Assembly: GCA_014380135.1 (NCBI GenBank)
Contig: JACMKN010000113.1
Coordinates: forward strand, 1-33,955
Length of the DNA stretch: 33,955 nt
Origin: Deltaproteobacteria bacterium
GTDB lineage: Bacteria; Desulfobacterota; Desulfuromonadia; Geobacterales; Pseudopelobacteraceae
Direction: 5' to 3'
The translations under genes and the position numbers were made by a program. The notes beneath the pieces were generated by a model. That model was not told where the DNA came from, did not search any database, and was given only the letters and a program-made list of their open reading frames with translations. Numbering within the stretch: position 1 is the stretch's first letter; the number at the start of each line of letters is the position of its first letter. This document shows positions 1 through 33,955 of the stretch, piece by piece.

Positions 1-2150
1 AGGGCGAGAAAGGCAGCCGTTGCAACGGCGGGTATGCCCAGCCAGAAGATGGCGGGATTGCCGAAGGAAACGATGCTGGAGGCGGTTCCGTCGGGGAGAC
101 CGGCCCCGGTGTACATCCAAATCGGATGCAGGTCCAGCGGCCATGACCACCAGGGTGAGGAAAAGGGATGGGTGGCCTGCAGCGTCCGATGGTAATTCAG
201 CATGTGGGCCTGAAGGCGGAAAACACCCGTCAGATCGTGACCCGGACCGGGCAGGGCCAGGTACGGAAGAAATGCCGAAAGATAGATCAGGGCCGGCAGC
301 ACCCCGAATGCAACCAGGCAGACGCCGATCCGCCGCAGGAGAAATCCGGCCATCCCGTACATTGCGGGATAATTCCGCTGCCGCAGTTCCGCTGCCGTCC
401 GCAGGATCACCAGAAGGACCATGCCGCAGCCGGCATAGAGCGCAATCCACTTACATGCCGCTCCGATGCCGAAGGCGACCCCTGCCAGGAGCAGTGTCAG
501 GTTCGTGCTGCGGCGTGGGCTTTCACCTTTTTCCGGGAACAGGTCGAGAATGAAGTAGTACATCAGCAGAATGAAAAAGACACCGTAGACATCAATCACC
601 GCTACCCGACTCTGGGCGAAACGCATGAATTCGACCGTCATCAGGAATGCGGCACAGAAGGCGTAATAGCGGTTGCGGAAAAGCTTAAGGCCAAAGAGGT
701 ACATCAGCGGCACCAGCGCGACTCCGAAAAGCGCCCCGACGACCCGCCAGCCAAAGGGATTCATTCCGAAAACGGCAATGCCGGAAGAGATCAGGAGCTT
801 TCCCAGCGGCGGATGGGTCGTTTCGTACGGTTCGATCCGGTGGAGCATTTCCCAGGCTGTCCGGGCGTGATAAATCTCGTCGAAGTAGAATCCGGTCCGG
901 AAGGAGGGGGCGAATTCGAAGGACGACTGCTCGTCGATCAGGCTTTTCGTTTTTCCCCTGTCAGCGCCGGAGAGCTCTCCTTTAACGATCTTGAGATCCG
1001 TCAGTGGAATCCGGCTCCCCTTTTCGACAAAGGCAATTTCGTTCAAACGGCCGCCGGGAGTGTCGGCGGTGAGGCGGACGGCGCTGGTCCGTACGGTAAC
1101 CTCGCTGTACTTCCAGACGCCCACGTCGTCTTTATTGAATGATGCCAGTTCGACAAAGGCTCCGGCAGGGTTGAGCGCGGCAATCGAATACTGGCTTCCA
1201 TCGCCGCTACTGTCGTTGATGCCGCAGTAATAATAGATGCGGGAAAGATCCACCTCGCGGCCAAGATTTATGGTCACTGATTCGCCGGCCGCGGTGGATT
1301 GCCAGCCTGTTTCAGGGGCAATGTGGCCGCCGAGATTGAAGAGGGAAACCAACAGACAGGCAACCGACAGGGCCGCCATCACGGTAATATCAACCAATTC
1401 GACCTTTTTATGCGGCGCAGCAACCGGGTCGGTTTCATCCGGCGCCCATTCGCCAATATTACCGCCCCGGCGCCGAATAATGGCTCCCCAACACGCAAGC
1501 AACACTCCAATACAGCCCAGGGCCGCTATGACCGCTCCACCTGCACGGACCCGGCCGACCGGAGCGGGGGCGGTAACCGCAGGAGGCTGCAGCGATGCTA
1601 CTCGAATGCCGGCTGGTGCGCTGCTTACCTTTGCCACCGTTACATCTCTGAACCGGACAGTTCCGCTGTTCAGGCTGCCATACCCGCCGACACCGACCGT
1701 TACGGACAGCTTCTTCTGGTCTGAACCGGTTTTTCCATAAAACTCAAGCAATTGCCAGTTGTTGCCGCTGCCTTTGATGTCAGGCGAGCCATCCTGAATC
1801 TCTGCAACAGAAATTCCGGCGCCCCGGGCGGCGGAACCGACATTTTCGCTGCGGGCCAGACAGGCGAAGCGATAGACCGTATCCGGTTCCACCGACAGTT
1901 CACGTACGAAGCGGGCGTCGTTGGGGGCTGCCGCAACGATTTGAAGCTGAGCACCGTCCTTTCCCTGCACGATTTCGAAACGGGCAGTGCCCGGTTTCCC
2001 GGAGGAGGCGTTCCAGTCGTATCTCATCCACTGCTGAACGCTCAACGGTTTGTCGTCAGAGGTTAAGGCCTGGATCTCACTTGCTGAAAGTGCTGTTGCA
2101 GTCAACAGCAGCAGTAGTGTGCTAAAAAGCGTTCGCAATACTCCGCTCAT
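1..2150 (-). CDS. GT39 protein O-mannosyltransferase (PMT-like), C-terminus outside window
   Basis: Membrane glycosyltransferase expected to move a sugar from a polyprenyl-phosphate donor to Ser/Thr of exported proteins. The start is the ATG at 2150, behind a GAAGGAT-like ribosome site; the frame stays open to base 1 (716 codons, no stop). Seen: a signal-like hydrophobic N-terminus (about 1-22); a beta-rich module (about 30-175) resembling carbohydrate-binding sandwiches; two membrane segments (about 205-225 and 247-268); a discoidin-like module (about 285-390); then the PMT core with YFDEIYHART (acidic pair at 423-424) and ETTHPPLGK, followed by many membrane helices. The DE pair and THPPLGK are hallmarks of the GT39 family. 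The 400-residue extension before the core is not usual for the family. It follows a Pro-Thr-rich cytochrome gene across a terminator and shows no clear promoter of its own, so read-through expression is likely. Family is sure; the sugar and substrate are inference. Confidence 0.88.
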   Translation of the reverse strand, partial: MSGVLRTLFSTLLLLLTATALSASEIQALTSDDKPLSVQQWMRYDWNASSGKPGTARFEIVQGKDGAQLQIVAAAPNDARFVRELSVEPDTVYRFACLARSENVGSAARGAGISVAEIQDGSPDIKGSGNNWQLLEFYGKTGSDQKKLSVTVGVGGYGSLNSGTVRFRDVTVAKVSSAPAGIRVASLQPPAVTAPAPVGRVRAGGAVIAALGCIGVLLACWGAIIRRRGGNIGEWAPDETDPVAAPHKKVELVDITVMAALSVACLLVSLFNLGGHIAPETGWQSTAAGESVTINLGREVDLSRIYYYCGINDSSGDGSQYSIAALNPAGAFVELASFNKDDVGVWKYSEVTVRTSAVRLTADTPGGRLNEIAFVEKGSRIPLTDLKIVKGELSGADRGKTKSLIDEQSSFEFAPSFRTGFYFDEIYHARTAWEMLHRIEPYETTHPPLGKLLISSGIAVFGMNPFGWRVVGALFGVALVPLMYLFGLKLFRNRYYAFCAAFLMTVEFMRFAQSRVAVIDVYGVFFILLMYYFILDLFPEKGESPRRSTNLTLLLAGVAFGIGAACKWIALYAGCGMVLLVILRTAAELRQRNYPAMYGMAGFLLRRIGVCLVAFGVLPALIYLSAFLPYLALPGPGHDLTGVFRLQAHMLNYHRTLQATHPFSSPWWSWPLDLHPIWMYTGAGLPDGTASSIVSFGNPAIFWLGIPAVATAAFLA

Positions 2151-2185
2151 TTTTTCATATCCTTCGTGAAGAACAGCAGGTTCAA

Positions 2186-2219
2186 CAAAAAAACCGGGAG
2201 AGCTGAAAGCTCTCCCGGT
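2186..2219 (-). terminator. Intrinsic terminator after the Pro-Thr cytochrome gene
   Basis: A perfect 12-bp stem (2193-2204 with 2208-2219) and 3-base loop are followed on the minus strand by a run of seven T. It lies between the cytochrome stop and the glycosyltransferase start, only 36 bases before that start, so the glycosyltransferase would depend on incomplete termination. Confidence 0.9.
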
Positions 2220-2314
2220 CGGAACAATTACGGCATCAGCAGATTTGATATGCCGAATTCTTCTGCAGTCGGGCTGTTCTCAGTATACTGATGTCGCCCA
2301 AGCTGCCGAAATGA

Positions 2315-2833
2315 CTACTGCCCGGCGGCCAGCGCGGAAAGCTGCGCAGCAGACAGGGCTCTGAGGGAGGCCGAGCCCATTCCGCCCTTATTGCCGCTGA
2401 TGGCGGACTGAGTCGAAGATGCTGATGCGGTTTGCTTCGACGATCCGTGGCACCCGGCGCAGTACTGGTTGTACAGAGCAAAGGTCTTGGCAGGAGCCGG
2501 AGTCGGTGTCGGAGCAGGGGTTGGCCTAGGCGTAGGAGCTGGCGTAGGAGCAGGAGTTGGTCTCGGTGTAGGAGCCGGCGTAGGAGCAGGAGTCGGTCTC
2601 GGTGTAGGAGCCGGCGTAGGAACAGGAGTCGGTCTCGGAGTTGGAGCTGGCGTAGGAGCAGGAGCAGGTGTTGGGGTCGGTCTTACACTGTGTTTCCGGC
2701 CACGTCGTCCGTCACGATCGTTATCGCGGTCGTCATCACGGTCGGAGTCGGCAAAACTGGTGGAAACGAGTCCTGCGATGAGAAGGCTGCTGATGGCACA
2801 CACTGAAACTAACTTCTTGGATTTAAAAAACAT
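2315..2833 (-). CDS. Secreted monoheme c-type cytochrome with Pro-Thr repeat linker
   Basis: A 172-residue exported cytochrome. The ATG at 2833 follows a strong GGAGGAAAG ribosome site. Seen in order: Sec signal peptide (about 1-28, ending SFA-D), an Asp/Arg-rich stretch (29-47), a Pro-Thr-Ala repeat with regular Arg (about 51-115, 12-residue period [12 protein letters not shown]), and a small haem domain with CAGCH (125-129) and a likely axial Met at 152 in GGMGS. This fits a class I monoheme cytochrome tethered by an extended linker, acting outside the inner membrane in electron transfer. Known Geobacter extracellular cytochromes such as PgcA also carry Pro-Thr repeats, but those have more haems, so I do not give the name. 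The gene lies behind two tandem GEMM riboswitches and before a GT39 O-mannosyltransferase, which makes the Thr-rich linker a candidate glycosylation substrate (inference). Confidence 0.88.
2494..2683. repeat. 36-bp tandem repeat coding the Pro-Thr linker
   Basis: Nearly identical 36-base units (for example 2566-2601 and 2602-2637) with degenerate flanking units encode the 12-residue Pro-Thr-Ala-Arg period of the cytochrome linker. In-frame length change by slippage is expected for such an array. Confidence 0.9.
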
Positions 2834-2885
2834 TGGGTCTTTCCTCCGTTATTTTTGGTTTTGTACATTTCGGTTGAAACAGCAA

Positions 2886-2930
2886 TTACTGTGAAAAACG
2901 TTCACCCATGCAATCTTTTTGTGGTTGCAT
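2886..2930 (-). CDS. Possible 14-codon leader ORF between riboswitches and cytochrome
   Basis: A short frame starts at the ATG at 2930, directly after an AAGGAGG sequence, and ends at 2886. The ribosome site is only two bases from the ATG, which is too close for good initiation. It may be chance, or the purine run may serve another purpose in the leader RNA. Confidence 0.2.
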
Positions 2931-2972
2931 CTCCTCCTTGTGAGTGTTCCCCCGCTGTTTTCCGTGTCCGGA

Positions 2973-3031
2973 CACAGAGACAGCCAGGGACCGAAGTAAG
3001 GTGACATTTCGGCATCCTGGCTGTCTCTGTG
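2973..3031 (-). promoter_or_regulatory. Expression-platform hairpin of the second GEMM riboswitch
   Basis: A perfect 16-bp inverted repeat (3016-3031 with 2973-2988) encloses a 27-base loop that can form an inner 5-bp stem (CCGAA/TTCGG). Its first arm is part of the second aptamer, so ligand-bound aptamer and hairpin exclude each other. No T run follows on the minus strand; instead a 12-base palindrome GTGTCCGGACAC overlaps its base. It is therefore not a standard intrinsic terminator. Confidence 0.7.
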
Positions 3032-3080
3032 AGACCCTGTAGGCTTTCCGCCCCATTCTCGCGAATGGTTTAGTATTATC
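3003..3080 (-). promoter_or_regulatory. GEMM-Ib (cGAMP-type) riboswitch aptamer, second of two
   Basis: The 78-base minus-strand segment has the GEMM-I core: AAACCATTC, a GCGA tetraloop, GAATGGGGCGGAAAGCC, then a GGGTCTC/GAGAC stem and a terminal GCCGAAA, closed by GATA/TGTC. It matches, from memory, the Geobacter 3',3'-cGAMP riboswitch much more closely than the Vibrio c-di-GMP Vc2 aptamer. It differs from the first aptamer at only 5 of 78 positions. Confidence 0.9.
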
Positions 3081-3111
3081 GTCTATCGCCTGCTGAGAAG
3101 AATGGGCACAC

Positions 3112-3161
3112 AAAAAAAGCCGGGTTGCCATATATCAGTTATGATATTTCGGCAACCCGGC
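3112..3161 (-). terminator. Riboswitch-controlled terminator of the first GEMM unit
   Basis: An 11-bp GC-rich stem (3151-3161 with 3119-3129) is extended by an inner ATATCA/TGATAT stem and followed on the minus strand by seven T. Its first arm GCCGGGTTGCC lies inside the first aptamer. Ligand binding should prevent termination, making this an ON switch. Confidence 0.9.
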
Positions 3162-3220
3162 TGTCTCTGTGAGACCCTATAGGCTTTCCGCCCCATCCTC
3201 GCGAATGGTTTAGTATTATC
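3143..3220 (-). promoter_or_regulatory. GEMM-Ib (cGAMP-type) riboswitch aptamer, first of two
   Basis: Same 78-base architecture as the second unit, with GATA/TATC closing pairs, the AAACCATTC-GCGA-GGATGG hairpin, GGCGGAAAGCC, and the GGGTCTC/GAGAC stem. The changes between the copies mostly keep pairing, such as U-G to U-A in the tetraloop stem. It is the first aptamer transcribed, about 25 bases after the predicted start site, and overlaps its own terminator. Confidence 0.92.
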
Positions 3221-3250
3221 GACTACCTTCTCAGCAAATTGTTGACTGAA

Positions 3251-3277
3251 ATTATATCGAATACGGAATCATGTCAA
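3251..3277 (-). promoter_or_regulatory. sigma70 promoter of the tandem riboswitch leader
   Basis: TTGACA (3272-3277) and a consensus TATAAT (3251-3256) lie on the minus strand with a 15-base spacer (16 or 17 if either box is shifted slightly). Transcription would start near 3244, so the whole leader with both aptamers is made. Confidence 0.75.
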
Positions 3278-3620
3278 CCCTTTTTCTGAAATTTATTATT
3301 GAAATTGTTTGAAGCCGTAAAAATTAATAACAGAGTATTTTATGTAAGTACCTGCCGGCAAAGAATTTTTCTTGGCAGATGTGGCCCCTGTCTGGAGAGT
3401 TGTCAGCCATGGTCTCTTCTCCTTGGGGCACCGCTTTTGAACACGGAATTGGTATCTGCCGGTCATTGATTCAGTTCTTTCATGAGTTCCACAACAATCT
3501 TGCCACTATGCACACCGGCCCCAGGGATCGTGTCGATCAGGTAATCGTTCTTCAGGGTGGTTCGTCGTGCTCTGTCACCAGCACAATATTGCCGATATCA
3601 CGTCCTTGGATTGTAGCGCC
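3278..3620. other. AT-rich intergenic stretch with a possible degraded gene end
   Basis: No intact gene is convincing here. The first 100 bases are AT-rich and carry the upstream side of the riboswitch promoter. The rest shows only a frame-disrupted coding-like stretch on the minus strand, listed separately, and lies just beyond the terminator of the small cytochrome gene. Confidence 0.5.
3463..3615 (-). pseudogene. Possible remnant of an unidentified gene, frameshifted
   Basis: On the minus strand a coding-like sequence begins ATIQGRDIGNIVLVTEHDEP. One frame shift near 3555 then lets it continue as LKNDYLIDTIPGAGVHSGK to a stop at 3463-3465. The residue pattern looks like the C-terminal part of a real globular protein, but there is no start codon or ribosome site and I do not recognise the family. 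Confidence 0.25.
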
Positions 3621-3658
3621 AAAAAAACAAGAACCTTCTGTGACGGGAAGGTTCTTGT
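3621..3658 (-). terminator. Intrinsic terminator after small monoheme cytochrome gene
   Basis: A perfect 12-bp stem (3647-3658 with 3627-3638) with an 8-base loop is followed by a T run on the minus strand. It ends the transcript of the cytochrome gene that stops at 3685. Confidence 0.88.
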
Positions 3659-3684
3659 TCGCAAATGCTTGCATGGAAATGGGC

Positions 3685-4002
3685 TTATTTGCTTTTCAGG
3701 GGACTCAATTTTTTCCAGTAGATGCCAAGCACTTCCTGCTCTTTTGCATTTAATACGGCCCCTCGCTTTTCCATGACTTTCTGAATTATGAACATGTTCT
3801 TCCCTGCAGAGAGCGCGGCATCAATCCTGTCCCTTGAGTGGCATTTGGTACAGTTTCTGGCAATAATACGCTGGGCTTGTTTGAAATCACCACCCCTTAC
3901 ATTGCCAAGATTGGTACCCGACTGTGGCACTTTATCACCTGCAAATGTAATCTGTGTTGTAAATAAAGATAATACAGCAGAACAAAGCAATATCCGATTC
4001 AT
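3685..4002 (-). CDS. Small periplasmic monoheme c-type cytochrome
   Basis: A 105-residue exported protein with a signal peptide (about 1-21, ending TFA-G) and a single CTKCH haem site (51-55). A likely axial Met is at 70 or nearby in GKNMFIIQKVME, followed by a C-terminal helix. I chose the ATG at 4002 because the GAGGA ribosome site has the right spacing to it; the ATG at 4008 overlaps that site. The layout fits a small soluble electron carrier. It lies about 80 bases after a rubrerythrin-like gene on the same strand with no clear terminator between them, so the two may be co-transcribed, which would suit peroxide or oxygen detoxification. Subfamily not identified. Confidence 0.85.
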   Translation of the reverse strand: MNRILLCSAVLSLFTTQITFAGDKVPQSGTNLGNVRGGDFKQAQRIIARNCTKCHSRDRIDAALSAGKNMFIIQKVMEKRGAVLNAKEQEVLGIYWKKLSPLKSK

Positions 4003-4082
4003 ATGCATCCTCGTTTAGAATTGTAAACGGCCTGATGCCATAAGGCAGCAGACCGCTTTCGGCTTAGCAAATTCCCAATAAA

Positions 4083-4580
4083 CTATTCGCGAACGTATGT
4101 ATCCTGGTCGGTCTCATGGACCATACCCATGATGTGGGCATATTCGGACTCAATCAAGGCATAATGTCCCTGTGTCTCTTTTACCACCCTTTCAAAAACC
4201 GCTCTTACGGCTGGATCTACAACACCTTGTGCAAGTTGTGTGTATTGTCCGATACATTCTTTCTCTTCAATAAGAGCAAGCTCAAGAGCCCTCTGCTCGA
4301 CCATGTCTTCGACGATCGCTTTTTCAAGTTTCATGAATGTGGGGTTTTTGGTGTCTGCCGGAGAGTTCATGTATGAAGTCAAGTTACCAAATTCTGCACC
4401 TTTGTAGTGACCAAAAAAAGCTTTTAAATGACCAGCTTCTTCATTTGCCAGTAATTCCAGAACTTTTTGGGCTCTTTCGTTTTTGGCCACAGAAGCTGCT
4501 CTGCGGTAAAAGTCCATACTGTCTTTTTCTGCTTTAATTGCAAGGCTGATGGCCTCTTGAAGCGTATATTCCTTACCCAT
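4083..4580 (-). CDS. Rubrerythrin-like ferritin-fold diiron protein
   Basis: A 165-residue four-helix-bundle protein of the rubrerythrin superfamily without the C-terminal rubredoxin domain. Iron ligands can be read as E18, E48 with H51 in EEAGH, a Glu in the IEEKE segment near 105-110, and the EtqgHY motif near 135-140. Such proteins reduce hydrogen peroxide or store iron in the cytoplasm of anaerobes; without rubredoxin the electron donor must be another protein. The ribosome site is GGGGGTGA before the ATG at 4580, and a sigma70 promoter lies just upstream. It precedes the small monoheme cytochrome gene on the same strand. Its base composition is more AT-rich than the housekeeping genes further right. 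Confidence 0.85.
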   Translation of the reverse strand: MGKEYTLQEAISLAIKAEKDSMDFYRRAASVAKNERAQKVLELLANEEAGHLKAFFGHYKGAEFGNLTSYMNSPADTKNPTFMKLEKAIVEDMVEQRALELALIEEKECIGQYTQLAQGVVDPAVRAVFERVVKETQGHYALIESEYAHIMGMVHETDQDTYVRE

Positions 4581-4610
4581 ACTTTCACCCCCGAGAGATA
4601 GTTTGTATAC

Positions 4611-4638
4611 AGTATAAACATGATTCCTGATTGGTCAA
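4611..4638 (-). promoter_or_regulatory. sigma70 promoter of the rubrerythrin-like gene
   Basis: TTGACC (4633-4638) and TATACT (4611-4616) lie on the minus strand with a 16-base spacer, about 30 bases before the start codon. A palindrome-like GTATACAGTATAC overlaps the -10 and could bind a repressor. Confidence 0.65.
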
Positions 4639-4679
4639 CAATTTTATGGAGACCTGTTATTAAAAAACGCAAAAATTGC

Positions 4680-4708
4680 TTGACAAATATATTGTCGCAA
4701 CGTACATT
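4680..4708 (+). promoter_or_regulatory. sigma70 promoter of ppsR
   Basis: TTGACA (4680-4685), a 17-base spacer and TACATT (4703-4708) on the plus strand, about 55 bases before the ppsR start. It is divergent from the rubrerythrin promoter. Confidence 0.65.
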
Positions 4709-4765
4709 CTCATTAGAAATAATGACCGTCAGTCTAATTAACGTGATGGGTGGCGCTTTAGCATC

Positions 4766-5575
4766 ATGAAGACAATTTATGTGCTTTCCGATTCTACTGG
4801 AGAAACCGCAGAGCGTGTCATACGTGCTGCTCTTTCACAGTTTTATGAAGAAGATGTCCGGGTACAGCGACTCTTTCAAATTCGTTCTCAAGCTGACGTG
4901 CGACAGGCCATGTCAATTGCAGTGCACGACCCGGGACTGGTTGTGTATACTTTGGTTGATCCGCACTTGTCAGAGGCGGTGGAGCGTGTGGCAGAGGAAA
5001 ACGGCCTGATAACCGTCGACCTGCTCAGTCCGTTGATATACAACCTGTCCCGCTATCTTGGTGCCCCGTCACGGGAAAAGCCGGGTTTGCTCCACCGGAT
5101 TGATACTGATTACTATCGGCGGGTTGAGGCGGTCAACTTCACCGTTAAGCATGATGACGGGCAGGAAACGCGCTACCTGCATAAAGCCGATCTTGTGCTG
5201 GTTGGCGTGTCGAGGTCATCCAAAACGCCTCTTTCAATGTACCTGGCTCACAAAGGGTATAAGGTTGCGAATGTTCCACTGGTATTTGGAATTGCACCTC
5301 CTGAAGAGTTGTTTGAGATCGATCAGGGCAAGATTGTTGGTCTGCTGATTGATCCAAAGAGACTTGTGGAAATCAGAACCTCGCGATTGATCAATATGCG
5401 GCAAAGCCCGCGTGGTAGTTATAATGATTACCAGCAGGTTGAAGAAGAACTGGCTGCCTGCAGACAGCTCTACCGGCAGCATCCCGAATGGTTCGTACTT
5501 AATATCACGAATAGATCAGTCGAAGAGGCCGCATCCGAGATAATGCGGCGTATGGAGAGCAAAATTAAACCGTGA
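4766..5575 (+). CDS. ppsR: Pyruvate,water dikinase / PPDK regulatory kinase-phosphorylase (DUF299)
   Basis: A 269-residue member of the PpsR/RP1 family. These enzymes switch PEP synthase or pyruvate phosphate dikinase off with ADP-dependent Thr phosphorylation and on with Pi-dependent dephosphorylation, in the cytoplasm. The diagnostic N-terminus YVLSDSTGETAE (5-16) and the P-loop GVSRSSKT (147-154) are both visible, and the length is normal. The ATG at 4766 is the only start that keeps the conserved N-terminus; the ribosome site is weak. The target enzyme gene is not in this window. The gene stands alone, 51 bases before a response regulator on the same strand. Whether the partner is PpsA or PpdK cannot be told from this sequence. 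Confidence 0.93.
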   Translation: MKTIYVLSDSTGETAERVIRAALSQFYEEDVRVQRLFQIRSQADVRQAMSIAVHDPGLVVYTLVDPHLSEAVERVAEENGLITVDLLSPLIYNLSRYLGAPSREKPGLLHRIDTDYYRRVEAVNFTVKHDDGQETRYLHKADLVLVGVSRSSKTPLSMYLAHKGYKVANVPLVFGIAPPEELFEIDQGKIVGLLIDPKRLVEIRTSRLINMRQSPRGSYNDYQQVEEELAACRQLYRQHPEWFVLNITNRSVEEAASEIMRRMESKIKP

Positions 5576-5626
5576 TACATAAGAGTGTAGTTACAGTGCT
5601 GCCTAATTATAAGAAAGGAGTTTCTG

Positions 5627-6298
5627 ATGAAAATTTTGATTGTTGAAGATGAAAAAAAGGTTGCAAGTTTTATCAAGCGTGGACTTGAGGATGATGGTTA
5701 TCAGGTTGCAGTGTGCCATGACGGTGCAGAGGGTCTCAAGCGGGCAATCGGTGGAGACTTCAATCTGATTATTCTCGATAACATGTTGCCGAAGAAAGAC
5801 GGTGTAACGGTTGCGCGTGAATTGCGTGAAGCTGGCAATCAGGTTCCTGTGCTGATGCTTACCGCCAAGGATACAACTGAGGACATCGTCTCAGGTCTTG
5901 ACGCCGGTTCTGATGATTATCTGACCAAGCCATTTGCCTTCGCAGAACTTCAGGCGAGAGTCAGGGCACTCATCAGGCGAGGAGAGCAGGACCGCGGAGC
6001 TGAAATCCGTTTTGCAGACTTGCGCATGGATCCTGTTAATCACAAGGTCTGGAGAGGTCAGACTGAGATCGTTCTGACTGCCAAGGAATACACGTTGCTG
6101 GCATTCATGGTGCGTAATGCCAACACCGTTCTCAGCAGAGCAAATATAGCCGATAACGTCTGGGAATACCCGTTTGAAACCTTTACCAACATCATCGACG
6201 TATATATTAATTATCTGCGCAAGAAGGTCGATGGTAAATTCCCCACCAAGCTCATCCATACAGTTCGCGGTCAGGGGTACATACTGAAAGAAGGTTAG
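5627..6298 (+). CDS. OmpR/PhoB-family response regulator without adjacent kinase
   Basis: A 223-residue two-domain transcription regulator. The receiver domain (1-118) shows the acidic pocket EDE (7-9), phosphoacceptor D51 in LDNMLP, T79 and K101 in TKPF. The winged-helix DNA-binding domain follows, ending in HTVRGQGYILKEG, typical of the CusR/PhoB branch. The ATG at 5627 follows AAAGGAG. These regulators normally sit next to their histidine kinase; here the next gene is an HtrA protease and the 124 bases between hold no kinase fragment. The context suggests envelope-stress or metal control of the protease, but that is inference. Confidence 0.93.
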   Translation: MKILIVEDEKKVASFIKRGLEDDGYQVAVCHDGAEGLKRAIGGDFNLIILDNMLPKKDGVTVARELREAGNQVPVLMLTAKDTTEDIVSGLDAGSDDYLTKPFAFAELQARVRALIRRGEQDRGAEIRFADLRMDPVNHKVWRGQTEIVLTAKEYTLLAFMVRNANTVLSRANIADNVWEYPFETFTNIIDVYINYLRKKVDGKFPTKLIHTVRGQGYILKEG

Positions 6299-6351
6299 CA
6301 GGGGTTGATTTTTCTGGCGTGATTTATTATCTTGTTTAGCCAAACGGTCTG

Positions 6352-6412
6352 GGGCGGTGTCGTGACTCAAGCGATACCGCCCTGATCTGTTAAATACAGA
6401 AAAAAATCAGGG
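6352..6412 (+). promoter_or_regulatory. Structured leader before htrA
   Basis: Two hairpins can form. The first is an 11-bp stem with one G-U pair (6352-6362 with 6372-6382) and no T run after it. The second is CCTGAT/ATCAGG (6381-6386 with 6407-6412), whose last arm touches the GGGAGG ribosome site of htrA. The stems share bases, so they would be alternatives. Confidence 0.4.
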
Positions 6413-6422
6413 AGGTCAGATT

Positions 6423-7844
6423 ATGTTCAAATCAACCGTATTATCATTTCGTTTTCTGGTCATGGGGCTTGTGTCTGCCTTGGCGCTGCCATCTCTATCG
6501 GATGCCGGACCGATCAGCCCTGATTTTGTCGAGTTGTCGAAGAAACTTAATCCGACTGTTGTCAATATTCGCACAGCCAAAAACATCAAACCCAAGCAGC
6601 GATTGCGAAGACCCCAGCAGCAAAATCCCTTTGGAAACAATTTCCTGGATGATTTCTTCAATCGTTATTTTGATGACATGCCGCAACAGCGCCCTCGTCG
6701 CGAGCAAAGTCTCGGTACCGGCTTTATCATCAGTGCTGACGGTTACATCCTGACAAACAATCATGTTGTCAATGGAGCCGATGAGGTTATGGTCAAGCTT
6801 TCCGATGGGCGAGAGCTTAAAGGTGAGATTAAAGGACTGGATGAAAAGGTCGATCTGGCCCTGATCAAGATCAGTGACAAGGACAAACTCCCGTTTGCAG
6901 AACTGGGCGACAGTGACACACTGGAGGTCGGTGAGTGGGTTATGGCCATCGGAAATCCTTTTGGCTTGTCGCACACGGTTACCGTCGGCATTGTCAGCGC
7001 GAAAGGCCGTGTGATCGGAAGTGGACCGTATGACGACTACATACAGACCGATGCTTCCATCAATCCCGGCAACTCCGGCGGGCCACTATTCAGTGCACAG
7101 GGCAAGGTAATCGGCATCAACACCGCAATTATTGCCGGTGGCGGTGGTGGAATCGGTTTTGCCATTCCAGTCAGCATGGCCAGGGAAGTAGTCAGTCAAC
7201 TGCGCGACTCCGGCAAAGTAACCCGAGGTTATCTTGGAGTACGCTTCCAGCCGTTGACGGCCGATCTTGCCAAGTCCTTCGGGCTTGAATCAGAAAAAGG
7301 CGCTTTGATTGCGAGCGTGGAGAAGGATACGCCGGCAGAACGTGCCGGGCTCAAAGCCGGCGATGTTATTCTTGAATATGACGGTAAGCCAATCAATGAC
7401 GGCGGGAATGAACTGCCCCGTTTTGTAGCGGCAACGCCGATCGACAAAAAAGTCAAACTATCTGTTTTTCGTGATGGTAAAAAACAGTATGTGTCGATTA
7501 TTGTCGGCAAGTTGAAGGACGGTAGCAGCGAGGTATCTTCAGTCAGTAGTAATGAAAGCGACAAGATCGGCATCGCTGTTGAGGAGCTTAACAAGGAAAA
7601 GGCAGACCGGCTTGGTATACGCGAAGCCAAGGGCCTGGTCATAAGCGAAGTCAAGCCTGGCTCTTCGGCAGAAGATTCCGGTGTTTTAACCGGCTCGATT
7701 GTCATAGAGATCAATGGCCAGCGTCCGGAAACACTGGCTGCTTTCAATGCCGTTACGGCAAAACTTGTCAAGGGCGACGTCGCGCGCCTGCTGCTGAGAC
7801 GTCCCGATAACAGTGTGCATTACATTGCCATAAAGGTGGAATAG
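6423..7844 (+). CDS. HtrA/DegP family periplasmic serine protease (Do-like)
   Basis: A 473-residue exported protease and chaperone. A signal peptide (about 1-28, ending SDA-G) leads into a trypsin-like domain with the complete triad: H114 in TNNHVV, D144 in KVDLAL and S218 in GNSGGPLF. Two PDZ domains follow (about 260-350 and 385-470). The length and two-PDZ layout match DegP/DegQ; I cannot separate the two, so no symbol is given. It should degrade or refold damaged envelope proteins. GGGAGG precedes the ATG at 6423. It follows an orphan response regulator and heads the run with a polyferredoxin, rdgC-like, obgE and proB genes. Confidence 0.94.
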   Translation: MFKSTVLSFRFLVMGLVSALALPSLSDAGPISPDFVELSKKLNPTVVNIRTAKNIKPKQRLRRPQQQNPFGNNFLDDFFNRYFDDMPQQRPRREQSLGTGFIISADGYILTNNHVVNGADEVMVKLSDGRELKGEIKGLDEKVDLALIKISDKDKLPFAELGDSDTLEVGEWVMAIGNPFGLSHTVTVGIVSAKGRVIGSGPYDDYIQTDASINPGNSGGPLFSAQGKVIGINTAIIAGGGGGIGFAIPVSMAREVVSQLRDSGKVTRGYLGVRFQPLTADLAKSFGLESEKGALIASVEKDTPAERAGLKAGDVILEYDGKPINDGGNELPRFVAATPIDKKVKLSVFRDGKKQYVSIIVGKLKDGSSEVSSVSSNESDKIGIAVEELNKEKADRLGIREAKGLVISEVKPGSSAEDSGVLTGSIVIEINGQRPETLAAFNAVTAKLVKGDVARLLLRRPDNSVHYIAIKVE

Positions 7845-7893
7845 GATACCTATAACCCGGTTTTTCTAGCGGGTACCAAGTTGGGAGAAGAGC

Positions 7894-8868
7894 ATGTCCG
7901 CTCGCTACATGCAGCCGCTGCGCATAGCCATCCAGTTCTGTTTTCTGGGTTTCATGCTCTGGCTGGGTTTGCGGTTTTACCAGTTTGTCACGTACATGCG
8001 CTTGGGCGGAGGCTCTGCTTTTGTACCACGTCCTGATGGCATGGAAGGTTTTCTCCCCATATCCGGACTTCTTGGAGCCGCCTCCTGGTTCAAGGGTGGC
8101 GGCATCAATACAATTCATCCGGCGGCGGTGGTAATCTTTGTAACTATTATTGTTACTGTATTCCTGTTGCGTCGCTCTTTCTGCTCATGGATCTGTCCTG
8201 TAGCTGCATTATCAGAATGCGCCTGGAAGTCCGGCTTTAAGATCTTCAGGCGCAATCCGCGTCTTCCGCACTGGCTGGATGTCATGTTGCGATCTCTGAA
8301 ATATCTGTTGATGACCTTTTTTATCTACTCGATCGCCATCGTCATGTCGCCGGAAGCGATGAATGCATTCATCCAGTCCGATTATCACAAAGTAGCCGAT
8401 GTGCGCATGCTGGATTTCTTTCTGAATATCTCTCCCTTCGCGTTGGGTGTGATCCTGTTTTTGCTTACAATTTCGTTTGTGCTGCGCAACCCATTTTGCC
8501 GCTATCTCTGCCCTTACGGAGCGCTGCTGGGGCTGATTGCCACGTTTTCACCGCTACGGGTCACCCGCAACGTCGACCGCTGTGTCTCCTGTGGGGTCTG
8601 CAGCCAGGTCTGTCCGACCGACATCGATGTCATGCACAAGAAGAGTGTTGCGTCGCCAGAGTGTATCGGTTGCTGGCGTTGTGTCAGCCACTGCCGTTTC
8701 AACGAGGCGCTTTCCATGCGAGCCGCCGGCAGGTTCAATGTTCCCGGCCTTTTAATCGCCATCTTGCTGGTGCTTCTGTTCTGGGGCGGGGCTACCATCG
8801 GCAAATGGAACGGACACTGGTATACATCACTATCACTGGAAGAATATGCCCGTCTGCTGGGCAAGTAA
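7894..8868 (+). CDS. NapH-like membrane polyferredoxin (4Fe-4S)
   Basis: A 324-residue inner-membrane iron-sulfur protein. Several membrane helices are clear (about 10-30, 76-94, 136-156, 178-200 and 285-303). Two CxxxCP motifs (C97-C101, and CRYLCPYG near 205) and a ferredoxin pair (CVSCGVCSQVCP near 230 and CIGCWRCVSHC near 256) match the NapH/RdxA/CcoG-like group, which passes electrons from quinol to periplasmic or cytoplasmic partners. No NapA, NapG or nosZ gene is nearby, so the partner is unknown. The ribosome site is GGGAGAAG before the ATG at 7894, 49 bases after htrA. A redox maturation or quinol-oxidising role is inference. Confidence 0.85.
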   Translation: MSARYMQPLRIAIQFCFLGFMLWLGLRFYQFVTYMRLGGGSAFVPRPDGMEGFLPISGLLGAASWFKGGGINTIHPAAVVIFVTIIVTVFLLRRSFCSWICPVAALSECAWKSGFKIFRRNPRLPHWLDVMLRSLKYLLMTFFIYSIAIVMSPEAMNAFIQSDYHKVADVRMLDFFLNISPFALGVILFLLTISFVLRNPFCRYLCPYGALLGLIATFSPLRVTRNVDRCVSCGVCSQVCPTDIDVMHKKSVASPECIGCWRCVSHCRFNEALSMRAAGRFNVPGLLIAILLVLLFWGGATIGKWNGHWYTSLSLEEYARLLGK

Positions 8869-8889
8869 ACGAAAGGAAGTAAAACTATT

Positions 8890-10068
8890 ATGGGCGTTTA
8901 TGCCAATACCGTCAGTATCACGCAATTCACGATAGCAGGCGAACTGCCGAAGGATGACCAATTTCAGTGGGTTTCACAAAAACTCGCCGACCGCGGCTTT
9001 CAATCAATTGAAAATTCCACCGAGGAAAGCTCGGAAGGGTGGACTCTGGTGGATCATCCCGACGATGCCGCATTCGAAGCACCTTCTGAATTCTGGCGCG
9101 ACAATTACGTTGTCTTTTCGTTACGCAAAGATCAGCGCAAGATCCCGTCTGCCGTTCTCAAGTCCCACTCGGCCCGTGAAGAGGGTGCCTTTCTGGCACA
9201 GAATCCCAATTTGCGGCGCACCCCCAAGAACAAGCGGGAAGAGATCAAGGAACAGGTGCAATTGCGGCTGTTGATCAAATGCCTGCCGGTACCTTCCAGT
9301 GTCGATCTGGTCTGGGATCAGAGAAGCAATGTTCTGACGCTGTACAGTCTTGGGACCAAGGTTATTGAGCGTTTTGAGGATATCTTCCGCAAATCCTTCG
9401 AGGGTTTCAGCCCGGTGATAGTCCATCCGTTTGCCAGGGCCAGGATGCTGCTGGAAGGACAGATGCTGGACAAGCTGGAGGCTGCCAATCAGGCCGGTTC
9501 GGACGCAGTGGTGGCGATGATCCGCGATAATCAGTGGTTGGGCTGGGACTTCATGTTGTGGCTGCTGCAGCGGGGGGTGAACGGTGAAGGAGACTTCAGC
9601 ATCTGTCGTCCGGGGCATTTTACGACCGGAGAACCTTTTTCGGCCTGGATCGACGACCGTATCCAGCTGCAGGGCGGCGGTGAGGAGGGGGGCATACAGA
9701 AAGTTACCGTATCGGGATCCCAGGACAGCTATCTGGAAGCGATTTCGGCTCTCAAGGGCGGCAAGCGTATCACCAGTGCTACGATCTATATGGAAAAAGA
9801 TGAGAACCTCTGGAAGCTGACACTGAAGGGTGACACATTTGGATTTGCATCCTTCAAATGCCCGCAGGTTCGTATCGAACGGGATGCGACCGTTGAGGAA
9901 ATGAGCGAGCGCGAATCGGTTTTCTATGAACGAATGTTTCTGATGGAACAGGGTATCCAGCTGTTTGACAGCCTGTTTACGGCCTTTTTGAATGAGCGCT
10001 TGACGGAAGCCTGGAACGCGCGCTTACAGACCATACAGGCATGGTTGGATGGGAAAGTGGCCGAATGA
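8890..10068 (+). CDS. RdgC-like recombination-associated protein
   Basis: A 392-residue cytoplasmic protein without signal or membrane segments. The middle part (about 75-190) lines up by eye with E. coli RdgC: a beta strand plus RK-x-IPS-x-V(I/L)K, a charged stretch, then KR-EEIKEQV-x-LL and a strand pattern ending [10 protein letters not shown]. RdgC binds double-stranded DNA as a ring and limits RecA action. This protein is about 90 residues longer than the usual 300, with an unfamiliar C-terminal part. It starts 21 bases after the polyferredoxin gene and its stop overlaps the obgE start as ATGA, so it is translationally coupled to obgE. The family call rests on remembered sequence and should be checked by profile. 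Confidence 0.65.
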
Positions 10069-11081
10069 GATTTATCGATGAAGTAACACTGTTTGCCACA
10101 TCGGGGCATGGCGGTGCCGGCTGCGTTGCCTTCCGGCATGAAAAGTTTATTGAGTTTGGCGGACCCAGCGGTGGCGATGGGGGCAAGGGGGGCGATGTCA
10201 TCTTTGTGGCTTCATCCGGACTTTCCACGTTGCTGGAACTGCGTCACAGGCCGCACCAGAAGGCCGAGAACGGGCGCAACGGCATGGGTAAAAACCGGCA
10301 TGGCGCATTTGGTGAGGATCTCGTGATCAAGGTGCCGGTCGGCACGGTCATAAAAGATGCCGAAACCGGTGATGTTCTGGCCGACCTGACCCAGAACGAA
10401 CAGCGGGTGACTCTGCTCAAGGGTGGTCGTGGCGGTCAGGGTAACGCCCGCTTTGCATCCGCCACCAACAAAGCTCCCAAATTTGCCCAACCGGGCGGAG
10501 ATCTGGAGGAACGCAAGGTCCGGCTGGAATTGAAACTTATGGCCGATGTCGGCCTGCTTGGTTTACCCAATGCCGGCAAGTCCTCTCTGATCAGCAAGGT
10601 TTCGGCGGCCCGCCCGAAGATTGCCGATTATCCCTTTACCACCATAGCTCCCTCCCTGGGTGTTGTGCCGTACAAGAACTATCGTTCCTTCGTGATGGCC
10701 GATATTCCCGGCATAATCGAGGGCGCCCATGAAGGCGCCGGACTGGGGCATCGCTTTCTGAAACACCTGGAGCGTTCAGGAATCCTGCTGCATCTGGTGG
10801 ATATTTCCTGGATGCCGGAGCGCGATCCGATCGCCGAATTCGAATCTATCAGCCGCGAACTGGCTCTGTTCAGCCCGGAACTGGCTGCCAAAGAACAAGT
10901 GGTCGTCATCACCAAGATGGACCTTCCGCAGACACAGCAGGAACTTCCTGGGATCAAGGCCTGGTTCGAGCAGCATGGCATCAAGGTCTTCCCGATCTCG
11001 TCCGCCACCGGAGAAGGCGTCGAAACCCTGCTGGATGAGATCGCCCGGCGCCTGTGGGGCAAGGTTGAAGAGGCGTGGTAA
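10065..11081 (+). CDS. obgE: Obg/CgtA ribosome-associated GTPase
   Basis: A 338-residue GTPase that acts in 50S ribosome assembly and the stringent response. The glycine-rich Obg fold (1-158) with [13 protein letters not shown] is followed by the G domain: G1 GLPNAGKSS (166-174), G3 [16 protein letters not shown] and G4 TKMD. The length stops after the G domain, so the optional C-terminal OCT domain is absent, which is common. I chose the ATG at 10065 because it starts the conserved MRFIDEV and overlaps the previous stop as ATGA. The next gene, proB, begins on its stop codon. The obg-proB order is common in bacteria. Confidence 0.97.
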
Positions 11082-12202
11082 TGCGTGAAGAGATCCTGAA
11101 ATCGGTCAAACGGGTGGTGATCAAGATCGGCAGTGGCGTTTTGACCGATTCGGATGCCTCTCTGGATATGGCGGTTATCGGGCGGATTTCCGGCGATATC
11201 GCCGCACTGCGCAACCTGGGCATCCAGGTGGTGGTTGTTTCGTCGGGCGCAATTGCGGCCGGCCGAAGTGAACTTGGGCTTATCGATAAGCCAAGAACCA
11301 TCCCACATAAACAGGCCGCCGCTGCGGTCGGCCAGAGCCGCCTGATGCGGGCCTATGAGGAAGCCATGGCGCCCCATAGGCTGAAGGTTGCTCAGGTGCT
11401 GCTGACACGTGAGGATCTGGAAAGCCGTCAGCGTTTTCTCAATGCCAGAGCCACCATCGACGCTCTACTGGGTTTCGGCATTATTCCGATTATAAATGAG
11501 AATGATACGGTCGTGGTGGACGAAATCAAGTTTGGCGACAACGACAACCTGTCAGCCCTGGTCACCAATGTGGCGGAGGCCCATCTGCTGCTGATTCTGA
11601 CCGATACGGAGGGCTTCTTTAACGCCGACCCCCGCAGCAATCCCGGTGCGCGTCTGATTCCGCTGGTAAAGATCATCACCCGCGAGGTTGAACGGGCTGC
11701 CGCAGGTTCCGCTACAAACGTCGGCACCGGCGGCATGGCCACAAAGGTGGCAGCAGCCAAGAAGGCCGGCAAGAACGGAGTTGCCACCATAATGGTTTCC
11801 GGTAAACGCGAGGGGATAATTCTTGCCGCCATGCGTGGCGAAGAGGTCGGCACGCTCTTTCTTCCATCCGAAGAGGGACTCAAACAGCGCAAACACTGGA
11901 TTGCCTATACCCTTAAGCCGTCCGGCAAAGTCATGGTGGATGATGGAGCGCGAAATGCGCTGCTTGACAAAGGGAAGAGCCTGCTGCCATCCGGCGTCAT
12001 ACAGGTTGAAGGACGCTTCGACAGGGGGGCCTGCCTGCGGGTTTGTGGGCCGGATGGTATCGAATTCGCGCGCGGTTTGTCCGATTACTCAAGCAGTGAG
12101 ATATCCAGGCTGGCGGGATGCAAAAGCTCAGAAATTGAGGAGAAACTTGGATTCTACTATGGCGATGTCGTAATCCATCGTGACAATCTTGTCATGATAT
12201 AA
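11081..12202 (+). CDS. proB: Glutamate 5-kinase
   Basis: A 373-residue cytoplasmic enzyme that phosphorylates glutamate in the first step of proline synthesis. The amino-acid kinase domain (about 1-260) shows [30 protein letters not shown] and [12 protein letters not shown]; a PUA domain (about 280-365) follows. The ATG at 11081 overlaps the obgE TAA; a GTG at 11075 is in frame but would add only two residues. The length matches the family (about 370). The gene ends 22 bases from a convergent gene with no terminator visible between them. No proA is in the window. Confidence 0.97.
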
Positions 12203-12224
12203 CAGACTGAACTGCGGCTCGTTT

Positions 12225-13526
12225 CTATGGTTTCGGATTTGCCTGTAAAGCAGCGACGTTGACCGTAAAGTTATCCTTGCGCTGCAATTGACCGTTTACA
12301 ACCTCGATCGGGTTTTGAAGCTTCTTTCCTGTGCTGCTGTTCTCACGCATTTTTACGTCCATTTGTATCTCCGCCAGTTTACCGATATCAATCCGCTCAA
12401 CACTAAAGACCAGACCGCCGTCCGGATCCTTCCTGAACTTCATATCCGATACACCCTGGAAGTCAAGTTGATCGGGAAGTAGAATACGAACCGTCAGCAT
12501 CTGGGCGGCCATTGATCCGATATTAAGGATTGATACTTTATAGCGCAACTGCTCAACGGAATTGACTGGTAATCTGGACAGTTTGGCAACCACGCGAACC
12601 AGCGGCGCCGATGCAATTACAACTGTACTCTTTTGCTGGATAACATCACTGTATACAGCTGAGGTGGCCTTGACAGTCAAGGACGTGCGACTGCCGTCTA
12701 TCCTGTCGTTAGGCATCCTGAAGACAAGATTGCCTCTGAACGTTTCACCGGCGGCCAGTTTTATCCTGGTAACCGTTTCGGCGGATTTGGAAGCAGGAAC
12801 CACTAAAACGCCGTACTCTGTCGGTGCGACAATCTCAAGTAAAAACTCTTCGTTTTTGTTGCCGCGATTGGAAATATCGACCGGCAAACGTCCGCTTTCG
12901 CCAACTTCAGTGACAGCTCCATCATCCTGCATCGTGATGACGATCTTGATGCTCTCTTTGGCTGCTTTCTCTGCTGCGGCCAACTCCATCGCACGCCGCT
13001 CCGCTTCAGCCTTCTCACGCGCGATGCGCTCCCGCTCGTTCCTTTCTTTGGCCAATCGCTCCTGCTCAAGTTTTACAGCGGCCAGTTGCTCTTGAGCCAA
13101 GCGCTCACTACGAACTTTCTGGGCTGCACTCTGCAGCTGCTTGTTGGGAGACAGTTTCTCACCCTTCTGTTGACGTCTGCTCAATGTCAGCAGTTCTTCC
13201 TCAATGGTAACCTTGAGGCCGCTTTCCGGGAATTCGTCGAGAAATGATGTGATAGTTTTAGCGGCACGTTCATTATCTCCCGCCTTATAGCTGGAGCGTG
13301 CCGCCAGCAATAACACCACGTCCCGGAGAGCTGAATCGGGGAACAGCCGATTCAGCTGTTCCACCTTTTCCATGGTCAGCAAATAATCTTTCTTCTGGTA
13401 GGTTGCAAAAGCATCCACGAAAACGGCTGCATCATCAATCTCGGCTGCATCAACAAAGCCTGATCCCAGCAGCAGTACAGTTAGGCAGACCAATAGCGGC
13501 CTTATGATGTTGGCAACAATATTCAT
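12225..13526 (-). CDS. Exported coiled-coil protein of unknown function, coupled to rpoD
   Basis: A 433-residue protein I cannot place in a named family. Seen: a signal peptide or anchor (about 1-28); a helical repeat region (about 30-105) with TPR-like spacing (FATYQKKDY, AARSSYKAGDNERAAK, FLDEFPES); a long charged coiled coil (about 120-185, rich in E, R, K and A); then two beta-rich modules (about 190-430) like DUF11 or Ig-type wall domains. The ATG at 13526 is four bases after the rpoD stop, so it may be translated by coupling with the sigma factor. It would act in the periplasm as a scaffold or adaptor (inference). It ends the rpsU-dnaG-rpoD operon and converges with proB. Confidence 0.8.
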   Translation of the reverse strand: MNIVANIIRPLLVCLTVLLLGSGFVDAAEIDDAAVFVDAFATYQKKDYLLTMEKVEQLNRLFPDSALRDVVLLLAARSSYKAGDNERAAKTITSFLDEFPESGLKVTIEEELLTLSRRQQKGEKLSPNKQLQSAAQKVRSERLAQEQLAAVKLEQERLAKERNERERIAREKAEAERRAMELAAAEKAAKESIKIVITMQDDGAVTEVGESGRLPVDISNRGNKNEEFLLEIVAPTEYGVLVVPASKSAETVTRIKLAAGETFRGNLVFRMPNDRIDGSRTSLTVKATSAVYSDVIQQKSTVVIASAPLVRVVAKLSRLPVNSVEQLRYKVSILNIGSMAAQMLTVRILLPDQLDFQGVSDMKFRKDPDGGLVFSVERIDIGKLAEIQMDVKMRENSSTGKKLQNPIEVVNGQLQRKDNFTVNVAALQANPKP

Positions 13527-13530
13527 GATG

Positions 13531-15279
13531 TCAGTCCACAAAACTCTTCAACTTCTTGCTGCGGCTGGGGTGGCGCAGCTTGCGCAAAGCCTTGGCTTCA
13601 ATCTGACGAATACGCTCTCGGGTAACTTCAAAATCCTGACCGACCTCTTCCAGGGTGTGGTCGCTTTTTTCGCCGATGCCGAAACGCATCCGCAGAACTT
13701 TTTCCTCGCGTGGTGTCAGTGTTGCCAGAACCTTGGCGGTACTTTCGGAAAGATTGGCTTTGATAACGGCGTCGATCGGCGAAACGACACCCTTGTCCTC
13801 GATAAAATCACCAAGGTGGGAATCTTCTTCCTCACCGATGGGGGTCTCCAGTGAAATCGGCTCCTTGGCAATCTTGAGCACCTTGCGTACCTTGTCAAGC
13901 GGCAACTGCATGCGCTCGGCAATCTCTTCCGGTGACGGTTCCCGGCCATTTTCCTGTACCAGCTGGCGGCTGGTGCGGATCAGCTTGTTGATGGTCTCGA
14001 TCATATGTACCGGGATGCGGATCGTGCGAGCCTGATCGGCAATGGCACGTGTGATGGCCTGACGAATCCACCAGGTGGCATAGGTGGAAAATTTATAGCC
14101 GCGCTGATATTCGAACTTGTCCACTGCCTTCATCAGTCCGATATTCCCCTCCTGGATCAGATCGAGAAATTGCAACCCGCGATTGGTGTACTTTTTTGCA
14201 ATAGAAACAACCAGTCGGAGGTTTGCTTCAATTAACTCGCTCTTGGCAATACGGGCCTTACATTCACCTTCTTCAATCGCCTTAAGCGCCGCCGCGAGAT
14301 CGCGTGCCTTGAATCCGGATTCCTGCTCGACCTTTAACAGCTTGCGAGCCGAAATTCTAAGGCGCTTTTCAAGTTTCAGAGTTTCTTCTTCGTCCAACTT
14401 CAACTTTTTAAGCTCTGACGTTGCCTTTTCGTCTTCGTCCTGCAGTTTGTCAACCAAAGCCTTCAATTTGTCAGATGGGATGAGTGCCTCAAGATCGGAT
14501 AGCTCTTCGTGCATCTTGTCAACCTTTAGTGACAATTCCTTGAGTCGTTCGGCCACCTTGTTGGTGTGGCGGTCTTTCAGGCGCAGGGACTTGAGCAGTT
14601 CAGCCTGGTGGTCCTTGGCATCCCGATATTTCTTTTCCTGTTCCTTCTTTTTTGCCGGAGATTTGGCTTCGGATATCGATTCGGTTATCTCGGACAGTAA
14701 CTGGTCTTGTGCCGCAATTGAATCAATGACTTCCAGCAGACGAGTCTGCTGAACATCTTCTTCATCCTCTTCAAGCTGTTCCTCTTCGATTTCTTTGCTG
14801 ATCTCGGAAGGGTTTATCTGAAACTTGCGCAGTCTTTCGCCCAGGGAAAGCACTTCCTTGACGGTGATCGGTGTATTAAGGATGACCCCGGCCACGTCCC
14901 GCTCGCCATCTTCAATGCGCTTGGCAATCTCGACTTCACCTTCTCTGGTTAGAAGAGAGACCGAACCCATCTCGCGCAGATACATCCGAACAGGGTCACT
15001 GGTACGACCGATCGAGCCGGGCTCGAATTCAACCTCCTCCGATTCACCCTCGGCCTCTTCATCTTCCTCCAGTTCGATCTTCATTTTGGGGATCTTTACC
15101 TTCTGGGAAGAATCCACAATTTCTATGTCCATATCGCCGAACATGCCCATAACATCTTCGATCTGGTCGGTGGCTATGTCCGGGGGGAGTATGTCGTTGA
15201 CCTCGTCAAAAGTGAGAAAGCCTTTTTCCTTGCCGATATCAATCAGTTGTTTGACATTGTCCATGTTCTTTTTTGCCAT
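13531..15279 (-). CDS. rpoD: RNA polymerase primary sigma factor (sigma70)
   Basis: A 582-residue housekeeping sigma factor. Region 1.1 (about 1-80), region 1.2 with [11 protein letters not shown], and a long acidic, Lys/Glu-rich non-conserved segment (about 150-330) come first. Regions 2.1-2.4 with [20 protein letters not shown] follow, then region 3, and region 4 with the helix-turn-helix [19 protein letters not shown] close to the end. The length is typical for proteobacterial RpoD. GAGGTGA precedes the ATG at 15279. It lies 40 bases after dnaG in the classic rpsU-dnaG-rpoD order, so its level is tied to ribosome and primase supply. Confidence 0.98.
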
Positions 15280-15319
15280 GTATTCACCTCGGGTTTGCCG
15301 TCTAAAGTAATCATTAAGG

Positions 15320-17098
15320 CTAAAGCTTTGATTTTCTTGTACGCAGGCTGTCTGCTTGTATCAGGAGAAGTTTGTATTCCTCGCTGTCTGCATCCAGTAC
15401 CGCCAGCCGTGCGGCAATGTTTTTAATCGATCCCAGCGCCTTTTTTTCACTGCTTCGCGAACATTGGCTGAAAACGTCGCGCCAGTCGATATCAGCAAAC
15501 TGTCCGTCGGATACCATGATTCTGGTTAGCAGCGCCCTCTGTTCCGGCCTTTCGATGTTGTCTGTCAGATGACTCAATGTCTGGGCATTTTCGTTTTCGG
15601 CCATGGTATTGATTACCAGCCGTGCAAGTTCCAGGTAGTCTCCTTTGAACAGGGTTTCAACGCCGGTGCGTATTGTTTCATTTCTTGCTTCGGGATAGTT
15701 CAGCAGCAGCGCCAGAAGTGTTTCCTGAGAATTGTCGCCCTGTGGTGCACATCTCTTAGAGTCTGTGCGTGTTTCTTTCTCGGAAAGGTTCATGCCCCCC
15801 ATGCGCTTCCGAAAGGAATGCGGTGTAATCCCCAATAGTCTGCAAATTTCCTTCTCGTAGAGATCACGCTCTACCGGGTCGGCAATCTTTCGAAAGCGCG
15901 GCACAACCTCATCAATTATCCTGACTTTGTTGTCCACACTGTCCGGTGCTGTCTCTGCCAGCAGAGAACGAACAAAAAAATCGAATGCCGGACGTGCCTT
16001 GCTTTGACGGTCTGAAAAAGCCTCAACCGGATTGCTGGTCAGAAAACTGTCCGGGTCATCACCGGGCGGGAGGGTGATGACGTACGCTGGCATGCGCTGT
16101 TCCAGAAACAGTTCCATTGACCGTATGGTCGCCTTCTTGCCGGCGCTGTCGCCGTCGAACAGCATATGAACCTGCTCGGCGTGACGTTTGATCAGGCCGG
16201 CATGGGTTGCCGTCAGGGCGGTGCCGCAGGTTGCCACAACATTGCGAATTCCGGCCCGGTACAATGCCAGATGGTCAAAATACCCCTCAACGATGATGAT
16301 CGAATTTTCGGTTCTGACCGCTGGCAGCGCCATGTCAAGGCCGAAAAGAACTGAGCTCTTGTGGTAGAGCGGTGATTCGGGGGAGTTGATGTATTTGGGC
16401 AGCGAAGCATCCAGCACCCGCCCGGCAAACGCAATCACCAGCCCTTTGGAATCGCGGATCGGAAAGATCAGGCGATTACGGAACAGATCGTACCAGCCGG
16501 AGTCACCTTTGCGAATCACGCCCAGTTTAAGGGCAATCTCCAAGTCTACGCCATTATTCTTAAGGTGTTTAACGAGGCCATCGCGACGATCAGGAGCAAA
16601 TCCAAGCCGGTACGCCTCGGAAATATCATTTGCTACAACGCGCCGGGCCAGATACTGCCGTGCGAGCTCGCCTTCCTGGCTGTCCAGGAGAATGGAACGG
16701 TAGAAGCCGGTAGCCAGCTCATTGATTCGCTGGAAATGCTGCCGCTCCTCCTGCAATTTTTTTTCGGCCGGGGTGGCCTGCCGCTCCTCTATTTCGATCC
16801 CGGCTTTGCGGGCCAGCAACTTGACCGCTTCGGGGAAGCTGAGACCTTCCATCTTCATTACGAAAGAGAATGCGTTGCCACCGGCGCCACAGCCGAAACA
16901 GTGATATATCTCGCGGGCCGGATTAACATTGAACGATGGGGTCTTTTCACCATGAAACGGGCAAAGCCCCAGATAGTTGCCCCCCGAACGCCGCAACTGG
17001 ACATACTCGGAAACTACCTCAACAATTGAAAGACGTTCCGCGACTTCCCGTACCTTATCTTCAGGTATCACGGTTTCACGGCGGGCGTATCCCGCCAT
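15320..17098 (-). CDS. dnaG: DNA primase
   Basis: A 592-residue primase that makes RNA primers at the replication fork. The CHC2 zinc-binding domain has C46, H49, C67 and C70 ([12 protein letters not shown] and HCFGCG). The Toprim core has [13 protein letters not shown] and [11 protein letters not shown], and a C-terminal DnaB-interacting helicase-binding part follows. The start at 17098 (MAGYARR, like the MAG start of other primases) overlaps the end of cvpA by 31 bases; a GTG at 17071 is an alternative that loses nine residues. It lies between cvpA and rpoD. Confidence 0.97.
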
Positions 17099-17559
17099 TT
17101 GGAAAGAAAACGGTCTCCGGTCGTTGCTAACAGATTGGCCGACTCGGTCGAATGAATCTTGTTCCGTATCTGTTCCGGCATGAAGCCTGACGAAGCGATG
17201 CTGAAAACCATGCTCAACAGGAGCGCTCCCTCGGCAGTGCCGATTAGTATGCCGCCAAGCCGGTTAAGGCTGCCCAGCATGACGAGTCGCAGGGCAGCCG
17301 TTATGATGTTGCCGATGATGTGGGCGCAGACTCCGGTCAGAAGCAGGATGATAATAAAAGCCAGAAAAGAAGACAGGTGTGCGGGCAGATGCAGGATGCT
17401 TTTTATCGGGACCGCCAGCAAAGGATAAAAACGGTATGCCAACCATCCCCCTGCCAGAAGCCCCACCAGAGATGACGCCTCGTTGACAAGTCCCCTGACC
17501 AGGCCCTTGACGGCAAATAAGCAGAGAACAACCAGAATGAAGATGTCAAAAAAATTCAT
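17068..17559 (-). CDS. cvpA: CvpA family membrane protein
   Basis: A 163-residue inner-membrane protein with four hydrophobic segments (about 5-23, 30-48, 62-85 and 100-122) and a short polar tail. The N-terminal MNFFDIFILVVL and the following VKGLVRGLVNE are typical of CvpA, named from colicin V production and linked in other bacteria to envelope stress tolerance. In this operon it replaces nothing essential; it sits between yqeY and dnaG, overlapping the dnaG start. No strong ribosome site is seen before the ATG at 17559. Confidence 0.85.
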   Translation of the reverse strand: MNFFDIFILVVLCLFAVKGLVRGLVNEASSLVGLLAGGWLAYRFYPLLAVPIKSILHLPAHLSSFLAFIIILLLTGVCAHIIGNIITAALRLVMLGSLNRLGGILIGTAEGALLLSMVFSIASSGFMPEQIRNKIHSTESANLLATTGDRFLSKWRDTPAVKP

Positions 17560-17585
17560 CGTAGCGCCGTGAACTGTTTACAAAG

Positions 17586-17612
17586 AAGGGGCAATCTCCA
17601 TGAAAGCCCCTT
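17586..17612 (-). terminator. Weak hairpin between yqeY and cvpA
   Basis: A 7-bp GC-rich stem (17606-17612 with 17586-17592) is followed by only a weak T run (CTTTGT) on the minus strand. It may reduce transcription into cvpA-dnaG-rpoD rather than stop it. Confidence 0.4.
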
Positions 17613-17659
17613 GACTGTGTGCGAAAAAATTGCCGCTTACTTGCGCATTAAGAATCAGA

Positions 17660-18103
17660 TCAGGCAAGCCGACTCCTGACAATGTCGCTGACGGCTCTGC
17701 CATCTGCCTTGCCGGCGGTCAGCGGGGTGACGGCTTTCATTACGCGACCCATGTCCTTCGCGCCCTTAGCGTCAATCTCGTTAATAATCCGGGATACAAG
17801 CTCCTCAATCTCGTCCAGGCTCATCTGGGTCGGGAGAAAACCAAGCAGAATATTCAACTCAGCTTCCTCTTTCTCAGCCAGTTCAGGCCGATTTCCCTCC
17901 TGATACATCCTGATGGATTCACGACGCTGCTTGACAAGGGTCGATACGACATCAATGACCCCCTGGTCATCCAGCTCTTTCCTCTGGTCGATTTCGCGGT
18001 TCTGGATCGCGGAACGAACCATGCGCACAGCCGAAAGGCGCAGGTCATCCCGCGCCTTCATGGCTGCTTTCATCACATCGTTTAATTGCTCTTTCAACGT
18101 CAT
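17660..18103 (-). CDS. yqeY: GatB/YqeY domain protein
   Basis: A 147-residue cytoplasmic helical protein matching the YqeY family, which resembles the tRNA-binding tail of GatB. The pattern MTLKEQLNDVMKAAMKARD, then LRLSAVRMVRSAIQNREID, and the ending KGAKDMGRVMKAV with GKADGRAVSDIVR are characteristic. It may act on misacylated tRNA, but a firm function is not known. Its place right after rpsU is widely conserved. The ribosome site is AGGAAC before the ATG at 18103. Confidence 0.93.
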   Translation of the reverse strand: MTLKEQLNDVMKAAMKARDDLRLSAVRMVRSAIQNREIDQRKELDDQGVIDVVSTLVKQRRESIRMYQEGNRPELAEKEEAELNILLGFLPTQMSLDEIEELVSRIINEIDAKGAKDMGRVMKAVTPLTAGKADGRAVSDIVRSRLA

Positions 18104-18137
18104 GCTGTGTGTTCCTGACCCCGCTGAACGGGATGAG

Positions 18138-18160
18138 TTTCTGCGCTAAAACCGCAGAAA
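18138..18160 (-). other. Hairpin between rpsU and yqeY
   Basis: A perfect 8-bp stem TTTCTGCG/CGCAGAAA with a 7-base loop lies between the two genes. No T run follows, so it looks like an RNA processing or stability element that could let rpsU be expressed above the rest of the operon. Confidence 0.5.
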
Positions 18161-18162
18161 TG

Positions 18163-18360
18163 CTAGTCCATCATTTTACGCTGTTTTTTGAGGGCGCGCT
18201 TGCGAGCGGCGATGGCTTTCTTCTTGCGTTTGATGCTTGGTTTTTCAAAGTGTTCGCGCTTGCGTACTTCAGAGAGGATGCCCGCTTTCTCGCACTGTTT
18301 TTTAAACTTCTTCAGTGCCAGTTCAAACGGTTCGCTTTCCTTGATTTTTACTCCCGGCAT
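18163..18360 (-). CDS. rpsU: 30S ribosomal protein S21
   Basis: A 65-residue, strongly basic protein of the small ribosomal subunit. [25 protein letters not shown] and the Lys/Arg-rich tail are typical of S21. It is the first gene of the operon that continues with yqeY, cvpA, dnaG and rpoD. GGGGGGTGA lies before the ATG at 18360, and a sigma70 promoter lies 75 bases upstream. Confidence 0.97.
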
Positions 18361-18435
18361 GTCAAATCACCCCCCGCCTGTTTCAGATCATAAAAATATT
18401 ATTATGCTAACATGGATATAAATTGTGAGTTGAAT

Positions 18436-18463
18436 AAAATAGCACACCAGACGGCATTGTCAA
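18436..18463 (-). promoter_or_regulatory. sigma70 promoter of the rpsU-dnaG-rpoD operon
   Basis: TTGACA (18458-18463), a 16-base spacer and TATTTT (18436-18441) on the minus strand, in the gap after hisE. No terminator is visible after hisE, so the his transcript may also read into this operon. Confidence 0.65.
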
Positions 18464-18479
18464 TAAGCAAATGCAAAAG

Positions 18480-18803
18480 TCACGAACGTGAGGCTTTTTC
18501 TTCGATGCCGGAAGTTCCGAAGCGGCGCCGCAGTTCGTCATAAACGTCTTCGGGCGGAATGTCATGGAACCCCAGCATGACCAGCAGGTGAAAAACAAGA
18601 TCCGCCGTCTCACAGACAATCTCGTCCCGCTTGCCCCCTTTGGCAGCTATGACTACCTCGGTCGCCTCTTCTCCGACTTTCTTGAGGATCTTGTCTATGC
18701 CCTTCCGCATCAGGGAAGCGGTATATGAATTTTCCGCCGGATGGTTCTTGCGATCGAGAATGACCTGATAAATTGCCTGTAAAATGTCATCGTTGTTATT
18801 CAT
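18480..18803 (-). CDS. hisE: Phosphoribosyl-ATP pyrophosphatase
   Basis: A 107-residue enzyme of histidine synthesis that hydrolyses PR-ATP to PR-AMP. The all-helical MazG-like fold shows [20 protein letters not shown] and the metal-binding [13 protein letters not shown]. It is a single-domain HisE, not fused to HisI. Its start overlaps the hisF stop. It is the last his gene here; hisI, hisG, hisD, hisC and hisB are not in the window. Confidence 0.96.
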
Positions 18804-19561
18804 CGTCTCACCGCGACCCCTTTTTCATGCAGGTAATCTTTCGCTTGTTCGATAGTATATTCCCGATAGTGGAAAATGGAAGCGGCCAGGCAGGCACTGG
18901 CACCGGCAACTGCGAAGCCCTCGTATAGGTGTTCCAGATTGCCGACGCCGCCGGAAGCGATGACCGGAATTGAAAGCGCATTGACCACGGCGCGCGTCAG
19001 TTTAAGGTCGTACCCATCTTTGGTGCCGTCGCAATCCATGCTGGTCAACAGGATTTCGCCGGAACCGTACTGTTCCATTTTAACAGCCCATTCCACCACG
19101 TCAAGGCCGGTCGGGATGCGGCCGCCATGGGTGTATACCTCCCAGCGTTCTTCACCCGGCACCCGACGGGCATCGATCGCCACCACGGTGCATTGCGAGC
19201 CGAAACGCTCGGCCGCCTCTTTTACGAACTCAGGACGATGGACAGCGGCGGTGTTGATCGAAGTTTTATCGGCTCCGGCATTCAGCATGCGGCGGATATC
19301 CTCCACGCAGCGGATACCGCCGCCCACCGTCAGTGGCATGAAGACGCGTTCGGCCGTGCGGCGCACCACGTCGATGATTGTGTCGCGCTGGTCGCTGGAA
19401 GCGGTGATGTCCAGGAAGGTCAGTTCGTCAGCGCCCTGCTGGTCGTACATTTCGGCTATCTCGACCGGATCACCGGCGTCACGCAGTTCGAGAAACTGGA
19501 CCCCTTTGACAACACGACCACCTTTGACATCCAGACAGGGAATGATACGTTTGGTCAGCAT
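18800..19561 (-). CDS. hisF: Imidazole glycerol phosphate synthase, cyclase subunit
   Basis: A 253-residue TIM-barrel subunit that uses ammonia from HisH to close the imidazole ring, producing IGP and [24 protein letters not shown] at the N-terminus carries the catalytic Asp (DVKGG), and a second catalytic Asp is expected in the strand ending [15 protein letters not shown]. Half-barrel repeats and VGGGIR/ASGGVG phosphate sites are present. It starts one base after the hisA stop and overlaps hisE. Confidence 0.98.
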
Positions 19562-19562
19562 T

Positions 19563-20294
19563 TCAGGAGAGTCCCTTCGTCAGCGCTATCGCCTCGTTCA
19601 GCCGGATGGCGCCGGTATAGACCGCCTTGCCGGTGATGACTCCGGTAACGCCGGCCGATTCGATATCCATCAGGTTTTCGATGTCTTTCAGGCTGGAGAC
19701 GCCGCCAGATGCAATGATCGGTATCGAAACCGCTTCGGCCAGCGCCCGGGTGGCCTCAAGGTTGGGGCCCTGCAGCATGCCGTCGCGGGAGATGTCGGTG
19801 TAGATGATGGCCGTGACACCGCAGTCTTCAAACTTCCTGGCGAGCTCGACGGCGGTAATGTCTGTCACCTCTGCCCAACCCTGCACCGCTACCATGCCGT
19901 CTTTGGCATCGATCCCGACCACGATCCTGCCGGGAAACTTTGCGCAGGCTTCGCGTACCAGTTCCGGGTTGCGTTGGGCGGCTGTGCCGATGATGACCCG
20001 GGAAAGGCCCAGAGACAGATAAGCTTCGATGGTGGCAATATCGCGGATGCCGCCCCCCAGTTGGGCCGGGATCGTAATAGCTTTTATGATGGCCTCAATC
20101 GCAGACCTGTTCTTCGGTTCACCGGCAAAGGCGCCGTCCAGATCGACGATGTGCAGCAGTTCGGCTCCCTGATCCTGCCAGGCACGGGCCTGGGCGCCCG
20201 GGTCATCGTTGAAAACCGTATCCTTCTCCATCAGCCCCTGTTCGAGGCGCACGCACTTTCCTTCTTTCAGATCTATGGCAGGTATGACGATCAT
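19563..20294 (-). CDS. hisA: ProFAR isomerase (HisA)
   Basis: A 243-residue TIM-barrel enzyme that isomerises ProFAR to PRFAR, the step before His[16 protein letters not shown] carries the catalytic Asp at 8, and [15 protein letters not shown] the second. GGGIR and ASGGVS phosphate-binding loops mirror those of its paralogue HisF. The start overlaps the hisH stop. Confidence 0.98.
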
Positions 20295-20914
20295 TTCAGC
20301 TCCGCAAAATTCTTCAGTATACGCAGGCCGATATCCTGCGATTTCTCAGGGTGAAACTGGGTGGCGATGATGTTGTCTTTCCAGATCGACGAGCAGAACT
20401 CGATGCCGTAATCGGTGGTGGTGGCGATTACATCGTCGTCATCCGGCTTGACATAAAAGGAATGGACGAAATAGACATTGCTGCCGTCCTTTATGCCTTC
20501 AAAAGCCGCCGGCTTCTTTTTGAAAGACAGTTGATTCCAGCCTATCTGGGGCACCGGCAGGCGTTCGCCGGCAACGCTCATGTTATCGGGAAAGCGGAGC
20601 ACATGGCCGGGGATGACGTTTAACCCGCTGTACAGGCCGAACTCGACGCTGTCGGTGAACAGCAGCTGCATGCCGACACAGATACCCAGAAACGAGCGCC
20701 CTTCGGCGATGACTTTCAGCAGCGGCTCGACAAAACCACACTGCTCAAGATTGCGCATGCAGTCACGAAACGCCCCCACGCCCGGAAGAACGACCTTGTC
20801 GGCCTCAAGCACAACCCTGGGATCGGAGGTGACAAGCGCTTCGGCGCCGATCTTTTCAAAACCTTTCTGTACGGAACGGAGGTTGCCCATCCCGTAGTCA
20901 ACTATCGCTATCAT
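20291..20914 (-). CDS. hisH: Imidazole glycerol phosphate synthase, glutaminase subunit
   Basis: A 207-residue class I glutamine amidotransferase that feeds ammonia to HisF. The triad is visible as C79 in [10 protein letters not shown], and H188 and E190 in [19 protein letters not shown] and PGVGAF are family signatures. Its ATG overlaps the stop of the upstream chemoreceptor gene as ATGA, so the first his gene here is translationally coupled to a sensor protein. Confidence 0.98.
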
Positions 20915-22470
20915 TTGATTCCATTCTTGTTCAGATGTGGTCCGTATTTTTTATCGGTTCCCTTGATATGGTTGATCAGCCAGTCCTGAAGGAAGGTGAT
21001 CACTTCCTGGGTCAGCAGGGTCTCGCCGGAATTGAACTTTCCAAGAAGCTCCACCACTTGGTCAACCAGCTTTTTGTGCTGCTGCTTGTGCTGAGATTCA
21101 TCGGGGTAACGGGTCTGGGCAAAGCTGCGTTCTTCATCGGCAAAATGGTTGACCGTGTATTCGGCCAGGCCATTCAGGATCCTGCCGATGGCCTCCTTGC
21201 TTCGTTTTTGCTGCATGGCATCGTGCAGTTCGTTGACCATGTCAAACAGCTTCCTATGCTGTTCATCATATTTTGAGACACCTGTGGAGAAGGATGAGTC
21301 CCATTCAAGCGCTTTGGACAGCCTGAACTTGCCGACCAGTTCGTGCAGATCGTCAACCTGTTGGGCCAGTACTCCGGTGGCCTGGGTTGTGCTGCGGGCA
21401 TTTTCTACGTTGCGGTTGACAACGTCCGTTATCATCTGGATGTTGTTGGTGATTTCATGTGTCGTGGCGGTCTGTTCCTCGGCGGCGGTGGCAACCTGGC
21501 TGATCTGCATGGTCAGCTCGTTGATTTTTGTGAGGATGTCTTCCAGTGCTTCACCGGAGCGGCTTGTTTCTGCTGTGCCGCGCTGGACTTCCTGGACGCC
21601 TTCGGCCATCGAGCCGACCGCGCTCTGGGTCTCGCTTTGGATGGATTTGATCATTGAGGCGATTTCTTTGGTGGCCTTGGTGGTGCGCTCGGCCAGGGCA
21701 CGGACTTCGTCGGCAACAACGGCAAAACCGCGCCCCTGCTCACCGGCCCGGGCAGCCTCTATGGCGGCATTCAGTGCCAGCAGGTTGGTCTGGTCGGCAA
21801 TGTCCTGAATGGTATTGACGATGGCACCGATCTGATCTGAGCGTTGCCCCAGTCCTTCAACAGTTTTGGAGGTTGCATTCACACGCTGGGCGATGCTCTC
21901 CATCAGACGGGCACTACCCTGGACCAGTTCCGATCCGCTATGAGTCTGTTCGGTGGCCTTTTGGGCGCTTTCGGCGGCATACAGGCAGTTGCGTGCAATA
22001 TCGCCGGAGGTGGCTGACATTTCTTCGCTGGCAGTTGCAATCGTGCCGGCCTGCATGGCCACGTCCTCGGCGGCGGATGCCATAGCATCGGTGGTGGAAC
22101 GCACCATCACGACCGAGTCGCGCACGACGTCGGCTACCGAGAAGAACTGCCGCATGGCCTTGTTCATGTCATTCATCATCGTGTTGAAGGAGGTGGCCAG
22201 GCGTGCAAACTCGCCATCGCCCGAAACATCGGCCCGCACGGACAAATCGCCGTCCGCCGCCTTTTCGAGAGCTGCGACAATGCCGGTGAGGGGTTTGAAG
22301 GCGGCGTTGCTTAAGAAACCAATAATACCTGACATCACGACCAGCAAAATGATACCAATAGCCGTATAAATCCAGGTTTCCCCCTTCGGATTCAGGACGG
22401 CTGTTGCAGCGACTGCCAGGATGATACTGATTGCATTTCCAACGATGATTCGTGCAGTAAAAGACATCAA
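20911..22470 (-). CDS. Methyl-accepting chemotaxis protein with C-terminal hemerythrin domain
   Basis: A 519-residue receptor. Two membrane helices (about 7-26 and 33-53) are joined by a loop of only about eight residues, so there is no periplasmic sensor. A HAMP segment (about 55-110) and a methyl-accepting signalling domain follow; the hairpin tip shows [35 protein letters not shown]. The C-terminal domain (about 388-519) is a bacteriohemerythrin with all seven iron ligands: H405, HxxxE at 442 and 446, HxxxH at 461 and 465, and HxxxxD at 501 and 506. It should sense oxygen or a related ligand in the cytoplasm, as DcrH of Desulfovibrio does. It sits between glyS (20 bases upstream) and hisH (ATGA overlap), an odd place for a receptor. 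Confidence 0.93.
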
Positions 22471-22490
22471 TGCTCCTTTTAGACCCGGAA

Positions 22491-24554
22491 TCAGGCTATC
22501 TTTGAAAAATCGGCGATTCTTCCGAACATGCGGGCTATGCCGGTCAACAGTGCCAGGCGGTTTTCCCGCACTTTCGAGTCTTCCGCCATAACCATGACTT
22601 TCTCAAAAAAAGTATCCACCGGGCCGCGCAGGGTCGCAATTTCGGTCAGTGCATCCAGCCACTCTCCGGATGTGACCCTGATCTCCACCGTGTCTTTGGC
22701 CGACAAAAAGGCTTCGTAAAGACAACTCTCGGCCGGGTCCTGGAACAGGGCCGGATTGATTTGAGCGTCGTTGCCATCTTTGATGATATTGCCGACCCGC
22801 TTGAAGGCTCCGGTCAGCGGTTCGAAGTCGGGATGGGACTTGAACTCGGCCAGGGCAGCGATGCGGGCCTTGACGTTCACCAGATCACCGAATTGTGCCG
22901 ATACTGCCGCATCTACGGCGTCTGTTGCATAGTCGTTTGCCAGCAGATTCACAAAGCGTCCCCGGAAAAACTCCAGCACATCGGCAGACACCTGCTCTCG
23001 CGGGCGGGTAAGCTTGGGTGTCAGAAGTTGAAGCGATTGATCGATCAAGGCCTGAAGTGACAAACGGTAGCCCTTGTCGAGAATAATACTGATGATACCG
23101 ATGGTGGCGCGCCGCAGGGCATAGGGATCGGCGGCGCCGGTCGGGATCAGCCCCACGCCGAAACAGCCGCAGATCGTGTCCAGCTTGTCGGCGATGGAGA
23201 TAAAGGCGCCGATATCGGATGCCGGCAGTTCACCGCCGGCCTGGATCGGCAGATAATGCTCGGCGATGGCGTTGGCTATGTCACGATTCTCGCCCTCCAG
23301 CAGGGCATACTCGCGTCCCATGATACCCTGTACTTCAGGGAATTCCCCCACCATTGCGGAAACCAGGTCGGCCTTGCAGAGCGTGGCGGCGCGAACGGTC
23401 TGTGTCTTGACCGTCGGGTTGAGCTGTTCCGCCAGTCCAACCGCCAGTGCTCTGAATCGCTCCATCTTCTCAAAAGAGGTACCCAGTTTTTGCTGGTAAA
23501 CAACCTTCTTGAGCGACTCGACCCGCTCGTCCAGCTTCACCTTCTGGTCCTCATCGAAGAAGAAACGCGCATCGGACAGGCGGGCGCGCAGGACGCGTTC
23601 ATTACCCTTGACTACTACCGAGGGATCATCGGTCAGTGTGTTGTTGATCGTGATGAAGCCCGGCAGCAGATTGCCATCAGTATCCACGATGGAAAAATAG
23701 CGCTGGTTGTTGCGCATGGAGGTGATCAGAACCTCCTTGGGAACTTTCAGGAATTCGGCCGAGAAGGTGCCATGTACGGCACTGGGGTATTCCACCAGAT
23801 AAACAACCTGATCCAGCAGCTCTTCATCCGGCAGCAGATGTCCTCCGGCGGCAATGGCCACACGGTGCGTTTCGCGGCGGATGATCTCTTTGCGCCGCTC
23901 CGGATCGGCGATGACAAAGTGCCGCTCGCACTCTTCCAGATAATGGGCGAAATCCCGTACCGGGAAGGTCGTATTGGCCATGAAACGGTGCCCGCGGGAG
24001 ATCGTGCCGCTCTCGATGTTGCCGAAGGAGAAGGGTACCACGATGCCGTCGAACAGGGCCACGATCCAATGGATCGGGCGGGCGAAACGGACATCCTGAT
24101 CGCCCCAGCGCATCGATTTTTTGAAGGGGATGTTCGACACCAGCCGCGGCAAAATCTCGGCCAGCAGTTCATGGGTCGGACGACCGGTTTCCTGTTTGGT
24201 CACCGCCAGATATTCGCCCTTATCGGTGCTGATGATCTGCAGTGCTGAAACATCCACCCCCTGCCCACGGGCAAAACCCTCGGCCGCCCTGGTCGGATTG
24301 CCTTCGGCATCGTAGGCGGCTTTCCTTGACGGACCGGTGGCGGTGATTTCAGCATCGGGCTGCACGGCCGGAATATCCTTTACGACCAGTGCCAGGCGAC
24401 GGGGAGTGGCCACGGTTTTGATCTCGCCGAAAGTGAGGCGGACAGCCGCCAGCTCCCGTACGATCATGGTTTCCATCTCTGCCAGGGCGCGGGGGATAAA
24501 CCCGGCCGGGATTTCTTCGGTGCCTATTTCCAAAAACAGTTCTTTGGTACTCAT
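22491..24554 (-). CDS. glyS: Glycyl-tRNA synthetase beta subunit
   Basis: A 687-residue subunit of the bacterial alpha2-beta2 glycyl-tRNA synthetase; it binds tRNA and is needed for charging. [19 protein letters not shown] at the N-terminus, [12 protein letters not shown] and the HD-like segment in the middle, and a C-terminal anticodon-binding part match GlyS. The length is normal. The start overlaps the glyQ stop as ATGA. Confidence 0.98.
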
Positions 24555-25432
24555 CGCGCAACACCTCCTTTAAGCAGCGGAAAGCCCAGTCGTTCGCGCA
24601 TCTGCAGATATCCCTCGGCGCAGATGCGGGCTACATTACGCACCCGACCGATGTACGAAGCACGCTCCGTAACCGATATCGCCCCGCGGGCGTCCAGCAG
24701 GTTGAAGGTGTGGGAACACTTCATGACGTAATCGTAGGCCGGCAGCACCAGATCTTTTGCCGCCAGTCTCAGGCATTCCTTTTCGTACATCCCGAAGAGT
24801 TGCAGCAGCATGTCCACATCGGCTTCCTCAAAGTTGTGACGCGAGAACTCCACCTCGCTTTCGTGGTGAATGTCGCCGTACTTGATACCTTTGGTCCATT
24901 CCAGGTCGTAGACGCTGTCCACGCCCTGCAGATACATGGCGATTCGCTCGCAGCCGTAGGTGATCTCCGAGGGTATCGGTTTCAGGTCGATGCCGCCGGC
25001 CTGCTGGAAATAGGTGAACTGGGTGATCTCCATGCCGTCCAGCCAGACCTCCCAGCCCAGTCCCCAGGCCCCCAGGGTTGGCGATTCCCAGTCGTCTTCC
25101 ACAAAGCGGATATCGTGCCTGGCCGGGTCGAGGCCGAAGGCGCGCAGCGAGTCCAGATACAGATCCAGGATGTTGATCGGCGATGGTTTCATGATGACCT
25201 GGAACTGGTAGTAGTGCTGCAGGCGGTTGGGATTTTCACCATAGCGGCCATCGGTGGGGCGACGGGACGGCTCCACATAAGCCACGTTCCATGGTTCGGG
25301 ACCCAGCACGCGCAGGAAAGTGGCCGGATTGAAGGTGCCGGCGCCTTTTTCCGTATCGTAGGGCTGCTGGATGATGCACCCCTGTCTGGCCCAGTAGCCT
25401 TGCAGGGAGAGGATAAGATCCTGGAATGTCAC
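24551..25432 (-). CDS. glyQ: Glycyl-tRNA synthetase alpha subunit
   Basis: A 293-residue catalytic subunit of the class II glycyl-tRNA synthetase. [35 protein letters not shown] and [18 protein letters not shown] are signatures of GlyQ. The start is a GTG at 25432, eight bases after AGGAGG; there is no ATG near it in frame. It heads a run with glyS, a chemoreceptor gene and hisH-A-F-E on one strand, behind one clear promoter. Confidence 0.97.
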
Positions 25433-25485
25433 GATGATACCTCCTGGGGGGGAGTATGGGGATTTTTGCTTGGAAACGAATGAAC

Positions 25486-25514
25486 TTAATAGCAGGAATA
25501 GCTTGAGTGGTCAA
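25486..25514 (-). promoter_or_regulatory. sigma70 promoter of the glyQ-glyS-mcp-his unit
   Basis: TTGACC (25509-25514), a 17-base spacer and TATTAA (25486-25491) on the minus strand, 54 bases before the glyQ GTG. It is the only good promoter seen upstream of the seven-gene run. No T-box-like leader is seen. Confidence 0.65.
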
Positions 25515-25563
25515 GGTAGAGAGATACGGCGGGGAAGAAAGCCACGCTTATTCTTAAAGCAAG

Positions 25564-25592
25564 GAGGGATAGTTCCATTGGAGCTATCCCTC
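25564..25592 (-). terminator. Strong hairpin after the small membrane protein gene
   Basis: A 13-bp stem with one G-U pair (25564-25576 with 25580-25592) and a 3-base loop. The T run after it on the minus strand is broken (CTTGCTTTAAG), so termination may be partial. Confidence 0.55.
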
Positions 25593-25657
25593 TCATTTAG
25601 TTGCGATGACACATTGGGTTCTGTGGCGGTGCTTACGAACAGCAGTTTTTGGTTTTA

Positions 25658-25879
25658 TCATTTACTGGTCACCGCCACCGGTTTCATCATTTTGGCAGAC
25701 AGTCCTTTGGCAAAACCGAACATCAGTATGGCGGCCGGCATGGCCTGAACTACCACTATCAGTGCGCAGAAGCCCATAAAGATCCATACAAGGATTCCAC
25801 TGTTGTCTTCTTGAAGGGTTGAAGCCGCGAATGCTGTTGCGGGGGCCAGGGTTGCGATTACGGTTGCGAGCGCTCTCAT
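25658..25879 (-). CDS. Small membrane protein behind a sigma54 promoter
   Basis: A 73-residue protein with an N-terminal signal-like helix (about 1-19, ending AFA-A), a short polar stretch (LQEDNSG), one strong membrane helix (about 29-57, GILVWIFMGFCALIVVVQAM onward) and a basic tail. I do not recognise a named family. The reasons to call it real are a strong GAGGAG ribosome site six bases before the ATG at 25879, a well-matched -24/-12 promoter 40 bases further, and a hairpin after the stop. The orientation would leave a short tail in the cytoplasm. It may be a small subunit or regulator of a membrane complex, but nothing nearby tells which. Confidence 0.75.
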   Translation of the reverse strand: MRALATVIATLAPATAFAASTLQEDNSGILVWIFMGFCALIVVVQAMPAAILMFGFAKGLSAKMMKPVAVTSK

Positions 25880-25930
25880 GACGATCTCCTCTTTCTCCTG
25901 TATTTTTTTGCCTTGTCTGCCTATTACTAG

Positions 25931-25946
25931 AGCATCGAGCGTGCCA
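25931..25946 (-). promoter_or_regulatory. sigma54 (-24/-12) promoter
   Basis: The minus strand reads TGGCACG-CTCG-ATGCT, one base off the consensus TGGCACG-N4-TTGCW, with exactly ten bases between the GG and GC elements. It faces the 73-residue membrane protein gene, giving a leader of about 40 bases. Confidence 0.75.
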
Positions 25947-26158
25947 TGATTTGAATAAAAGATATTTTAAATAATAACATGCTAATATTACGGGATTGTT
26001 TGCTGGTGGGCAGGGGAGGGGAGTACGATTTTGTTATGAAGCTGATTAAATTAGTATTCGAAATATATACTCCCTTACAGGTTCATGCTGAACACTGATG
26101 AAGTCATTGTGCTGACATTAAAGGGTTTTTTGTAAATATGGGGTGTGCTGGTGGTGTA

Positions 26159-26187
26159 CAGCAATTTTATACACGTATAAATTGCTG
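26159..26187. repeat. Inverted repeat, possible activator site
   Basis: CAGCAATTTTATAC and GTATAAATTGCTG form a near-perfect 13-bp palindrome with one extra T. It lies about 240 bases upstream of the predicted sigma54 start site, a usual distance for an enhancer-binding protein. It could instead be an operator of prmA. Confidence 0.45.
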
Positions 26188-26336
26188 CTGGTGGCAGAGT
26201 CTTGAACTGCAGGGTGCCCCGTTCGGGGATATGGTTTCGTACAGCCGGACATTGCGAGGCACGGCTTTTTTATTGTCAGGCTACGACCGTTCTGCTAACG
26301 TCCCAGCTTCTTTATATCCCACCCAAAGGTTGTCCC

Positions 26337-27266
26337 ATGAATGATTCCTGGCTCGAAATTGCCTGCGATGTGCCGGCTGAACTTGCCGACATTATGGCGG
26401 AGTACCTGACTACCCTTTCCGGTAACGGCGTTTGCGTCGAAAACCTTTCAGTGGATGCCTTTTCTCCCAGCGAAATTCCACTCTCCCAGCGAATGACGGT
26501 CAAGGCCTACCTTCCGGCCGATCTGGATCCGGCTCCCAAAATGGCCGAATTGGAAGCTTATCTGCTGGAGTTGGCCGCTCGCCGGCCCGACCTTGACCTG
26601 TCCTCCCCGACGATCACACCGGTTCGCTCCGAAGACTGGAGCACCAGCTGGAAGGTCCATTTCAAGCCGCTGCGTGTTGGCAAGCGGCTGTTGATCGTGC
26701 CGACCTGGGAAGAGGCCGCGGAACTGCCGGGAGACCTGGTGCTGCGCATCGATCCGGGCATGGCCTTCGGCACCGGCGGTCACGAAACCACCCAACTCTG
26801 TCTGGAACTGCTGGAAAAAATCATGGATGCCGGCTGCCTGGGAGCGGCACCGTCCCTGCTGGATTTGGGGACCGGCTCCGGTATCCTGGCAATGGCTGCC
26901 AGCCGGCTGGGGGCCGGCCGGATTCTGGCGCTGGACATCGATCCCGAAGCGGTCGTCGTCGCGCGGGAAAATCTGGCCTTGAACGATCTGGCCGAAAAGG
27001 TGGAATGCGGGACGGTTCCTCTGGAGTCGCTGGAGGAGGGCTTTGATATCATACTGGCCAATATTCTGGCCGAGGAGCTGGTCCGTCTGGCGCCCGGTCT
27101 GGCCGCTCGCCTGAATCCCGGAGGAGCACTGATACTTTCCGGGATACTGGCCGAGAAGGAAGAGCTTGTCCGCCAGGGATTTGCCGCTCAGCCGCTGCTG
27201 TACGAAGAAACCAACAGGGCCGGTGAGTGGGTGGCCATGCTCTATCGGAGCACGCTCCCAAGATGA
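26337..27266 (+). CDS. prmA: Ribosomal protein L11 methyltransferase
   Basis: A 309-residue SAM-dependent enzyme that trimethylates ribosomal protein L11. The N-terminal substrate-binding part starts WLEIACDVPAELAD. The catalytic part has DPGMAFGTGGHETTQLCLELLE, the SAM loop DLGTGSGILAMAA and NILAEELV, all typical of PrmA. I chose the ATG at 26337, seven bases after AAAGG, because it matches the family N-terminus; longer frames upstream have no coding character. Its stop overlaps the rsmE start. Confidence 0.96.
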   Translation: MNDSWLEIACDVPAELADIMAEYLTTLSGNGVCVENLSVDAFSPSEIPLSQRMTVKAYLPADLDPAPKMAELEAYLLELAARRPDLDLSSPTITPVRSEDWSTSWKVHFKPLRVGKRLLIVPTWEEAAELPGDLVLRIDPGMAFGTGGHETTQLCLELLEKIMDAGCLGAAPSLLDLGTGSGILAMAASRLGAGRILALDIDPEAVVVARENLALNDLAEKVECGTVPLESLEEGFDIILANILAEELVRLAPGLAARLNPGGALILSGILAEKEELVRQGFAAQPLLYEETNRAGEWVAMLYRSTLPR

Positions 27267-28009
27267 GCCTGCGCCGTTTCATGATAAACTCAAGCTGCCT
27301 TTGTGACGGTTATGCCGTCCTGGAGGGAGAAGTTTTTAACCATATCGTGAGGGTCCTGCGATTGGGGCCCGGAGAGTCGCTACAGCTTGCTGATGAAAAG
27401 GGTGCCGTGCACAGCGGGGTGATAGACCAGGTTACAAAAAAGAGTGTCCGGATTACTCTTCTGTCTTCGCAGGCAGCTGTCGAAAGCCACTCGGCGGCGC
27501 CCAGGATTACGATTTGCCAGGCGCTTCCCAAAGGGGACCGGATCGATCTGATCCTGCAGAAGTGCACCGAACTGGGCGCCCATGACTTCTGGCTGTTCGG
27601 GGGGCGCCGTTCGGTTGCCAAAGTACGTGAAGAGCAGCAGACCGCCAAGCTTGATCGCTGGAACCGCATCACATCCGAGGCGGCGCGGCAGTGCGGTCGA
27701 AATGACATTCCACAGGTATCCTGGCGGCCGAATGCGCTGGATGCGGCCAGCGCTGCCGGTCAGCAGCTGCGTCTCATTCTTTGGGAGGATGAACGGGAGA
27801 AATCTCTCAAGCAGACGCTGTCGGCACATGAAAAACCGGCCTCGGTTATTGTTGCAATCGGTCCGGAAGGGGGCTTTGATCCCCTGGAAGTAAAACACTT
27901 CTCGCAGAATGGATTTCAGCCGGTTTCGCTCGGTTCCAGGATACTGCGAACCGAGACGGCAGGTATTGCTATTATGGCTGTAATGCAGTATATATGGGAC
28001 GGAATGTGA
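27263..28009 (+). CDS. rsmE: 16S rRNA m3U1498 methyltransferase
   Basis: A 248-residue SPOUT-class enzyme that methylates U1498 of 16S rRNA. The N-terminal PUA-like part has HIVRVLRLGPGESLQLADEKG. The knotted SAM site is IVAIGPEGGFDPLEV, with SLGSRILRTETAGIAIMAV near the end. The ATG at 27263 overlaps the prmA stop as ATGA. The prmA-rsmE pairing is widely conserved. Confidence 0.96.
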   Translation: MSLRRFMINSSCLCDGYAVLEGEVFNHIVRVLRLGPGESLQLADEKGAVHSGVIDQVTKKSVRITLLSSQAAVESHSAAPRITICQALPKGDRIDLILQKCTELGAHDFWLFGGRRSVAKVREEQQTAKLDRWNRITSEAARQCGRNDIPQVSWRPNALDAASAAGQQLRLILWEDEREKSLKQTLSAHEKPASVIVAIGPEGGFDPLEVKHFSQNGFQPVSLGSRILRTETAGIAIMAVMQYIWDGM

Positions 28010-28034
28010 TCAAATCACAAGCGAGGAGCAGCTC

Positions 28035-28616
28035 ATGAAGTGCCCAAAATGCGGATACAACAGTTTTGAATCCCATGACGTCTGTAAAAAGTGCTCCGGC
28101 GACCTGAGCGGTTACAAGCTGTCCTATGGCATCACCCCGATTGTGCTTCCGCTGGAGGTCAGGGAAAAAATGGCGGAGGAATTTCGGGCCGCTTCCGCCG
28201 AAACCGGGCAGCATGCCGAAAATATTGAAACGCACGAAGACATGTTTGCATTCGATCTGCCGGAAGAAACGGTTTCGGCTGCCGCCCCTATCAACGATGA
28301 TCCCTTCAACTTTGACGATGAACCGCTGCAGGCCGGGCAGGGGCAGGCCAAGGCCAAGGCAGAGGAAGACCCGTTTGCCGATCTGCTTGAATCCACATCG
28401 CAGACCAATAATGACCCCTTTGGCGCTCCGCCAGCCGCGGCTGCCCCTCAAGCTGCGGCAAAGGCTGCCTCTCCGACTTCCAGTCCGGACGAATTTGACC
28501 TGGAAAATTTTTCATGGGACGACACACCGGCGACCACCCCCGGCGGAGGCGAAAAGGATGCTGCCGATGATTTTGACAGCCTCTTCGGCGATACGAACGA
28601 AAGTACCAAGAAATAG
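28035..28616 (+). CDS. Zinc-ribbon protein with acidic disordered tail
   Basis: A 193-residue protein of no family I can name. The N-terminus is a compact zinc ribbon (CPKCG at 3-7 and CKKCSG at 17-22). The rest is low-complexity, rich in Asp, Glu, Ala and Pro, with repeated short motifs around DPF or DxF (NDDPFNFDDEP, EEDPFADLL, NNDPFGAPP, DEFDLENF, DDFDSLFGD). There is no signal or membrane segment, so it is cytoplasmic. Such a layout suggests a ribbon that binds a partner or nucleic acid and a tail with several docking motifs (inference). It follows rsmE by 25 bases and is closed by a strong terminator. The ribosome site is GCGAGGAG. Confidence 0.85.
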   Translation: MKCPKCGYNSFESHDVCKKCSGDLSGYKLSYGITPIVLPLEVREKMAEEFRAASAETGQHAENIETHEDMFAFDLPEETVSAAAPINDDPFNFDDEPLQAGQGQAKAKAEEDPFADLLESTSQTNNDPFGAPPAAAAPQAAAKAASPTSSPDEFDLENFSWDDTPATTPGGGEKDAADDFDSLFGDTNESTKK

Positions 28617-28657
28617 TTTCAAGCAGTTCCCCGTAAGACCCCATATATCACTACCAG

Positions 28658-28684
28658 AAAGAGCGGGTTATCCCGCTCTTTTTT
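28658..28684 (+). terminator. Intrinsic terminator before mutL
   Basis: A perfect 10-bp stem AAAGAGCGGG/CCCGCTCTTT with a 4-base loop, followed by three or more further T. It ends the prmA-rsmE-zinc ribbon transcript only 18 bases before the mutL start, so mutL must rely on read-through or on a promoter hidden upstream. Confidence 0.9.
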
Positions 28685-28701
28685 AGTTGCACGGAGCCGC
28701 C

Positions 28702-30528
28702 ATGTCCCAGCGAATAACGATACTGCCGGAGAACCTGACCAACAAGATTGCCGCCGGCGAGGTCGTCGAGCGTCCCTCTTCGGTCATCAAGGAGCTGGTT
28801 GAAAACTCTCTGGACGCCGGGGCGACCGATATCTCCGTTGAGATTGTCTCCGGTGGCCGGCGGTTGATCCGTGTGGCCGACAACGGCTATGGCATGTCGC
28901 GCGAAGATGCCCTGCTTTCGCTGGAACGCCATGCCACCAGTAAGATCAAGAGTGACAGTGACCTGGACGGCATTCTGACCCTCGGTTTTCGCGGAGAAGC
29001 GCTCCCCTCGATCGCCTCGGTCTCGCGCTTTTGCCTGGCCACGCGTGAGGCCGGCAGTCCGGAAGGAACCGAGATCACCGTGGAGGGGGGGCGGGTGCGG
29101 GATGTCAAGGCTTGCGGCATGGCTCCCGGAACCGTCATCAGCGTCGAACAGATATTCTTCAATATCCCGGCCCGCCTCAAATTCATGAAGAGTTCCGAAA
29201 CTGAAGCCGGTCATGTGGGGGATGTGGTGGCCCGTCTGGCGGTTTCCCGCCCGGAGGCGGCCTTCAGCTGCATCAGCGACGGGCGGGAAATGCTGCGGGT
29301 ACAGCGCAGTGACCTGCAGCGGCGTCTGTCGCAAGTTGTCGGCAGGGATGCCGCATCACACCTGCACAAGGTCGATTCCTGCAGCGAAAATGTCACTGTC
29401 AGCGGCTTTGTCTCCGGGCCGACACTGGTTCGTTCCGGCCTGCAGGCCATGTACACCTATATCAACGGCCGATTCGTACGCGACAAGGTCGTGCAGCACG
29501 CCGTCATGCAGGCCTACCGCGGCGTGATCGACCGCGGCCGCTATCCGGTGGTGGCCCTTTTCATCCAGCTTCCGGCGGGAGAGGTGGATGTCAATGTCCA
29601 TCCCACCAAGCACGAAGTGCGCTTCCGGCGTCAGTCCGTCGTGCATGATGCCATCCAGGGCGCGGTGGAGGAGGTGCTGCGGCTTTCGCCCTGGCTGGCC
29701 GGCAGGCCGCAGCTGACGCCATCGCCGTCACTATCACCGACAGCGCCGACCGGCCAGGCCTATCGCGAACGGATCGCCGCAGCGGCCCAGGCTTCACTGA
29801 CGATGCCGCGCCGCGAACAGCATCATCCGCAGCCTTCAGCCCCGATCAGGACGGTGGCGACATCTTCCGAAGCAGCACTCGAAGCGGCTACCGTCAGCGA
29901 GCCGGCTGTGCCATTCAAAGTTGAACAGGGCCATCCTGCTGCCGGCTACTTCTCTTCGCTGACGGTCATCGGCCAGTTTCACAGCGAGTACATCCTGTGC
30001 CAGTCCGGAGCGGATCTGGTGATAATCGACCAGCACGCCGCCAGCGAGCGGGTGGCCTACCAGCGTCTGAAACAGCAGTGCCTGGCCGGTGGCATTGAGT
30101 CGCAGCGGATGCTCTTTCCGGAGACAGTCGAGCTGTCGTTCAGCGAGGTGGCAGTTGCCGGACGTTTCCGGCATGATCTGGCCGGCATCGGTTTCGAGCT
30201 GGAGCCGTTTGGCGGCAATACGCTGATGGTGGCCGCCGTTCCGCGACTGGCTGCCGAAAAAGATCCTGTCCGGCTGGTACGGGACATTCTGGCCGATCTG
30301 GCCGGGCTCGGCACCAGCGCCGCTTTCCAGGATGCGCTGGATGAGCTGCTCTCCCGGATCGCCTGCCACTCGGTTGTGCGGGGAGTTCATGCTCTTGAAA
30401 TCCGCCAGATGCGGGAGCTGCTGCACAGCATGGACGAAACCGACTTCGCCGCCAGCTGTCCGCACGGCCGCCCTGTTTCGCATGTTGTTACCCTGGCCGA
30501 GCTGGAAAAGATCTTCAAACGGACATGA
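28702..30528 (+). CDS. mutL: DNA mismatch repair protein MutL
   Basis: A 608-residue repair protein that links MutS to strand excision. The N-terminal GHKL ATPase has ELVENSLDAG (31-40), DNGYGM (60-65) and GFRGEA (95-100). The transducer domain with YTYINGRFVRDK and NVHPTKHEVRF follows, then a Pro/Ala-rich linker (about 335-400) and the C-terminal dimer domain. That domain carries endonuclease-type motifs: DQHAASE at 443-449, ACHSVV, and CPHGRP from 586. The usual DQHAxxExxxxE ends here in Q (Q454). I chose the ATG at 28702 with GGAG before it. The stop overlaps the ligase start as ATGA. Confidence 0.97.
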   Translation: MSQRITILPENLTNKIAAGEVVERPSSVIKELVENSLDAGATDISVEIVSGGRRLIRVADNGYGMSREDALLSLERHATSKIKSDSDLDGILTLGFRGEALPSIASVSRFCLATREAGSPEGTEITVEGGRVRDVKACGMAPGTVISVEQIFFNIPARLKFMKSSETEAGHVGDVVARLAVSRPEAAFSCISDGREMLRVQRSDLQRRLSQVVGRDAASHLHKVDSCSENVTVSGFVSGPTLVRSGLQAMYTYINGRFVRDKVVQHAVMQAYRGVIDRGRYPVVALFIQLPAGEVDVNVHPTKHEVRFRRQSVVHDAIQGAVEEVLRLSPWLAGRPQLTPSPSLSPTAPTGQAYRERIAAAAQASLTMPRREQHHPQPSAPIRTVATSSEAALEAATVSEPAVPFKVEQGHPAAGYFSSLTVIGQFHSEYILCQSGADLVIIDQHAASERVAYQRLKQQCLAGGIESQRMLFPETVELSFSEVAVAGRFRHDLAGIGFELEPFGGNTLMVAAVPRLAAEKDPVRLVRDILADLAGLGTSAAFQDALDELLSRIACHSVVRGVHALEIRQMRELLHSMDETDFAASCPHGRPVSHVVTLAELEKIFKRT

Positions 30529-32384
30529 TAGTTGCTGTTGAATGCTCTTTTGCCGTACCGGGGAAGATGCTCCGCACCGTTACTCTCCTTCTGTTCCTTT
30601 TGCTGGTTTCAACGTTCTGCCTCCCGGCACTGTCCCGCGCCTGTCCGGATATTTCTGCCTCTGACGCCAGTCAACGGATGGTTACCCTGGGAAACGCTAT
30701 CCGTTACCACAATCGACTTTATTATGAAAAAGCGCAGCCGGTTATCAGTGATGCCGAGTATGACCGGCTGTTTGCAGCACTGGTTCGGCTGGAGGAATGC
30801 TTTCCTGCGCTGGTTGCCGCGGACTCGCCGACCAAGCGGGTGGGCGGTGTTGCGGGTGTTGGTTCTCGGAAGGTGCCGCACGAACGCCCGATGCTCAGTT
30901 TATCATCCACTGGCGGTCCGGAGGCGGTGGCAGCGCTGCTGAAGAGGATTGCGGCATTCGGAGAAGTGTCTTTGCTGGTTCAGCCCAAGGTAGATGGTCT
31001 GCCGGTGGAGCTGATTTATGATGCCGGTCGTCTGGTTTCGGCTTCGACGCGCGGGGACGGCAGTTTCGGTGAGGAGGTTACGGAGCGGGTTCGCGAAATC
31101 CGGGGTATTCCACACATCTTGTCCGGTACTTATCCTGATAGAGTGGTGGTTCGTGGCGAAGTCTATGCAAATCTGCCGCTTCTGCAGAACCATCGAGTGG
31201 TAACTGCAGCAGAAAAATATGCCACCCCGCGTCATTTGGCTGCCGGGGTCTTGCAAGCACAAAAACCGGACCCGGCAGCCTTGGCGGCTCTTCGTCTGTT
31301 TCCCTTTGGACTGGTGACCGGCGCTTCGGTCGGAGGCGGCCTGCGCTCCGACCGGGCGGCACTGCAGTTGCTCTCGGAGTGGGGCTTTCCGGTCGTTTTT
31401 GAGCAGATTCACACGGTGCGAACCTTTGCCGAAGTCCGGGCCGTTTATCTTGCCTATCTGGCAAACCGGGATCAGCAGCCATTTGCCATGGACGGGATTG
31501 TGGTGAAAGTGGATGATCTGTCTCTGCGGCAGCAGTTGGGGGAGGGCGGACGTGCGCCTTTCTGGGCGGCGGCCTGGAAATTTCCGCCGGAGAGCGCCCT
31601 GACTCAGGTGCGGGACGTTCGCTGGATGGTCGGCCGCACTGGCCGCCGTACGCCCATTGCCGAGCTTGTGCCGGTGCGTCTCGCTGGTGTGCAGGTTTCA
31701 CGGGTTTCGCTGCAAAATGCTGCCGAAGTTGCCCGTCTGAATATTGCGGCTGGAGATCAGGTGGTGGTTGCGCTGGTGGGAGACGTGATCCCCCAGATAC
31801 TGGAGGTGGTAGGGCGAGCAGATCGCAATCCGGATGCCGGAGCGGCAACGACGCAGATACCGGAAGCAGCCTTGGATGCTTGCCTGCACGACTCACCCGT
31901 TTGTCGGAATCAGTTCCTGGCCAGGGTTGCTTATTTTGTCTCGAAGTCGGGGCTTGATATTGCGGGCCTAGGGAAAAAACGCCTGCAAAAGTTGGTTGAA
32001 GCCGGACTGGTTGTAGATCTGCCATCCCTGTTTCTGCTGAAAGCGGAGCAAGTGGCTACCCTGCCCGGATTCGGTACGGAAAGGGCGCGACGATTAACTG
32101 TGGCAATCCGTGCCGCCGGTCATTTGGACTCTTTCCGCTTTGTTGCCGCCCTGGGCATTCCCGGTGTCGGACCGAAGACGGTACCGCGTCTGGCACGGCA
32201 ATTCGCCTCCCTGGATGCGCTGCTGGTCGCCGGGCAGGAACGATTGACAGCCCTCTCTGCTGCCGATAGCCGTGCGGCAAATACCATCCGTAGTTTTTTC
32301 AACTCGCCCGGCGGGCAGGAACTGCTGGTGAAATTTCGTGAACAGGGCCTTCTCCGAACTGCAACCCCATTGCAGTCAAGATGA
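30525..32384 (+). CDS. LigB-like NAD-dependent DNA ligase with N-terminal signal sequence
   Basis: A 619-residue NAD-dependent ligase homologue. The adenylation domain has YHNRLYYEKAQPVISDAEYDRL (NAD-binding Ia-like part) and the active-site KVDG (K155 counted from 30525), with the OB fold and helix-hairpin-helix region following (LPGFGTERARRL, LGIPGVGPKTV). A proper four-Cys zinc finger and a BRCT domain are missing, as in E. coli LigB. Before the ligase part lies a clear hydrophobic signal-like segment (LRTVTLLLFLLLVSTFCLPALSRAC). LigB of E. coli has such a segment too. The start overlaps the mutL stop (ATGA at 30525); an ATG at 30567 would start right at the signal segment. It sits between mutL and miaA, where a ligase is not usual. 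Confidence 0.85.
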   Translation: MIVAVECSFAVPGKMLRTVTLLLFLLLVSTFCLPALSRACPDISASDASQRMVTLGNAIRYHNRLYYEKAQPVISDAEYDRLFAALVRLEECFPALVAADSPTKRVGGVAGVGSRKVPHERPMLSLSSTGGPEAVAALLKRIAAFGEVSLLVQPKVDGLPVELIYDAGRLVSASTRGDGSFGEEVTERVREIRGIPHILSGTYPDRVVVRGEVYANLPLLQNHRVVTAAEKYATPRHLAAGVLQAQKPDPAALAALRLFPFGLVTGASVGGGLRSDRAALQLLSEWGFPVVFEQIHTVRTFAEVRAVYLAYLANRDQQPFAMDGIVVKVDDLSLRQQLGEGGRAPFWAAAWKFPPESALTQVRDVRWMVGRTGRRTPIAELVPVRLAGVQVSRVSLQNAAEVARLNIAAGDQVVVALVGDVIPQILEVVGRADRNPDAGAATTQIPEAALDACLHDSPVCRNQFLARVAYFVSKSGLDIAGLGKKRLQKLVEAGLVVDLPSLFLLKAEQVATLPGFGTERARRLTVAIRAAGHLDSFRFVAALGIPGVGPKTVPRLARQFASLDALLVAGQERLTALSAADSRAANTIRSFFNSPGGQELLVKFREQGLLRTATPLQSR

Positions 32385-32434
32385 CTGCGCAACAAACTGC
32401 TGCAAAATATAATCTTGGGACAAGACATAACTCA

Positions 32435-33379
32435 ATGAAGACACCTCAAATCCTCCACAAACTCCTGATCATCTGCGGCCCGACCGCCTCCGGCAAGAGT
32501 GACCTGGCCCTGCGTCTGGCCCGTGAACTGGATGCCGAGATCATCAATGCCGACTCGATGCAGGTCTACCGCGGTCTGGACATAGGCACCGCCAAGCCGA
32601 CCCCTGAACAGCGCGCCGAAATTCCCCACCATCTGATCGACATCGTTGATCCGGATGAGCTTTTCTCAGCGGCCGATTTTGCCGGGGCGGCCGACGACGC
32701 CATTCAGGATATCATCGCGCGTGGCAAGCGGGTTATTGTCGTCGGTGGTACCGGCCTCTACATCCGCGCCCTGCTGAAGGGACTGGTGGATTCTCCCAGC
32801 GGAGCCGGTGAAATACGGGCTGCATTGCAGGAAGAGGCCGGTCGATTTGGCAACGCGGCCATGCTGGAAAAGCTGCGCCTGGTGGATCCGGAACTGGCTG
32901 CCGGACTGCACCCCAATAATCTGGTGCGCATCATCCGCGCCCTGGAGGTGCAGCAGTTGACCGGCATCCCGCTTTCCCGCTATCAAAAGGAACACTCCTT
33001 TTCCGCGCGGCGCTACGACACTCTGCAGATCGGAATTTCGGTCGAGCGGGTAGAACTGTACCGGCGTATCGAGCAGCGTGTTGAGCGGATGCTGGCCGAG
33101 GGCCTTCTGGATGAAGTGCGCGGACTGCTGGCGGCCGGTTTCGGGCCTGATTTGAAAGCCATGCGTTCAATCGGTTACAAGGAATCTACTGCCCACATTC
33201 TGGGAGAACAGACGCTGGAGGAAACCATTTGTCTGATAAAACGCGATACCCGGCATTATGCCAAGCGTCAGCTGACCTGGTTCAAGGCGGACCCGGATAT
33301 AATATGGTTTGAATATCCGGAAAAATTTGCTAATATTTTACAGCATGTAATTGAATTTTTTGAAAGACGGGAGGCGTAA
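32435..33379 (+). CDS. miaA: tRNA dimethylallyltransferase
   Basis: A 314-residue enzyme that adds the dimethylallyl group to A37 of tRNAs reading UNN codons. The P-loop GPTASGKS (15-22), DSMQVYRGLDIGTAKPT, GGTGLYIRALLKG and the terminal RHYAKRQLTWFK are family hallmarks. I chose the ATG at 32435; an earlier in-frame ATG at 32381 overlaps the ligase stop but would add 18 residues coded by AT-rich, unusual codons and not found in the family. hfq follows at once, as in many proteobacteria. Confidence 0.96.
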   Translation: MKTPQILHKLLIICGPTASGKSDLALRLARELDAEIINADSMQVYRGLDIGTAKPTPEQRAEIPHHLIDIVDPDELFSAADFAGAADDAIQDIIARGKRVIVVGGTGLYIRALLKGLVDSPSGAGEIRAALQEEAGRFGNAAMLEKLRLVDPELAAGLHPNNLVRIIRALEVQQLTGIPLSRYQKEHSFSARRYDTLQIGISVERVELYRRIEQRVERMLAEGLLDEVRGLLAAGFGPDLKAMRSIGYKESTAHILGEQTLEETICLIKRDTRHYAKRQLTWFKADPDIIWFEYPEKFANILQHVIEFFERREA

Positions 33380-33383
33380 ACAA

Positions 33384-33608
33384 ATGGCTAAAGCACCTTT
33401 CAATATTCAGGACCAGTATCTCAACCAGGCCCGCAAAGAAAGGGTGCGGGTAGCGGTTCTCATGATGTCGGGCGACAAGCTGGAAGGGTTCATCAAGTCG
33501 TTCGACAACTTCTCGGTGTTGCTCGACTCCAGCGGTGATATCCTGATCTACAAACACGCCATCTCCACGATCACCTCGGCGGATGGCTCCTTCCGGTTGC
33601 ACCAGTAG
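33384..33608 (+). CDS. hfq: RNA chaperone Hfq
   Basis: A 74-residue Sm-fold protein that forms a hexamer and pairs small RNAs with mRNAs. Sm1 (IQDQYLNQARKERVRVAVLM to FDNFSVLL) and the Sm2 motif YKHAISTI are intact. QDQYLN replaces the usual QDxFLN, a mild change. GGGAGG precedes the ATG at 33384. There is no long C-terminal tail. A good terminator follows. Confidence 0.97.
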   Translation: MAKAPFNIQDQYLNQARKERVRVAVLMMSGDKLEGFIKSFDNFSVLLDSSGDILIYKHAISTITSADGSFRLHQ

Positions 33609-33623
33609 TTTCCTCAAACAGGT

Positions 33624-33654
33624 CCCCCGCAGCAGAATGCTCGGGGGGCTTTTC
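33624..33654 (+). terminator. Intrinsic terminator after hfq
   Basis: CCCCCG with AGCA pairs with TGCT and CGGGGG around a small loop, then GCTTTT. It closes the mutL-ligase-miaA-hfq transcript. Confidence 0.8.
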
Positions 33655-33671
33655 GGTGGTAATAAATTCCC

Positions 33672-33955
33672 ATGCCAAAAAGCTCAAAAATCCTCCTGAC
33701 AGTTGCTCTGTTGCTGCTGGTTCTGACCGCAACAGCGCTCTATTACACTTCCGCCGTTTTTCTGCAGTTGTTTATCGCCTTTGCGCTGGCCTACATTCTC
33801 AATCCTGCAGTGGCCTTTCTGGAGCGGAAGGGGGTCAGGCGGCTCTACGGAATTCTGATCGTATTCACTCTCACGCTGGTGGTCTGCACCGGATTTGCGG
33901 TTTTCATGGCGGTGTCCGTCAGCGACGAATTCTCCAAGATGCAGCTCAATCTGCC
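33672..33955 (+). CDS. AI-2E family transporter, N-terminal part only
   Basis: The first 94 residues of a membrane protein that runs off the right edge. Hydrophobic segments lie at about 6-24, 27-48 and 62-85, and the sequence AFALAYILNPAVAFLERKGVRRLYGILIVF is typical of the AI-2E exporter / PerM (UPF0118) family. Members export small signal or other solutes or act as Na+/H+ antiporters, so the substrate cannot be told. The ribosome site is weak (GGTGG). The missing C-terminus keeps confidence moderate. Confidence 0.8.
   Translation, partial: MPKSSKILLTVALLLLVLTATALYYTSAVFLQLFIAFALAYILNPAVAFLERKGVRRLYGILIVFTLTLVVCTGFAVFMAVSVSDEFSKMQLNL

Follow-up and report, generated by a model that had tools for sequence, protein, structure and literature searches.

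We find that a 33,955-nucleotide stretch of a deltaproteobacterial draft genome (genome G000, contig C146; hereafter the window) probably encodes a cGAMP-regulated cytochrome together with a dedicated extracytoplasmic O-glycosylation cassette acting on the threonines of the cytochrome's linker. The whole module lies on the minus strand, with these features:

3251..3277, minus strand: promoter-like TTGACA-15-TATAAT before the first switch (read directly)
3148..3224, minus strand: riboswitch aptamer 1, RF01051 (45.1 bits), cGAMP-type, the ligand-selecting position being A
3112..3161, minus strand: intrinsic terminator sharing bases with the 3' strand of aptamer 1, the expression platform (fold z -8.5)
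3008..3084, minus strand: riboswitch aptamer 2, RF01051, cGAMP-type (43 bits)
2973..3031, minus strand: anti-aptamer hairpin of 16 bp at switch 2, with no U run (fold analysis, letters read)
2315..2833, minus strand: secreted monoheme c-type cytochrome with a Pro-Thr linker and a PgcA-type heme domain (ORF, profile match)
2483..2683, minus strand: Pro-Thr linker of 67 aa with 17 Thr, starting at aa 51, the proposed glycan acceptor (letters read)
2447..2461, minus strand: CAGCH heme-binding motif (letters read)
2187..2220, minus strand: intrinsic terminator in the cytochrome-GT39 gap, 13 pairs plus a T run (scan, letters read)
3..2150, minus strand: GT39/PMT-family protein O-glycosyltransferase, cut by the contig end (ORF, Pfam, profile)
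876..881, minus strand: Asp-Glu pair, residues 424-425, in the first loop of GT39 (alignment)

These features confirm the observations of a first-pass annotation of the same DNA, which had claimed a promoter ahead of two cGAMP-type riboswitches, a secreted monoheme cytochrome with a Pro-Thr linker and, close downstream, a GT39 gene with a terminator in front of it and no clear promoter of its own.

Both hexamers of the promoter-like element (3277-3251) are perfect and the spacer is 15; our promoter scan was limited to spacers of 16-18 nt and therefore did not list it. Both aptamers exceed the 35-bit gathering threshold of the Rfam covariance model for the c-di-GMP-I (GEMM-I) family, and both carry the A for G at the ligand-contacting position that defines cGAMP-selective GEMM-Ib switches. 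This position, taken to be nt 20 of Vc2 and A14 of the cGAMP structure, was mapped with the help of the covariance-model match, PMC6274999, PMC6456294 and a crystal sequence. Across 38 switches the position is A in 37 and G in one; a script called A in 29, and the other 9, of which 7 have a changed flanking sequence and 2 had been output in reverse, were read by eye. Judged from this nucleotide, the ligand of the window's switches would be cGAMP, and aptamer 1 with its overlapping terminator would form an ON switch.

The cytochrome has 172 aa and a single CxxCH. A profile built from 14 of 17 heme-domain sequences matched the solved structures 8qj6 (E 1.1e-18) and 8qjg (1.7e-18), identified as PgcA domains through PMC11520253. 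Like PgcA of G. sulfurreducens (GSU1761), which is under cGAMP (GEMM-Ib) riboswitch control (PMC6456294), the protein is secreted, has a (PT)x linker and belongs to the same heme-domain family (PMC5732950, PMC11520253). Unlike PgcA, a triheme lipoprotein, it has one heme and, on inspection by eye, no lipobox, so it lacks the three heme domains and lipid anchor of a PgcA orthologue. A G. metallireducens PgcA homologue is reported to have one CXXCH (PMC5732950). The bacteria carrying the module are Geobacter-like and probably reduce metals.

The GT39 gene starts at 2150, and the contig end cuts its frame at base 3, with 716 residues encoded. The same draft genome carries the pair a second time, on contig C164, where GT39 is 817 aa long and 89% identical to the window's; this copy reveals the genes that the window lacks at its edge. 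The window GT39 matches Pfam PMT (2.7e-19) and PMT_4TMC (1.7e-09), and the full-length second copy scores 63.7 and 64.2 bits against cut-offs of 22.7 and 32.4, respectively, placing both domains above threshold. The closest relatives of GT39 among solved structures, by profile and by predicted fold (that of the relative L013), are Pmt1/Pmt2/Pmt4; a single-sequence search of solved structures gave no match, and matches came from the profile alone. The Asp-Glu pair is invariant in 19/19 aligned homologues and aligns to the FDE of Pmt1. GT39 thus resembles yeast Pmt1/2/4 and actinobacterial Pmt in fold, in its PMT and PMT_4TMC domains and in this first-loop pair. It differs from them in a beta-strand insert in the first loop (an F5/8-type match below the Pfam cut-off), in an extra N-terminal carbohydrate-binding-module-like domain in the larger form of the enzyme, and in its GtrB-like donor synthase. 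An ArnT-type lipid A transferase was rejected as the weaker fit (fold Z 22.6 vs 26.5-28.4; 22.4 bits in NCBIfam, where the cut-off is 567).

Cytochrome and GT39 are separated by 164 bases. The hairpin core of the intervening terminator (2220-2187) is kept in 8/8 loci that have GT39 immediately after the cytochrome. Our scan of the gap found no convincing promoter, the one 9-of-12 match lying upstream of the terminator. It is plausible that GT39 is made by read-through past this terminator, which might also set the ratio of the two proteins, as the first-pass annotation proposed.

Conservation of the pair in relatives had been set beforehand as a check, and the pair passed it strongly. Among 141 Geobacterales genomes, PMT_4TMC occurred in 13, the same 13 that hold GT39, and all PMT-domain genes found there adjoin a Pro-rich monoheme cytochrome. 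Such a cytochrome stood near GT39 in 15/15 loci read, one of them probably outside Geobacterales, with gaps of at most about 3 kb and in two gene orders. Since two clades differ in gene order, the pairing is not one frozen arrangement. Chance adjacency, expected at ~0.007 per genome (assuming a 4-Mb genome with three such cytochromes, one within 5 kb), was rejected against 13/13 PMT-bearing genomes observed. Distances between GT39 proteins and between heme domains correlated moderately (r 0.39, reached by 19/2000 permutations, with species relatedness left in). A cGAMP-type switch lies directly upstream of GT39 in three relatives (L014, L016 and L048), which are 3 of the 8 loci with the cytochrome directly before GT39. 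Six of the 15 loci (L018, L054-L058) hold the pair without a switch at the Rfam threshold, and cGAMP control is therefore not essential to the association; the sequences of L004 and L016 start inside the cytochrome, leaving its upstream switches out of view. In genome G050 (L058) the frames of GT39 and of a second membrane protein are both split, through either decay or draft error.

Searching 395 genomes across the phylum for GT39 yielded, besides G000, G419 (62%), which to judge by coordinates is probably the genome that holds L018, and G476 (35%, residues 356-815). Campylobacterota relatives (L019-L030) have a GT39 of 31-36% identity and, in 8/12, a GT2 at the threshold used. In the available sequence they lacked a second GT-C and had no Pro-rich cytochrome at distances of up to 6 kb, and they were not counted as module members. 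Next to L098's orphan switch no GT39 remnant was detected (best E 0.12), and a plasmid location was dismissed, there being no plasmid match.

The proposal of a single module of cytochrome and GT39 holds for the pairing but was incomplete, as the cluster adds a GtrB/PgfS-like GT2, an ALG6/ALG3-like membrane protein and, in some relatives, a GtrA-type protein. The first two are present in 14/14 loci that extend far enough, and the ALG6/ALG3-like protein is confined, among the 141 Geobacterales genomes, to the same 13 as GT39. GtrA_DPMS_TM was confirmed by Pfam in clusters L054 and L055, and similar small genes were seen in L056-L058, the search with the GtrA model having covered loci other than those with the larger GT39. 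The ALG6/ALG3-like second membrane protein, whose predicted structure has a pLDDT of 66.5, resembled ALG6 (Z 21.3) and ALG3 (Z 21.1) equally, so these scores do not separate glucose from mannose. Its Pfam matches were GT87 in 3/6 members and PIG-U, which we take to be a non-catalytic relative, in 3/6; sequence searches of solved structures with it gave nothing useful. GT2 matched GtrB at 2.4e-98 and DPM synthase at 3.8e-17. Its match to the PgfS model (3.6e-87) reached 292.5 bits against an equivalog cut-off of 500 (NF047588) and is therefore read only as a likeness in how the enzyme works. The earlier assignment of GT39 as a protein O-mannosyltransferase accordingly stands for family domains and fold, but mannose is not kept as fact, because GT2 resembles GtrB more than DPM synthase; GT39 itself reached 104.5 bits against a cut-off of 800 for the protein O-mannosyltransferase equivalog (NF058602).

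The threonine content of linkers follows the cassette. The heme-domain search gave matches in 61/141 genomes, and linkers were read in 30 loci among the matches listed and 20 chosen stretches, many of the proteins being multiheme or without a Pro-rich linker. Median Thr fraction was 0.33 with the cassette (14 genomes) and 0.17 without it (6 genomes; p 0.0026). With kinship handled by genus means only, the means separated (8 with the cassette vs 5 without; p 0.0016) by a narrow margin of 0.246 vs 0.236. Two genomes are incomplete (G021, 78%; G049, 84%), and without both the test gave p 0.008. Genome G070 (52% complete, without GT39), whose linker has 5 Thr in 50 and fits the trend, stayed outside the statistics, and we passed over the cytochrome-like ORFs of L054, L056, L057 and L058 that have no Pro-rich linker. 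Exceptions occur on both sides: some genomes that lack the cassette have Thr-containing linkers (0.24 in G055; 0.29 for one of the two in G021), and the first copy in L014 is Ala-rich despite it (Thr 0.09). Two genera, g22 and g2, hold both kinds of genome and show the contrast in the predicted direction, although the cytochromes compared there may be non-orthologous.

Other roles for these genes have to be weighed. The cassette could decorate a surface polysaccharide or lipid, sharing with the cytochrome only cGAMP control and neighbourhood. Three-component glycan systems consist of a GtrB-like GT2, a GtrA and a membrane glycosyltransferase, and the clusters with a Pfam-confirmed GtrA (L054 and L055) resemble this layout, with GT-C-fold proteins beside a GtrB-like synthase and a GtrA-type protein. 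Geobacter polysaccharide genes, too, lie downstream of cGAMP switches (PMC6456294). We nevertheless consider this reading unlikely: the module's GT-C is of the protein O-mannosyltransferase type, with both PMT domains and with protein O-mannosyltransferases, ahead of ArnT, as its nearest solved structures. The cluster goes with a single secreted protein; all PMT-domain genes found in Geobacterales adjoin a Pro-rich cytochrome, and linker Thr follows the cassette. Quite unlikely, in turn, is a general O-glycosyltransferase serving many secreted proteins, with the cytochrome an incidental client. Actinobacterial and fungal PMTs do have many client proteins, but adjacency in 15/15 loci and two gene orders, with cGAMP-type switches common to part of them, speaks against such a role here. 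Finally, the linker could be a bare spacer or a mineral-contact element, its Thr bias a matter of lineage and the cassette otherwise employed. PT and PA linkers both occur, also in genomes without the cassette, and mineral contact has been proposed for S/T-P-S/T (PMC5732950); yet no contribution of (PT)x to iron oxide binding was found in PMC11520253, and together with the Thr contrast within g22 and g2 this makes the idea very unlikely.

Under the favoured reading, a cytochrome served by its own cassette, cGAMP binding would let RNA polymerase transcribe past the riboswitch terminator, and the PgcA-type monoheme cytochrome would be made and secreted. GT2 would load a hexose onto undecaprenyl phosphate, and a GtrA-type protein, which some relatives encode within the cluster and others presumably at another site, would flip the hexose lipid. 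In the periplasm, the PMT-family enzyme would attach this sugar to the Pro-Thr linker at its threonines, and the ALG6/ALG3-like protein would probably extend the glycan. Partial read-through of the post-cytochrome terminator would yield GT39 in the window, and its own cGAMP-type switch would do so in some relatives. Outside the cell, the glycan would keep the tether stretched out and resistant to proteases. The genes, aptamers, terminators and enzyme family, together with conservation, co-occurrence and the Thr bias, are what we observe; the ligand, the sugar, the acceptor residues, read-through and the benefit are what we infer. Recombinant G. sulfurreducens PgcA from Shewanella, with (PT)x linkers, is redox-active (PMC11520253), and basic redox function therefore does not require glycans.

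A functional analogue is the cnm-pgf system of Streptococcus mutans (cnm-pgfS-pgfM1-pgfE-pgfM2), in which a substrate gene and a putative terminator are likewise followed by a GT-A-type PgfS and a PMT-type membrane protein (PMC5856776). There, cnm and pgfS-pgfM1-pgfE are co-transcribed across the putative terminator (RT-PCR), and the Thr-rich region of Cnm is the predicted acceptor. In contrast to our module, the Pgf substrate is an adhesin and Pgf includes an epimerase; the available part of that paper mentions no riboswitch.

Geobacter OmcS and OmcE have been described as surface-glycosylated (PMC9473688). None of PMC5732950, PMC11520253 and PMC6456294 mentions glycosylation of PgcA, 'glycosyl' occurring 0 times in the main text of each, and among the open-licence PMC papers listed we found none that reports an extracellular cytochrome with its own dedicated glycosyltransferase. 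The 2024 PgcA paper, which saw no role of (PT)x in iron oxide binding, asks why the repeats are conserved (PMC11520253), and for part of Geobacterales the locus gives a concrete, testable answer: the threonines would be sugar sites of a co-encoded machine. More tentatively, cGAMP might govern how much of an extracellular electron carrier is made and also its glycosylation state. At least in these lineages, the (PT)x repeats would then be conserved because they scaffold glycans that hold the tether extended, protected and correctly placed outside the cell, and the repeats would drift towards Pro-Ala once the machine is lost. The locus points to a candidate family of enzymes behind O-glycosylated extracellular cytochromes and suggests that cGAMP, a known controller of metal respiration genes, also controls protein glycosylation. 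If this is true, coating the tether with sugar would be a design rule for extracellular electron carriers.

The module occupies the minus strand at the start of the window, in a draft genome (2.99 Mb, 336 contigs, 79% complete) whose closest named relatives in one scan were Geobacter-like MAGs and Geomonas silvestris. Its features are:

3277-3251, minus strand: promoter-like TTGACA-15-TATAAT, from reading the sequence
3224-3148, minus strand: first c-di-GMP-I-class riboswitch aptamer
3084-3008, minus strand: second c-di-GMP-I-class riboswitch aptamer
2833-2315, minus strand: secreted monoheme cytochrome, 172 residues
2220-2187, minus strand: strong intrinsic terminator, after the cytochrome and before GT39
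2150 to the contig end, minus strand: PMT-family glycosyltransferase (GT39), cut at residue 716

In the cytochrome, a charged stretch separates the signal peptide from a 67-residue Pro-Thr linker. According to Pfam, the genes identified elsewhere in the window are ordinary: an HtrA-like trypsin-PDZ protease (6423-7844), a sigma-70 factor that spans regions 1.1 to 4 (13531-15279), glycyl-tRNA synthetase beta (22491-24554), and consecutive genes for MutL, NAD-dependent DNA ligase and IPP transferase (28687-33379).

One scan of public genome contigs returned six close GT39 relatives (loci L013-L018, 60-77% identity). GT39 was present in 13 of 141 Geobacterales genomes, five of which carry L013-L017, the last of these from the cultured Geomonas silvestris Red330; L018 probably lies outside the order. 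We examined 15 loci: the window, another copy from the window's own genome (L004), L013-L018, L048, L051 and L054-L058. A Pro-rich monoheme cytochrome accompanied GT39 in every one of them (15/15), at a gap of no more than about 3 kb. As a control, a general PMT_4TMC model recovered the same 13 of 141 genomes and no further PMT in the order, and among 14 named control genomes it matched Corynebacterium glutamicum only; thus the search of these Geobacterales genomes found no PMT-domain gene away from the cytochrome. The module of cytochrome and GT39 proposed in the first-pass annotation is real. Its two-gene extent was too narrow, since a GT2 and a second membrane protein were found in all 14 loci that reach far enough, the latter in exactly the 13 GT39-bearing Geobacterales genomes. 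Two gene arrangements were seen: loci with a larger GT39 run cytochrome, GT39, GT2, whereas in L054-L058 GT39 is shorter and the cytochrome stands at the other end of the cluster, adjoining a small gene of GtrA type (confirmed by Pfam in L054 and L055, a similar gene being seen in L056-L058). L058 (genome G050) carries genes for GT39 and for the second membrane protein that are each split between frames. When pairwise distances were compared over 13 loci, the three cassette proteins (GT39, GT2 and the second membrane protein) correlated closely with one another (r 0.83-0.95) and only moderately with the short heme domain (r 0.39-0.43); both sets of values include shared species history.

Several related arrangements were also observed. 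Besides L004, the window genome has a third Pro-Thr cytochrome (L094:1-609, contig G000:C291), very like the window's and with a longer repeat in a 202 aa reading frame; the L094 and L004 contigs start at or in these genes. A TolC-type outer membrane efflux-like gene, which may be an exporter of the cytochrome, follows a Pro-rich cytochrome in five cassette-less genomes (L095, L096, L097, L100, L101) and separates the cytochrome from GT39 in L018 (6436-8004) and L051 (11450-12919); Pfam OEP was found in L018, L051 and L101, and L095, L096, L097 and L100 were judged by eye. In Campylobacterota, including Sulfurovum (L019, L020, L022-L025, L027, L030), a related PMT-family enzyme adjoins a GT2, and no Pro-rich cytochrome was found near it.

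We then considered the proteins themselves. Full-length GT39, taken from the second copy (contig C164, 89% identical), has 817 residues with PMT and PMT_4TMC domains; all 19 aligned homologues keep its Asp-Glu pair, which lines up with Pmt1. For the L013 enzyme, the predicted fold (pLDDT 74.2, pTM 0.67) best matched Pmt4 and Pmt1-Pmt2 (Z 26.5-28.4), followed by ALG12, OST subunits and ArnT. Two additions are unusual: beta strands inserted after TM1 and ahead of the catalytic loop, whose F5/8 type C match falls below cut-off, and a predicted N-terminal domain of the larger form that resembles carbohydrate-binding modules (Z 13.8 to 4d0q). Past GT39, the C164 copy encodes the GT2 and then, on the opposite strand, the second polytopic membrane protein. 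Among solved structures the GT2 came closest to GtrB (2.4e-98) and to enzymes of the ArnC type; DPM synthase was a much weaker match (3.8e-17), so mannose is no more than one candidate for the transferred sugar. The top NCBIfam model for the GT2 was PgfS (292.5 bits, below the 500 cut-off). The second membrane protein gave a sub-threshold PMT_2 match, and among six relatives PIG-U (best 5.2e-08) and GT87 each matched three; ALG6 (Z 21.3) and ALG3 (Z 21.1) tied as closest to its predicted fold (pLDDT 66.5).

The heme domain profile matched domain I of G. sulfurreducens PgcA (1.1e-18). PgcA combines such heme domains with PTx repeats and a cGAMP switch, and PMC5732950 assigns it a function in respiration on Fe(III) oxide and its G. 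metallireducens homologue one CXXCH. PMC11520253 reports that (PT)x does not contribute to iron oxide binding and poses the reason for its conservation as a question; PMC9473688 describes OmcS and OmcE, but not OmcZ, as surface-glycosylated.

If linker threonines are the acceptors, they would be expected to be kept where the enzyme is present. The median Thr fraction was 0.33 with the cassette (14 genomes, the 13 and that of L018) and 0.17 without it (6 genomes; p = 0.0026), in a comparison by genome, genus mean and linker that is less than a full phylogenetic test. Genus means (8 vs 5) did not overlap, but narrowly so (0.246 vs 0.236; p = 0.0016); the contrast also held per linker (19 vs 7; p = 0.0046) and minus two incomplete GT39-less genomes (p = 0.008). 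Ala dominated four of the seven cassette-less linkers. Exceptions were a G055 linker (0.24, Thr with Val) and one G021 linker (0.29) without the cassette, and the Ala-rich first cytochrome copy in L014 (0.09) with it. The profile that retrieved the cassette-less cytochromes had been made from cassette neighbours, and within-genus comparisons may involve cytochromes that are not orthologues.

Placement of the ligand-selecting position (G in c-di-GMP, A in cGAMP switches) drew on the Rfam alignment, PMC6274999, PMC6456294 and a crystal sequence. An A occupied this position in both window switches and in 37 of 38 switches compared, the window pair included (29 called by script, 9 by eye). The sole G-type, L006 (G000:C204), was read by eye and serves as an internal contrast; the window genome has eight switches, the other seven being A-type. 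In G. sulfurreducens, a same-class switch upstream of pgcA is ~1200-fold selective for cGAMP, according to PMC6456294. A long terminator hairpin with seven terminal U overlaps the first window aptamer (fold z -8.5), which is the layout of an ON switch; for the second, a 16-bp anti-aptamer hairpin is possible at 2973-3031, without a U run, unlike the first.

Switches at the Rfam threshold occurred in 8 of the 15 loci scanned (window, L013-L017, L048, L051) and not in L018 or L054-L058; L004 is truncated upstream. A single A-type switch directly precedes GT39 in L014, L016 and L048, with tandem switches before the cytochromes too in L014 and L048, and the cytochrome-GT39 terminator shares a hairpin core in 8/8 loci of that gene order, L017 among them. 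These positions and the conserved terminator point to two routes of cGAMP-type control over GT39 in relatives: past the terminator behind a switched cytochrome, as first proposed, or through a switch of its own, which that proposal lacked. We hypothesize read-through of this terminator by analogy with cnm-pgfS, for which PMC5856776 describes co-transcription across a putative terminator. Separately, an orphan single switch of the GT39-preceding kind lies after a Pro-rich cytochrome at L098:668-742; no GT39 or GT2 remains were found near it, and it may mark where a cassette was lost.

The central proposal of a cGAMP-regulated cytochrome with dedicated glycosylation is well supported by the comparison of loci and genomes. 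Judged by its genes, the system is a putative dedicated glycosylation machinery of Pgf or PMT type, joined to an extracellular cytochrome under cGAMP regulation.
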